In this document: positions 1-53,952 of the stretch, piece by piece
Layout: each line of letters begins with the position of its first letter
Numbering within the stretch: position 1 is the first letter of the stretch
Assembly: GCA_020723805.1 (NCBI GenBank)
Contig: DYID01000024.1
Span: forward strand, 1-53,952
Reading direction: 5' to 3'
From: Anaerolinea sp.
GTDB taxonomy: Bacteria; Chloroflexota; Anaerolineae; Anaerolineales; Villigracilaceae
DNA length: 53,952 nucleotides
The notes under the pieces: generated by a model
Databases searched by the model: none
Told to the model about the DNA's origin: nothing
The model's input: the letters and a program-made list of their open reading frames with translations, nothing else
Made by a program: the position numbers and the translations under genes

Positions 1-55
1 TCTTGAACAGTGTACCTTGTTTAGCACTACTGTCCAACTTTTGGGGTGCACTACA
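1..55. mobile_element. Right end of an IS3-family (IS150-like) element, cut by window edge
   Basis: Read on the minus strand from 55, the sequence begins TGTAGTGCACCCC and continues AAAAGTTGGACA to 31. This resembles the terminal inverted repeat of IS150-group IS3 elements, which begin TGTACTGCACCC and end in GTTGGAC. The TG end points right, so the element would extend left out of the window. No transposase is visible. Without the other end, a solo remnant is equally possible. Confidence 0.5.
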
Positions 56-105
56 ATGTTCTTCGGTATGTATTTACGCTGACGCTGGCAAGGCAGGAAG
101 TTGGA

Positions 106-133
106 TTGACAAATCCATGGGGGGGGATATAAA
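106..133 (+). promoter_or_regulatory. Sigma-70-like promoter of the response regulator
   Basis: TTGACA (106-111) and TATAAA (128-133) are separated by 16 bp, including a run of eight G residues. The spacing to the start codon at 171 leaves a leader of about 30 nt with GGAGG at 160-164. It lies just inside the putative IS end, so this gene appears to have its own promoter rather than reading out of the IS. Confidence 0.7.
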
Positions 134-170
134 ATTGCTCCATATATAGCCAAGACATTGGAGGTAACTC

Positions 171-824
171 ATGTCGAAACACCCCGAAAAGAAAATTTCC
201 GTATTGATCGTGGACGATCATCCGCCATTACGGGCGGGGGTTAGTGCCATGCTGGAGAAAACGCCTGATATTTATGTTATCGGTGAAGCAGGGAGCGGAG
301 AAGAAGCGGAAAGATTGCTCGATGAACTGCGCCCCAATATTATCCTGCTCGACTTGAAAATGCCTAATTTTTCTCCATCGGCTTTTGAAAAATGGGCGCG
401 TGAAAAGTACCCCGAAACGGTCACTTTGGTCCTGACCGCGCATGACCGCGACGCCTACCTTGCGAGCATGATGGAGGCTGGCGCGGTCGGCTTTTTGGAT
501 AAAGAGGCGAGAGCAGAACAGTTGATCGAGTCAATTCGCCGCGCGGCTTCGGGGGAAAGTCTTTATGACGAGTGGCAGAAAAAGAGAGCGCGCAAATGGC
601 GCGATGAAGTGGAGAAGAAGTGGAATAGTTTATCGGAAAGGGAACGACAGGTTTTGCGCTTGCTGGCGGAAGGGCTAAACAACAAGGACATTGCCTTGAG
701 GTTGGGCATTACCATCAAGACGCTCGATAAGCATTTTGAGAAGATTTACCAAAAACTCGAAGTGACTTCACGGACAGATGCGGCTTTGTGGGGAAAAGAA
801 CATGTGGGGGATTTTCCGTATTGA
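171..824 (+). CDS. Two-component response regulator, NarL/LuxR type
   Basis: This 217-residue DNA-binding response regulator has an N-terminal receiver domain (about 9-128) with the acidic pair D15/D16, phospho-acceptor D61, T89 and K111. It also has a C-terminal LuxR-type helix-turn-helix (about 153-210) with the SERERQVLRLLAEG and NNKDIA segments. A basic linker, about 135-150, joins them. GGAGG lies seven bases upstream of ATG 171. No histidine kinase is adjacent, so the partner is elsewhere or left of the window. Two secreted-protein genes follow on the same strand and could be its targets, but that is inference. Confidence 0.9.
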   Translation: MSKHPEKKISVLIVDDHPPLRAGVSAMLEKTPDIYVIGEAGSGEEAERLLDELRPNIILLDLKMPNFSPSAFEKWAREKYPETVTLVLTAHDRDAYLASMMEAGAVGFLDKEARAEQLIESIRRAASGESLYDEWQKKRARKWRDEVEKKWNSLSERERQVLRLLAEGLNNKDIALRLGITIKTLDKHFEKIYQKLEVTSRTDAALWGKEHVGDFPY

Positions 825-898
825 AACACATGTAAGAAGACGGTATTATCACTCTGAGCGCTCGGGCAAAACCTGTTTATTAAAAGGAGATAATGAAC

Positions 899-1435
899 AT
901 GAAAATCAGGTTGTTGATAATGCCTATATTTGTGGCTCTGTTACTTATGGCAACAATCTTTGGCAGTTTCTCGGGCTCTCATAAAGTCTCAGCGGCTGCT
1001 CTTTGTTATGGAGATAGTTGCCATGGTAAAAATCCCAATACTATGGGCTGTGGATCTACAGCATATTATGGCGCACCGATAAAAAGCCTTTACCGCAATG
1101 GGGTCAAAATTGGCGAGGTTCACAATCGCTACTCCGGTTCCAATGGATGCCTGGCACAATGGGAACGAACCCTAAATCTGTCGAATAATCAGTATGCGGA
1201 AGGAAGTATTCGATGGGGCGGGATTAACTATAATTCTGGCTGGCAAACGGTCAGTTCTCCATGGGTGATTGGCTATGGAGCAACGGTGTACACCCCCATG
1301 TACGGAACGAATTCAGGAATTGGTGCATCTTTGAATTGTGGAAGCCTTTCCCTGAGTGGACCCATCTATCCTCCCAACCCTCCACCCGGCTATGTCTCTG
1401 GAACCTATAAAACCAACAATTGCCAGGCAAATTGA
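899..1435 (+). CDS. Secreted DUF2690-like protein
   Basis: This 178-residue exported protein has an N-terminal hydrophobic signal segment (about 3-25) ending near SAA. The mature part has a Cys-rich start (CYGDSCHGKNP, then a third Cys) followed by an RYS...C..W element, the pattern of DUF2690, a family best known from actinobacteria. Its function is unknown; the Cys residues are suited to disulfides outside the cytoplasm. ATG 899 is preferred over ATG 893 because it sits nine bases after AAAGGAG, whereas 893 is only three bases away. The next gene starts 13 bp later, so they probably share a transcript. Confidence 0.7.
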   Translation: MKIRLLIMPIFVALLLMATIFGSFSGSHKVSAAALCYGDSCHGKNPNTMGCGSTAYYGAPIKSLYRNGVKIGEVHNRYSGSNGCLAQWERTLNLSNNQYAEGSIRWGGINYNSGWQTVSSPWVIGYGATVYTPMYGTNSGIGASLNCGSLSLSGPIYPPNPPPGYVSGTYKTNNCQAN

Positions 1436-1448
1436 AGGAGTTAAGTTG

Positions 1449-2264
1449 ATGAAAACGAGAATTGTCTTTTCGCTGATAGCGATTGCACTTGTAGCAGGGT
1501 TGATACTTGTCACTCTGGGTGTGCCGCCTGCCGCTTCTAACGTTCAAGCAGTGGAGCTTTCCAGAGGAAAAATCGCAACCCCTACGCCTTTACCAACCGC
1601 AATTCCTGGTGTATCCGCTTTGGCGATACAGAAATATGCGCAGGGAAGCAAAGTTATTACCCGGCAAAAATCTGGTTTTGACATCAGCGCTGCCAACTTT
1701 CGATATGAAAATGAAGAAATCAAAGTGGATGTCTGTTTTCAATTGCCCAGCACTGCCGACTGGCGCGTGTGGGATGCCACCTTACAAACCAAAAGTGGAA
1801 ACCTTCTCTTGTCAACCATCGCCCCGCGTGAATTGACGGAGACCCTTGCGGACGGAAAACGACGAGTTACAACCTACGAGAATGGCGTTTCATGGAACGA
1901 TATTCCTCATGATGGTCAGCCGGATTATCTTTGCGAGACCCTTGCTTTCTTCTCGCCCACAGCGGAAATTGACCTGCGGGGAATAGACCTGACACAGGTA
2001 AGTCTTGTGATTCAGTCAATTGGAGCGCTTCCGAGAGAAGGACAGGAATGCGCGTTCTATCTCGAAACAGTTCAAAGCCGGCTGGATGCCAAAGGACTTG
2101 GCATCAAACTGGACTGTGTCAGCCAGGAGGGAGGAGCACAAGTGGTTATTGCTCGGAAACCCGAAAATATGAGTCAAAGCGATGCTGAAACGCTGGTCTC
2201 CAAAGAAAGCATTGAGTCGTTTATCGTGCAGGGTCCCTGGATATTTCCATCCTCCTCCCAATAA
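1449..2264 (+). CDS. Exported protein of unknown function
   Basis: This 271-residue protein is not assigned to a family. An N-terminal hydrophobic segment (about 4-25, ending around PPAASNVQA) is a signal peptide or membrane anchor. It is followed by a short Thr/Pro stretch (TPTPLPT) typical of Chloroflexota cell-surface linkers, then a predicted beta-rich ectodomain with few Cys. Start ATG 1449 is chosen for the upstream GGAG at about 1436; a longer in-frame reading from 1356 would overlap the upstream gene and hide the signal peptide. It lies 13 bp after the DUF2690-like gene and is followed by a strong terminator, so the two probably form one unit. Confidence 0.75.
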   Translation: MKTRIVFSLIAIALVAGLILVTLGVPPAASNVQAVELSRGKIATPTPLPTAIPGVSALAIQKYAQGSKVITRQKSGFDISAANFRYENEEIKVDVCFQLPSTADWRVWDATLQTKSGNLLLSTIAPRELTETLADGKRRVTTYENGVSWNDIPHDGQPDYLCETLAFFSPTAEIDLRGIDLTQVSLVIQSIGALPREGQECAFYLETVQSRLDAKGLGIKLDCVSQEGGAQVVIARKPENMSQSDAETLVSKESIESFIVQGPWIFPSSSQ

Positions 2265-2276
2265 TCGTCAGATCAA

Positions 2277-2306
2277 AAAAGACCAGGCATCTCAACCTGG
2301 TCTTTT
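2277..2306. terminator. Bidirectional intrinsic terminator
   Basis: AAAAGACCAGG and CCTGGTCTTTT form an inverted repeat with a short loop and T runs on both strands. It serves the exported-protein gene on the plus strand and the convergent PspC gene on the minus strand, whose stop codon is at 2310. Confidence 0.85.
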
Positions 2307-2309
2307 CAT

Positions 2310-2522
2310 TTACTGCGGCTGGACATGGCTTTGCTCAGGGACGACCAGCGCCATAATCAGATAGACAATCGCGATTCCGCCAAAGCCGGTGAAGAACGCC
2401 AATAGAAAGAGCAGGCGGACGATGGTCGGGTCAATGCCGAAATATTCGCCCAAGCCGGCGCACACGCCCGCAATCATGCGGTTGGACGTGCTGCGGGTCA
2501 GTTGCTTATAGGGGGTGTTCAT
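2310..2522 (-). CDS. PspC-domain membrane protein
   Basis: This 70-residue protein is almost entirely a PspC domain: LTRSTSNRMIAGVCAGLGEY, FGIDPTIVRLLF, then a hydrophobic helix (about 36-61) with a VPE ending. PspC domains occur in phage-shock and envelope-stress proteins at the cytoplasmic membrane; the single-domain form is common and its exact role is usually unknown. The start at 2522 (ATG) is supported by AAAGGAG just upstream on the minus strand. It stands alone, with no other psp gene visible nearby. Confidence 0.85.
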   Translation of the reverse strand: MNTPYKQLTRSTSNRMIAGVCAGLGEYFGIDPTIVRLLFLLAFFTGFGGIAIVYLIMALVVPEQSHVQPQ

Positions 2523-2593
2523 GAGTCGCTCCTTTCGATGATTTTCAAATGTACATACGCCGGCATTGAAAAGAAGTTGCGGCTCTCCCATAG

Positions 2594-2720
2594 TTAACGG
2601 GAAAGAGCCTAAACACAAAGGACACCAAGTACACAAAGAGGGGAAAAGACACTAATTTTACGGGCATTTTTTCTTCGTTACCTTTGTGTACGTGGTGTTT
2701 GAAAATGGTTTTCCCGTTAA
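2594..2720. repeat. 127-bp imperfect palindromic element (MITE-like)
   Basis: Its ends are TTAACGGGAAA (2594-2604) and TTTCCCGTTAA (2710-2720), an exact 11-bp inverted repeat. The inner arms also match in part: ACACAAAGGACACCAAG on the left against CTTTGTGTACGTGGTG on the right. No open frame inside is convincing. A similarly built element lies at 34953-35067. Confidence 0.65.
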
Positions 2721-2747
2721 AAAGGGTAGGGCCGAAGTTGCAGAGAT

Positions 2748-2775
2748 AAAACAAGGGCGCAAGTGCGCCCTTGTT
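2748..2775 (-). terminator. Intrinsic terminator of gyrA
   Basis: On the minus strand, AACAAGGGCGC pairs perfectly with GCGCCCTTGTT around a four-base loop and is followed by TTTTAT. It lies 19 bp past the gyrA stop codon. Confidence 0.9.
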
Positions 2776-2793
2776 GACTGTGTACCGGTTGCC

Positions 2794-5316
<2,523 letters not shown>

Positions 5317-5345
5317 TCTTTCTCTCTGCGATGGGGATTTGGCAT

Positions 5346-5389
5346 AAAAAAGACACGGAAGTGTGATGGATGCCGCGACTCCGCGTCTT
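5346..5389 (-). promoter_or_regulatory. Terminator-like hairpin in the gyrA leader
   Basis: On the minus strand AAGACGCGGA pairs with TCCGTGTCTT (one G-U pair) and runs directly into TTTTTT. It sits between the putative -10 box at 5421-5426 and the gyrA start codon at 5316, so a transcript from that box would pass through a terminator before gyrA. It could be an attenuator or the relic of an upstream gene's terminator. Confidence 0.55.
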
Positions 5390-5420
5390 AATTAAAGAAG
5401 AATTTGCCTGATTTGCTCTA

Positions 5421-5426
5421 ATTATA
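5421..5426 (-). promoter_or_regulatory. Putative -10 box for gyrA
   Basis: The minus strand reads GGTATAATTAG, giving a perfect TATAAT about 105 bp upstream of gyrA. No good TTGACA lies 15-19 bp upstream, so the promoter call rests on the -10 element alone. Confidence 0.45.
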
Positions 5427-5640
5427 CCACCCCCGCTCCACCCTTTCCCTGCCCATCAGGTGTCGCACGCACTCTTGAGGAGTGTCTAAATGTTGGTCGC
5501 CACAGAGAGCCCCGAGTCTTCAGAGATTTTTTCAAGGAGGTTTTCCCCGCGATCTCGGTGTGTTCCATGGCAAAACGTAGCAAGTCTGTGAGATTAGATG
5601 TCTTTCGCTCGCGTTCCTATTGTGACGACGGCGGGGAAAC
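5427..5640. other. Intergenic region, nothing recognised
   Basis: About 210 bp between the gyrA leader and the tRNA-Leu terminator. I see no convincing open frame, tRNA, known RNA motif or long repeat on either strand. One GGAGG (near 5537) has no open frame behind it. Confidence 0.5.
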
Positions 5641-5664
5641 AAAAAGACCCGCGTCACCGGGTCT
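5641..5664 (-). terminator. Intrinsic terminator after tRNA-Leu
   Basis: On the minus strand AGACCCG pairs with CGGGTCT and is followed by TTTTT. It ends the single-gene tRNA-Leu transcript about 20 bp past the tRNA. Confidence 0.85.
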
Positions 5665-5684
5665 CTTCTTGGGGGAATTTACTG

Positions 5685-5768
<84 letters not shown>

Positions 5769-5786
5769 ATTCGTTTGGCGCACTGA

Positions 5787-5814
5787 ATTTTATCCCAAAG
5801 GGTGTTTTTGTCAA
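5787..5814 (-). promoter_or_regulatory. Promoter of tRNA-Leu
   Basis: On the minus strand TTGACA (5814-5809) and TAAAAT (5792-5787) are 16 bp apart, and the tRNA starts about 19 bp after the -10 box. The remaining sequence to 6157 shows no gene or known RNA motif. Confidence 0.8.
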
Positions 5815-6157
5815 CCTGAAAAGCGGAGCGAGAGATGGCTTTCTCAAAATTACCGTGACTTTCGCGGATGTCTGCAGACCTGCAAATTTCGATCTGCGCC
5901 AAGCCGTTTAATCCGCGGCTGATTTTTACACCTTGAAAAAACATTGGAGTGCGCCGATGCCTGCCAATGAATTTGCAACATTCGTGGACGAGACTCGTAT
6001 GAAATTCTGGAACAAAAAGCAAAGTTATTCGTCATGACAATGACCCTTGCAGTTTTGAAACATCCGCTTGCGCCGACGAAAAAACAGTACCGTTAGGGGA
6101 TGTATCACACTGCATAAAACGAGGTTAATAGAATCATCAACAGAAAGGAGGCGCCCT

Positions 6158-6280
6158 ATGTTCGTCGTTGCCGTCGTAGTCTGCTTGCTTGTGTTCGCCG
6201 TCATTGCGGGGGCGGACCTGCTCGTCGCGAACCTCAATTCCGATGAGTTGAGCAGCATGGGTGTCGAGAAGAAGCCATGA
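6158..6280 (+). CDS. 40-residue single-pass membrane peptide
   Basis: This small protein is one hydrophobic helix (VVAVVVCLLVFAVIAGADLLV, about residues 2-23, split here only as a description) followed by a short polar tail ending EKKP. The start is well supported by AAAGGAG seven bases before ATG 6158, and an intrinsic terminator follows, so it looks like an independently expressed gene. No family is recognised. Neighbours give no hint of function. Confidence 0.6.
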   Translation: MFVVAVVVCLLVFAVIAGADLLVANLNSDELSSMGVEKKP

Positions 6281-6302
6281 GCGAGGACACCCACATTCCC
6301 TA

Positions 6303-6340
6303 GCCCGATGCTGTGCGGTAAATCAGCGTCGGGCATTTTT
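6303..6340 (+). terminator. Intrinsic terminator after the membrane peptide
   Basis: GCCCGATGCTG (6303-6313) pairs with CAGCGTCGGGC (6324-6334) and is followed by ATTTTTATTT. It separates the 40-residue peptide from the acyl-CoA dehydrogenase. Confidence 0.85.
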
Positions 6341-6345
6341 ATTTC

Positions 6346-6377
6346 ATCCTGCGTAGGATGCGCTCTCTTGCGCATCC
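6346..6377. repeat. Two overlapping hairpins upstream of the acyl-CoA dehydrogenase
   Basis: ATCCT-GCGT-AGGAT (6346-6359) and GGATGCGC-TCTCTT-GCGCATCC (6356-6377) share bases, so only one can fold at a time. They may be a repeat element or a leader switch. TATAAT at 6489-6494 lies downstream and would make them non-transcribed for that promoter. Confidence 0.45.
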
Positions 6378-6520
6378 GCTGGGGGAAACCACCTCTCTGA
6401 CACGATAAGGAGAAAAAGGCAGCGGGGAGAGACGGCTGTTTGAGCAGAATCAACCGTCGGTTGAGAAGGAGGCGGACAGTCTGCAAGGTATAATCAAGAA
6501 AAATTTCACAGGAACCGTCC

Positions 6521-7735
6521 ATGGATTTTTCCCTCTCCCCCGAACATGAAATGACCCGAAACATGGTGCGCGACTTCGTCCAAAAGGAAATCGCGCCTGT
6601 CATCAAGGAATACGACCGCAAACAGGAACCCATCCCTTTCATGCTCAGGCGCTTGGGCGAACTGGGGATTCTGGGCTTGCCCTTTCCCGTGCGCTATGGC
6701 GGGCAGGGCATGGATTATCTCGCCTGGGGGCTGGCGTGCGAAGAGCTGGAAGCGGTGGACACTTCATTGCGGGTAGTCATGTCGGTACATACGGGCTTGT
6801 GCGCGATGAGCGTTTTTCAGTGGGGGACGGAGGAGCAAAAGCGGAAATTCCTCGTGCCGCTGGCAAAAGGGGAAAAGATTGGGTGCGGGGCGTTTACCGA
6901 GCCGGGCATGGGGTCCGACGTGGCGGCGATGCGGACTTCGGCAAAACGGGACGGCGACTTTTACATCCTGAACGGCGAAAAGATGTGGATTTCGCTCGCC
7001 TCCAAAGCGGACCTGGCGCTGGTCACTGCCAAAACGGATTTGTCCTCTCCGAAGCCTTCTTCTGCCCTCTCCTCCTTCATCGTGGACTTGCACAGCGCGG
7101 GGGTGAAACGCGGCGACCTTCACGGCAAACTCGGCGTGCGGGCGGGTTCGACGGGTTGGATTTCGTTCACTGATGTGCGGGTGCCAGTCGAAAATCGCCT
7201 GGGCGAGGAGGGTGAGGGCTTCAAAATCACCATGTCCGCCTTCGACCACGGGCGTTACACCGTGGCTTCGGGCGCGACGGGCATCATCCGCGCCTGCCTG
7301 GAAGCCAGCGTGAAATATGCGAAGACGCGCACCACCTTTGGCAAGCCCATTGCAGAACATCAGTTGATTCAGGAAAAAATCGCCAAAATGTCGCAGGATT
7401 ATGAGATTGCACGCCTGCTGTACTATCAGGTGGGCTGGCTCAAAAATCAGGGCAGGCGCTGTACGCGGGAGACTTCTTTTGCGAAGAAGTTTGCCACCGA
7501 AGCCTCTTTCAACGCCGCGAACGAGGCGATCCAGATCCATGGCGCATACGGTTACAGCGACGAGTACGACGTGGAACGCTACCTGCGTAACGCCCGCGGC
7601 GCGATGATTTACGAAGGCTCCAGCGAAATTCAGACCTTGATCCAGGCGGGCTACGCTCTCGGCGAGCGGGCGGATAAGCCCCTACGCTGTGAAGCGCCCG
7701 CCTACGATGCCGGCTTCTGGCAGGGAGAGCCGTGA
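6521..7735 (+). CDS. Acyl-CoA dehydrogenase
   Basis: This 404-residue FAD enzyme oxidises an acyl-CoA to the 2,3-enoyl-CoA and passes electrons to ETF. The three-part fold is complete: alpha domain (1-115), beta domain with FTEPGMGSDVA and WISLAS (about 125-215), and alpha domain with the catalytic base in YEGSSE (E365, the equivalent of Glu376 in medium-chain dehydrogenase). The chain length fits short- or medium-chain, isovaleryl- or glutaryl-type enzymes; the substrate cannot be told from sequence. etfB-etfA lie 3 kb downstream on the same strand. Its TGA overlaps the ATG of the next gene (TGATG). A TATAAT at 6489-6494 lacks a well-spaced -35 box. Confidence 0.93.
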   Translation: MDFSLSPEHEMTRNMVRDFVQKEIAPVIKEYDRKQEPIPFMLRRLGELGILGLPFPVRYGGQGMDYLAWGLACEELEAVDTSLRVVMSVHTGLCAMSVFQWGTEEQKRKFLVPLAKGEKIGCGAFTEPGMGSDVAAMRTSAKRDGDFYILNGEKMWISLASKADLALVTAKTDLSSPKPSSALSSFIVDLHSAGVKRGDLHGKLGVRAGSTGWISFTDVRVPVENRLGEEGEGFKITMSAFDHGRYTVASGATGIIRACLEASVKYAKTRTTFGKPIAEHQLIQEKIAKMSQDYEIARLLYYQVGWLKNQGRRCTRETSFAKKFATEASFNAANEAIQIHGAYGYSDEYDVERYLRNARGAMIYEGSSEIQTLIQAGYALGERADKPLRCEAPAYDAGFWQGEP

Positions 7736-8026
7736 TGGACATCCAGCCTCTTCACACGAAAATCGAGAAGACCATTCAAACCTCGTATGGCACGGTGGTC
7801 ATGGAGCATTACTCCGGGTTCCCGCGCGGTGAATCCAATATTTACTGCGTTGACCCCGGCGGCAAAATCCTGTGGTTTGCCGAAAAACCCGACCCCTTAT
7901 ACGCTCTACTCGCGCCTGCGCTTCAACGAAGACGGCTGGACGCTTTCCACCTACACCCTCCATGGTCACGCCTGCGACTTGGACATGGAAACCGGCAAAA
8001 TTCTGAACAAGACCAGCATTCAATGA
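7735..8026 (+). pseudogene. Small conserved-looking gene with a frameshift
   Basis: The first frame from ATG 7735 encodes a plausible start (MDIQPLHTKIEK ... GKILWFAEKPDP, to about 7895). The sensible continuation is in another frame (YTLYSRLRFNEDGW ... DLDMETGKILNKTSIQ, stop at 8024-8026). The switch falls in a C-rich stretch (GACCCCTTAT, about 7889-7898). Joined, the product would be about 96 residues, with repeated GKIL and tryptophan features resembling a beta-rich protein. The start is translationally coupled to the acyl-CoA dehydrogenase (TGATG). A sequencing indel and a true frameshift are both possible. No family recognised. Confidence 0.65.
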
Positions 8027-8083
8027 ACGCATTTGTGTTGCGCCGCATGAGTATGGAGAGCGCCGCAGCCTTGTGGTGACGTG

Positions 8084-9250
8084 ATGAAAAGTTTCCGCCG
8101 TCCATTCATCCCAAAGAAATCCAGCCGGCTTGCAATCCATGTTCTGTTGATCATCTACATTGTGGCGGGAATTCAGACCCATTTGGTCTTTAGAAATACA
8201 AATCCAGAGTACGATTTCACCTTTTACGAAAACGCGCTAAAGAAAGCCCTGGCGGGCGCCGATCCTTATGACGTGCGCGAAATCGGACCTGCTTTCCTCT
8301 ACCCGCCGCCTGCGCTTTTTATCGTGGAGGCGCTCAATGTCCTGCGCGAGCCTTTCCTCCGAAGGGTGATGTTTACTGCGGTGAATGTTGGAATTCTGCT
8401 GCTACTCGTCCTGGGAGTGGGGAGGCATTTTGGTTATTCAGCGCGGGCGGTCTGGTTCTGGTTTCCGTTGGCGTTTTTCTTTGCTCCGGCATTGCAAACG
8501 CTGGAACTGGGGCAGATCAACCTTACAACCGTTCTGGGGATTCTTCTGTTTTTTATCTCAAGGACGCCGATTCTTTCGGCGGCCGGTTGGGCGCTTGGGG
8601 TAGTGACCAAAGTCACGCCGGCGGCATTCCTGATTTATAGTCTTGTAAGAAGAGACATCAAAACTCTGCTGCTTGCATTGTTCGTCCTGACGCTTGTTGT
8701 TGCAGCGGGCATACAGCATTACGGCTGGCAGCCGCATCGGACGTACATCGAAGTCTTCGCGCAACTTTTGGATACGTTTCCCATTTCGCAAAATTCCCAG
8801 TCCTTTGTTTCCAAAGTGTGGATGAATATTTCACCGACCATGCCGGCGGCTCTCTTCCAGAGAATTTATGTGTTGTATTTGGGCGGTCTTGTTCTCATCA
8901 GCAGTTTCCTCTCTGCCAAGTCGCGCGATATCGTGCCTCTGTTCGTGGTGCTTGGTTTGGCAACCGCCGTCTCGCCGAACGTGATGTGGTACCACCATTA
9001 CGTTTTTCTGCTGATGCCCTTGTTCGTTTGGATGGGATGGCGAAAAATGGAGCAGAGCCTGGCGTTATGGGTTATCATCGGGCTGTTGATTGTTCAGTTG
9101 GATTACTATTTCCTCACGACAGGCTTACTCATCCACCTGTTTGTGCAGTGCTCGATCCTGTGGGTCATTCTTCAGCAGTACGAGCCCCTGTACGGATTCC
9201 TGCCGGGATTGAGCCGCCCTCCTCTTGAAAACCATGTTCAGCCTAAATGA
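8084..9250 (+). CDS. GT87/DUF2029-like membrane glycosyltransferase
   Basis: This roughly 388-residue protein has about ten hydrophobic segments. After the first helix it carries FTFYENALKKALAGADPYD and FLYPPPALFIVEAL, the acidic and Pro-rich loop of the GT87 (DUF2029) family, whose characterised members transfer mannose or arabinose from polyprenyl-phosphate donors outside the membrane. Here the substrate is unknown. Start may be GTG 8081 or ATG 8084; no strong ribosome site distinguishes them. It overlaps the next small gene by 17 bp, suggesting coupling. A second, shorter member lies at 15872-16714. Confidence 0.75.
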   Translation: MKSFRRPFIPKKSSRLAIHVLLIIYIVAGIQTHLVFRNTNPEYDFTFYENALKKALAGADPYDVREIGPAFLYPPPALFIVEALNVLREPFLRRVMFTAVNVGILLLLVLGVGRHFGYSARAVWFWFPLAFFFAPALQTLELGQINLTTVLGILLFFISRTPILSAAGWALGVVTKVTPAAFLIYSLVRRDIKTLLLALFVLTLVVAAGIQHYGWQPHRTYIEVFAQLLDTFPISQNSQSFVSKVWMNISPTMPAALFQRIYVLYLGGLVLISSFLSAKSRDIVPLFVVLGLATAVSPNVMWYHHYVFLLMPLFVWMGWRKMEQSLALWVIIGLLIVQLDYYFLTTGLLIHLFVQCSILWVILQQYEPLYGFLPGLSRPPLENHVQPK

Positions 9251-9524
9251 ACCCTCCCTCGGCTTCGTTGTCATCTTTTTGCTGTTCAGCGCGTTGTTCC
9301 TTTCCAATACCTACCGGCTTTGGTTCAAAACGGACGAGTATTACCAGTCTCTCTATGATAGTCTCACCCGTGAGCCTTCCATTTACCCCTTCAGGGATTT
9401 TTTTCTCAAGCGGCTGGAAAACAAACAGCGCTGGGTATTTTGGCAGAAAGTTTTTAGCCTGGTTGGGGTGGCGGCGGTTCTGACGGTGGATGTGTTGGTG
9501 GTGATGGCATGGCTGAATAATTGA
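9234..9524 (+). CDS. Small two-helix membrane protein
   Basis: This 96-residue protein has hydrophobic helices at about 10-26 and 70-92, separated by a polar loop rich in aromatics (YRLWFKTDEYYQSLYDSL). ATG 9234 lies inside the 3' end of the GT87-like gene; an in-frame TTG at 9225 would add three residues. No family is recognised. The overlap suggests it is co-translated with the GT87-like protein and may work beside it in the membrane. Confidence 0.6.
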   Translation: MFSLNEPSLGFVVIFLLFSALFLSNTYRLWFKTDEYYQSLYDSLTREPSIYPFRDFFLKRLENKQRWVFWQKVFSLVGVAAVLTVDVLVVMAWLNN

Positions 9525-9560
9525 CGGAAAAAACAACCCTTGTTATACTTGTGGTATAAC
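9521..9560 (+). promoter_or_regulatory. mazEF promoter with overlapping palindromic operator
   Basis: TTGACG (9521-9526) and TATACT (9544-9549) are 17 bp apart. The perfect inverted repeat GTTATAC-TTGTG-GTATAAC (9542-9560) covers the -10 box and the start region. This is the expected place for autorepression by a MazE-type antitoxin or its complex with the toxin. Confidence 0.75.
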
Positions 9561-9573
9561 GAAAGGTATGAAA

Positions 9574-9828
9574 ATGGAAAGCATAAAAACAGCCATCTCG
9601 ATTGACAAGTCTTTGTTTGCGCAGGCGAATGCCCTTGCCCGCCGCTTGAAAGTATCTCGCAGCCGTTTATTTGTCATGGCGTTGGAAGATTTCATCCGTC
9701 AACAGGAAAATCGCAAACTGTTGGAAGAAGTGAACGAAGTATATGCAGACGAACCGGGCGAGACAGAGCGGGCATTGCTTCGCAAAATGCGGAATTCAAC
9801 CGGCCGGCTTATAGAGGGACAATGGTGA
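9574..9828 (+). CDS. MazE/RHH-type antitoxin
   Basis: This 84-residue antitoxin has an N-terminal ribbon-helix-helix DNA-binding part (IKTAISIDKSLFAQANALARR, about 3-45, described in outline) and a charged C-terminal tail (about 50-84) that would wrap the toxin. It should neutralise the MazF-like toxin encoded next and repress the shared promoter. ATG 9574 is preferred to ATG 9568 because AAAGG is only one base from the latter. Its last codons overlap the toxin start by 7 bp, the usual arrangement. Confidence 0.85.
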   Translation: MESIKTAISIDKSLFAQANALARRLKVSRSRLFVMALEDFIRQQENRKLLEEVNEVYADEPGETERALLRKMRNSTGRLIEGQW

Positions 9829-10184
9829 TTAACCAAGGGGATGTTTATTGGGTGGAGTTGAGCGATCCTCAGGGATCGGAGCCGGGGTATTCGCACCCAG
9901 CCGTTGTGATCCAAAATAACTTATATAATCACAGCAAAATCAATACTGTCATTGTTTGTATGCTGACCTCCAACCTGAAATATTCCAAAATTTCTGGAAA
10001 TGTTTCGCTGGAGAAAGGCGAGGCAAACCTGCCCAAGGCAAGCGTGGTCAATGTTTCTCAAATACTGACAGTAGATAAGATGCAATTGAGCGAGTATATT
10101 GGCACGCTCTCACCAAAGCGCGTGAGCCAGGTTCTGGATGGCATATCCTTGTTCCTTGAACCGCGTGAATTGGACAAGGTGTGA
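9822..10184 (+). CDS. MazF/PemK-family mRNA interferase toxin
   Basis: This 120-residue toxin has the PemK/MazF barrel: INQGDVYWVELSDPQGSEPGYSHPAVVIQ at the N-terminus (GDVYWV and the GxE..HPAVV segments), a mid-protein LTSNLK loop and a closing KASVVNVSQILTVDK region. Family members cut mRNA at short sequence motifs; the motif here cannot be predicted. It is complete and about normal length (110-120), so it is probably active. It is translated with the antitoxin through a 7-bp overlap. Confidence 0.92.
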   Translation: MVINQGDVYWVELSDPQGSEPGYSHPAVVIQNNLYNHSKINTVIVCMLTSNLKYSKISGNVSLEKGEANLPKASVVNVSQILTVDKMQLSEYIGTLSPKRVSQVLDGISLFLEPRELDKV

Positions 10185-10313
10185 CCATCATTTGCTTGCG
10201 AGCGGACATTACACGGTGTTTTCGCGGTTTAACGATAATGACTTTTGGGTCAAAACAGTGGAATTATTCCACTTCACAAAGCGCCGAAAACCAAAGAAAA
10301 TTAACATGTAATG

Positions 10314-10407
10314 TTACGCAGTTTTTCGTAGCGCGACATTTATGTCGCCCGAAAACGCGAGATATCCTTCGGCAGGCTCAGGACAAGAATCTCGCGCCAC
10401 CGTGTAA
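10314..10407. repeat. 94-bp composite palindromic element (copy A)
   Basis: The ends TTACGCAGT and ACCGTGTAA form an imperfect inverted repeat. Inside are the 16-nt palindrome GCGACATTTATGTCGC (10333-10348) and a second stem GCGAGAT (10357-10363)/ATCTCGC (10389-10395) whose loop holds TTCGGCAGGCTCAGGAC. A related copy is at 24309-24399. It fills most of the gap between the toxin gene and etfB. Confidence 0.7.
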
Positions 10408-10478
10408 GGTGAGTTAACACAACAGCCTGAGAAGCGAAACTTGTTTGCCCGGAATCTTACATCCTCAAGGAGGTTCCT

Positions 10479-11249
10479 TTGAAAATCATCGCATGTATCA
10501 AGCAAGTCCCGGACTCGGAGGCGAAAGTGCGCGCCGAGGGCGGGCAGGTGACGTGGGGGGACGCGCCGCTGGTCATCAACCCGTTCGACGAGTACGCCGT
10601 CGAAGGCGCGCTCCAGCAGAAGGAAGCGCACGGGGGGACGGTCACGGCGCTGTGCATCGGACCCGAATCCGCAAAGGAGGCGCTCAAGCACGCGCTTGCC
10701 ATGGGCGCAGATGAAGCCGTTCTCGTCTCGGACCCCGCGCTGAATGAGATTGACTCGCTCGGCGCGGCGCGCGTCCTTGCTGCGGCGATCCAGAAGATTG
10801 GCGGTGCGGATATGGTTGTCTTCGGGCGGCAGACGCTCGATAACGGCTCCGGGCTGACCACCGCACAGACGGCGAGAGTCCTCGGGTGGCCCCTGCTTGG
10901 GCTGGCAGGGCAGATCAAGGTCCAGGATGGAAGCGTAACCATTGAGCGGGTGGTTGAGGAGGGCAGAGTCACCGTCAGCGCAAAGATGCCCGTGGTGTTG
11001 AGCGTCGTCCAGAGCATTGGCGAGCCGCGCTATCCGTCGTTCATGGGCATCCGCAAAGCCTCGAAGGCAAACATCCCGGTCTGGTCGCTGACAGACCTGG
11101 GCATGAGCGCGCCCGCCCCCGTGGTGAAGCGCATCGAGTTGATGAACCCGCCTGTCAACGAAACCAAGATCGAAATGATCACCGGCGAAACGCCCGAAGA
11201 AATTGCCAAAGTGCTCGTGGATAAAATCATCGCGGAGAAGGTGCTATGA
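10479..11249 (+). CDS. etfB: Electron transfer flavoprotein, beta subunit
   Basis: This 256-residue subunit binds AMP and, with EtfA, carries electrons from acyl-CoA dehydrogenases to the quinone pool. It begins with the typical MKIIACIKQVPDSE, then INPFDEYAVEGAL, a GADEAVLVSDP segment and VVFGRQTLDNGSGLT. TTG 10479 is the start, set by AAGGAGG at 10467-10473. It overlaps etfA by 4 bp (ATGA). The acyl-CoA dehydrogenase upstream is a natural electron donor. Confidence 0.96.
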   Translation: MKIIACIKQVPDSEAKVRAEGGQVTWGDAPLVINPFDEYAVEGALQQKEAHGGTVTALCIGPESAKEALKHALAMGADEAVLVSDPALNEIDSLGAARVLAAAIQKIGGADMVVFGRQTLDNGSGLTTAQTARVLGWPLLGLAGQIKVQDGSVTIERVVEEGRVTVSAKMPVVLSVVQSIGEPRYPSFMGIRKASKANIPVWSLTDLGMSAPAPVVKRIELMNPPVNETKIEMITGETPEEIAKVLVDKIIAEKVL

Positions 11250-12259
11250 AAACCTTTGTTTACGTTGATCATTTCAAGGGCGAAATTCAGCCCGCCTCGT
11301 GGGAGGCAATTGGGCTGGGTAAAACACTTGGTTCGGTGAGCGCGGTGGTGTTTGGTTCGGGCGTGGATGCGGTGGCGAAAGCCGCCTTCGAATATGGCGC
11401 CGACGAAGTCTTCGTGGCGGATGACCCGGCTTTGGATGACTTCCGCGCCGAGCCGTATGCCTCCACCCTTTCGGCGCTCGCCTCGGCTCAGACTCCGGAC
11501 CTGATTCTGTTCCCCATCACCGCCCGCACCCGCGAACTCGCCGCGATGAGCGCGGTGGACTTGAACACCGGCGTGTTGACCGACATCTTTGCGCTCGAAG
11601 TGGTGGACGGCGCGCTGGTGGCAACGCGTCCCATCTACGAAGGCAAGGTGCTGGAGAAAACGGTTTGCTCTGCCAAGCCGGTGATGGCGAGCATCCGTCC
11701 GCGCTTCTTCCCCAAGCCGCCGCGAGATACGAGCCGCACCGGGACGCCGATCAAGGTCGAGGTCAAGGGCGATGCGCTGACGACTGTGGAGGGTTATTCC
11801 GCCTCGGAGAGCGCCGTCAATTTGGGCGACGCGCCGGTCATCGTCTCCGGCGGACGGGGCGTCTCGAACAATCCGTCTCTTGTCCCGCCGGCTGGTATGG
11901 ATGAAAAGCAAGCCGAGATTTGGCGCGCCCAACAGGGCTTTGCCCTTTTGGGTGAACTTGCGGCAGTGCTTGGCGGTGCGGTGGGCGCCTCGCGCGCGGC
12001 AGTGGACGGCGGGTACATCCCCTACTCGCATCAGGTTGGGCAGACGGGCAAGGTGGTCACGCCGGACCTCTACATCGCCTGCGGCATCTCCGGCGCGATT
12101 CAGCACCTGGTGGGAATGCGCAACTCGAAGGTGGTCGTTGCCATCAACAAGGACCCCGATGCGCCCATCTTCACGCAGGCACGCTATGGGGTGGTGGGCG
12201 ACTTGTTCCAAATCGTCCCTGCGCTGACGGCGGAGTTCAAGAAGAGGCTGGGGAAGTAG
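11246..12259 (+). CDS. etfA: Electron transfer flavoprotein, alpha subunit
   Basis: This 337-residue FAD-binding partner of EtfB has the conserved C-terminal domain (about 200-335): SGGRGV, GGAVGASRAAVDGG, SHQVGQTGKVV, YIACGISGAIQH and AINKDPDAPIF. Those segments contact FAD and the dehydrogenase. Its ATG overlaps the etfB stop. A heptad array and a bidirectional terminator follow at once, so the transcript is bicistronic. Confidence 0.96.
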   Translation: MKTFVYVDHFKGEIQPASWEAIGLGKTLGSVSAVVFGSGVDAVAKAAFEYGADEVFVADDPALDDFRAEPYASTLSALASAQTPDLILFPITARTRELAAMSAVDLNTGVLTDIFALEVVDGALVATRPIYEGKVLEKTVCSAKPVMASIRPRFFPKPPRDTSRTGTPIKVEVKGDALTTVEGYSASESAVNLGDAPVIVSGGRGVSNNPSLVPPAGMDEKQAEIWRAQQGFALLGELAAVLGGAVGASRAAVDGGYIPYSHQVGQTGKVVTPDLYIACGISGAIQHLVGMRNSKVVVAINKDPDAPIFTQARYGVVGDLFQIVPALTAEFKKRLGK

Positions 12260-12294
12260 TTGGTAATTGGTAATTGGTAAGTGGTAAGTGGAAT
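12260..12294. repeat. Heptad array TTGGTAA
   Basis: Five 7-bp units (TTGGTAA three times, GTGGTAA, GTGGAAT) start immediately after the etfA stop codon. The same family occurs at 19851-19871, 21486-21534 and 22097-22137. Such arrays resemble the short tandemly repeated repetitive sequences of cyanobacteria. Confidence 0.75.
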
Positions 12295-12295
12295 G

Positions 12296-12324
12296 AAAGA
12301 CCTCCTTGCGCAAGGAGGTCTTTT
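12296..12324. terminator. Bidirectional terminator between etfA and the EamA gene
   Basis: AAAGACCTCC and GGAGGTCTTTT are arms of a near-perfect palindrome with a four-base loop and T runs on both strands. It serves convergent genes. Confidence 0.9.
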
Positions 12325-12352
12325 GTTTTCAAAGACTCGGTTCTTTTGTCTT

Positions 12353-13207
12353 TTATAGCGTGAACAGGAGGATTGCCAAAAACGCAAAGGCAATGCCGAG
12401 ATTTTGGATGGGCAGGGTGCGTTCTTTAAGGAAGATGCGTGCCAGTATCACCGTGGCGGCGGGATAGAGCGCTCCCAATACGGCGGCAACGTCAATTCGC
12501 CCGACGTGAGAGGAAAGCACATAGAAACCGTTGCCGGCAATGTCTATGAGACCGTTGAAAACACACAGTCCCCATGTCTCGCGCGGAGGTATGGGAGATT
12601 GACGCATGATGAGGGCAGACAGCCCAAGAACGACAAAGCCGGCGAACCGCGCGGCAGTCAGGGTCCAGAAGAAGGCATTGAGGGTGGCTTTGTGGATGAG
12701 GATAAAGTAGAAGCCAAAGAAAATGCCTGAGAGCAGAGGCAGGACAAGGTTTGCGCGAAGCGAAGCCGCAGTGTCAGACCGTACGGGTCCCTTTGTCGAA
12801 TCGGTTTGCGCAATCAGCCAGACTGCGAGGAAGGCGAATCCGAAGCCAATCAGAGTGGTGGTGGAGGGATGTCCCAGCGTGAGGGTGCCGAAGATCACCG
12901 GGATGACCGCGGCAAACAGGGCGGAGAGCGGCGCGGCAATGGTCATCTGTCCGTCGGCGAGGGCGCGGTAGAGAAAGAGCAAGCCGCCCAGCCCGGTGAG
13001 GCTGGCGAGCGCACCCAGCAGAAGATCGCCGCTGGATGGGATGGGTTCCCTGGTGAGCAAGGCAAGCGCTAGAAAGGGAAGGAAGCCGGCAATTTCTGCC
13101 AGGTAGAGGACGCGCAGCGGACTGGTGCGTTTGGTTGCCAGCCCGCCGATGAAATCTGCCGCGCCCCACGAAAGCGATGAAACAATGCCGTACAGAATGG
13201 AAAGCAA
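12353..13207 (-). CDS. EamA/DMT-superfamily transporter
   Basis: This 284-residue inner-membrane protein has ten hydrophobic segments in two EamA repeats (about 1-135 and 150-284). Repeat landmarks are SLSWGAADFIGG at the start, LYRALADGQMTIAAPLSAL before the midpoint and VGRIDVAAVLGALYPAATVILA near the end. Family members export small metabolites or amino acids; no substrate can be read here. TTG 13207 is taken as start, with AGAGG a few bases upstream; no ATG fits without losing the first helix. Its upstream region is the REP-like tandem array at 13256-13319. Confidence 0.85.
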   Translation of the reverse strand: MLSILYGIVSSLSWGAADFIGGLATKRTSPLRVLYLAEIAGFLPFLALALLTREPIPSSGDLLLGALASLTGLGGLLFLYRALADGQMTIAAPLSALFAAVIPVIFGTLTLGHPSTTTLIGFGFAFLAVWLIAQTDSTKGPVRSDTAASLRANLVLPLLSGIFFGFYFILIHKATLNAFFWTLTAARFAGFVVLGLSALIMRQSPIPPRETWGLCVFNGLIDIAGNGFYVLSSHVGRIDVAAVLGALYPAATVILARIFLKERTLPIQNLGIAFAFLAILLFTL

Positions 13208-13221
13208 AAGACCTCTGGAAT

Positions 13222-13319
13222 GTGGACGTCAGTCCGCGAAGTTTTTCATCACAAAGCGGACTGAAGTGCGGACTGAAGTGCGGACTGAAGTGCGGACTGA
13301 AGTGCGGACTGAAGTCCGC
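13222..13319. repeat. REP-like palindromes with a 12-bp tandem array
   Basis: GCGGACTGAAGT is repeated five times without interruption (13256-13315). The last unit plus CCGC forms the 16-nt palindrome GCGGACTGAAGTCCGC (13304-13319). A degenerate copy, GTGGACGTCAGTCCGC, lies at 13222-13237. The array flanks the 3' side of the RAYT gene, where cognate REP sequences are expected. Confidence 0.85.
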
Positions 13320-13337
13320 GCTCCGATTCCGCTTTTT

Positions 13338-13874
13338 CTAAAATTTATCGTCGTCGAACAAATTCGATATGGGAAATTCCTGAGCGCATTCCTTCATCCA
13401 CATTTCGCCGTTGTCGCTCATGTATTGGCGATAACTGGAAAATAACCAATCCTCAGGCTGTTGAACATACCCATGTTTGACTGGATTGTAATGGATGTAA
13501 TTGAAACGCGTCCAAAAATCGCGTTCGCCCCGAATACAGGTATCCCAGTAACTGTACCAGACAGTTCTGCTGCGTGTGTTATCCAGCGCGTTCAGTTGAT
13601 AGGCGGTGCTCCCGTTGAGGCGCTTCATAAATTTACCGAGATCAAGCCCGTGATTTGGAAGAAAGAGAAAGTGATAATGGTTTGCGAGGATAACCCAAGC
13701 CGCAAGTTTTGCTTTGAACTCCACGATCAATTCCTTGAATGTCTTTACCCACAAGTTGAAATGTGCATCGGAAGTTAAAATGGGCACTCTGTCCACCACC
13801 GATGCCGTGACAAAATACCACGCGTCGTCCACGTAGAGGTGCGGCGGGCGGTGAGGGGAGGTTGACCATTTCAT
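13338..13874 (-). CDS. REP-associated tyrosine transposase (RAYT, Y1/HUH family)
   Basis: This 178-residue single-strand endonuclease of the Y1/TnpA_REP group has the HUH signature in ANHYHFLFLP (H-Y-H). YFVTASVVDR is near the start, YSYWDTCIRGERDFW follows in mid-protein, and FNYIHYNPVKHGYV is the helix that normally carries the catalytic Tyr. Family members act on REP hairpins and seldom carry passengers. The length is normal and the frame intact. REP-like palindromes flank it on both sides (13222-13319 and 13887-13902), all with the triplet GAC. The ribosome site is weak, so expression may be low. Confidence 0.9.
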   Translation of the reverse strand: MKWSTSPHRPPHLYVDDAWYFVTASVVDRVPILTSDAHFNLWVKTFKELIVEFKAKLAAWVILANHYHFLFLPNHGLDLGKFMKRLNGSTAYQLNALDNTRSRTVWYSYWDTCIRGERDFWTRFNYIHYNPVKHGYVQQPEDWLFSSYRQYMSDNGEMWMKECAQEFPISNLFDDDKF

Positions 13875-13886
13875 ACCGTTTATTGT

Positions 13887-13902
13887 GCGGACTTAAGTCC
13901 GC
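13887..13902. repeat. REP palindrome GCGGACTTAAGTCCGC at the 5' side of the RAYT gene
   Basis: This perfect 16-nt palindrome lies 13 bp upstream of the RAYT start codon. Its central TTAA provides the stop codon of the CitE-like lyase gene (13893-13895), whose final residues GMRT are also encoded here. Confidence 0.9.
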
Positions 13903-14777
13903 ATTCCTGATTTCCCGCCCGCTTTTGCCCGCTCCAACACTTTTTGCGCGTTTTTCAAAAGCGGCATGTCAATCATCTTGCCGTCCAGCGCATACGCGCC
14001 CCTGCCTTCTCTTTGACTGGACTCGAACGACTCGACGATTCGTTTGGCGTATGCAATTTCTTCAGCGGATGGAGTGAACGCTTCCTGCACGACCGGGACC
14101 TGATTCGGGTGAATGACCTGTTTCCCGCTGAAGCCGAATCCTGCCCCCTGCTCCGCCTCGCGGCGCAGACCTTCGAGATCGCGGAAGTCAATGTACACCA
14201 TGTCAATTGCCTGCAGGTCGTTTGCCGCGCACGCCGCCACCACCGCCAAACGCGCATACAGCACTTCGGTGGCTTCCTTCGTGCGCCGTGCGCCGACGGA
14301 GGCGGCGTAATCCTCCGCGCCGAAGATGATGGCTTCGAGGCGTTTATCGGCTTCGGCAATTTCCTTGAGGTTCAAAATCCCTTTGGCGGTTTCCACGCCA
14401 ATCAGCAGGCGGATGCCTCCAAGTTTCAGGTTGTTCGCCAGTTCAAAGGACTCGATTTGTTCGCTGACCCATTTCACCTGTTCGGCAGATTCGATCTTCG
14501 GCACGACGATGGTGTCGGGTCTTGCCGCCAGCGCGGAGGCGAGGTCGTCCTTTTCGAAGCCCGAGCCGATGCTGTTGATGCGGATACAGCGCTCCGAAGC
14601 GCCGAAATCCAATTCCTTCATCGCCTGTGCAATGACCGCCCGCGCCTCGGCTTTTTTGTTGAGGGCGGTTCCGTCCTCCAAATCCATGCAGATGCAGTCC
14701 ACGCCGAGGGTGGTTGCTTTTTCGATTTTGCGGCGGTCGTCGCCGGGCATGTAGAGCAGTGCGCGTCGTGAGTGCAT
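13893..14777 (-). CDS. HpcH/HpaI-type CoA-ester lyase (CitE/citramalyl-CoA lyase-like)
   Basis: This 294-residue enzyme of the CitE-like branch cleaves or condenses hydroxyacyl-CoAs, for example citramalyl-CoA or malyl-CoA. Key segments are RALLYMPGDDRR (CoA site), CMDLEDGT, PKIESAEQV, GVETAKG (E129) and FGAEDYAASVG (E155/D156, metal ligands). The Mg-binding and CoA-binding residues all look intact. MaoC and a biotin-dependent carboxylase are upstream in the same operon, so a branched or C5 dicarboxylic acyl-CoA pathway is plausible. The last residues GMRT and the stop codon come from a REP palindrome, so the natural tail was probably replaced. Confidence 0.85.
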   Translation of the reverse strand: MHSRRALLYMPGDDRRKIEKATTLGVDCICMDLEDGTALNKKAEARAVIAQAMKELDFGASERCIRINSIGSGFEKDDLASALAARPDTIVVPKIESAEQVKWVSEQIESFELANNLKLGGIRLLIGVETAKGILNLKEIAEADKRLEAIIFGAEDYAASVGARRTKEATEVLYARLAVVAACAANDLQAIDMVYIDFRDLEGLRREAEQGAGFGFSGKQVIHPNQVPVVQEAFTPSAEEIAYAKRIVESFESSQREGRGAYALDGKMIDMPLLKNAQKVLERAKAGGKSGMRT

Positions 14778-14823
14778 GATTCTCCGTTTTCAAATTTCAA
14801 GTTGGAAGGTTTGAAGGTTTACA

Positions 14824-14880
14824 GGTCGAAAGTCAAAGGTCAAACGTCAGGCTGACTTTAGACATTCGACTTTTGACTTT
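14824..14880. repeat. Inverted heptad array between maoC and the lyase gene
   Basis: Four 7-bp units of GGTCGAA/AGTCAAA type are followed by four in the opposite sense (CTGACTT, TAGACAT, TCGACTT, TTGACTT), so the array can fold into a long hairpin. Its left part is intergenic; its right part encodes the last residues and stop codon of the MaoC protein. Confidence 0.75.
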
Positions 14881-15316
14881 TCAGAAACATCGCCGTCCGT
14901 TCGAACTCGACCACAATTGTACCGTCTGGTTTTTTGCCGCGGCATTTGATCCGCACAATTCCCACATTGGGTCTCGATTTGGATTCGCGCTTCTCGATGA
15001 TTTCGCTTTCGGCATAGATGGTGTCGCCATGAAAGACGGGATTGGGGTGGACGACCTTGTCGTAGCCCAGATTTGCCACAATCGTACCTTCGGTCAGGTC
15101 TGGGACGGTGAGACCGACCACCAGCCCGAACGTGAACACGCCGTTCACCAGCCGCCGACCGAACTCCGTCTTCGAGGCGAAATCCTCGTTGAGGTGAAGG
15201 GGCTGGGTGTTCATCGTCAGCGCGGAGAAGAGGACGTTGTCCATTTCGGTGACGGTGCGCCCGCCGTGTTGGAATTTCATCCCCACTTCGAGTTCGTCAA
15301 AGTATTTTCCGGTCAT
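14858..15316 (-). CDS. MaoC-family acyl-CoA hydratase
   Basis: This 152-residue single hot-dog domain protein would add water to, or remove it from, an enoyl-CoA. The hydratase motif reads TMNTQPLHLNEDFA: the catalytic His is H41, while the usual Asp is N36, as in some mesaconyl- or itaconyl-type hydratases. GRRLVNGVFTFGLVVGL follows. AAAGGAG precedes ATG 15316. With the CitE-like lyase it matches hydratase-lyase pairs that split C5 dicarboxylic CoA esters. The C-terminal residues KSQKSNV come from a heptad array, not from a conserved tail. Confidence 0.88.
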   Translation of the reverse strand: MTGKYFDELEVGMKFQHGGRTVTEMDNVLFSALTMNTQPLHLNEDFASKTEFGRRLVNGVFTFGLVVGLTVPDLTEGTIVANLGYDKVVHPNPVFHGDTIYAESEIIEKRESKSRPNVGIVRIKCRGKKPDGTIVVEFERTAMFLKSQKSNV

Positions 15317-15333
15317 GTGTCTCCTTTATCGAA

Positions 15334-15375
15334 GGTCGAATGTCAAAGGTCAGACCTGCGACTTTTGACTTTCGA
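15334..15375. repeat. Inverted heptad array at the biotin carrier/maoC junction
   Basis: Six 7-bp units, GGTCGAA, TGTCAAA, GGTCAGA, then CCTGCGA, CTTTTGA, CTTTCGA, form an inverted pair of half-arrays. It covers the end of the biotin carrier gene and lies just ahead of the maoC ribosome site. Confidence 0.75.
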
Positions 15376-15865
15376 CGATGATTAAATTTTGCTCTCGTTC
15401 CACGGTTTGCCCAACCTTCACCGCCAGCGATTTCACCACGCCATCCATCGGCGCCTGGATGCGAATCTCCATTTTCATGGCTTCGAGGATGATGAGGGTT
15501 TGTCCCTTCGTCACCGCCTCGCCCTCGCTGACATTCACCGCGCGGATTTGCCCCGGCATGGGGGCGGTCAGTTCGCCGGCGGTGGGATGGTGACCGCTTC
15601 CGCTTCTGCGTGAGGCGGCTTGCTTCGTGAGGACAAAGGTCTGTCCGTTGACGGTGACCCAGCGTTTGGCGCTGTCGGAGGAGATGTAGGCAAGGACGCG
15701 TTTGCCGTCAATGAGCAACTCCAATTTGCCTTGCTCCGTATCCGCGCGCAGGATTTCGACCTCGACGGTCTTATCTCCCAGCGTGACGCGGTGAGATTTA
15801 CCCGATGGGGCGGGAGACAGATCAACGAGGAAGGATTGAGAGTTGCAGCCGAAGGAAAGTTTCAT
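15350..15865 (-). CDS. Biotin carboxyl carrier protein of an acyl-CoA carboxylase
   Basis: This 171-residue protein carries biotin between the carboxylase and transferase subunits. An N-terminal beta-rich part (1-90), like the BT region of carboxylase alpha chains, leads to the biotinyl domain (about 96-165) with LEAMKMEI, K131 being the biotin site. Separate carrier and carboxylase genes mean the alpha subunit is split. The last residues SQKSQV and the stop codon are encoded by a heptad array. It starts 6 bp after the stop codon of the GT87-like gene. Confidence 0.9.
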   Translation of the reverse strand: MKLSFGCNSQSFLVDLSPAPSGKSHRVTLGDKTVEVEILRADTEQGKLELLIDGKRVLAYISSDSAKRWVTVNGQTFVLTKQAASRRSGSGHHPTAGELTAPMPGQIRAVNVSEGEAVTKGQTLIILEAMKMEIRIQAPMDGVVKSLAVKVGQTVEREQNLIIVESQKSQV

Positions 15866-15871
15866 CAGGAA

Positions 15872-16714
15872 TTATCCGTATCCCAAAATGCGAATGACCG
15901 CCACCAGCCACATGCCGATTACAGCCAGGACAAGTTCCACGTCATGGCGCATCAACCCAGCCAGCACACTGACCCAGGAATGATAGGCAAGGTAGGGCGA
16001 GAGGAAAGGTGATGCCGCCATTGCCTGTTCTGCGCGGCGGTTGCGGATAGCGAGCAGCGTCAGGGCAAAACCGATGGGGAAAGCCCAGGGCCACAGGCTG
16101 GCGTTCCACGAGGAATGGAGCAAGTCATTTGACCTGCCGATGGAGGAGGGTCCGAATAGAGCGAGAGAGAGAATCGTTGCAAGCGCGGCAGGGGTAAAGA
16201 CGCGCAGAAGCGATTTCCAGCCGCCGGCGCGCCATGTCTCGACCATCCAAAAAGGGATCATGGCAATGCCCATTTGAGGTTTCATCAACACAAAGAACAA
16301 TCCGATTTGCGGCGGCAGGAAGAAACCCATCAGGACGAGCGCGTCCACGTTCAACATGCGCATTCCATAAACGACCGGCGGGGATAGAAGGAAGGCAATC
16401 AACGCTGTGCGGCTGGCTTTCAATTGTATCGCTGTCAGTGCATACAGAGCGAGGCTGGCGATAAAGTACAGGACGCCGCTGACCCGTTCCGAAAACAACG
16501 CCAGCGGCAGCAGCGGCAGCAGCGTCCAGGGGACATTGCGAAAGGTGGGCGCTGCTTCATAGGGGTTTTTGCCTGCGATGACGGCGCGCGCCGCCGGGTA
16601 ATAGGTCTCGCGCCAATCAATACCTACGGATGTCCACAGGCTGTCGGCGCCAAAATAAAGGAGAATGAGGAGCAGCGCGCCGGCGGCGTATTGGTTGAAT
16701 GCGTTTTTTTTCAT
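15872..16714 (-). CDS. GT87/DUF2029-like membrane protein inside the carboxylase operon
   Basis: This 280-residue protein has about eight to nine hydrophobic segments. After helix 1 it has DWRETYYPAARAVIAGKNPYE and then FRNVPWTLLPLLPL, the family's acidic loop and Pro-rich motif. It is about 100 residues shorter than the paralogue at 8084-9250. ATG 16714 is used; TTG 16720 is an alternative. It separates the biotin carboxylase from its biotin carrier, with gaps of only 18 and 6 bp, so it is probably co-transcribed. No carboxylase role is apparent. Confidence 0.75.
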   Translation of the reverse strand: MKKNAFNQYAAGALLLILLYFGADSLWTSVGIDWRETYYPAARAVIAGKNPYEAAPTFRNVPWTLLPLLPLALFSERVSGVLYFIASLALYALTAIQLKASRTALIAFLLSPPVVYGMRMLNVDALVLMGFFLPPQIGLFFVLMKPQMGIAMIPFWMVETWRAGGWKSLLRVFTPAALATILSLALFGPSSIGRSNDLLHSSWNASLWPWAFPIGFALTLLAIRNRRAEQAMAASPFLSPYLAYHSWVSVLAGLMRHDVELVLAVIGMWLVAVIRILGYG

Positions 16715-16732
16715 CTTCAAGTTCTCGCCTGC

Positions 16733-18226
16733 TCAATTTCTGAAGCCGCTGGGATTTTTCCACGGGCTGTAAGGGTCATGTTCATTTCGATTTTCGATTT
16801 TAGATTGACGATTTACGATTGTGAAATCCGCGAGTGCGGCGGCAACGAGGGATTCAAAAGAGGGAGCGGCGGTTGGTTTCCAGTCGAAGGTGTTTTCCAC
16901 CCAGCGCGTGGAGACTTTTCCGTTTGCGAAATCGGGGTGAGACAACACCGCCTGCATGAAATCCATGTTGGTGACGACACCATGCACGACGAATTCACGC
17001 AGTGCGGTTCGCATCTTTTGAATGGCGGTTTGGCGGTTCTCGGCATGGACAATCAACTTTGCCAGCAAGGGGTCATAGAAATGGGTCACCTCGTCGCCAG
17101 CGCGGAAACCCGAATCGACACGAATGCCGGGCCCGCGCGGTTCGATGTATTGCAGGAGGCGGCCGGTGCTGGGTAAAAATCCGTTGGCGGGGTCTTCGGC
17201 ATAGACGCGGCACTCGATGACGTGTCCGCGCTGGGTGAGTTGTTCCTGCCGATAGGGGAAATGTTCGCCTGCGGCGATGCGGATTTGCCATTGAACGAGG
17301 TCGAGCCCCGTTGTGAGTTCGGTGATGGGGTGCTCCACTTGCAGGCGGGTGTTCATTTCTAGAAAGTAGAAGGTGGAGGAGGCGGGGTCGAAGATAAATT
17401 CAATCGTTCCGGCATTGAAATAATTTACAGCGCGGGCGGCTTTGACGGCGGACTCGCCCATTTGCGTTCGCAGCTCTGGCGTGAGCAAGGGAGAGGGGGT
17501 CTCTTCGATGATTTTTTGGTGGCGGCGCTGGACGGAACATTCGCGCTCGAAGAGATGCACGATGTGTCCGTGTTTGTCGCCGAAGATTTGAAATTCGATG
17601 TGATGCGCGTCCGGGATGTATTTTTCGATGAGCAGGCGGTCATCGCCGAAGGCGTGCAGCGCTTCGCGGCGCGCCGCCTGAATTTCCTCGGGCAGGTTAG
17701 CCGCTTCCCAAACGATGCGCATCCCTTTGCCGCCGCCGCCTGCCGAGGCTTTGACGAGAATCGGATAGCCGATTTCGTCGGCGGCTTTTTCAAACTCCGA
17801 AACGGACTCCAAGCCCTCGGCTCCGGGCACCGTCGGGACGCCTGCTTTTTTCATCCGAATCTTTGCCTCCGCTTTGTCGCCCATGGCGCGGATGGAGTCG
17901 GCGGAGGGACCGATAAAGGTCAGGTTGGCAGATTCGACTGCGGCGGCGAAAGAAGCGTTCTCCGAGAGGAAGCCATAGCCCGGGTGGATGGCGTCGGCTT
18001 GGGAGGAGAGCGCGGCGCGGATGAGGACATCCGCATTCAAATATGATTCCCTGGGCGATGCCGCGCCAATGTGAACCGCTTCATCGGCATATTGAACGTG
18101 AAGCGCGTTTTTGTCGGCATCGGAATAGACGGCGACGGTTTTGATGCCAAGTTCGCGGCAGGCGCGGATGATGCGGACGGCAATCTCGCCGCGGTTGGCA
18201 ATGAGGATTTTGGAGAACATTGTCAC
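16733..18226 (-). CDS. Biotin carboxylase subunit of an acyl-CoA carboxylase
   Basis: This 497-residue ATP-grasp enzyme carboxylates biotin with ATP and bicarbonate. It has [14 protein letters not shown] at the start, the glycine loop in SAGGGGKGM (163-168), [11 protein letters not shown] and [15 protein letters not shown]. It ends before any biotinyl domain; the carrier is encoded separately. GTG 18226 overlaps the carboxyltransferase TGA; ATG 18220 is the alternative start. The C-terminal residues around [13 protein letters not shown] are encoded by five 7-bp repeats (16785-16819) and have no counterpart in the usual family end, so this tail looks recently acquired. Confidence 0.93.
16785..16819. 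repeat. Heptad array within the biotin carboxylase coding sequence
   Basis: Five consecutive 7-bp units: TTTCGAT, TTTCGAT, TTTAGAT, TGACGAT, TTACGAT. They encode part of the enzyme's C-terminal tail on the minus strand. Confidence 0.75.
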
Positions 18227-19845
18227 ATCCTGAACACACCAAAATTATTTTCCTCTAGCGGCGCATTTAGCACCACCGACAATGCCAACCCCAACACCTG
18301 ACGCGTATCAACAGGGTCAATGACGCCATCATCCCACAAGCGCGCGGTGGAGTGATAGGGGTTGCCTTCGTTCTCGTATTTTTCCAGGATGGGGCGTTTG
18401 AATTCTTCGGCTTCGGTGGGGGTCATGGGAGGTTTGCCCTCGCGGGCGAGTTGCTCCTGTTTGATGGTGAGCAGGACGTTGGCGGCTTGTTCTCCGCCCA
18501 TGACGGAGATGCGGGCATTGGGCCACATCCAGAGGAAGCGCGAGCCGTAGGCGCGCCCGGACATGGCGTAGTTGCCCGCGCCGAACGAGCCGCCGATGAT
18601 GACGGTCAGTTTGGGGACGCGGGTGGTGGCAACGGCATGGACCATCTTCGCGCCGTCCCTGGCGATGCCGCCGCTTTCGGCTTCGCGCCCGACCATGAAG
18701 CCGGTGATGTTTTGCAGGAAAAGGAGAGGGATGCCGCGCTGGTCGCATAATTCGATGAAGTGAGTCGCTTTGAGGGCAGACTGGCTGAACAGGACGCCGT
18801 TGTTGGCGATGATGCCGACGGGGTATCCGTGAATGCGCGCAAAACCGCAGACGATGGTCGTGCCGTAGCGGGCTTTGAACTCGCGGAATTTGCTGCCGTC
18901 CACGATTCGGGCGATGATTTCGCGCACGTCGTAGGTCTCGCGGAAGGTGGCGGGCAAAATACCGTAGATTTCTTCAGGGGGGTAGAGGGGTTCTTCGGGG
19001 GGAGCAACTTCGAGCGCGGAAAGAGCCGTTTGAACGTTTGAACGTTGCAGCGTTGAGACGATGCCGCGCAGTATCTCGATGGCATGTTCATCGTCCTCTG
19101 CAAAATGATCCGCCACGCCGGAGAGCCGTGTGTGGACATCCGCGCCGCCCAATTCCTCCGCGCTGACATCCTCGCCCGTCGCGGCTTTGACGAGCGGCGG
19201 TCCGCCGAGGAAGATGGTGCCGGTGCCTTTGACGATGACTGCCTCGTCGCTCATGGCAGGGACGTAGGCGCCGCCCGCCGTGCAGCTTCCCATCACTGCC
19301 GCGATTTGCGGAATCCCTTTGGCAGACATGCGCGCCTGGTTGTAGAAGATGCGTCCGAAGTGATTGGCATCGGGGAAGACTTCGTCCTGGAGCGGCAAAA
19401 ACGCCCCGCCCGAATCGACGAGGTACAGGCAGGGCAGATGATTCTCCTCGGCAATCTGTTGGGCGCGCAGGTGTTTCTTGACCGTCATGGGGAAGTACGC
19501 TCCACCTTTGACGGTGGCGTCGTTGGCGATAATCATCACCTCGCGTCCGCTTACGCGCCCGATGCCGGTGACGATGCCTGCGCCGGGTGCTTCGAGATCG
19601 TACATGCCGAAGGCGGCGAGGGGGGAAAGTTCAAGGAACGGCGAGCCGGGGTCGAGCAGGCGCTCGATGCGGTCACGGACGAAGAGTTTGCCCTGTTCTT
19701 CGTGGCGTTTGCGGTATTTTTCGCCGCCGCCTTTGCGTACTTCGGCGAGACGCTCGCGCAGGGTGTGGGCAAGTCCGCGGTGGTGTTTTTGGTTGGCAAG
19801 GAATTGAGGGGAGGTGGGGGAGAGGGAGGTTTCGAGGATGTCCAT
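18223..19845 (-). CDS. Acyl-CoA carboxyltransferase beta subunit (methylcrotonyl-CoA type)
   Basis: This 540-residue subunit transfers the carboxyl group from biotin to an acyl-CoA. It has two crotonase-like halves with [51 protein letters not shown] and FMVGREAE, the pattern of MccB-type subunits. Propionyl- and geranyl-CoA types cannot be excluded. ATG 19845 is chosen because the family start is near [10 protein letters not shown]. Between [10 protein letters not shown] and EEPLYPPEE the segment is a few residues longer than usual and is encoded by four 8-bp repeats (19027-19058). It is first in the operon. Confidence 0.92.
19027..19058. repeat. Octad array inside the carboxyltransferase gene
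   Basis: Four 8-bp units: CGTTTGAA twice, then CGTTGCAG and CGTTGAGA. They lie inside the coding sequence and encode residues [10 protein letters not shown] on the minus strand. Confidence 0.65.
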
Positions 19846-19850
19846 GAGGG

Positions 19851-19871
19851 TGATTGGTAATTGGTAATTGA
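19851..19871. repeat. Heptad array in the carboxyltransferase leader
   Basis: Three units (TGATTGG, TAATTGG, TAATTGA) lie 5 bp upstream of the start codon and take the place of a normal ribosome site, which I do not see. The divergent region from here to 20122 also holds two REP palindromes. Confidence 0.65.
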
Positions 19872-20057
19872 TGTGACAGAAACGGAAAACCGGCAGGGGA
19901 GAGTCTAGCACATTCCCGCGGAAAGCAAAACAGGAAAACATCGGCTCTATGCACGGATGGAGAAATCCCAGCCAGCCGCTCCTCATGACAAAATAACGGA
20001 TGAATGTCAGTTGAACTTTGATTCGATTTTTGCAAAGATAAAGTCATCTTCTGTAAC

Positions 20058-20098
20058 GCGGAATTCATTCCGCAGGCTAAAGGCGACATAAATGTCGC
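20058..20098. repeat. Two adjacent REP-like palindromes
   Basis: GCGGAATTCATTCCGC (20058-20073) and GCGACATAAATGTCGC (20083-20098) lie 9 bp apart. The second is the reverse complement of the palindrome at 10333-10348. They sit 25 bp upstream of the thiolase-like gene. Confidence 0.85.
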
Positions 20099-20122
20099 GG
20101 TACTTCAAAAGGAGGTTTGCAG

Positions 20123-21487
20123 ATGAGACCCGTGTATGCCATCTCAGGCGGGGTTTCCAAGTTTGCCAAAGCCCGCCCCGACAAGACGTTTCAGGCGATC
20201 ATCAAAGAAGCATACGACTATGCCATCGCCGACATCGGTTTAGACTTCCCAACCTTCACCCGCATCGTGGACGGCTCCGTCGCCTCGTATTTTTCGGATC
20301 ATTTCACCCGACAACTGATGGCGGGCATCATGGCTCAGGACTACCTTGGGCTGTGTCCCAAGCCCGGTCACCGTGTGGAGGGCGGCGGCGCGACGGGCGG
20401 ACTGTGCTTTCAGGAGGCGTGGAAGTCGGTCGCCTCGGGTCACATGGACGTGTGTGTCGCTTACGGCTTCGAGACCATGTCACACGTGGAAACCTGGAAG
20501 GGCAACGAGTTCATCGCTTTAGCCTCCGACGCGTCGTTCGATTATCCCGTCGGAGGTTTTTATTCGGGCTACTACGCCATGATGGTAACGCGCCACATGA
20601 AGGAATTCGGCACGACGGTCGAACAGATGGCGCACGTCAGCGTGAAAAACTATTGCAACGCCTTCCACAATCCATACGCGCAGAAGAGTCAGCGCATCAC
20701 CATTCAGGATGTGCGGAACGCGCCGATGGTGGCGTGGCCCCTCACCCGCCTCGACATCTGCGTCATGTCCGACGGCGCGGCGGCAGTCATCTTGTGTTCT
20801 GAGGAAGGACTGAAGAAACTCGAAGCCGCCGGCGCGAAGATTCCGCGTCCGCTCGTCAAGGTAACCGGCATCGGGCGCGGCACCGACGCGATGCGCATGG
20901 CGGACCGTCCGCACTTCGATTACGAAACCTTCATGCGCGATTACGCCACCGAGCAGGAGAAATCCTCCGACGAGACGCGCGCTTACTACAAGAAACTCTG
21001 GGAACACGGCACGCGCTACCCCGGCGTCCACTCGTTCCGCGCGGGACGGGCGGCGGGCAACATGGCATGGAAGCACGCGGGCATTCGTGACCCGCTGCAT
21101 GAACTAGACTTCATCGAATTGCACGACGCCTACACCTCCAGCGAAATTCAAACTTACGAAGACCTCGGCTTGTGCCGTTATGGCGAGGGCGGTCCGTTTG
21201 CGGAATCGGGCAAGGCGTTCATGCCGAATATTGATTACGGCTTGAAACTGAAAGAGAAACCCGTCTGCGCGGTCAACCCCTCGGGCGGACTCATTGCCTG
21301 CGGGCATCCCGTTGGCGCGACGGGACTCATGCAGGCGGTCTTTGCGGTGTGGCAACTCCAGGGGACGATCAAAAAACATTTCCGCGACGACCGGCTTCAG
21401 GTCCAGAATGCGAAGCGGGGCGCGATCCACAGCCACGCCGGGACGGGGACGTATGTCACCGTGTCGGTGTTGGAACGCGAGAGTTAA
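20123..21487 (+). CDS. Thiolase-superfamily protein lacking the nucleophilic Cys
   Basis: This 454-residue SCP-x-like thiolase-fold protein has ELHDAYTSSEIQTYEDLGLC and NPSGGLIACGHPVGATG. The motif around the nucleophile, normally NCATG or ACASG, reads VEGGGATGG, with G89 where Cys is expected, and no nearby Cys takes its place. Ordinary thiolysis is therefore unlikely. The best-known relatives without this Cys are retro-aldolases such as Ltp2, which work with a DUF35 protein (ChsH2); here a DUF35-type gene follows 60 bp later. AAAGGAGG precedes ATG 20123. An aldolase role is inference. It may be a structural or decarboxylating member instead. Confidence 0.85.
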   Translation: MRPVYAISGGVSKFAKARPDKTFQAIIKEAYDYAIADIGLDFPTFTRIVDGSVASYFSDHFTRQLMAGIMAQDYLGLCPKPGHRVEGGGATGGLCFQEAWKSVASGHMDVCVAYGFETMSHVETWKGNEFIALASDASFDYPVGGFYSGYYAMMVTRHMKEFGTTVEQMAHVSVKNYCNAFHNPYAQKSQRITIQDVRNAPMVAWPLTRLDICVMSDGAAAVILCSEEGLKKLEAAGAKIPRPLVKVTGIGRGTDAMRMADRPHFDYETFMRDYATEQEKSSDETRAYYKKLWEHGTRYPGVHSFRAGRAAGNMAWKHAGIRDPLHELDFIELHDAYTSSEIQTYEDLGLCRYGEGGPFAESGKAFMPNIDYGLKLKEKPVCAVNPSGGLIACGHPVGATGLMQAVFAVWQLQGTIKKHFRDDRLQVQNAKRGAIHSHAGTGTYVTVSVLERES

Positions 21488-21534
21488 TTACCAATTACAA
21501 ATTACCAAAACCGTAATTGGTAAATGGTAATTGG
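21486..21534. repeat. Inverted heptad array between the thiolase-like and DUF35 genes
   Basis: Three units of AATTACC type (21486-21506) are followed, after AAAACCG, by three of TAATTGG type (21514-21534), so the RNA can form a hairpin of about 20 bp with mismatches. It begins in the thiolase-like stop codon and ends next to the AAGGAG ribosome site of the DUF35 gene. Confidence 0.8.
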
Positions 21535-21547
21535 CAAGGAGAACACA

Positions 21548-22099
21548 ATGAGCAAACTACCCACCCAACGCGAAGAAACCCTCGGCGGTTATATCGTTCA
21601 CGGCGTTCCGTTTCCGGTCGGGACGGACGACGAGGCGATGGAATTCCTGAAGAAGATGACGCCCATTCAAATCGAGCAGGAATACAAGATTACCTACCTG
21701 CATTCCTACGGACAGGACAGCCCCTGGTTCGCGGCGTTGACGAACAAGCGCCTGCTCGCCTCACGCGACCCCCAAAGCGGATACACCTACGCCAACCCGC
21801 GCGGTCACGATATGTATTCGGGCGCGGAGACGAAATGGGTTGACATCACGAACGTCCCTGCGAAGGTGCATGCCTTCACGGTGTGTTATTTCGGCTCGGA
21901 AGAGTTCCTGCCCGAAACGCCCTTTGTGCTGGCGCTCATCGAGTTCGAGGGCGTGAACACGCTCCTGCTCACGCGCCTGATGGGCGTGGACCCGCAAGCC
22001 CCCTCGCTGGATTGGATCGGGATGGAAGTCAAGCCGCGCTTCCTGCGCAACTCCAAGTTGAAGCCGACGGATGTGTACTTTACGCCTGCCGGCGAGTAA
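21548..22099 (+). CDS. DUF35 (OB-fold) partner protein without zinc-ribbon cysteines
   Basis: This 183-residue protein resembles DUF35/OB-fold acyl-CoA-associated proteins. PWFAALTNKRLLASRD and NPRGHDMY match the zinc-ribbon stretch, and KWVDITNVPAKVHAFTVCYFG with FVLALIEFEGVNTLLLTRLMG matches the OB fold. The four Cys that normally bind zinc are absent; only one Cys remains in the whole protein. DUF35 proteins bind thiolase-fold enzymes and help channel acyl-CoAs, so the upstream gene is the likely partner. AAGGAG precedes ATG 21548. Confidence 0.7.
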   Translation: MSKLPTQREETLGGYIVHGVPFPVGTDDEAMEFLKKMTPIQIEQEYKITYLHSYGQDSPWFAALTNKRLLASRDPQSGYTYANPRGHDMYSGAETKWVDITNVPAKVHAFTVCYFGSEEFLPETPFVLALIEFEGVNTLLLTRLMGVDPQAPSLDWIGMEVKPRFLRNSKLKPTDVYFTPAGE

Positions 22100-22137
22100 T
22101 TGGCTGATTGGTAAATGGTGAGTGGAAAGTGGAAAGT
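22097..22137. repeat. Heptad array after the DUF35 gene
   Basis: Degenerate units of TAATTGG, GATTGGT, AAATGGT and GTGGAAA type run from the DUF35 stop codon to near the thrB stop codon. No T-rich terminator is visible between these convergent genes. Confidence 0.6.
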
Positions 22138-22156
22138 AAAAGCTGTTCCTGCGCGC

Positions 22157-23077
22157 TTACACAATTTCCACTTCTGCGCCCTCGTAACTTGGCGATAACT
22201 CGAAGATGCGCGCCTGCAAGCCGGCGGTCTCGAACGCCCGTGCCATCGCCGCGCCCACCTGCGGACTGCGCCGCGCCGTGAACGCAATCAGGCTTGGTCC
22301 TGCGCCCGAAAGCGCCACCGCTGCCGCTCCTGCTTGTTTGCCCGCCTCCAGCGCCGCCAGCGCGCCGGGGATGAGCGGCAGGCGGTAGGGCTGATGCAAG
22401 GCGTCCTTCATGGCAACGCCCAACAGGTCGAGGTCGCCGGTGCGCAGCGCCTCGGTCACCATCACAGCGCGGCTGATGTTGTAAATCGCGTCCTTACGCT
22501 CCACTTGTTTCGGCAGAATGGCGCGCGCCTGCTTGGTGGGGAAGTCGAAGTCGGGCAGCACCACCGTGGCGTGAATCGGTCCGCGGTTGGCGCGCGCCGG
22601 CAGTTTGAGCGACACCACCCGCTCGCCGTGAATCACCGAACCGACCAGCCCGCCCAGCATGGCTGGCGCCACGTTATCGGGATGTCCCTCCGCCTCGATG
22701 GCGAACTTGAGAATCTGCTCCTCGCTGAAGGGGTTGCCGAGCAGGGCGTTCGCGCCGAGCATCCCTGTCAACAGCGCGGCGGAACTCGATCCCAGCCCCG
22801 AACCGAGCGGGATGCGGTTGACGCAGTGCAGGCGGAAGCCCTCGCAGGGTTTGCCGGCGCGTTCGTAAATTTGCAGCGCCGCGTCCACGATGGCATTATC
22901 GGCGTTGGTCGGAAGTTTCTCCGCGCCCTCGCCCTCGAGGGTCACGCGGATGCTCTTGTCGCCGCGCGGGTTGGTTTGGAAGACGGCTTCGTTCCACAAG
23001 TCGAGCGCGAGCCCAAGCGCGTCGAAGCCCGGACCCAGATTGGCTGTCGTTGCAGGGACTTTGACTCGAATCTTCAT
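22157..23077 (-). CDS. thrB: Homoserine kinase
   Basis: This 306-residue GHMP kinase phosphorylates homoserine with ATP in threonine synthesis. It opens with RVKVPATTANLGPGFDALGLAL, has the ATP motif PLGSGLGSSSAA (90-101) and the C-terminal SGAGPSLIAF. ATG 23077 is used because it starts the conserved N-terminus and lies two bases after the thrC stop; a longer upstream reading would overlap thrC. thrC-thrB form a two-gene operon. Confidence 0.96.
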   Translation of the reverse strand: MKIRVKVPATTANLGPGFDALGLALDLWNEAVFQTNPRGDKSIRVTLEGEGAEKLPTNADNAIVDAALQIYERAGKPCEGFRLHCVNRIPLGSGLGSSSAALLTGMLGANALLGNPFSEEQILKFAIEAEGHPDNVAPAMLGGLVGSVIHGERVVSLKLPARANRGPIHATVVLPDFDFPTKQARAILPKQVERKDAIYNISRAVMVTEALRTGDLDLLGVAMKDALHQPYRLPLIPGALAALEAGKQAGAAAVALSGAGPSLIAFTARRSPQVGAAMARAFETAGLQARIFELSPSYEGAEVEIV

Positions 23078-23079
23078 GT

Positions 23080-24135
23080 TCACCTCAAAATCGCTTCTTC
23101 CAGCGCCTCCAGTTTCGGCGGGACGATTTGCGGAGCGGTCAGTGCGCGCGTGACGATCTCCGGGTCCTTCAAGCCGTGACCCGTGCAAACCGCCACCACT
23201 CGCTTCGCGCGGACCTCGAGCCTGCCTCTGTTCAATTCAGCCGCCAGCCCCGCCAGTCCCGCCGCCGAAGCCGGCTCCACCCAAATGCCCTCCAGCCGTG
23301 CCAGAGTTTTTTGCATATCGAGAATCTGCTCATCGGTTGCGGCGACGATGCGTCCGCGCGATTCTTCCGCTGCCTGCAGCGCCTGCTCGCCGCGCGCTGG
23401 GCGTCCAATGCGGATGGCGGTTGCCACGGTCTCGGGCTTCTCTACGGGATGACCAAGCACCAGCGGCGCCGCGCCCGCCGCCTGCACGCCGAGGAGATGC
23501 GGCAGCCCTGTGGCTTTGAGTAGGTCATATTGTGTGAAGCCCGCCCAATACGAAGTGATGTTGCCTGCGTTGCCCACCGGCAGGCATAACCAATCGGGCG
23601 CTGTGCCGAGCGCGTCGCAGATTTCGAAAGCGGCGGTCTTCTGTCCCTCGATGCGGTAGGGATTGATGGAGTTCACCAGGCAGATGGGATGCTTCTCCGA
23701 AATTTGCACCACGAGTGAAAGCGCGTCGTCGAACGAACCGTCCACCTGAATGACCTGCGCGCCATACGCCAGCGCGCCGGCGAGTTTCCCTGCCGCCACC
23801 TTGCCTTGCGGAATCAGCACGATGGACTTCAACCCCGCCCGCGCCGCGTATGCCGCCGCCGAAGCCGCCGTGTTGCCGGTGCTGGCGCAGATGACGGTTG
23901 CCGCGCCGCGTCCCAGCGCCTCGCTGACCGCCGCGGTCATGCCGCGGTCTTTGAACGAGCCGGTCGGGTTGAGTCCCTCGAACTTGATGAGCAGTTCGAA
24001 ACCGCCGCCCATTTCGCGCGCAAGATGCGGGGCAGGGATGAGCGGCGTATTGCCCTCCAGCAGAGTCACTGTTTGCGTGTGGGCGGGCAGGTCGAGCAGG
24101 GAACCGTATTTTTCAAGGAGACCTCGGTGGGGCAT
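23080..24135 (-). CDS. thrC: Threonine synthase
   Basis: This 351-residue PLP enzyme converts O-phosphohomoserine to threonine. The PLP lysine is K62 in NPTGSFKDRGM; CASTGNTAASAAAYAAR and LPVGNAGNITSYWAGF are the cofactor phosphate-binding loops. ATG 24135 has GGAAGGAC upstream and fits the family start; ATG 24177 would overlap a possible -10 box (TATGAT). Its last codons run to the start of thrB, so the two are likely translated together. Confidence 0.95.
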   Translation of the reverse strand: MPHRGLLEKYGSLLDLPAHTQTVTLLEGNTPLIPAPHLAREMGGGFELLIKFEGLNPTGSFKDRGMTAAVSEALGRGAATVICASTGNTAASAAAYAARAGLKSIVLIPQGKVAAGKLAGALAYGAQVIQVDGSFDDALSLVVQISEKHPICLVNSINPYRIEGQKTAAFEICDALGTAPDWLCLPVGNAGNITSYWAGFTQYDLLKATGLPHLLGVQAAGAAPLVLGHPVEKPETVATAIRIGRPARGEQALQAAEESRGRIVAATDEQILDMQKTLARLEGIWVEPASAAGLAGLAAELNRGRLEVRAKRVVAVCTGHGLKDPEIVTRALTAPQIVPPKLEALEEAILR

Positions 24136-24254
24136 GGGAGAGTCCTTCCAGAAAATTTTGCCGAGTTTATCATACAACGCTGTGCGGGTTTAGAGCGGGG
24201 TGCGAAGATAAAGAGAGAGCCGCTGGATGTGTATTGTGCCGAAGAGGGATGAGA

Positions 24255-24303
24255 CAGTAGTCAGTGTTCAGTCATCAGTAATCAGTGATCAGTCATCAGT
24301 AAC
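24255..24303. repeat. Heptad array CAGTNNT
   Basis: Seven exact-phase 7-bp units: CAGTAGT, CAGTGTT, CAGTCAT, CAGTAAT, CAGTGAT, CAGTCAT, CAGTAAC. It lies between thrC and a composite palindromic element. Confidence 0.85.
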
Positions 24304-24308
24304 TCATG

Positions 24309-24399
24309 TTACGCGGTAGTGCGAGATTTATCTCGCATTTTCAGGCGACATGAACCCCCTTGCGGGGACAATGTGTCGCGCTATGAAGCAACTGCGTAA
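24309..24399. repeat. 91-bp composite palindromic element (copy C)
   Basis: The ends TTACGCGGT and ACTGCGTAA form an inverted repeat with one mismatch. Inside are GCGAGATTTATCTCGC (24321-24336) and a stem GGCGACAT/ATGTGTCGC around a GC-rich loop. It resembles 10314-10407 but with the two inner stems in the opposite order. Confidence 0.75.
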
Positions 24400-24416
24400 G
24401 GTGAGATCAGTAACTG

Positions 24417-24447
24417 AAAAGGACTCGGCGATGGGCTGAGTCCTTTT
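24417..24447 (-). terminator. Terminator of the helicase gene
   Basis: AAAAGGACTC and GAGTCCTTTT form an inverted repeat with a 10-base loop region; on the minus strand it ends in TTTTCAG. It lies about 40 bp past the pcrA stop codon. Confidence 0.8.
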
Positions 24448-24485
24448 GGGGTTGGCAATTGAAAGATGTGAACGTGAGGAACGTT

Positions 24486-26663
24486 TCAACGCTTTTCGAT
24501 GATTTTCAAATTCGCCAGGCTTGCCGAGAGACGTTTGATGCCGACGGAATCGAAGACCACGTCCACGATTTCATCCTCGTCCTGAAGGCGGCTGTCGAGG
24601 ACCATGCCCTCGCCCCACACGGGATGCCGGACGCGGGTCCCGGCGCGGTATAAGGCATCTCGGACGGGAGCAGGCTTGTCCTGAGTCCGATGCGAGCGCC
24701 AGTGGGTTTCGGGCGCGCTTCCTTTCAGTCCTCTGCCGGTGCGCGTCTTCCCGACCAGCAAATCCGCAGGGATGTCGTCCAGAAAGCGCGAGGGATAGGT
24801 CTCTTCAAACGAGCCGCGTCCGCCGCGTTGAATGGCGCGGACGAGGTAGAGTTTGTCTTTGGCGCGCGTGATGCCCACGTAGAAGAGGCGGCGTTCCTCT
24901 TCCATCTGTTCGGGCTCGTCGAACGAACGGCTGTGCGGGATGATGCCGTCATCGAGTCCGATGATGAAGACCGCGCCGAATTCCAGTCCCTTGGCGGCGT
25001 GCAGGGTGAGCAGGGTCGGGACGTTGCCTTCGGTGATGGTGTCCTGGTCGGAGACGAGGGCGATGTTTTCGAGGAACTCGTCGAGGGTGCGCGTGGCGTA
25101 TTCCTCGGCGAGGCGTTTGAGTTCGAGGACGTTTTCCCAGCGGTCTTCGCCTTCCTCGGATTCGTCGTCAATGTATTCCTTGTAATTGAGGTTGCGGACG
25201 ATGCGGTCGAAGAGTTCCGGCACGGTGAGCGATTGAGCGGCGACGCGCCAGTTGGCGAGCATGCCGCCGAAATCGGCAAGCGATAGGACGGCGCGCCCCG
25301 TGAAGGATGACCAGTAGGGTGAGGCGGAGCCGCGGGCGAGGTCGAGCAGGACTTCGCCGGGCTGGAGTCCATTTTGGCGGGCAACGAGGTGCAGGGTGGT
25401 GAGGGTCTTGTCGCCGATGCCGCGCGGCGGGACGTTGATGACGCGGTCGAGGCTGGCTTCGTCGGCGGGGTTGTGGATGAGGCGCAGGAAGGCGATGATG
25501 TCCTTGACTTCGCGGCGTCCGTAGAAGCGCTGTGCGCCGACGAGGCGGTACGGAAGCCGCGCCTGCAAAAACGCTTCTTCGATGAGGCGGGACATGGCGT
25601 TGGTGCGGTACATCACCGCACATTCGCCCGGCTCGAATTGACGCGAGGCGACGAGTTGAGCGATGGTATCCACAACGAAGGAGGCTTCGGCGTAATCGTC
25701 GGGCGCTTCGTAGAAGAAGATTTTTTCGCCCGCGCCTCTGTCGGTGAAGAGTTGCTTGCGCCGGCGGTGCTTGGCGCGGTTGATGACGCCCATCGCCGCG
25801 TCGAGGATGTTTTGCCGCGAGCGGTAATTCTGTTCGAGCAGAATCACCTGCGCGTCGGGAAAGTCCTGCTCGAAACGTTGCACATTGCGCCAGTCCGCGC
25901 CGCGCCAGGCGTACACTGACTGGTCCGGGTCACCCACGCAAAAGATGTTCTTGTGATGCGACGCCAGTTCTTTTACCAGCGCGTACTGCGCCAGGTTCGT
26001 ATCCTGAAACTCATCCACCAGCACATGGCGGAAGCGCTGGGCGTACTTGTCGCGCACGGAGGGGTTCTCGGTCAGCAGGCGGGCGGTGTAGAGCAGAATG
26101 TCGTCGAAATCCACGGCGTTGCTGGCGATGAGCCGCTTTTGATATTCGGCATAGACGCGCTTTACCACCTCGTCGCGGTAATTGGTGATGGGATAATGGT
26201 CGGCGTCAATCAATTCGTTCTTGGCGCGCGAGATGGCGGCATGGACGCTGGCAGGACGGTATAACTTTTCGTTGATGTTCAATTCGCGGATGACGTTCTT
26301 GACGATGCGCTCCTGATCGTCCGTATCGAAGATGACGAAGTTCGACTGGATGGGGAGGTGGTCTGCCTCGCGGCGCAAAATCCGCGCGCAGATGGAATGG
26401 AACGTGCCGAGCATGATGCCCTCGGTCGCTTGACCGGGAAGCAGTTTGCGGACGCGTTCCTGCATTTCCTTTGCGGCTTTGTTGGTGAAGGTGACGGCGA
26501 GGATCTGCCACGGGCGGACGCCCTCCTCCGCGATGAGGTAGGCGATGCGCTGGGTCAGCACCCGCGTCTTGCCGGACCCCGGTCCTGCCACGACCAAAAT
26601 GGGTCCGTTCCCCGCTGTGACCGCGGCGCGCTGTTGTGGGTTGAGTTTATCGAGAAAGTCCAT
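24486..26663 (-). CDS. pcrA: ATP-dependent DNA helicase, UvrD/PcrA family
   Basis: This 725-residue 3'-5' helicase acts in repair and replication restart. Walker A is AGPGSGKT (K32), with QQRAAV before it. It also has VTFTNKAAKEM, the DEFQDTN motif II, WRGAD, LEQNYRS, LTLHAAKGLEF and FYVGITRAKDKL. The C-terminus (about 660-725) is a PcrA-type Tudor-like region: GTRVRHPVWGEGMVL followed by a beta-rich end. It is complete and of normal length. It is followed by its own terminator. Confidence 0.95.
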   Translation of the reverse strand: MDFLDKLNPQQRAAVTAGNGPILVVAGPGSGKTRVLTQRIAYLIAEEGVRPWQILAVTFTNKAAKEMQERVRKLLPGQATEGIMLGTFHSICARILRREADHLPIQSNFVIFDTDDQERIVKNVIRELNINEKLYRPASVHAAISRAKNELIDADHYPITNYRDEVVKRVYAEYQKRLIASNAVDFDDILLYTARLLTENPSVRDKYAQRFRHVLVDEFQDTNLAQYALVKELASHHKNIFCVGDPDQSVYAWRGADWRNVQRFEQDFPDAQVILLEQNYRSRQNILDAAMGVINRAKHRRRKQLFTDRGAGEKIFFYEAPDDYAEASFVVDTIAQLVASRQFEPGECAVMYRTNAMSRLIEEAFLQARLPYRLVGAQRFYGRREVKDIIAFLRLIHNPADEASLDRVINVPPRGIGDKTLTTLHLVARQNGLQPGEVLLDLARGSASPYWSSFTGRAVLSLADFGGMLANWRVAAQSLTVPELFDRIVRNLNYKEYIDDESEEGEDRWENVLELKRLAEEYATRTLDEFLENIALVSDQDTITEGNVPTLLTLHAAKGLEFGAVFIIGLDDGIIPHSRSFDEPEQMEEERRLFYVGITRAKDKLYLVRAIQRGGRGSFEETYPSRFLDDIPADLLVGKTRTGRGLKGSAPETHWRSHRTQDKPAPVRDALYRAGTRVRHPVWGEGMVLDSRLQDEDEIVDVVFDSVGIKRLSASLANLKIIEKR

Positions 26664-26708
26664 GAAGAGAGTGAAAGTGGAAAATAGAAAATGAATGATG
26701 GAATGAAT

Positions 26709-26743
26709 GTCCCGCAGGTGGTGTTGATCCGAACCTGCGGGAC
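26709..26743. repeat. 11-bp inverted repeat between pcrA and mscL
   Basis: GTCCCGCAGGT (26709-26719) and ACCTGCGGGAC (26733-26743) are perfect complements. There is no T run on the minus strand, so it is a repeat or RNA-stabilising hairpin rather than an intrinsic terminator. Confidence 0.6.
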
Positions 26744-26747
26744 GTGT

Positions 26748-26779
26748 CTACTTGTTTACCTGTCTATGTGTGTATGTTT
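26748..26779. repeat. Octad array next to the mscL stop codon
   Basis: Four 8-bp units (CTACTTGT, TTACCTGT, CTATGTGT, GTATGTTT) run up to the mscL stop. The units match the array at 52219-52306. Confidence 0.65.
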
Positions 26780-27165
26780 TACAGTTGCGAAGTGCAGTTC
26801 GGGCAGCGCGTGGCTTTGATGGAAATCGTCGTGAAGCAGTGCGGGCATTCCTTGGTGGTCGGCGCGGCGACGGGTTCCGGTTTCTTCATCTTGTTCATCG
26901 TCCGCACCAGCAGGAAGATGACGAAGGCGACGATGAGGAAATCCACCACCGCCTGAATGAACAGACCATAGTTGATGGACGCCTCGCCTACTTTGAGCGC
27001 AAGCCCGCTGAAGTCGAGCCCGCCAAGCAAAAGCCCGATGAGCGGCATCAGGATGTCGTTCACGAGCGAAGCGATGATCTTCCCGAACGCCCCGCCGATG
27101 ATCACGGCAATCGCCAGGTCCATGACGTTGCCGCGCATGGCAAATTCCTTGAATTCCTTGAGCAT
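26779..27165 (-). CDS. mscL: Large-conductance mechanosensitive channel with zinc ribbon
   Basis: This 128-residue pore-forming protein releases solutes on sudden membrane tension. It has the canonical start [20 protein letters not shown] and TM1 (about 14-45), then TM2 (about 68-90). Where most MscL proteins end in a charged helical bundle, this one ends with CPHC and CPNC pairs (about 108-123), a zinc-ribbon-like tail. GGAGGAGGT precedes ATG 27165. Zinc ribbons on MscL are seen in some other bacteria; the effect is unknown. Confidence 0.93.
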
Positions 27166-27308
27166 GTTTACCTCCTCCGAGAATGATGGAACGAAGGTAT
27201 TCTACCGTTTGGGGGAGGGGATGTCAACGAAGCCGGAAAAGATAAGAGGAATTTAAATAACGGCGCAAATTACCTCCTGCTCGAGTATGCTTTTGTCCAG
27301 TTCTTTAG

Positions 27309-27332
27309 AACTGTTTTTTCAAAAAAACAGTT
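27309..27332. repeat. AT-rich inverted repeat upstream of the first ABC operon
   Basis: AACTGTTTTTT (27309-27319) and AAAAAACAGTT (27322-27332) are exact complements around two bases. It lies 30 bp ahead of the -35 box at 27363, so it could be an operator or the terminator of a vanished gene on either strand. Confidence 0.55.
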
Positions 27333-27362
27333 GTCCAGATACTTTAATAAAAAGCAGTGCTG

Positions 27363-27390
27363 TTGACGCTTGTGCGGAATTCGTTATAAT
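27363..27390 (+). promoter_or_regulatory. Promoter of the first ABC operon
   Basis: TTGACG (27363-27368) and TATAAT (27385-27390) are 16 bp apart. The leader to the start codon at 27548 is about 150 nt. Confidence 0.8.
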
Positions 27391-27400
27391 TCCATTCCAA

Positions 27401-27441
27401 CGTGAAGGCAAAGCCTGCCAGTCCATATCAGGCTTGTCACA
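27401..27441 (+). ncRNA. Structured 5' leader, possible riboswitch-like hairpin
   Basis: In the leader, GTGA and TCAC close an outer stem, an AGGCAA bulge lies on the 5' side, and AGCCTG pairs with CAGGCT around a loop of 11. The conserved-looking AGGCAAA and the GGCTACGACC downstream recall c-di-GMP-I (GEMM) riboswitches, but the full pattern is not met. It may be only an mRNA hairpin. Confidence 0.3.
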
Positions 27442-27547
27442 ATGGCTACGACCAATGAAAGGAGGCTGGAAGGGAAAAACTTTTGTTGTGCGATTCCAAA
27501 GAAGAACCTTACGTTTCAATTCAAAAAATTCAAGGAGGAGGATTCTC

Positions 27548-30124
27548 ATGAAGAATCGAATCATGACGGTTTTCGGTTTGCTGGTTGTGTTGAGCATGGT
27601 GCTCGCCGCCTGCGGACCCGCCGAAACAGCCACTGAGGCGCCTGCGCCTACCCAACCGCCTCAAGCGCAACCCACTGAGGTGCCGCCTACGCCCGAACCC
27701 ACGCCTGTTCCGCGCACCACGCGTCATGGCGGCTGGCTGGATACCATCACCATGGTCGCCGTTTCTCCGGATGCCGTGGTGACCCAACTTCAGGCTGGGC
27801 AGATTGACCTCTATGCCTCTGCTTTGGGCCGCGCCGAAGATTTCAAAGCCGCTCAAGAAGCCGGGTTGCAGTACAACCAGGTCTATGGCGGCGCGTACGA
27901 ACTCACCTTCAACCCCTATGGCGGCGGTGAGAATGGCGCCACCTTCGATCAATCCACGGGCAAACTCAATCCCTTCGCTGTGCCTGCCATCCGCGAAGCG
28001 ATGAACATGCTGGTTGACCGCAGTTACATCGTTCAGGAAATCTACGGTGGTCTGGCGGCTCCCAAGTTCTTCCCCATCAACAGCGCCTTCCCCGACTATG
28101 CTCTCCTGGCGGATGTCGCCCGCAAACTGGAAGCCCAGTATGCCTACAACCCCGATAAAGCCAATGAAATCATCACTGCCGAAATGGAAAAACTGGGCGC
28201 CACCAAAGACGCCAACGGTAAGTGGACATTCAACGGCGAACCGGTTACCCTGATCTTCATCATCCGCAATGATGGCGACGGCACCCGTCTGCCCATCGGT
28301 GACTACGTCTCCAATCAACTGGAGAGCATCGGTTTCACCGTGGACCGCCAGTACAAGACCTCGTCTGAGGCTTCGCCCATCTGGATTCGCGGTAACCCGG
28401 CGGATGGTCTCTGGCACCTCTACACCGGCGGCTGGATCACCACTGCGGTAAGCCGCGACGACGGCTCCAACTTCCAGTTCTACTATACTTCCAAGGGGCT
28501 CGGTCAACCGCTCTGGCAGGCTTACAAGCCCTCTGCTGAGTTCGAGGCGCTTGCCGATAAACTTGCTGCCAATGATTTCACCACCCTTGAAGAACGCCGT
28601 GAACTGTTTGCCCAGGCGCTCGAACTGGCAATGAAAGACTCCGTCCGCGTCTGGCTGGTGGATCAGAAAGCCTTCAGCCCCTTCCGCCAGGGTATCTCCG
28701 TGACCGGTGACTTGGCTGGTGGTATTCAGGGCGCCCAACTGTGGGGCTTCACCGCCCGCTATGAAGGTCAGGAAGGCGGCGAATTGAAATACGCCATGTC
28801 CGACCTGCTGGTCGAGCCGTGGAACCCCGTTGGCGGTTCCAACTGGGTGTATGACACCGCTCCCAAGCGCGCCACTGCCGACTACGGCGTGATCACGGAT
28901 CCGTTTACCGGTCTTGCCTGGCCCCAGCGCATTGAATCGGCGACGGTGACCGTCAAGGAAGGTCTCCCTGTCGGCAAGACCCTCGACTGGGTGAATCTCG
29001 AATTCGTCCCCGAAATTCAGGTCCCGGCGGATGCGTGGGTGGATTGGAACGCCGAAACCCAGACCTTCATCACCGCTGGTGAGAAATATCCCGAAGGTCT
29101 GACCGCCCTGCGCAAGAGCGTTGTGACCTACCCGTCCTCGCTGTTCACTGACTACAAGTGGCACGATGGCAGCACCTTCAGCCCGGCTGACTTCGTCATG
29201 TGGCTCATCATGCAGTTCGATCCCGGCAAAGAAGCCAGCCCGATCTTCGATGAAGCGGCTGTCAGCAACCTCGAATTCTTCTTGTCCAACTTCAAGGGCG
29301 TTCGCATTACCTCCACCGATCCCTTCACGGCGGAATGGTACACCGATGCTTATGCCCTGGATGCGGAACTGAACGTCACCACCCTGTGGCCCGAATATGG
29401 TTACGGCAATGCGCCGTGGCACATGATCGCCATGGGCAACCTGGCGGAAGCCGCCGGTGAACTGGCGTACACTGCCGACAAAGCCGACGCCAAGCAGGTG
29501 GAGTGGATGAGCTTCATTGATGGTCCGAGCCTCGAAATCCTGGGCAAGTACCTCGATCAGGCGGAAGCCGAAAAATACATCCCCTACGCACCCACTCTCG
29601 GTCAGTACATCACGGCTGAGGAAGCCGCCGCCCGCTATGCCAACATGAAAGCCTGGTATGCCGAGCACGGTCACTACTGGGTCAACAGTGGTCCTTACAT
29701 GCTCGACAAAGTGTTCTCTGTCGAAAAGACCCTGACCCTCAAGAACAACGAGAATTACATTGACTTGGCGGACAAGTGGGCGCGCTTTGCCAAGCCGCGT
29801 GTTGCTGAGGCGGAAGTGGACGGTGAAGGACGCGTCACCATCGGTCAGGAAGCGGTGTTCGATGTCTTCGTCACCTTCGAAGGTGAACCGTACGCCTCTG
29901 CCGACATCGCTGAGGTCAAATACCTGCTGTTCAATGCCAACGGCGAACTTGCCGCGACCGGCGTGGCGGAAGCCGCCGGCGGTGAAGGACAGTACACTGT
30001 CACCCTGCCTGCCGATGTGACCTCCAAATTGCCGGCTGGCTCCAACAAGCTCGAGGTCGTGGTTGTCTCCAAACTGGTTAGCATCCCGACCTTCGCGCCG
30101 TTCGAATTTGTGACTGCTCCGTAA
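27548..30124 (+). CDS. ABC transporter solute-binding lipoprotein, family 5, apparently permuted
   Basis: This 858-residue binding protein has a lipobox LSMVLAACG (Cys near residue 19) and a Thr/Pro/Glu linker. In family 5 the order is N-lobe, KWHDG-type motif, GTGPY motif, then the GxID and VRxALxxAiDR elements. Here AGQIDLYA (about 95) and AIREAMNMLVDRSYIV (about 148) come first. LEPWNPVGG-type N-lobe material, KWHDGSTFSPADFV (about 537) and SGPYMLDKV follow. The C-terminal ~105 residues look like an extra beta-sandwich domain. That order fits a circular permutation. GGAGGAGG precedes ATG 27548. Confidence 0.85.
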   Translation: MKNRIMTVFGLLVVLSMVLAACGPAETATEAPAPTQPPQAQPTEVPPTPEPTPVPRTTRHGGWLDTITMVAVSPDAVVTQLQAGQIDLYASALGRAEDFKAAQEAGLQYNQVYGGAYELTFNPYGGGENGATFDQSTGKLNPFAVPAIREAMNMLVDRSYIVQEIYGGLAAPKFFPINSAFPDYALLADVARKLEAQYAYNPDKANEIITAEMEKLGATKDANGKWTFNGEPVTLIFIIRNDGDGTRLPIGDYVSNQLESIGFTVDRQYKTSSEASPIWIRGNPADGLWHLYTGGWITTAVSRDDGSNFQFYYTSKGLGQPLWQAYKPSAEFEALADKLAANDFTTLEERRELFAQALELAMKDSVRVWLVDQKAFSPFRQGISVTGDLAGGIQGAQLWGFTARYEGQEGGELKYAMSDLLVEPWNPVGGSNWVYDTAPKRATADYGVITDPFTGLAWPQRIESATVTVKEGLPVGKTLDWVNLEFVPEIQVPADAWVDWNAETQTFITAGEKYPEGLTALRKSVVTYPSSLFTDYKWHDGSTFSPADFVMWLIMQFDPGKEASPIFDEAAVSNLEFFLSNFKGVRITSTDPFTAEWYTDAYALDAELNVTTLWPEYGYGNAPWHMIAMGNLAEAAGELAYTADKADAKQVEWMSFIDGPSLEILGKYLDQAEAEKYIPYAPTLGQYITAEEAAARYANMKAWYAEHGHYWVNSGPYMLDKVFSVEKTLTLKNNENYIDLADKWARFAKPRVAEAEVDGEGRVTIGQEAVFDVFVTFEGEPYASADIAEVKYLLFNANGELAATGVAEAAGGEGQYTVTLPADVTSKLPAGSNKLEVVVVSKLVSIPTFAPFEFVTAP

Positions 30125-30150
30125 CTTGGAGCGATCACCCATGTGAAAAA

Positions 30151-30183
30151 GATAGGGGCAAGGGCTTCTCCCTTGCCCCTATC
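30151..30183 (+). promoter_or_regulatory. Strong hairpin between binding protein and permease genes
   Basis: GATAGGGGCAAGGG and CCCTTGCCCCTATC form a 14-bp stem with a five-base loop and no T run. Such hairpins behind binding-protein genes commonly protect the upstream mRNA and so raise binding protein over permease levels. Confidence 0.75.
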
Positions 30184-30222
30184 GCTACCCTGCCCACTCG
30201 TGTGTAGGTTAGGAGTGAAATA

Positions 30223-31368
30223 ATGAGCGCAGAGACCCAAGCCCTGTCACCCGGTCAACCCATTAAAGTCAAACGAAAAGCGTTTTCCAACACGTTGAGC
30301 CGCGTTGCCAAATATACTGCCTTGCGGCTGGTTACGTTGTTTGTGACCGTTGTCATTGGCATTTATCTCACCATCCTTATCGCCAACATGGGCGGCTATG
30401 TGGATGAGATTTTGCGCGGCGAAATCCGCGAGCGGATTTCTGTTGGTGTTTCCAACAATCCCGCCTTTCGCGATTACACCCCCGAAGAACGCAGTAAATA
30501 CATTGACGAACGGGTGGCGCTGGAGGAGGAACGCCTCGGTCTGAACCGTCCGTTTGCCGTGCGCAGTTTTGCCTTTTTACGCAACGCCCTGACCTTGAAC
30601 CTGGGACGCGCCATCAACATGACCAGCGACAGCGGTTCCAAGCAGGTCACCCTCATTATTTTGGAACGTTTGCCATCCACGCTGTTGCTGTTTGGAATTG
30701 CCAACCTTGCCTTGTTCTTTTCCAGTGTTTTTATTGCGCTGAGTCTGTCGCGTCATTATGGCAGTTTTTGGGATAAGGTCATTCTGGTGCTAACGCCTAC
30801 CTCGGCGGCGCCGCCTTGGTTCTACGGCATTTTCCTCATCCTCATCTTTGCCGCTCTCTTGAAAATCCTGCCGTTTGGCGGCATGGTGGATGCTCCTCCG
30901 CCGGACAACTGGTTCGACTATGCTTTGAGCGTCCTCCGTCACATGATTCTGCCGTCCCTCGCGTTGATCCTGGCATCCATCTTTTTGAGCATTTATAACT
31001 GGCGCACGTTTTTCCTGATCTACTCGAGTGAAGATTATGTAGAAATGGCAAAAGCCAAAGGATTGAACGCGCGCGACATCGAACGCCGCTACATTCTGCG
31101 CCCGACCCTGCCCACCATCATTACCAGTTTTGCCCTGCTCCTCATCGGTCTGTGGACGGGGGCAATCATCACCGAGACGGTGTTCAACTGGCCCGGCTTG
31201 GGGCGCACATTATTCCGCGCCATTGGCTTATACGATACGCCCGTGATTGTGGGCTTAACCATCATCTACGCTTACCTTCTGGCAATCACAGTCTTTTTGC
31301 TCGATATTATTTACGCCCTGGTTGACCCGCGCGTCAAAGTGGGCGGAAGCGGCGGCGGTGGAGCATGA
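30223..31368 (+). CDS. ABC transporter permease (DppB/OppB type)
   Basis: This 381-residue inner-membrane protein has the BPD_transp_1 fold. After TM1 (about 24-46) comes a long periplasmic loop of about 110 residues (DEILRGEIRERISVG ... NRPFAVRSFAFL). Five more helices follow, with the EAA-type coupling loop YVEMAKAKGLNARDIERRY before RPTLPTI. The end NWPGLGRTLFRAIGLYDTPVIVG is typical. It overlaps the next permease by 4 bp (ATGA). Substrate probably peptides or other oligomers, judged from the family only. Confidence 0.92.
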   Translation: MSAETQALSPGQPIKVKRKAFSNTLSRVAKYTALRLVTLFVTVVIGIYLTILIANMGGYVDEILRGEIRERISVGVSNNPAFRDYTPEERSKYIDERVALEEERLGLNRPFAVRSFAFLRNALTLNLGRAINMTSDSGSKQVTLIILERLPSTLLLFGIANLALFFSSVFIALSLSRHYGSFWDKVILVLTPTSAAPPWFYGIFLILIFAALLKILPFGGMVDAPPPDNWFDYALSVLRHMILPSLALILASIFLSIYNWRTFFLIYSSEDYVEMAKAKGLNARDIERRYILRPTLPTIITSFALLLIGLWTGAIITETVFNWPGLGRTLFRAIGLYDTPVIVGLTIIYAYLLAITVFLLDIIYALVDPRVKVGGSGGGGA

Positions 31369-32714
31369 AAGCATTTCTCAGTACCTTCAAAGAAATCGGT
31401 CGTTACCCCTCGGCTATTGCCGGGCTGGTGATCATCGGTATCCTGATCATCATTTCCATTTATGCCTTGGTGACCATTCCCTATGACGAGGCAGTTCGGC
31501 TCTGGCGGGGAGGTGAGGATATTTGGTATGCCAATCCTAAAACTGCACCGCCTGCCTGGTTCAATTTCTTCTCGCGCAAGAAGCAACCCGTCACGTTGAC
31601 TATCAGCAGCGCACGCGGCGAAGCGGAGAAAGAGGTCGTGCCGGGCAGCGCCGATACCACCGATATCAATCTTACCTACACCTTCGATTACCAGTACGAC
31701 GATTTTCCCACTGAATTGACTTTCTACTTTACCAGTAAGTTTGTTTCCAAACAGCCGTTCGTTGCCATTCGCTGGATCACTCCCGATGGACGGGAACTGC
31801 GTGTTGCCGATTTCGGTATCAACGCCCGCCAAACCTACCGCGCCTCACAAGACGAAAAACTAACACGACGTTTGGGCAGACTGCCGGCTGAAGTGGGACT
31901 GTTTGCCGACCCCAATTCCGACCCTGCCAAGCCGGTGCCGTTGAAAGGCACGTACCAAATTCGCATCGAAGGCGTGGTCTTCGAGCCGGATGCGGATATC
32001 AATGCGGAATTTGTCATGCAGGGAAAACTGGCTGGCTGGGCTGGTACCGATCACCAGCGCCGCGACCTGATGGTTCCGCTTCTGTGGGGTACCCCCGTGG
32101 CGCTCGCCTTTGGTCTGGTGGCGTCGCTGGGTACGGGGCTTCTGACCATGATCATTGCGGCGTTTGGCGTCTGGTATGGCGGCTGGGTGGATGAGCTCAT
32201 CCAACGCATCACCGAAATCAATTTGGTCCTGCCCTTCCTCTCCATCCTGATCATGGTGGGGACCTTCTATTCCCGCAGTATTTGGACTATTTTGGGCGTG
32301 ACCATCCTGCTGAGTATCTTTACAGGCGGCATCAAGAGTTACCGCGCCATCTTCATGCAGATCAAGGAGACCACCTACATCGAGGCGGCGCGCGCTTATG
32401 GCGCCAGCGACATGCGCATCATTTTCCTCTACCTGATTCCGCGCATCATTCCCGTCTTGATTCCCGGCTTGATCTCCGGAATCCCTGCCTTTGTCTTTCT
32501 CGAAGCATCGCTGGCGGTGCTGGGATTGGGTGATCCGGTCCTGCCGACGTGGGGCAAAATTATCAACAATGCCTTTACCAATGGCGCCCTCTATAACGGT
32601 CAATACTATTGGGTGTTGGAGCCTGCCGCCCTGTTGATGATCACCGGCTTTGCGTTTGCCATGCTGGGCTTCTCGCTCGACCGCATTTTTAATCCACGCT
32701 TGCGAGGTCTCTAA
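31365..32714 (+). CDS. ABC transporter permease (DppC/OppC type) with large extracytoplasmic insert
   Basis: This 449-residue protein is about 150 residues longer than usual DppC proteins. TM1 is about 17-40. The region 45-225 is a Tyr/Phe/Thr-rich, probably beta-rich domain (PAWFNFFSRKKQPVTLTI ... ADINAEFVMQGKLAGW) on the outside. The canonical GTDxxGRD motif survives as GTDHQRRDLMVPLLWGTPVAL. The coupling loop YIEAARAYGASDMRIIFLY is intact. The insert could dock the permuted binding protein, which is inference. Its stop lies 3 bp before the ATPase gene. Confidence 0.9.
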   Translation: MKAFLSTFKEIGRYPSAIAGLVIIGILIIISIYALVTIPYDEAVRLWRGGEDIWYANPKTAPPAWFNFFSRKKQPVTLTISSARGEAEKEVVPGSADTTDINLTYTFDYQYDDFPTELTFYFTSKFVSKQPFVAIRWITPDGRELRVADFGINARQTYRASQDEKLTRRLGRLPAEVGLFADPNSDPAKPVPLKGTYQIRIEGVVFEPDADINAEFVMQGKLAGWAGTDHQRRDLMVPLLWGTPVALAFGLVASLGTGLLTMIIAAFGVWYGGWVDELIQRITEINLVLPFLSILIMVGTFYSRSIWTILGVTILLSIFTGGIKSYRAIFMQIKETTYIEAARAYGASDMRIIFLYLIPRIIPVLIPGLISGIPAFVFLEASLAVLGLGDPVLPTWGKIINNAFTNGALYNGQYYWVLEPAALLMITGFAFAMLGFSLDRIFNPRLRGL

Positions 32715-32717
32715 GCC

Positions 32718-33677
32718 ATGCCGAAACACCAGAAACTTCTCCAAATCAAAAATCTGACCCTGCATTTCCGCACGCAAAAAGGCGACGTGCAGGCGGTGGA
32801 CGGGGTGGATTTTGAACTCGATTACAACCGTGCGGTCGTCATCCTGGGTGAATCGGGTTGTGGAAAGAGTTCGCTCGCCAAAGCCATTCTGCGTCTGCTG
32901 CCCCGCAATGTGAGCAAATACGCCGGCTCGATCATTTTCGAGGGCAACGATGTCATGCAGTTGAGCGACGAAGAATACCGCCAGAACGTGCGCTGGGTCG
33001 CCATGTCGCTGGTGCCGCAGGCGGCGATGAACGCCCTCAACCCGGTCATCCGCGTGGGAGACCAGGTGGCTGAGCCGGCAGTCGTTCACCTCGGCTTGAG
33101 TAAAACCGAAGCCCTCCAGCCCGCGTTGAAAATGTTCCGTCATGTGGGCGTGCCGGACGATTTCATTGACCGCTATCCATTCGAACTGAGCGGCGGCATG
33201 CGTCAGCGTGTTGCCATTGCCATGGCGCTGGTGACCTCACCCGGCCTCATCATTCTGGATGAGCCGACCTCCGCCCTCGATGTTCTCACCCAGGCAAATA
33301 TTTTCAATGTCCTCAAACGCATCAAGCAGGAACTGGGGACCAGTTTCATCCTGATTACGCACGACATCGCCACCTCCAGCGAACTGGCGGACGATGTAGC
33401 GGTGATGTATGCCGGGCAGATTGTGGAAGTTTCTGATGCCCGCCGCTTCTTTCATGAACCGCTCCATCCCTATTCGCAAAAACTCATGGCAAGCGTTCCG
33501 CGTCTGCGGCAGGAGAAGGACCCGGAATTCATCACCGGGCAGCCCCCCAGCCTGATCAACCCGCCTAAGGGATGCCGCTTTGCGGCGCGCTGCCCCAAAC
33601 GTTTCGCAAAGTGCGACGAGGAACCGCCTGTCATCGAACAGGATGGGCGCAAAGTCAAATGCTGGCTGTATGCCTAG
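32718..33677 (+). CDS. ABC transporter ATPase (DppD/OppD type)
   Basis: This 319-residue cytoplasmic ATPase has Walker [10 protein letters not shown] (44-52), Q-loop VPQAAMNALNP, signature LSGGMRQRV, Walker B LIILDEPTSALD and H-loop THD. The C-terminal Opp-type extension has CRFAARCPKRFAKC ... CW, the four-Cys pattern of this subfamily. It starts 3 bp after the permease stop, and it should pair with the OppF-type ATPase encoded next. Confidence 0.93.
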   Translation: MPKHQKLLQIKNLTLHFRTQKGDVQAVDGVDFELDYNRAVVILGESGCGKSSLAKAILRLLPRNVSKYAGSIIFEGNDVMQLSDEEYRQNVRWVAMSLVPQAAMNALNPVIRVGDQVAEPAVVHLGLSKTEALQPALKMFRHVGVPDDFIDRYPFELSGGMRQRVAIAMALVTSPGLIILDEPTSALDVLTQANIFNVLKRIKQELGTSFILITHDIATSSELADDVAVMYAGQIVEVSDARRFFHEPLHPYSQKLMASVPRLRQEKDPEFITGQPPSLINPPKGCRFAARCPKRFAKCDEEPPVIEQDGRKVKCWLYA

Positions 33678-33696
33678 TCTGATGGAGGAACGCAAC

Positions 33697-34728
33697 ATGA
33701 GCAATATAACCACGAATACAGCCGAGGGGAAAATGGTTTCCTCTTCTGATAAACAACCTTTAGTGTCCATCCAAAACCTGCGGGTGTGGTTCGAATTACG
33801 GCGTTTCGGATTTGGTCACGCCGGCTGGGTACGTGCTGTGGACGGTGTCAGTTTCGACTTGGCGGCGGGCGAAGCCATCGCAGTGGTCGGCGAGAGTGGA
33901 TGCGGCAAGTCCAGCCTGATGAAGAGCATCCTGGGGTTGTACAAACCGACCGAAGGCGACATCCTTTTCGATGGGACGAAGATGAGCGAGTATGACCGCG
34001 CCAAAATGCGCTGGTATCACTCGCGGGTCGGTTATATTCAACAAGACCCCTATGGCGCTTTGCCGCCGTTTATGACGGTTGCCCGTATTTTGGAAGAACC
34101 CCTGATTGTGGCGGGCATAAAAGATAAGGCGGAGCGCGAACAACGCATTCTCAAGGCGATGGAGGAAGTCAAACTGACACCGCAGGAGGATTTCCTGCCC
34201 AAGTTCCCGCACATGCTGAGCGGCGGACAGCAGCAGCGCGTGGTCATTGCACGCGCCATGATCATGGAACCGAAACTGCTTGTGGCAGACGAACCCGTCT
34301 CCATGCTGGATGCCTCAGTGCGCGTGGAAATCCTGAAACTGCTGCGCAATCTTCAGGAAAATCACCACCTTTCGGTTATTTATATTACCCACGACTTGGC
34401 GACTGTCAGCTATTTTTCGGAGCGTATTTTTGTGATGTACGCGGGCAAACTGGTGGAAAAAGCCAAAGTCCAGCAGTTGCTCCATAACGCTCTGCATCCC
34501 TACACCCATGCCCTGCTCGCGGCGACCTCCGACCCGGATGCCGACAACGCGACCCGCTTTCGTGATGTCCCTCCGGGCGAACCGCCCAGCCTGGTCAAAC
34601 CGCCCACGGGCTGCCGTTTTCACCCCCGCTGTCCCAAGGCGATTGCAGGGCTGTGCGAAAAGGAGGACCCACCGGAATTCGAGCCGGAACCTGGTCATCT
34701 GGTTGCCTGCTGGTTGTATAAGGAATGA
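33697..34728 (+). CDS. ABC transporter ATPase (DppF/OppF type)
   Basis: This 343-residue ATPase has Walker [11 protein letters not shown] (about 64-73), Q-loop QQDPYGALPP, signature LSGGQQQRV, Walker B LLVADEPVSMLD and THD. A C-terminal Opp-type extension holds [15 protein letters not shown] ... CW. The start ATG 33697 has GGAGG at 33685-33689. It overlaps the next small gene by 4 bp. Confidence 0.93.
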   Translation: MSNITTNTAEGKMVSSSDKQPLVSIQNLRVWFELRRFGFGHAGWVRAVDGVSFDLAAGEAIAVVGESGCGKSSLMKSILGLYKPTEGDILFDGTKMSEYDRAKMRWYHSRVGYIQQDPYGALPPFMTVARILEEPLIVAGIKDKAEREQRILKAMEEVKLTPQEDFLPKFPHMLSGGQQQRVVIARAMIMEPKLLVADEPVSMLDASVRVEILKLLRNLQENHHLSVIYITHDLATVSYFSERIFVMYAGKLVEKAKVQQLLHNALHPYTHALLAATSDPDADNATRFRDVPPGEPPSLVKPPTGCRFHPRCPKAIAGLCEKEDPPEFEPEPGHLVACWLYKE

Positions 34729-34946
34729 TCGAACGTCCTGAAAGACTGTTGGCAATTGCAGTCTTCCTCCTTCTGTTCGGCTGTATCATGCCGTTTCTCA
34801 TGGTGACACAGGTGGTCCCATCCACATTCTTGTTGAACTTTCTTTCTTTTGCCGCATCGGTTTCCGGCTTGTTTTTGGGCATCATTGGCATTGCCCAATA
34901 CCACATCAAAAGCGGCAAAGACAACGATGACCGCTTTTATCAATAA
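34725..34946 (+). CDS. Small two-helix membrane protein at end of ABC operon 1
   Basis: This 73-residue protein has hydrophobic helices at about 8-28 and 34-58, a polar N-terminal MIERPER and a charged tail GKDNDDRFYQ. Its ATG overlaps the TGA of the ATPase gene (ATGA), so it belongs to the same transcript. No family is recognised. It could help assemble or regulate the transporter, but there is no direct evidence. Confidence 0.7.
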   Translation: MIERPERLLAIAVFLLLFGCIMPFLMVTQVVPSTFLLNFLSFAASVSGLFLGIIGIAQYHIKSGKDNDDRFYQ

Positions 34947-34952
34947 CATCAG

Positions 34953-35067
34953 TTCGGGATAAAGACTTTCTCACTGCAGAGACGCAGAGAACGTGAGAAG
35001 ACCGAAAAATTCTCTGCGCGTTCAGCGTCTCAGCGGTAAATTTTCGAACGCGAACGTTTATCCCGAA
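34953..35067. repeat. 115-bp imperfect palindromic element (MITE-like)
   Basis: TTCGGGATAAA (34953-34963) and TTTATCCCGAA (35057-35067) form a perfect 11-bp terminal inverted repeat. The inner arms also pair in part (GCAGAGACGCAGAGA against CTCTGCGCGTTCAGCGTC). Its build matches the element at 2594-2720, though the end sequences differ. Confidence 0.65.
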
Positions 35068-35099
35068 TTGAGGTCAATAGTTTTCATTCGGTAAAAATG

Positions 35100-35158
35100 C
35101 GCCGCGCGGTGCCAGGCGGAATGTTTTCCCGACGGCAACTGTGCGGCGTGTTTTTGTT
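35100..35158 (+). terminator. Probable terminator of ABC operon 1
   Basis: GCGCCGC and GCGGCG arms, with inner GTGCC/GGCAAC pairing, close a larger hairpin followed by TGTTTTTG. The loop is long, so strength is uncertain. Confidence 0.5.
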
Positions 35159-35264
35159 CACGACATGAAGATTCTCCCCCTGCTTAAGTATTACCAAAAA
35201 GCACACTTTAGAATGGTTTTTTAGGGAGGTTACGGTCTTTCCCTTGCGCAATGGCATGCTTTGA

Positions 35265-35292
35265 TTGACTGACTTTGTGAATTAGGTATAAT
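35265..35292 (+). promoter_or_regulatory. Promoter of ABC operon 2
   Basis: TTGACT (35265-35270) and TATAAT (35287-35292) are 16 bp apart. The leader to the ATG at 35354 is about 55 nt, with a small GGTT/AACC hairpin and an AAGGA ribosome site. Confidence 0.8.
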
Positions 35293-35353
35293 TAGCGCTT
35301 GGTTCTGCGAACCCCATGTTCTCATATTCCACTCCCATAAAAGGAATTCAATA

Positions 35354-36346
35354 ATGCCCGATACCATTCTCGATGTACAAGGGCTAGAGACTGTCTTTAA
35401 GACACCGGATGGGACGATCCATGCGGTGAACGGTGTTTCCTTCAATCTCAAGGAAGGTGAAACCCTCGGCGTGGTCGGCGAGAGCGGATGCGGCAAAAGC
35501 GTCACCATGCTCTCCGTGCTGGGGCTTATCCCCAACCCGCCGGGCAAAGTTATCGCCGGGTCTGCAAAGTTTGCAGGGCGCGACCTGCTCAAAATGTCCA
35601 ACGACGAGATCCGCCAGGTGCGCGGCGCACAAATCAGCATGATTTTTCAGGACCCGATGACCTCGCTCAACCCCGTGTTGACCATCGGACGTCAGCTCGA
35701 AGAACCGCTCATGCTTCACCTCGGCATGAGCAAAAAACAAGCCAGCGAACGCGCCGCCGAATTGTTATCCATGGTCGGAATCCCCAACGCAAAAGAACGC
35801 TTGAAGGATTATCCCCATCAATATTCCGGCGGTATGCGCCAGCGTGTGATGATCGCCATGGCGCTTTCGTGCAGTCCGCAGATCCTGATTGCCGACGAAC
35901 CGACCACCGCCCTCGATGTCACCATCCAGGCGCAAATCATGGACCTCGTCAAGCGCCTGCGTCAGGAATTGGGCATGGCGGTCATCTGGATTACCCACGA
36001 CCTCGGCGTGGTGGCGGGGCTGGCTCAGCGCGTCATTGTAATGTACGGCGGCTTCATCATCGAAGAAGCCCAAGTGCATGAACTCTACGCCAACCCCACT
36101 CATCCCTACACGATTGGTCTGCTGGGAAGCCTGCCGCGCCTGGACGCCAAAGAACGCACCAGACTGTATTCCATCGAGGGACTTCCCCCCGTACTGTACC
36201 AAAAGCCGAATGCCTGTCCGTTTGCCCCGCGCTGTAAATGGGCAATGGAACGCTGCTGGAAGGAAAACCCCGCCCTCGAGCCCGTTGCCCCTGAACACCG
36301 CGTCGCCTGCTGGGTGGATACTAAAACTGGGAGGCCCCGTTCATGA
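35354..36346 (+). CDS. ABC transporter ATPase (DppD type)
   Basis: This 330-residue ATPase has Walker [10 protein letters not shown] (41-49), Q-loop [10 protein letters not shown], signature YSGGMRQRV, Walker [12 protein letters not shown] and THD. The Opp-type C-terminus has [14 protein letters not shown] ... CW. It overlaps the next gene by 4 bp (ATGA). It leads an operon that continues with the OppF-type ATPase, binding protein and permeases. Confidence 0.93.
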
Positions 36347-37326
36347 ACGCCAATAACGAAGTCCTTCTTCGCGTTGAAGATTTGAAAATGCATTTCCCGA
36401 TCTATCGCGGCGTGTTCCAGCGTCAGGTGGGCGCGGTGCGCGCGGTGGACGGCGTGACTTTCGATGTCTATCGCGGCGAGACGCTCGGTCTGGTGGGAGA
36501 ATCCGGCTGCGGAAAATCCACCACCGGGCGTACCATCCTTCAACTCTATAAACCCACCGCCGGCAACGTGTATTTCGAGGGCAAGAATCTGGTCAAACTC
36601 AAAGGCGAAGAGATGCGCCAGATGCGCCGCAAAATGCAAATGATTTTCCAGGACCCCTATGCCAGCCTCAACCCGCGCATGACCGTCGGTCAACTGGTCG
36701 GCGAACCGTTGATGGTTCACAACGTCGCCTCGGGCGCGGAAATTGCCGAGCGCGTCGCTCATCTGCTGGAACTGGTCAACCTCAACCCCGCCTTTGCCAG
36801 CCGCTACCCGCATGAATTCTCCGGCGGACAACGCCAGCGCATCGGCGTGGCGCGCGCGCTTGCTCTGAATCCATCTTTCATTATTTGTGATGAGCCAATC
36901 TCTGCCCTCGATGTTTCCATCCAGGCGCAGGTGGTTAACCTGCTCGAAGACTTGCAGGAACAATTCAACCTGACCTACCTCTTCATTGCCCACGACCTCT
37001 CCATGGTTCGCCACATCAGCAAACGCGTGGCAGTGATGTACCTGGGCGTCTTTGTCGAACTGGCAGACCGCGACGAACTATACGCCAATCCGCTTCACCC
37101 CTACACTCAGGCATTGCTCTCTGCGGTTCCCATTCCGGACCCCATTGCGGACGCCAAACGCAAACGCACCATCCTCGAAGGCGACGTGCCCTCCCCAGCC
37201 AATCCCCCTTCGGGGTGCCGTTTCCGCACGCGCTGTCCGATTGCCCAGCCGCAATGCGCCGAATCGCGCCCCGAATTCCGCGAAATACAGCCAGGTCACT
37301 TTGTTGCCTGTCACTTGGTCAATTAA
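36343..37326 (+). CDS. ABC transporter ATPase (DppF type)
   Basis: This 327-residue ATPase has Walker [10 protein letters not shown] (52-60), Q-loop [10 protein letters not shown], signature FSGGQRQRI, Walker [11 protein letters not shown] and HD after the FIA strand. Its Opp-type C-terminus has [14 protein letters not shown] ... C. It pairs with the upstream DppD-type ATPase. The stop lies six bases before a 12-nt perfect match to the 16S anti-Shine-Dalgarno sequence at 37332. Confidence 0.93.
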
Positions 37327-37331
37327 ACCCG

Positions 37332-37343
37332 AAAGGAGGTGAT
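37332..37343 (+). promoter_or_regulatory. Twelve-nucleotide anti-SD match without a usual start codon
   Basis: AAAGGAGGTGAT is exactly complementary to the conserved 3' end of bacterial 16S rRNA. No ATG follows at normal distance; the nearest possible starts are TTG 37343 (10-residue frame) and GTG 37339, which lies inside the site itself. The real binding-protein start is at 37425 with its own GAGGAGA. Confidence 0.6.
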
Positions 37344-37424
37344 TGCCCGACATACGCAACCATCACTGTCGTTGAATGTTCGTAACGTCAAGTCAAACCC
37401 CTAAATTACGTGAGGAGAAGAACT

Positions 37425-39722
37425 ATGCGTAAACTGTTTTACCTCTTGAGCCTGTTGGTCGTTGCCAGCATGCTCCTCGCGGCGTGCGGCGGCACTGCGA
37501 CCGCCACGCAAGCGCCTGCAGAATCGGGCGCCACGCCAGAACCTGCGCCGGCTGGCTTCAAATCCAAGGATCCCACCACGCTGGTGATTGCCTCCTTTGG
37601 CGGTCCTGAAACCCTCGATCCCGCTTTGGCATACGAAACCGCCGGCGGCGAAATCATCCAGAACGTCTATGAGACCCTGGTCTTCTACGATGGCGAAGCC
37701 ACCGATAAATTCGTCCCGCAGCTGGCTGAATCCTGGGAAGTTTCCGAAGACGGCAAGGTCTACACCTTCAAGATCCGCTCCGGCGTGAAATTCCATGACG
37801 GCGCCGACCTGACCGCCTCGGACGTGGCATATTCCTTCCAGCGCGGTCTGCTCTTCGGCGGTTACAGCGGTCCCCAGTGGCTGCTGGCTGAACCGTTCTT
37901 CGGCATCGGTGTTGACGATATCTCCCTTGTTGTCGCTGACATTGTCGCCACAAAATTGGATGCGAAGGCTGACGAGTTGGTCGGTGCGGTGGATCTGACC
38001 ACCTTCAATGAGGATGCCTTCGGCACCCTGCTCGGCGACCTTGCGAGTGCTTACAAGGATCTCTCCGGTATCGAAATTGATACTGCCGCTCTGCTGGCCG
38101 ATGAAGCCAATGTTACGGCTGTCGCCGACTTGATGGCCGGTCTCGCCACTGCTGCTGACGATGATGCCCGCCGTGCTTCCATTAAGACCGCCGCAATGGA
38201 CATGCTAGCCGCGGATGCCTCGGTGCTCGCCGATGATCCTGAGGGCATGGCCAAAATCAGTAAGGATGTTGCGACTGAAGCTGCCAACCGTGTGATGAGC
38301 GCCATTGTTGCTGACGACACCGCCGGCACCGTCACCATGACCCTTGCTCAGCCGTGGGGTCCGTTCCTTGCCACCATCGCCCAAGGTTGGGGCTCTATCC
38401 TCGATAAAGATTGGGCAGTAGCCCACGGTGCTTGGGATGGAAATCCTGACACTTGGCAGAACTACTACGCCGTTCCATCGGAGAGCGACCCGCTGACCAC
38501 CATCATGAACGGCACGGGTCCCTTCAAACTCGAATCCTGGACCCAGGGTGAGGAACTCGTCCTCGTCCGCAACGACAACTACTGGCGCGAACCTGCCAAA
38601 CTCGAACGCATCGTCATCAAATACATTGACGAGTGGGGCACCCGCTTTGCCATGCTGCAGACGGGCGATGCCGACATCGTCGCCGTTCCGTCTGAAAACC
38701 GCTCGCAGGTGGACGCCATGGTCGGCGTGATGCGCGTCTTTGACCTCGCTGCCAACACCTACGGACCGGAAATTGAAGTTTGTGGTTACGATCCCTCCAA
38801 GCAGGGTGTCGAGAAATTCATCCCCTGTGAAGCGGGTCAAACCAGCACCAACCCCATTCGCCTCTACATCGGACGCCCGTCCCTCGCCAGCCAAGACCTG
38901 TTCATGACCTTCCAGATTGCGGAAGGCTCCAACTACGTCGGCTCCGGCAAACTGGACGGCAACGGCATCCCGCTGGACTTCTTCTCGGATCTCCACATCC
39001 GCAAGGCGTTTGCCTACTGCTTCGACTGGGAAACCTACATCAGCGATGTCTTCGACGGTGAAGCGGTGCAGCAGCCCGTGCTTGCCCGCCAGGGCATGCC
39101 CGGTTACCAGGCTGACGCCCCGGTCTACACCCACGACCTCGCCAAATGCGAAGAGGAATTCAAACTGGCTGACCTCGACAAGGACGGCATCCCCGCAGGT
39201 GAAGATCCCGAAGGTGACGTCTGGACGACCGGCTTCCGCCTCCAGGCGCTCTACAACCAGGGCAACACCTCCCGCCAGGTGGTCTCCCAGATCCTCTCCA
39301 GCAATGTCGCTGAAGTCAACGAACTGTTCGTGATCGAGACCGTGGGTCTGCCCTGGCCCACCTTCCTGCGCACCATCCGCGCCAAGCAGTCGCCCTACTT
39401 CGTGAGTGGCTGGCTGGAAGACATCCACGACCCGCACAACTGGTACCAGCCCTACATGGTTGGCACCTATGCGAGCCGCCAGAATATGCCTGCCGAACTG
39501 AAGGCGCAATTCCAGGATATCCTCAACCGCGGTGTCGCGGCGACGGATCCGGCTGAGCGCCAGAAGATCTACGAAGAGGCAAACAAACTCTTCTATGAGC
39601 AGGTTCCGACCATCCTGCTTGCCACCGCCACCAGCCACGGCTTCGACCAGCGCTGGGTGAAGGGGCGCCTCCTGAACCCCATCTTCTCCGGCGATTACTT
39701 CTACACCATGTACAAGGAGTAA
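37425..39722 (+). CDS. ABC transporter solute-binding lipoprotein, family 5
   Basis: This 765-residue lipoprotein has lipobox SMLLAACGG (Cys near residue 22) and an Ala/Thr/Pro linker. The order is canonical: PETLDPALAYE, LAESWEVSEDGKVYTFKIRSG, KFHDGADLTASDVAYSF, NGTGPFKLESW, DADIVAV and IRKAFAYCFDW. Residues about 160-302 hold a ~94-residue Ala/Asp-rich insert (ATAADDDARRAS ... MLAADASVLADDPEG) absent from its paralogue at 42702-44672. TGAGGAGAAG precedes ATG 37425. Substrate probably a peptide or other oligomer, inferred only from the family. Confidence 0.9.
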   Translation: MRKLFYLLSLLVVASMLLAACGGTATATQAPAESGATPEPAPAGFKSKDPTTLVIASFGGPETLDPALAYETAGGEIIQNVYETLVFYDGEATDKFVPQLAESWEVSEDGKVYTFKIRSGVKFHDGADLTASDVAYSFQRGLLFGGYSGPQWLLAEPFFGIGVDDISLVVADIVATKLDAKADELVGAVDLTTFNEDAFGTLLGDLASAYKDLSGIEIDTAALLADEANVTAVADLMAGLATAADDDARRASIKTAAMDMLAADASVLADDPEGMAKISKDVATEAANRVMSAIVADDTAGTVTMTLAQPWGPFLATIAQGWGSILDKDWAVAHGAWDGNPDTWQNYYAVPSESDPLTTIMNGTGPFKLESWTQGEELVLVRNDNYWREPAKLERIVIKYIDEWGTRFAMLQTGDADIVAVPSENRSQVDAMVGVMRVFDLAANTYGPEIEVCGYDPSKQGVEKFIPCEAGQTSTNPIRLYIGRPSLASQDLFMTFQIAEGSNYVGSGKLDGNGIPLDFFSDLHIRKAFAYCFDWETYISDVFDGEAVQQPVLARQGMPGYQADAPVYTHDLAKCEEEFKLADLDKDGIPAGEDPEGDVWTTGFRLQALYNQGNTSRQVVSQILSSNVAEVNELFVIETVGLPWPTFLRTIRAKQSPYFVSGWLEDIHDPHNWYQPYMVGTYASRQNMPAELKAQFQDILNRGVAATDPAERQKIYEEANKLFYEQVPTILLATATSHGFDQRWVKGRLLNPIFSGDYFYTMYKE

Positions 39723-39752
39723 TCCGTCGTTCGGGAAGTAAGGAACGAAAAC

Positions 39753-39782
39753 TTCTGGGGACCCGGCAACGGGTCCCCAGAA
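39753..39782 (+). promoter_or_regulatory. Strong GNRA-loop hairpin between binding protein and permease
   Basis: TTCTGGGGACCCG and CGGGTCCCCAGAA form a 13-bp perfect stem around a GCAA tetraloop with no T run. It matches in position the hairpin at 30151-30183 and probably stabilises the binding-protein mRNA. Confidence 0.8.
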
Positions 39783-39869
39783 CTCCCCAGCCTTGTCATG
39801 CGGCGCGTGCCGGAGCCAACTCCAGCCCGCTCCAGATGGCAAGTCTGAACTCCAGACACGAGGTATTTC

Positions 39870-40934
39870 ATGATCAATTACATCATCCGTCGTTTACTGC
39901 TTGTGCCGGTTTTGCTCTTCGGCGTCACCATTCTGATCTTCGGGATGCTGCAACTCTTGGAGCCGGATGAACGCGTATCGCTGTATATCCGCGGCGACCC
40001 CAAATCGGATGCGCAGGTGAACGCCTTCATCAAAAAATATTGTCTCGACTGCCCCTTCTACATTCAGTATAAAAATTGGCTGCTTGGCACGGTGGATTCG
40101 GTCACGGGCGAGCGCGAGGGCGGCATCCTCTACGGCAATTTTGGCTGGTCCAAAACCGGGTCCCAGCCGGTGGCGCAGTTGATTGCCCGCCGCTTCCCCA
40201 ACACCCTCGACCTGACCCTCTGGGCGGTTGGTCCCGTCATCTTTGTTGGCATCTGGCTGGGGGTGCAGGCGGCGGTGCATCATAACGGAATCATTGACCA
40301 GATCGCCCGCATCTTCAGCATCGTTGGTACATCTTTCCCCACATTCGTTTTCGGTTTGCTGGTGTTGATGATCTTTTACGCCAACCTGCAATGGTTTCCG
40401 CCGGGGCGTCTCTCCGACGAATTCACCCGTGTCGTCAACTCCGACCAGTTCACCCGCTACACCACACTTCTCACCATTGACGCCCTGCTCAATGGACGCT
40501 TCGATATCTTCCTGGATGCCCTGCGCCACATGTTTCTGCCCATTTTGACCCTCTCCTACATCAGTTGGGCGACCTTCCTGCGCGTGACGCGCGGCTCCAT
40601 GCTCGAAACCCTGCGCCAGGAATATGTTGTCACGGCGCGCGCCAAGGGCTTACCCGAGCGGGATGTCATTCACAAGCACGCCAAACCAAACGCCATGCTC
40701 CCGGTGGTGACGCTGGCGGGCTTCACGGTGGTGGGCTTGATGGGCGGCGTCATCATCACCGAGACCGTTTTCAACTATCCCGGGATTGGTTCTGCCGCTG
40801 CGGAAGCCTCGGTGCAGTTGGATGTGGTCACCGTGCTGGGCTTTGCCCTCTTCAACGGGCTTATCCTCATTGTCGCCAACCTCGTCGTGGATATCCTCTA
40901 CGCTGTGGTTGACCCGCGCGTCCGCCTCTCTTAG
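39870..40934 (+). CDS. ABC transporter permease (DppB type)
   Basis: This 354-residue permease has a family-typical start MINYIIRRLLLVPVLLFGVTI (TM1). A long periplasmic loop follows (LLEPDERVSLYIRGDPKS ... NWLLGTVDS). Then come five more helices with the coupling motif YVVTARAKGLPERDVIHKH and the end NYPGIGSAAAEASVQLDVV. The start codon is at 39870. It is followed after 11 bp by the DppC-type permease. Confidence 0.93.
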   Translation: MINYIIRRLLLVPVLLFGVTILIFGMLQLLEPDERVSLYIRGDPKSDAQVNAFIKKYCLDCPFYIQYKNWLLGTVDSVTGEREGGILYGNFGWSKTGSQPVAQLIARRFPNTLDLTLWAVGPVIFVGIWLGVQAAVHHNGIIDQIARIFSIVGTSFPTFVFGLLVLMIFYANLQWFPPGRLSDEFTRVVNSDQFTRYTTLLTIDALLNGRFDIFLDALRHMFLPILTLSYISWATFLRVTRGSMLETLRQEYVVTARAKGLPERDVIHKHAKPNAMLPVVTLAGFTVVGLMGGVIITETVFNYPGIGSAAAEASVQLDVVTVLGFALFNGLILIVANLVVDILYAVVDPRVRLS

Positions 40935-40945
40935 TGGAGATAATC

Positions 40946-41980
40946 ATGACAACTGTTACCCCCTCCGGTAATAACGAACTGCTCGGCGAAGCCGTCGCCA
41001 TGCGCAAAATCGGACGCTTGGAGCGCTTCCTCGGTCCCGATAACTACCGCATCGTGCAAGGGCTGTTCAAAACGCCTGCCGCCATCATGGGCACGGTGCT
41101 CATCGTGTTCTTTATCTTCATCGCGCTTGCCGCGCCCGTCTTGGCGCCGCCGTTGGGAGATCCCTACACCATCCCGCGCGACGGCTTCAAAGCCGAACCG
41201 AAACCCATGGGCGCCGAATGGCGCAGCAAACAGCCGCCTCTGCCTTTCTGGTGGAAGGCAGTCACCGGCAAGGAAGAATGGGTGCACATCTTCGGCACCG
41301 CCCAGGGACAATACGACATTTACTACGGTGTCATCTGGGGCACACGCACAGCCTTCCGCGCCGGGCTCACCGTCGTCATTTCGACGGTTCTCATTGGCGT
41401 CATCATCGGCGCAGTTGCCGCCTACTATGGCGGCATTGTGGATAACATCCTCATGCGCATCGTGGATGTCCTCTACGTTCTGCCCGGGCTCATGGCGACC
41501 CTCATCCTGGCGGCAGTGCTCACTCCTCTCTACGGACGCACCACCCTGCCGGTCATGATTTCGCTCATTGCCTTTGGCTGGCTGGGCTACGCACGCATCA
41601 TCCGCGCCGACATCCTCTCCGTCAAACAACGCGACTTCATTCTCGCCGCCCGCGTCATCGGCGTGCCAGACAGCCGCATCCTCTTCCGCCACATCATCCC
41701 CAACGCCATCTTCCCCACACTGGTGCTTGCTTCCCTCGGCATCGGCGATGTAGTGCTTTCCTTCGCCGCGCTCTCCTTCCTCGGCATCGGTGTGGAAGTG
41801 GGCTACGCCGACTGGGGACAGGTGCTGGCGTTTGCCCGCAACTGGATTACCAGCCTCAACACCTACTGGTATCTCATCGTCTGGCCGGGCGTGACGCTTG
41901 TACTTTTCGTCCTTGGCTGGAACCTCGTCGGCGACGCCCTGCGCGACGTGCTCGACCCGCGCCTGCGCGGCAAAGTCTAG
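40946..41980 (+). CDS. ABC transporter permease (DppC type)
   Basis: This 344-residue permease has TM1 around 45-68 and a Pro-rich extracytoplasmic segment of about 70 residues (DGFKAEPKPMGAEWRSKQPP). At the point where most DppC proteins have GTDxxGRD it reads FGTAQGQYDIYYGVIWGTR, so that motif is changed. The coupling loop FILAARVIGVPDSRILFRH is intact. GGAGATA precedes ATG 40946. It pairs with the upstream DppB-type permease. Confidence 0.92.
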   Translation: MTTVTPSGNNELLGEAVAMRKIGRLERFLGPDNYRIVQGLFKTPAAIMGTVLIVFFIFIALAAPVLAPPLGDPYTIPRDGFKAEPKPMGAEWRSKQPPLPFWWKAVTGKEEWVHIFGTAQGQYDIYYGVIWGTRTAFRAGLTVVISTVLIGVIIGAVAAYYGGIVDNILMRIVDVLYVLPGLMATLILAAVLTPLYGRTTLPVMISLIAFGWLGYARIIRADILSVKQRDFILAARVIGVPDSRILFRHIIPNAIFPTLVLASLGIGDVVLSFAALSFLGIGVEVGYADWGQVLAFARNWITSLNTYWYLIVWPGVTLVLFVLGWNLVGDALRDVLDPRLRGKV

Positions 41981-41987
41981 AACGTTT

Positions 41988-42698
41988 GTGACAACCCGAT
42001 CCCTGATCCGGTTGCTTGTTCTCGCTCTCGGAATAGCCCTGCTGATTGCAGGGCTATTTTTCGATGGCGGAGAGGCTTCCCCCAGCCTCCAAACCATGCC
42101 CACGCCTGACCGCCTCGCCGAACCGACCCTGCCTCCCGCTCCCTCGCAGGCGGATTACGGCGCACAGGTCTATTGGCTTTCCTGCCTGCCCTGTCACGGC
42201 GACCGCGGACAGGGGTTGACCGATGAGTTCCGCGCCGCCTACCCGCCCGAGGAACAATATTGCTGGGAGCGCGGCTGTCACGGCGAAAACCCCTACGAGA
42301 GCGGCTTTACCCTGCCCAAAGTCATTCCCGCCGTCATTGCGCCTCAGGCGCTTGCCAAATTCAGCGACGCCGCTCAACTTCAAGCGTACATCCGCGCGGC
42401 GATGCCCTTTTGGAAACCCGGCAGTTTGACCGAAGAGGAAGCCTGGCGCGTGACTGCCTATCTCCTGCGCCAAAACGGACTCTGGGACGGGAACGTGGAA
42501 CTCGACGCCTCCAACGCCGCCGGTATCAGAATCCTGCGCCAGACGCCGACTCCGCCTCCGACGCCGGAGCAGGCTCAAGTCGAGGAAAGAAGCAGGGCGA
42601 TTGTCTGGGGGGTGCCGGTCGCGGCGCTGGTCATCCTCCTGGGGGGCAGCCTTCTCCTGGTCTTCCTCAAAAAAAGGCAAAACAAGGCTACAATTTGA
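41988..42698 (+). CDS. Membrane-anchored monoheme cytochrome c within the ABC operon
   Basis: This 236-residue protein has a TM at about 7-25, a Thr/Pro linker, a cytochrome-c-like domain (about 57-165) and a C-terminal TM at about 207-227. CLPCH (66-70) is a CxxCH heme site, and M139 (AAMPFW) is the likely axial ligand. A second Cys pair in CWERGCHG has four spacers, so it is not a second standard heme site. GTG 41988 is taken as start, since it begins the hydrophobic helix; no good ribosome site is seen. It starts 7 bp after the permease stop. A transport link is unexplained. Confidence 0.82.
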   Translation: MTTRSLIRLLVLALGIALLIAGLFFDGGEASPSLQTMPTPDRLAEPTLPPAPSQADYGAQVYWLSCLPCHGDRGQGLTDEFRAAYPPEEQYCWERGCHGENPYESGFTLPKVIPAVIAPQALAKFSDAAQLQAYIRAAMPFWKPGSLTEEEAWRVTAYLLRQNGLWDGNVELDASNAAGIRILRQTPTPPPTPEQAQVEERSRAIVWGVPVAALVILLGGSLLLVFLKKRQNKATI

Positions 42699-42701
42699 GG
42701 A

Positions 42702-44672
42702 ATGTCGAACAAGTCTGCACGGCTGTGGTTTGCGATGTCTTGCCTGTTGACGCTGGCGGGCTTCCTTGCCGCATGTGCTGGGAACGCGCCGACCGCGACC
42801 GCCGTACCCGCCTCCGACCCGTCCGTTACGCAGAGCGCGGCGACGAGAACATCACCCGACCCCGATACCTTCGTGCAGGTGACCTTTGGCGAACCGGAAA
42901 CGCTCGACCCCGCCCTCGGCTACGACACCGCCAGCAACGAAATGATTTTGAACATTTACGAGCCGCTGGTGTTTTACGACGGCATCCATACTGACCGCTT
43001 TGTGCCGCTTCTGGCGGAGTCGTGGAAAGTGTCGGAAGACGGGCGCGTGTACATCTTCACAATCCGCTCCGGTGTGACCTTCCACGAAGGGCAGTCATTG
43101 ACCGCGGAGGACGTGGCGTACTCCTTCCAGCGTGGATTGCTCCTCGGCGGCAGAAGCGGTCCGCAGTGGCTGCTGGCGGAGCCGTTCTTCGGCATCGGCG
43201 TGGAAGACATTGCCTGCCTGGTGGATGACTGCGCCTCCATGGACAACCGCGAGGCGCTCTCTGCCCATGACCCGGCGGTATTCCGCGCCGCCTGCGAACG
43301 GGTCAAATCTGCCATCCGCGCCGATGAAGCCGCCGGCACCGTCACCATGACCCTGGCTCAGCCGTGGGGTCCGTTCCTGCCCACCATCGCTCAAACCTGG
43401 GGCGGCATTCTGGATAAAGACTGGGCGATTGCCAACGGCGCCTGGGACGGTTCCTGCGAGACCTGGCAGAATTACTATGCCGAGCCTGCCGAAAACAGCC
43501 CGCTTTCCCGCATTGCCAATGGGACGGGTCCCTTCAAACTGGGGCAGTGGAAGGTGGGGGAGGAACTCATCCTGCTCCGCAACGAGAACTACTGGCGCGA
43601 ACCTGCCCGCCTGGCGCGCGTGGTGACCAAGTATGTCAACGAATGGGGCACCCGCTTTGCCATGATGCAGGCGGGCGATGCCGACCTCGTGGCGGTCCCC
43701 GAAGAGAACCGCTCCCAAATGGATGCGCTGGTGGGTGAAATTTGCGCCTTCGACCTGGACGCCAACCGCTACAAACCCTGCGAAGTGGTCAACGATGCCA
43801 TGCCTTATCGTCTTTACATCGGCAGACCCGCCATCAGCCGCACCGACATGTTCTTCAACTTCCATGTGGCGGAAGGCTCCAACTACATCGGCTCCGGTCA
43901 ATTGGACGGTAACGGCATTCCGCCGGACTTTTTTGCCAACGTTCACATCCGCCGCGCCTTTGCCTACTGCTTTGACTGGGACGTGTACATCAGCGACGTG
44001 TTCAACGGCGAGGCGGTGCAGTCACCCGTCATTCCGCTGGCAGGGATGCCCGGCTACCAGGCGGACGCGCCCGTCTATTCCTACGACCCCGCCAAGTGCG
44101 AGGAGGAATTCAAACTCGCCGACCTCGACAACGACGGCATTCCCGCCGGCGCCGACCCCGAAGGCGACGTGTGGACGACCGGCTTCCGCCTGCAGGCTTT
44201 ATACAATCAGGGCAACACCAGCCGCCAGACCATCGCCGACATTCTGGCAATCAACGTCGCCTCCATCAACAACCTGTTCATCATCGAAACCGTCGGCTTG
44301 CCTTGGCCCACCTTTCTGCGTACCACCCGCGCCCGCCAGGCGCCCTACTTCGTCAGCGGCTGGGCGGAAGACATCCACGACCCGCACAACTGGTACGTCC
44401 CCTACACCATCGGCGCTTTTGCCCTGAGTCAGAGCCTTCCCGAAGACCTTCAAAGCCAGTTCAGAACGCTTGTCAACCGCGGCGCGGCAGAGACCGACCC
44501 CGCCGCCCGCCAGGAAATTTACGAACAAATCAACCGTCTCTTCTACGATCAGGCGCCCGCTGTCCTCCTCGCCGTTGCCACCAGCCACACCTTCGAACAG
44601 CGCTGGGTGCATGGCACGCTTCCGAATCCCATCTTCCCAGGCGAATATTTCTACCCCATGTACAAAGATTGA
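42702..44672 (+). CDS. ABC transporter solute-binding lipoprotein, family 5
   Basis: This 656-residue lipoprotein is a close paralogue of the protein at 37425-39722. The lipobox is LAGFLAACAG. Family order is canonical, with PETLDPALGYD, LAESWKVSEDGRVYIFTIRSG, TFHEGQSLTAEDVAYSF, NGTGPFKLGQW, DADLVAV and IRRAFAYCFDW. Shared stretches include WLLAEPFFGIGV and DVWTTGFRLQALYNQGNTSR. It lacks the other's Ala/Asp-rich insert, having a short Cys-containing segment (CLVDDCASMDN) instead. It starts 3 bp after the cytochrome gene, and its stop is followed by a hairpin. Confidence 0.9.
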   Translation: MSNKSARLWFAMSCLLTLAGFLAACAGNAPTATAVPASDPSVTQSAATRTSPDPDTFVQVTFGEPETLDPALGYDTASNEMILNIYEPLVFYDGIHTDRFVPLLAESWKVSEDGRVYIFTIRSGVTFHEGQSLTAEDVAYSFQRGLLLGGRSGPQWLLAEPFFGIGVEDIACLVDDCASMDNREALSAHDPAVFRAACERVKSAIRADEAAGTVTMTLAQPWGPFLPTIAQTWGGILDKDWAIANGAWDGSCETWQNYYAEPAENSPLSRIANGTGPFKLGQWKVGEELILLRNENYWREPARLARVVTKYVNEWGTRFAMMQAGDADLVAVPEENRSQMDALVGEICAFDLDANRYKPCEVVNDAMPYRLYIGRPAISRTDMFFNFHVAEGSNYIGSGQLDGNGIPPDFFANVHIRRAFAYCFDWDVYISDVFNGEAVQSPVIPLAGMPGYQADAPVYSYDPAKCEEEFKLADLDNDGIPAGADPEGDVWTTGFRLQALYNQGNTSRQTIADILAINVASINNLFIIETVGLPWPTFLRTTRARQAPYFVSGWAEDIHDPHNWYVPYTIGAFALSQSLPEDLQSQFRTLVNRGAAETDPAARQEIYEQINRLFYDQAPAVLLAVATSHTFEQRWVHGTLPNPIFPGEYFYPMYKD

Positions 44673-44702
44673 CGAAGACGCACTGGGCACACAAGGCGTA
44701 CT

Positions 44703-44748
44703 GGGCGTTCTCCCCTGGCGCTTGCCCGCCAGGGCAAGTGTAACGCCC
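44703..44748 (+). promoter_or_regulatory. Hairpin between two binding-protein genes
   Basis: GGGCGTT (44703-44709) pairs with AACGCCC (44742-44748) and CCTGGCG pairs with CGCCAGG inside. There is no T run. Like the hairpins at 30151 and 39753, it lies behind a binding-protein gene. Confidence 0.6.
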
Positions 44749-44795
44749 CTGCATTTGGACAATTGCAACCGCGCAACTGACAAAGGAAACCACCG

Positions 44796-46730
44796 ATGAA
44801 CTCTCGACTCTTTTACCTCATTCTCCTGTTGACCTTGATCCTTTCCGCCTGCGCCTCCCCGTCGGCTGAGACCCCCATCCCGCCTCCTGCCCCCACCGAG
44901 ACCGCCGCGCCTCTTCCCTCGCCGACGCCTGCTCCCCGTTCCCTGACCGTTTGCCTCGGCGAAGAGCCGACCACCCTCTACCCCTACGGCAATTTGAACG
45001 CCTCCGCCCGCAGCGTCCTCTCCGCCATCTACGACGGACCGATGGACATTGCCAACTACGAATACGAAGCCGTCATTCTCGAGAAAATCCCCAACCTCGA
45101 AGACGGCGATGCCCAGGTTGCTCCCGTCACCGTGCGCGCCGGCGACCAGGTGGTGGATTCCAACGGCGAAGTGGTCACCCTGGAGACGGGCGTCCGCGTC
45201 CGCCCGAGCGGATGCCGCAGCGACTCCTGCGCCGTCAACTACGACGGTGTGAGCGACATCCAGATGGACCAAATGGTCGTCACCTTTGTCATGCTCGAAG
45301 GTCTCACCTGGTCCGACGGCGAACCGCTCACCGCCGCCGATTCCGTCTACTCCTTCTCCCTCGCATCCAGCGCCGAGACCCCCGCCAACAAATTCCTCAT
45401 CCAACGCACCCAAACCTACGAAGCCGCCGACGACATCACCCTCCAATGGTGGGGACTGCCCGGCTACATTGACCCCGCCTACTACACCAACTTCTGGATG
45501 CCCCTGCCCGAACACAAATGGAAGGACTTCACCCCCGCCGAACTCCTCCAGGTGGATGTCTCCACCCGCGCCCCGCTCGGCTGGGGACCCTACGTCGTCG
45601 AAAGTTGGAAAGCCGGCGAAAACATCCGCCTCGTCAAAAACCTCAACTACTTCCGCGCCGAAAGCGGGCTTCCCAAATTCGACCAACTGACCTTCCTCTT
45701 CATGCCCGACGCCAACGCCGCCCTCACCGCCCTCGTGGACGGCGACTGCGACCTCCTCGACCCCTCCCTCGCCCTCGACGGGCAGGTTGCCCTCCTCCAG
45801 CAAATGCAGACCGACGGGCAGGCAAAACTCTTCACTGCCCAGAGCGACACGATGGAATGGCTCGCCTTCGGCATCCGCCCCGCCTCCTACGACAACGGCT
45901 TCAACTCCACCGGTCTCAACCCCGACCGCCCCGACTACTTCGGCGACGTGCGCATGCGCAAAGCCATTGCCTACTGTCTCGACCGCCAGCGCGTTGTGGA
46001 TACCGTTCTCTTTGGGCTTTCGCGCGTCCCCGATAGTTACCTGTCTTTCAATCATCCCCTCCACAACGGCAGCCTCCAAACCTACGCCTACGATCCCGCT
46101 TCCGGGCGCGAAATCCTCCAGCAAATCGGCTGGGTGGATCACGACAACGACCCCGCCACCCCCCGCCGCGCGCTGGGGGTCACCCGCGTCCCCAACGGCA
46201 CGCCCCTCATCCTCGACTACCACACCACCTCCGCCACCCAGCGCCGCCAGGTGGTTGAAATCCTCACCCAATCCCTCGCCGAATGCGGCATCGGCGTCAA
46301 CCCCATCTACCACACCGCCGCCGACCTCTACGCCCAAGGTCCCAAAGGTCCTCTCTTCGGGCGGCAGTTCGACCTCGCCGAATATGCCATCGGCGTCAAC
46401 ACCCTCGAACCGCCGTGCGGCTGGTTTACCACCGCCCAAATCCCCAACGCCTCCAACAACTGGGTTGGCGTCAACGTCAGCGGCTACTCCAACGCCGACT
46501 TCGATAAAGCCTGCAAAGAAGCCACCCAGTCCCTTCCCAACGAGCCCGGCTACACCTCCCATCAGCAGGCGCAAACCTTCTTCGCCCTCGACCTGCCCGC
46601 CGTCCCCCTCTACATGCGTCTCAAAGTTGCCGCCTCCCGCCCCGACCTGTGCGGATTCGAACTCGACGCCTCCTCGCTCTATGCTTTGAAAGACATCGAA
46701 TCCTTCGATTACGGAACGGGATGCAAATGA
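44796..46730 (+). CDS. ABC transporter solute-binding lipoprotein, family 5
   Basis: This 644-residue lipoprotein has lipobox LTLILSACA and the linker PPPAPTETAAPLPSPTPAP. Order is canonical: EEPTTLYPYGNLN, LEGLTWSDGEPLTAADSVYSF, GWGPYVVESWKAG, GDCDLLDP and MRKAIAYCLDRQRVV. It differs clearly from the two paralogues upstream. The coding strand is very C-rich at third codon positions, unlike the first binding protein of the block, which uses more GGT/GCT. AAAGGAAA precedes ATG 44796. An ATPase pair with its own possible promoter follows. Confidence 0.9.
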   Translation: MNSRLFYLILLLTLILSACASPSAETPIPPPAPTETAAPLPSPTPAPRSLTVCLGEEPTTLYPYGNLNASARSVLSAIYDGPMDIANYEYEAVILEKIPNLEDGDAQVAPVTVRAGDQVVDSNGEVVTLETGVRVRPSGCRSDSCAVNYDGVSDIQMDQMVVTFVMLEGLTWSDGEPLTAADSVYSFSLASSAETPANKFLIQRTQTYEAADDITLQWWGLPGYIDPAYYTNFWMPLPEHKWKDFTPAELLQVDVSTRAPLGWGPYVVESWKAGENIRLVKNLNYFRAESGLPKFDQLTFLFMPDANAALTALVDGDCDLLDPSLALDGQVALLQQMQTDGQAKLFTAQSDTMEWLAFGIRPASYDNGFNSTGLNPDRPDYFGDVRMRKAIAYCLDRQRVVDTVLFGLSRVPDSYLSFNHPLHNGSLQTYAYDPASGREILQQIGWVDHDNDPATPRRALGVTRVPNGTPLILDYHTTSATQRRQVVEILTQSLAECGIGVNPIYHTAADLYAQGPKGPLFGRQFDLAEYAIGVNTLEPPCGWFTTAQIPNASNNWVGVNVSGYSNADFDKACKEATQSLPNEPGYTSHQQAQTFFALDLPAVPLYMRLKVAASRPDLCGFELDASSLYALKDIESFDYGTGCK

Positions 46731-46795
46731 CCTCTTCGCTTCTTACCGCCCCGAAACCTGCTCCAACCGCAACCGGCTTTCTCCACCCCGACAAG

Positions 46796-46828
46796 TTGAC
46801 ACTCGCCTTTTGCAAACTTTGCTATAAT
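46796..46828 (+). promoter_or_regulatory. Possible promoter ahead of the third ATPase pair
   Basis: TTGACA (46796-46801) and TATAAT (46823-46828) both match consensus but are 21 bp apart, too long for a normal sigma-70 site. The -10 may work with another -35 or an activator. Confidence 0.4.
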
Positions 46829-46860
46829 GCCACCAATCCTGAACATGGGAGCCTCCCTCG

Positions 46861-47880
46861 ATGAATGAAAGCAAACCTCTGTTGGAAGTCAAAGGACTCA
46901 AAACTTATTTCTACACCGAAGACGGTATCGTCCGCGCGGTGGACGGCGTGGACTTCGAAGTCTATCCCGGCGAAGTGCTGGGGTTGGTGGGCGAATCGGG
47001 CTGCGGCAAGAGCGTTACGTCGCTTTCCATCATGCGGTTGATTTCCAAGCCTGGGCGTGTCGAAGCGGGCGAGATTCTGCTCGACGGCGAAAACCTGCTC
47101 GAATTTTCCGAAGACGAAATGATCAAAGTGCGGGGCAACCGCATCTCGATGATCTTCCAACAGCCGCAAACTGCCCTCAACCCTGTCTTCAAAGTGGGCG
47201 ACCAATTGGCGGAAGTGTTGAGCATTCATCAAGACTTGGGCAAGGAGGAGGGCTGGAAGCGCGCCATTGACCTCCTGCGCATGGTCGGCGTGCCGGACCC
47301 CGAGCGGCGCGTCGAAGCATATCCCCATGAACTTTCCGGCGGCATGGCGCAGCGCGTCATGATTGCCATGGCGCTGGCGTGCATTCCCGAACTACTCATC
47401 GCCGACGAACCCACCACCGCCCTCGATGTCACCATTCAGGCGCAAATCCTCGATCTCATCCGCAACATGCGCAAGGAGATGAACACCGCCGTCATCCTCA
47501 TCACGCATGATTTGGGCGTGGTCGCCGAAATGGCGGAACGGGTGGCGGTCATGTATGCCGGCGAGATTGTCGAACAGACCGACGTGTACCGGCTGTTCGA
47601 CGAGCCTTTGCACCCCTACACCCAAGGCTTGATCGGCTCCATCCCCGTGCTTGGCGAAGTCAAGGAGCGGCTGGAGGTCATTCCCGGTTCGGTTCCAAAC
47701 CTTATCAATCTGCCGCCGGGCTGCCGCTTTGCGCCGCGCTGTCAGGCGCGCCTCAAGCACAACCTTGCCATCTGCACCGAGCGCAAACCCGAACTGGAAG
47801 ATGTCCGTCCGGGGCACAAAGTGCGCTGCTGGCTTTACCAACGCGCAGAGGGTCACATCCCTCCCCTCGCCGCCGGTTAA
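46861..47880 (+). CDS. ABC transporter ATPase (DppD type)
   Basis: This 339-residue ATPase has Walker A GESGCGKS (44-51), Q-loop [10 protein letters not shown], signature LSGGMAQRV, Walker [12 protein letters not shown] and THD. The C-terminus has [18 protein letters not shown] ... CW, with a slightly longer cysteine spacing than its paralogues. This third DppD-type ATPase has no permease pair of its own nearby. It begins 130 bp after the third lipoprotein, and the OppF-type partner follows. Confidence 0.93.
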
Positions 47881-47904
47881 TCATCCCCTCTCTGGAGCAT
47901 GCAC

Positions 47905-48891
47905 ATGCCGAACAACAATCACAAAGGGGAAACCCTGGTCGAAGTCAAAAACCTGGTCAAATACTTTCCGGTGCGCGCCGGTTTGCTTCAGCGCGTGGTC
48001 AATCACGTCAAGGCGGTGGATGACGTCTCCTTCACAGTGCGGAAGGGCGAAACGCTGGGGCTGGTGGGCGAATCCGGCTGCGGCAAGACCACTGTCGGGC
48101 GCACCATGCTCCGCCTCATCGAGCCGACCTCCGGCTCCGTGCTGGTCAACGGACGCGATGTCTTTAGCATGAAGGGGGACGAACTCAAAGCGGCGCGCCG
48201 CGAAATGCAAATCATCTTTCAAGACCCCTACGCCTCGCTCGACCCGCGCGTTCCCATCGGCGAATCCGTGATGGAGGGCTTGCACATTCATCAGATTGGC
48301 ACGCCCCGCGAACGAGTCGCCATCATGCTCGAAACGCTGAAGAAAGTGGGGCTGGAGGAGTATCACGCCCGCCGCTACCCGCACGAATTTTCCGGCGGTC
48401 AGCGTCAGCGCATCGGCATTGCCCGCGCCCTGGCGCTGCGCCCCAGTTTCATTATCTGTGATGAGCCGGTCTCCGCGCTGGATGTCTCCATCCAGTCGCA
48501 GGTCTTGAACATCCTCAAAGACCTCCAGCAGGAGTTCGGTCTCACCTACCTCTTCATTGCGCATAACCTCTCGGTGGTCGAGCATATCTCCGACCGTGTG
48601 GCGGTGATGTATCTCGGCAAAATGGTCGAGTTGACCACCCGCACTGAATTGTTCCGCAACCCGCTTCATCCCTACACCCAGGCGTTGATGTCTGCCATCC
48701 CCATCCCGAATCCGCGCCTGAAGCGTCAGCGCGTCATCCTCAAGGGCGACGTGCCGAGTCCGCTCAACCCGCCCAAGGGATGCCGCTTCCATCCGCGCTG
48801 CCCTGTGGCAATGGAAAGATGCGCTCAGGAGGAACCCGTCTTCAAGGAAGTTTCCCCCGATCACTGGGTGGCGTGCTGGCTGGTGGAATAA
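47905..48891 (+). CDS. ABC transporter ATPase (DppF type)
   Basis: This 328-residue ATPase has Walker [10 protein letters not shown] (54-62), Q-loop [10 protein letters not shown], signature FSGGQRQRI, Walker [11 protein letters not shown], and HN in place of the usual HD after the FIA strand. The Opp-type C-terminus has [14 protein letters not shown] ... CW. ATG 47905 is preferred to ATG 47899 because GGAG is only one base from the latter. A receiver-roadblock gene starts 6 bp later. Confidence 0.92.
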
Positions 48892-48897
48892 ATACCT

Positions 48898-50022
48898 ATG
48901 ACCGTACCGTGTGTTTTGATCGTTGACGACCAGCGTGACATTGTCCGTCTGCTGCATTCCACCTTGCAGACGCTGGGACATCAGATGGAGATTGTGGATG
49001 CGCCCTCCGGCGAAGAGGCATTGCTGGTGGCGGCGCGCCGCAAAGTGGACCTGCTGGTTGCCGACTACCTCCTGCCCGGCATCTCCGGCGTGGAATTGAT
49101 GCGCAAAGTCAAAGCCCGCAACCCGGAGATGCGCGTCATTTTCATCACCGGCATGACCGACCGCAAATCGCGCGATGAAATGCTGAATGCCGGCGCGCTC
49201 GCCATTTTCGATAAGCCCATTCCCCTTGCCGATTTTCTCGATGCGGTGGAACGCGGCTTGGGTCTGGTGCGCACCATCTTCCCGATGGAAACCGCCAAAG
49301 AGACCGAAATCCACCGCCAGTCGCTTGCCGAGCTGCTGGGCGGTTTCCGCCAGAAGATCAAGGCGGATGCGGTCTTCCTCATCAACGACCGCGGACGTGT
49401 CTTGGCGCGGGCGGGCGACCTGTACGACAGCAGCATGGAAGTCTCCCTGCTGGCGGCGCTGATGGGCATCTATTCTGCCGCGTTCAAGGTCTCGCGCATC
49501 ATCCGTCAGGAACATCTGGATAACTTCCACGTCTTCCGCGGCGGTAACCATGACCTCATCCTCATCCCGGTGGATGGTTCTCATGCGCTCTTACTGGCAG
49601 GCAGGGGACTTGCTAATTCGGACCGCATCCTGCAAACGGTGGATGGGATGCTCTTCGTGCGCGGTGACGTGGAAAATATTCTAAAGTCGCTTGGGGTGGC
49701 GCCGATGGAGGCGGGCGCAGAGCCAGCCGTCCCTGAGGCGGAAGCGGCGGAGCCTGTCCCGCCCTTTGTGTTGGCGCAGCCGCCTGCACCCGAACCGGAA
49801 GTGGACGTGGATGCCCTGCTTGCCGCCGCCAGCAAAAAGAAGATCGCCGAAGATGTGGACGCTTTCTGGGAGGAGGCGGTCGAGAAAGCCGGCAACATTC
49901 CCATCAGCCCCGATGTCATAACCTTTGCCGACGCGCAAAAACTCGGCTTGAAGCCCGGCGAAGCGCCCATCAAAACCACAGGACCCCTGAGCGGCACCGG
50001 TGCGCTGAAGAAGAAGAAATAG
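48898..50022 (+). CDS. Receiver-roadblock/LC7-like signalling protein
   Basis: This 374-residue protein has an N-terminal receiver domain (about 4-120) with acidic D10/D11, phospho-acceptor D56, T84 and K106. A middle part (about 140-260) has ADAVFLINDRGRVLARAGD and HALLLAGRG, resembling roadblock/LC7 folds that regulate small GTPases. The C-terminal ~100 residues are Ala/Glu/Pro-rich, then FWEEAVEKAG and ISPDVITFADAQKLGL, and end in lysines. No DNA-binding domain is present. It starts 6 bp after the ATPase gene, so it seems to be co-transcribed with the transporter, a suggestive but unproven link. Confidence 0.75.
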   Translation: MTVPCVLIVDDQRDIVRLLHSTLQTLGHQMEIVDAPSGEEALLVAARRKVDLLVADYLLPGISGVELMRKVKARNPEMRVIFITGMTDRKSRDEMLNAGALAIFDKPIPLADFLDAVERGLGLVRTIFPMETAKETEIHRQSLAELLGGFRQKIKADAVFLINDRGRVLARAGDLYDSSMEVSLLAALMGIYSAAFKVSRIIRQEHLDNFHVFRGGNHDLILIPVDGSHALLLAGRGLANSDRILQTVDGMLFVRGDVENILKSLGVAPMEAGAEPAVPEAEAAEPVPPFVLAQPPAPEPEVDVDALLAAASKKKIAEDVDAFWEEAVEKAGNIPISPDVITFADAQKLGLKPGEAPIKTTGPLSGTGALKKKK

Positions 50023-50132
50023 ATCATACAAAAGGCGCGTAATTTGCGCTCTCTGGCGCAAACTGAGCGATAGAAATCGCCGCGTCCGCTTTACGGACAG
50101 TCTCGTTTCTTGTGATAAAATATCGTCCGCAT

Positions 50133-50203
50133 TGGGGCATGGTGCAATGGCAGCACACCGGCCTTTGGAGCCGTGGATCTTGGTTCGAATCCAGGTGCCC
50201 CAG
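50133..50203 (+). tRNA. tRNA-Gln(TTG)
   Basis: This 71-nt tRNA has acceptor stem TGGGGCA/TGCCCCA, anticodon loop CTTTGGA (TTG) and T-arm CTTGG-TTCGAAT-CCAGG. The discriminator is G, as expected for tRNA-Gln. The first anticodon-stem pair is mismatched (C-T). CCA is not encoded. It decodes CAA and CAG. Confidence 0.93.
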
Positions 50204-50236
50204 CAAATTCCCGCTCTTGCGGGGCTTATTTTCAAG

Positions 50237-50268
50237 ACAGGCTTCGCAGTTGTGGGAGCCTGTTTTTT
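50237..50268 (+). terminator. Intrinsic terminator after tRNA-Gln
   Basis: ACAGGCT (50237-50243) and AGCCTGT (50257-50263) pair, followed by TTTTTT. A smaller CCCGC/GCGGG hairpin lies between it and the tRNA. Confidence 0.85.
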
Positions 50269-50320
50269 GTTTACCTCACCCCAGCCCCTCTCCTGAAAGG
50301 AGAGGGAAGCAGGAGATGAA

Positions 50321-51682
50321 ATGAAAATTACCGCAGTGTTGCTCGCGGCGGGTCAGGGAACCCGCATGAAATCGGACTTGCCGAAGGTTTTGCATCCTTT
50401 GTGCGGCAAGCCGATGATCTGGCATGTGCTGGAAGCGCTCAAGGAGGCGGTCACTGAACCGCCGGTGGTGGTCGTGGGTCACGGCGCGGAGGCGGTGACG
50501 AAATATCTCGGCGACTCCGCCCGCACGGTCCTGCAGGAGCCGCAACTCGGCACAGGACACGCCGCCATGCAGGCGGAATCCCTGCTCAGGGGCAATGCCG
50601 ATCTGGTTATCGTGACGTATGCCGACATGCCCCTCCTGCGCGGCGAGACCTTCCGCCGCCTCGTGGAGACCCAGCGCCTCAACCCCGGACCGTTGAGCCT
50701 GCTCACCGTCATCGCAGACGACCCGCGCGGCTTCGGACGCATCGTCCGCAAAGCCGACGGCACGGTGCAGGCGATTGTCGAGGAGTACGTTGCCACGCCC
50801 GAACAACAGCAGATCAAGGAGTTGAACGTCGGCGCGTATTGCTTCAACGCCGAATGGCTGTGGGATGCGTTGAAACGCATCGAGAAGAATCCGAAGAAAG
50901 GCGAATATTACCTGACGGATGTGGTGGAGATTGCAGTAAAAGACAACCTGCCCGTGCAGGCAGTATTGCACGACGATTTTAGCGAGACCATCGGCATCAA
51001 CACCCGTGTTCACCTCAGCGAAGCCGAAGCCGCCATGCGGGCGCGCATCAACCGCACCCACATGCTGAACGGCGTCAGCATGACCGACCCCGCCTCCACC
51101 TACATTGACGCAGGCGTGAAAATTGGGCGCGATACCACCCTGCTGCCCAATACTTACATTCACGGCACCACCGTCATCGGCGAGAGGAATGTCATCGGAC
51201 CGAATACCATCATCCGCGATACGACCATCGGGAACGGGTGCAAAATCCTTGCTTCTGTGTTGGAAGGGGCAGTGCTGGAGGATGAAGTGGACATGGGTCC
51301 CTTTGCCCGGTTGCGGAAGGGCGCTCACCTGAAGAGTCACGTCCACATGGGCAACTTTGGCGAAGTCAAGGATTCGACCCTGCACGAAGGCGTCAAGATG
51401 GGGCACTTCTCCTACATCGGCAACGCCGTCATCGGCGCCAACACCAACATCGGCGCAGGGACGATTACCTGCAACTACGACGGCGAGAGGAAACATCCCA
51501 CCGTCATCGGCGAGGACGTGTTCATCGGTTCGGATACCATGCTGGTTGCCCCCCTCACCCTGGGCGATGGCGCACGCACGGGCGCCGGCGCGGTCGTCAC
51601 AAAGGACGTTCCCGAAGATACCCTCGTGGTCGGCATGCCTGCCCGTGCCATTCGAAAGTTGGAGCGAAAGAAAAAAGGATGA
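50321..51682 (+). CDS. glmU: Bifunctional UDP-GlcNAc pyrophosphorylase / GlcN-1-P acetyltransferase
   Basis: This 453-residue enzyme makes UDP-GlcNAc for cell-wall and surface glycans. The N-terminal transferase has LLAAGQGTRMKSDLPKVLH (7-25), QLGTGHA and YADMPLL. The C-terminal left-handed beta-helix (about 250-450) has many VIGANTNIGAGTI-like hexads, and the acetyl-transfer region has LRKGAHLKSHVHMGNFGEVK. Both halves are intact and of normal length. It begins downstream of tRNA-Gln, and cdd follows. Confidence 0.96.
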   Translation: MKITAVLLAAGQGTRMKSDLPKVLHPLCGKPMIWHVLEALKEAVTEPPVVVVGHGAEAVTKYLGDSARTVLQEPQLGTGHAAMQAESLLRGNADLVIVTYADMPLLRGETFRRLVETQRLNPGPLSLLTVIADDPRGFGRIVRKADGTVQAIVEEYVATPEQQQIKELNVGAYCFNAEWLWDALKRIEKNPKKGEYYLTDVVEIAVKDNLPVQAVLHDDFSETIGINTRVHLSEAEAAMRARINRTHMLNGVSMTDPASTYIDAGVKIGRDTTLLPNTYIHGTTVIGERNVIGPNTIIRDTTIGNGCKILASVLEGAVLEDEVDMGPFARLRKGAHLKSHVHMGNFGEVKDSTLHEGVKMGHFSYIGNAVIGANTNIGAGTITCNYDGERKHPTVIGEDVFIGSDTMLVAPLTLGDGARTGAGAVVTKDVPEDTLVVGMPARAIRKLERKKKG

Positions 51683-51814
51683 TGTTGTTTCGTGCGTTCT
51701 TTGCAGGACGCGCAACATGGCGGTAGAGACCGCCGAGTACGCTCCTGGAAAATCTTTGCCACAGAACAGGATGATGTCATTGCGGCATTCCCTCCGCAGC
51801 AACAGGTGAAATCC

Positions 51815-52246
51815 ATGACCCTCACACAACAGGAAAAACAAGCCCTCGTTGACCTTGCCAACGCCGCCCGCCAGCGCGCCTATGTGCCGTATTCGCATTA
51901 TCCCGTCGGCTCTTCCCTGCGCACGAAATCGGGGCGCGTGTTCACCGGCGTCAATGTGGAAAACGCCGCCTATCCCCAAACCATGTGCGCCGAACGGATT
52001 GCCATCTTCAAAGCCGTTTCCGAAGGCGAGACCGAGTTCGAAGTCATCACGGTCGTCACCGAAAACGGCGGCTCGCCCTGCGGCGGGTGCCGTCAGGTGA
52101 TGGCGGAGTTTGGCTTGGACACCATCGTCCTTTTGGCGGATGGAAAAGGCAAAATTATCGAGGAAACCACTGTCCGCGAACTTTTGCCGGGCGCTTTTAC
52201 GCCGGAGAAGTTGGGGAGGTACACAGATAGACAGGTACACAAGTAG
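51815..52246 (+). CDS. cdd: Cytidine deaminase
   Basis: This 143-residue zinc enzyme converts cytidine or deoxycytidine to uridine in pyrimidine salvage. MCAE (C58, E60) and PCGGC (C89/C92) hold zinc and the catalytic Glu, as in homotetrameric deaminases. ATG 51815 is used; AGGTG lies a few bases upstream. The family end is around LLPGAFTPEKLG; the final RYTDRQVHK is encoded by an octad array (52219-52246), suggesting that the gene's 3' end was replaced by a repeat. Confidence 0.93.
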   Translation: MTLTQQEKQALVDLANAARQRAYVPYSHYPVGSSLRTKSGRVFTGVNVENAAYPQTMCAERIAIFKAVSEGETEFEVITVVTENGGSPCGGCRQVMAEFGLDTIVLLADGKGKIIEETTVRELLPGAFTPEKLGRYTDRQVHK

Positions 52247-52306
52247 ACAGGTACACAAGTTTGGGTATCTGTTTCCGTGTTTACCTGTATACTTGTTTAC
52301 CTGTAT
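52219..52306. repeat. Inverted octad array between cdd and recO
   Basis: Units such as AGACAGGT and ACACAAGT alternate (52219-52260), then inverted counterparts ACTTGTTT and ACCTGT follow (to 52306). It encodes the last residues of cytidine deaminase and ends 8 bp before the recO start codon. Matching units are at 26748-26779. Confidence 0.75.
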
Positions 52307-52313
52307 TCCTTTT

Positions 52314-53084
52314 ATGCCCGAACCCAAGTTCCGTTCCTTCCGCGTGGATGCCGTCGTGCTCCGCCACAGCGACTACGGCGAAGCCGACCGCCTGCTGACG
52401 CTCTTCACGCGCCAACTCGGCAAGACCCGCGCCATCGCCAAAGGCGCGCGCAAGATTGCCTCGCGCAAGGCGGGACATATCGAACCGTTCACCTACGTCA
52501 AATTGCAACTTGCCCAGGGGCGCGACATGTTCATCGTCACCCAGGCAGACACGGTGGATGCCTACCTGCCTCTGCGCGATGACCTTGTCCTCACCGGTCA
52601 CGCCGCTTACGCCCTCGAACTGCTCGACCGCTTCACCTACGACGACCAGACCGAAAACCCGACCCTCTTCCGCCTGCTCACCGACACCCTCTCCCGCCTC
52701 GCCTCGCGCCATGACCCCTGGCTGGTCATCCGCTACTACGAAATGCGCCTGCTCGACCACGTTGGCTTTCGTCCGCAACTCTTCGAATGCGTCAATTGCG
52801 GGCGCGCCATCCAGCCTGAAGACCAGTTCTTCTCGTTCAGCGCGGGCGGCGTCATCTGTCCGCGCTGCGGGCAGGGATTGAAACACCTGCATAACGTCTC
52901 GGTGGAGACGCTCAAGTACCTGCGCCACTTCCAGCGCTCGAGTTATGCCGAAGCCGCTCGCGCGCGTCCCAGCCCCGAGGTCCAGAAAGAGGCGGAAAGT
53001 CTCATGCAGGGCTATTTCACCTATCTGCTCGAACGCGAGTTGAACACCCCCGGCTTCCTGCGCAAGATCGTAGGGCGAGATTAA
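52314..53084 (+). CDS. recO: DNA repair protein RecO
   Basis: This 256-residue protein loads RecA on SSB-coated DNA with RecR. The N-terminal OB fold holds DAVVLRHSDYGEADRLLTLFTR and ARKIASRKAGHIEPF. A four-Cys zinc finger (C159, C162, C182, C185; CVNCG ... ICPRCG) is intact. ATG 52314 lies just after the octad array. The final residues GRD and the stop codon are formed by a 26-bp palindrome, shared with the converging gene. Confidence 0.93.
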   Translation: MPEPKFRSFRVDAVVLRHSDYGEADRLLTLFTRQLGKTRAIAKGARKIASRKAGHIEPFTYVKLQLAQGRDMFIVTQADTVDAYLPLRDDLVLTGHAAYALELLDRFTYDDQTENPTLFRLLTDTLSRLASRHDPWLVIRYYEMRLLDHVGFRPQLFECVNCGRAIQPEDQFFSFSAGGVICPRCGQGLKHLHNVSVETLKYLRHFQRSSYAEAARARPSPEVQKEAESLMQGYFTYLLERELNTPGFLRKIVGRD

Positions 53085-53095
53085 TCTCGCCCTAC
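53070..53095. repeat. 26-bp perfect palindrome containing both stop codons
   Basis: GTAGGGCGAGATT (53070-53082) and its exact complement (53083-53095) meet at TTAA. This core includes a 16-nt REP-like palindrome, GCGAGATTAATCTCGC (53075-53090). The central TTAA gives TAA on both strands, so recO and the reductase end in it. Confidence 0.9.
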
Positions 53096-53952
53096 AGGCA
53101 TCCGTTTCCCCCAATTCAAAACAAAAATCCAGGCGGCAAGCACGACGACCGGTTTCAACATCCGCCACAACAGGATTTGGAACCAGCGCCACTTGAACGC
53201 ATAGATGACGCTGGCGATGAGCCAGCGCGCGATGAGCGTTTGACCCAGCGCGCTCCGCATCACCCGACGCTTGAATCCAGCAAACGAAAATTCGCCACGC
53301 TGAAATGCCTCGCTGATTTCGCGTGCCGCCAGCGCGCCATATCCCAGCGCAATGCTAATGCCCTCGCCGAAGAGCGGGTCTGCGCCGGCGGCGTCGCCCA
53401 CGAGGAGCACCCTCGGCGCGGACATTCTGTTTTGCGGGCTGAACCAGCGGATGGGGTGACCTTTGATTTCGTAGTCGTTCAGGTCGAAGCCGAAACGCGC
53501 CATCTCGTTTGCGAGCGGCTCTTTGAGCGGCGGGCGTTTGCCGTCGGCGAGCAGGTTGGTGTCGTAGATGCCCCAACAGCGCATTGCCTCGCCTTTGACC
53601 TGTGTGGGGAAGTCCCAGAGATAGCCGGCGATGTTGTGCGGGACGGGGGAGAATTCGAAGTAGGCAACCCCCTCCCGTCCTCCCGCAGGGTGGTGGGGGT
53701 GGGTGGGGGTCAAAACCTCCAACACCCTCGCCGTGTAAACGGGGTCTTTGGGGAAGATGCAGCGGCGTGTGACGCCGTTCGAGCCATCGGCGCCGACGAC
53801 GATTTGGGCGTGGAAGGTCCCCTGGTCGGTTTCGACGAGGACGCCGTCTGTTTGCGGCAGGACGTTTTTCACCGTCACCCCCTGTTTGATTTCTATGCCT
53901 CGGCTCTCTGCTTGTTGCGCCAGCCAGTGATCGAATTCGTCGCGGCGGATGA
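53081..53952 (-). CDS. FAD-dependent oxidoreductase (geranylgeranyl-reductase-like), partial
   Basis: The 5' end lies outside the window; the visible 290 residues include IRRDEFDHWLAQQA, then VVGADGSNGVTRR, and the conserved FAD-site LLVGDAAGADPLFGEGISIALGYG. The family includes geranylgeranyl reductases and related FAD oxidoreductases; the substrate is unknown. Residues after about 230 (from 53250 down) are hydrophobic (RWLIASVIYAFKWRWF). The last residues VGRD match those of recO on the other strand, because one palindrome encodes both ends. Confidence 0.8.
   Translation of the reverse strand, partial: IRRDEFDHWLAQQAESRGIEIKQGVTVKNVLPQTDGVLVETDQGTFHAQIVVGADGSNGVTRRCIFPKDPVYTARVLEVLTPTHPHHPAGGREGVAYFEFSPVPHNIAGYLWDFPTQVKGEAMRCWGIYDTNLLADGKRPPLKEPLANEMARFGFDLNDYEIKGHPIRWFSPQNRMSAPRVLLVGDAAGADPLFGEGISIALGYGALAAREISEAFQRGEFSFAGFKRRVMRSALGQTLIARWLIASVIYAFKWRWFQILLWRMLKPVVVLAAWIFVLNWGKRMPVGRD

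Follow-up and report, generated by a model that had tools for sequence, protein, structure and literature searches.

Gene organization and parts of the permuted protein

The stretch of DNA analysed here (the window) is contig DYID01000024.1, 53,952 nucleotides long, from the Anaerolinea sp. assembly GCA_020723805.1. Its forward strand carries a gene for a binding lipoprotein of family 5 (SBP_bac_5, PF00496) in which the two halves of the chain appear in swapped order, followed by the genes of an OppBCDF-type importer:

27548-30124, + strand: open reading frame of the permuted family-5 (SBP_bac_5) binding lipoprotein (858-residue translation)
27548..27613, + strand: signal peptide with lipobox LAAC, residues 1-22 (from sequence; lipidation of Cys22 inferred)
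27614..27727, + strand: Pro/Thr/Glu-rich linker, residues 23-60 (from sequence)
27728..28774, + strand: canonical C-terminal half, in first place, residues 61-409 (Pfam, A1 profile, structural model, hhalign)
28775..29791, + strand: canonical N-terminal half, in second place, residues 410-748 (A1 profile, hhalign)
29792..30121, + strand: extra C-terminal beta domain, residues 749-858 (eight strands in the model)
30223..31368, + strand: OppB/DppB-type permease of the same operon (BPD_transp_1, E 5.9e-31; conserved gene order)
31365..32714, + strand: OppC/DppC-type permease whose transport domain is preceded by a long insert (BPD_transp_1 at 263-447 of 449)
32718..33677, + strand: OppD-type ATPase (ABC_tran and oligo_HPY)
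33697..34728, + strand: OppF-type ATPase (ABC_tran and oligo_HPY; frame open from 33580, ATG start at 33697 inferred)

The lipobox LAAC occupies residues 19-22 of the sequence. Located by script, the motifs of the first half are GGWLDT at 61, AGQID at 83 and AIREAMNMLVDR at 147, and those of the second half are GGELKYAM at 410, WNPVGG at 425, KWHDG at 537, SGPYML at 714 and NENYIDLADKW at 734. The initial annotation had AGQID and AIREAMNMLVDR preceding KWHDG and SGPYML, an order that is borne out; its position for KWHDG (537) is exact, and those for the first two motifs (about 95-160) and for SGPYML (725) are slightly off. It had compared this order with that of three other binding proteins of the window (37425, 42702 and 44796). 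An HMM of 30 canonical proteins places all three in canonical order, but the motifs named for them, sought with simple regular expressions, were found only in part in 42702 and 44796. The canonical-order binding protein at 37410-39722 contains large inserts and matches Pfam in three separate stretches.

The additional C-terminal domain, first put at ~105 residues, measures ~110 residues in the predicted model, with eight beta strands and block pLDDT values of 84-96. It may be Ig-like, a suggestion that rests on strand count in the model only. The domain matched no Pfam family in a search at E up to 1, and blastp found no match to it in relatives L043, L044, L057, L058 and L059.

Swapped order of the two halves

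At 91.5 bits, above the curated PF00496 cut-off of 32.4 bits, the protein meets the criterion for the family. SBP_bac_5 is the only Pfam family that it matches with the E limit set at 1. The match is split in two, its better stretch aligning residues 64-314 with positions 148-363 of the 368 in the profile; with no other Pfam match at this threshold and no cluster-B chain among the fold matches listed, we have no sign of a cluster-B protein, without this being excluded. A profile built from 16 relatives (A1) and run against solved structures matched TkOppA of Thermococcus kodakaraensis (PDB 7fi3, chain A) at E 2.2e-72. The match comes as two pieces whose order is swapped: profile 62-343 corresponds to chain 316-618 and profile 484-740 to chain 63-307. 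Homology in these two stretches extends over both halves, as is required for a TkOppA-like subfamily.

Profile-profile comparison by hhalign of 30 canonical class-mates with the 801-residue mature form of the protein gave the same picture, columns 3-331 aligning with canonical positions 271-558 (E 5e-23) and columns 349-505 with canonical 73-173 (E 8e-9). Canonical position 73 lies at about the start of the mature canonical chain, and as the second half aligns from there we infer that the old ends were joined with little or no linker; GGELKYAM at residue 410, the junction, coincides with the canonical mature start. The N-terminal half is too divergent for the canonical HMMs, and its assignment comes from TkOppA, the family profile and hhalign.

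Both parts thus have homologous counterparts in a single canonical protein, with their order exchanged, the old ends joined and new ends elsewhere, as a circular permutation requires. The canonical linear order of the PF00496 fold, by contrast, is not met, and since the protein aligns in two swapped pieces with both TkOppA and the canonical profile we file it as a permuted variant rather than as an ordinary member. The inference of the initial annotation that a former C-terminal part had come to lie ahead of the N-terminal lobe is in agreement with Pfam, 7fi3, the profile-profile comparison and the predicted structure. As a control of the inversion method, none of 92 rows taken as canonical was flagged as inverted; most of these rows had been chosen by their Pfam coordinates, so that the control tests the method (no false inversions) and not the frequency of permutation.

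Predicted structure

AlphaFold2 with 62 aligned sequences yielded a model with a mean pLDDT of 93.8 and a pTM of 0.88, whereas prediction from the single sequence (pLDDT 37.6) was unusable. The best PDB fold match of the model was again 7fi3 TkOppA, VIA-align superposing model residues 1..351 on 7fi3 334..755 (Z 27.6, rmsd 2.6, 344 residues). Most VIA-align rows lie within model residues 1-354, with four reaching 387 and one 551, and the second half was not covered alone. A structure with its motifs in the normal topology would have refuted the permutation; no support for it was found, the first 351 model residues superposing on the C-terminal half of canonical chains, with the proviso that the second half was not aligned by itself.

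Conservation of the permuted order

Relatives of the protein are encoded in 320 stretches of the contig collection, which was scanned with a narrower alignment (A2), A1 being too divergent for the scan; analysis continued with the 80 best loci. In every one of the 82 ORFs matched there, a single frame runs from C-half through N-half to beta domain, so that the homologue search proposed at the outset does reveal an order held in common. It occurs in the named strains Anaerolinea thermolimosa IMO-1 and Bellilinea caldifistulae GOMI-1, and a 97% identical copy (L064) with the same order lies on a 1.06 Mb contig; identity falls to about 30% in distant groups. The permuted profile was matched at E 1e-25 by 38 of 400 Chloroflexota genomes (with at most two candidates scored per genome), and matches also occurred in 10 of 149 genomes sampled around G449, a Clostridia bacterium and the genome of L121. 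One frame holds both halves in permuted order in nine of the 12 loci fetched from this group (L179-L190). L189, at a contig edge, has the N-half followed by the beta domain, and in L188 and L190 blastp picked up the C-half alone; the match of L188 to the permuted profile covers positions 61-836. The plasmid collection contained no match to the permuted protein at E 1e-5.

Further permuted family-5 proteins

We call the family of the window protein, cut at site B, type 1, and the family of L194, cut at site A, type 2. L194 (G000:C13) comes from the source genome itself, where 11 PF00496 matches fall in 8 genes. It matches PF00496 with profile positions 63-365 first and 2-54 after; against the HMM of 30 canonical proteins it reads as a signal, 175-544 and then 75-169; and against the solved relative 3m8u, residues 89-474 correspond to chain 122-504 and residues 486-588 to chain 8-117. 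Inversion against the canonical HMM was seen in 32 of 32 type-2 locus rows (30 genes). A listed row across the permuted junction was present in 37 of 301 genomes of the phylum (at most four candidates scored per genome), and at least eight of the 16 class-sample genomes have a site-A gene (G000, G095, G230, G254, G608, G610, G612 and G606).

L272 (G606) falls within a canonical subfamily, and its halves match the canonical protein L255 in swapped order at 55% (81-479 to 167-547) and 69% (486-625 to 24-158). Its gene precedes permB-permC, like the canonical gene in L279, with a second binding protein and the ATPases of the operon on the other side; a copy that is 89% identical occurs in G658.

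The G449-group sample comprised 148 PF00496 rows from 41 genomes, some genes having two rows, and contained at least 10 permuted genes: four of type 1 (in G449, G460, G493 and G473), one at site B that is not type 1 (L313) and five at site C (L310, L311, L312, L316 and L317). All 44 of the fetched rows that had looked canonical are single-stretch. L314, L315, L318, L319 and L324, candidates on account of partial PF00496 rows, turned out to be canonical or merely broken. L320 is a site-A protein and L321 a site-B protein in a 1479-residue frame.

Placed with a 578-position HMM of 86 canonical proteins, the cuts fall at 178-198 (site A), 255-277 (site B, with 277 from L004) and 377-418, mostly 399-410 (site C), and in permuted rows measured on both sides they nearly abut in profile coordinates. 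L059 (G441), of type 1 by sequence, starts midway through the C-half and closes with the first part of that half. It retains an internal GAWV where type-1 proteins begin (GAWVD in the type-1 consensus, GGWLD in the window protein), and looks like a second permutation on top of the first, from canonical to site B to site C.

Independence of the permutation events

In a tree of the C-half (89 blocks), type 1, together with TkOppA, and type 2 (17 of 18 rows) formed separate starred clades, type 2 lying among canonical proteins, and the eighteenth row labelled type 2, L272, paired with canonical L255. AU tests rejected a single clade of type 1 and type 2 (p 0.00011) and one of type 2 and L272 (p 0.0004), but not one of type 1 without TkOppA (p 0.37), of site C without L059 (p 0.16) or of site B with L059 (p 0.057). 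A 120-row tree required nine changes of state; this was a quick tree in which 49 of the 117 inner branches are open and several end branches are long, and the site label of its eight type-1 rows was assigned by default from earlier comparisons.

TkOppA, canonical in its order, nests inside type 1 (97, starred, in the 89-block tree) beside L187/L188. This position could reflect a return to canonical order, several separate cuts at site B or the misplacement of a long branch; because of this nesting, a single site-B event for type 1 is not shown. Taking cuts at different sites as different events gives a floor of five (type 1, type 2, L272, the site-C group and L059) and about nine by parsimony. 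We consider it probable that family 5 is a natural hot-bed of circular permutation, the two genome groups sampled accounting for no fewer than five and perhaps as many as about nine independent events, each at loop A, B or C. On this view a signal-like segment was kept N-terminally where the start was read, L059 passed through successive cuts (canonical to site B to site C) that left GAWV as a fossil within its chain, and permuted forms can take the place of a canonical relative in the operon (L272 versus L255) and accept receptor fusions in front (SBP_bac_3, Peripla_BP_6).

Origin of the permuted chain

We infer that such a chain probably arose when gene copies were duplicated in tandem or fused, in frame, after which one copy lost its 5' part and the other its 3' part, the signal peptide being retained. 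The old termini would thereby have been closed, the end of the C-terminal half running into the old mature start GGELK..., and new termini opened at site B, the loop that immediately precedes the former C-terminal half; the two-lobed fold is presumed unchanged, with the lipid tether leaving from another point. The long frames examined yielded no intermediate of tandem duplication carrying either half twice. L057, L222, L210 and L270, considered as such, instead have other domains fused to the permuted protein, and the opening ~350 residues of L269 appear, by eye, to be frame outside the gene.

Alternatively, each half might derive from a different binding-protein gene, the two having been fused head to tail, an origin that the authors of work on TpMglB-2 considered for the permuted part of that protein (PMC4990184), and the type-1 halves do differ in their similarity to the canonical profile (E 5e-23 against 8e-9). 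We regard such shuffling as unlikely, given that L255 is the best canonical relative of both L272 halves (55% and 69%), that TkOppA, the best solved relative of type 1, is matched across both halves, and that the cuts nearly abut in profile coordinates where both sides were measured.

Operon context and proposed function

Two BPD_transp_1 permeases and two ABC_tran/oligo_HPY ATPases adjoin the gene, which satisfies the gene-context criterion for an importer receptor. Binding protein, permB and permC follow one another in 75 of the 80 loci, with both ATPases next as well in 65. Many of the 15 loci without the full operon end at or near a contig edge (they were not checked singly), which does not apply to L070, L077 and L125. 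In L077 a 14 kb locus encodes three type-1 binding proteins, and the usual permeases follow none of them there; the genome as a whole has six matches. In the OppC-type permease of the window (31365-32714) the extra stretch lies between the first membrane segment and the transport domain, and the best hits among solved DppC/OppC chains align only from residue 209-225 of 449 onwards.

The window protein is very probably a naturally circularly permuted family-5 (cluster C) lipoprotein receptor of an OppBCDF-type importer, its ligand and transport being inferred. Most likely it is a Venus-flytrap peptide receptor of the importer encoded downstream, for which there are no ligand or transport data. 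7fi3 was solved with a bound pentapeptide according to the title of the PDB entry, and it is by analogy with TkOppA and from the operon alone that we infer a peptide ligand and stimulation of the transporter. A peptide-like ligand would be bound by Venus-flytrap closure and handed to the cognate OppBC pore.

The permuted protein could also have become a sensor or scaffold that borrows the fold and no longer serves an importer, as its extra beta domain and the fusion of permuted relatives to a matrixin-like peptidase (L057) or to binding proteins (L222, L210, L270) might suggest; with the importer operon retained in most of the best 80 loci, and OppB-, OppD- and OppF-like genes also following L059, this seems quite improbable. 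We give still less credence to two half-receptors acting as separate modules within one chain: the junction could in principle be a linker, but GFTARYEGQEGGELKYAM is too tight for a long one and lies at the canonical mature start, and the model has high confidence along its whole length (pTM 0.88). A faulty assembly or a wrong join between contigs, a concern already voiced in the initial annotation and one that a window made up of a whole contig from a 54-contig draft invites, can practically be dismissed, as many genomes and two named strains have the same order in single frames, a single-frame order found in all of the 80 best loci, including IMO-1 and GOMI-1, and in L064.

Relation to known systems

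Circularly permuted binding proteins are known mainly from engineering, as a means of building biosensors. Its repeated natural occurrence, including L272 with its 55% and 69% matches to L255, offers a ready-made test of the role of chain order in folding, flytrap closure and docking to the transporter, and the natural cut sites are candidate positions for reporter insertion. Moreover, a PF00496 match with a late start in the profile may be mistaken for a fragment even when it belongs to a complete, reordered protein.

The window protein resembles DppA/OppA/AppA-type proteins (PF00496) in its family profile, the fold of the aligned part and its operon partners, and differs from them in its swapped halves, its extra C-terminal beta domain and a new N-terminus behind the lipobox. 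TkOppA is its best solved relative, by profile over both halves and by fold, but has a chain in canonical order, which is why it aligns with the A1 profile in two swapped pieces.

A permuted binding lipoprotein is already known. TpMglB-2 (Tp0684) is described as a naturally circularly permuted glucose-binding lipoprotein of cluster B, with a permutation that its homologues in treponemes and Gram-positives share, for which the name cluster Bc or type Ic was proposed and a link between permutation and membrane anchoring raised (PMC4990184). Natural circular permutation of an ABC binding lipoprotein is common to both cases; TpMglB-2 represents cluster B, a sugar ligand and, as described, one permutation, whereas the family-5 proteins here represent cluster C, three cut sites and several events (PMC4990184). 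The surprise is the recurrence within family 5, with two cases in the source genome. In the open-licence literature, judged by titles and abstract openings, we found no description of a permuted family-5 binding protein; most subscription-journal papers and all preprints lay outside this scope.

Fusions and other variants

Several permuted proteins carry additional segments. A matrixin-like Peptidase_M10 domain (HEIGHTLGL) is fused ahead of a type-1 protein in a 1082-residue frame (L057:3481-6726, minus strand; the same gene as L044). Type-2 proteins are preceded by SBP_bac_3 in L222:1483-3936 (minus strand) and L270:439-3288, and by Peripla_BP_6 in L210:1477-3810 (minus strand), a frame that reaches the contig end (L288). 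L270 has CTKCH, a cytochrome-c-like stretch, ahead of its SBP_bac_3 part and sits between Liv-like (by eye) and DppBC-like genes. In L321:2783-7219, the site-B part is followed by a long repeat region that by eye resembles surface-adhesin repeats.

Within type 1, L055, L045/L053, L054 and L056 have ~100 extra residues in the N-half, a stretch that in L055 is Ala-rich and probably helical. In the distant members L048, L049 and L051 the beta domain appears by eye to be followed by a C-terminal membrane anchor, and so the tether sits at the other end. Nor are all other permuted proteins plain lipoproteins: L313 and L187 have, by eye, a signal-like start without a clear lipobox. Upstream of the type-2 gene of L194 lies what by eye is a Radical-SAM-like gene (L282:2741-5188; L194, frame +3, 3-1118) with an intein-like stretch ending in LVSNC.
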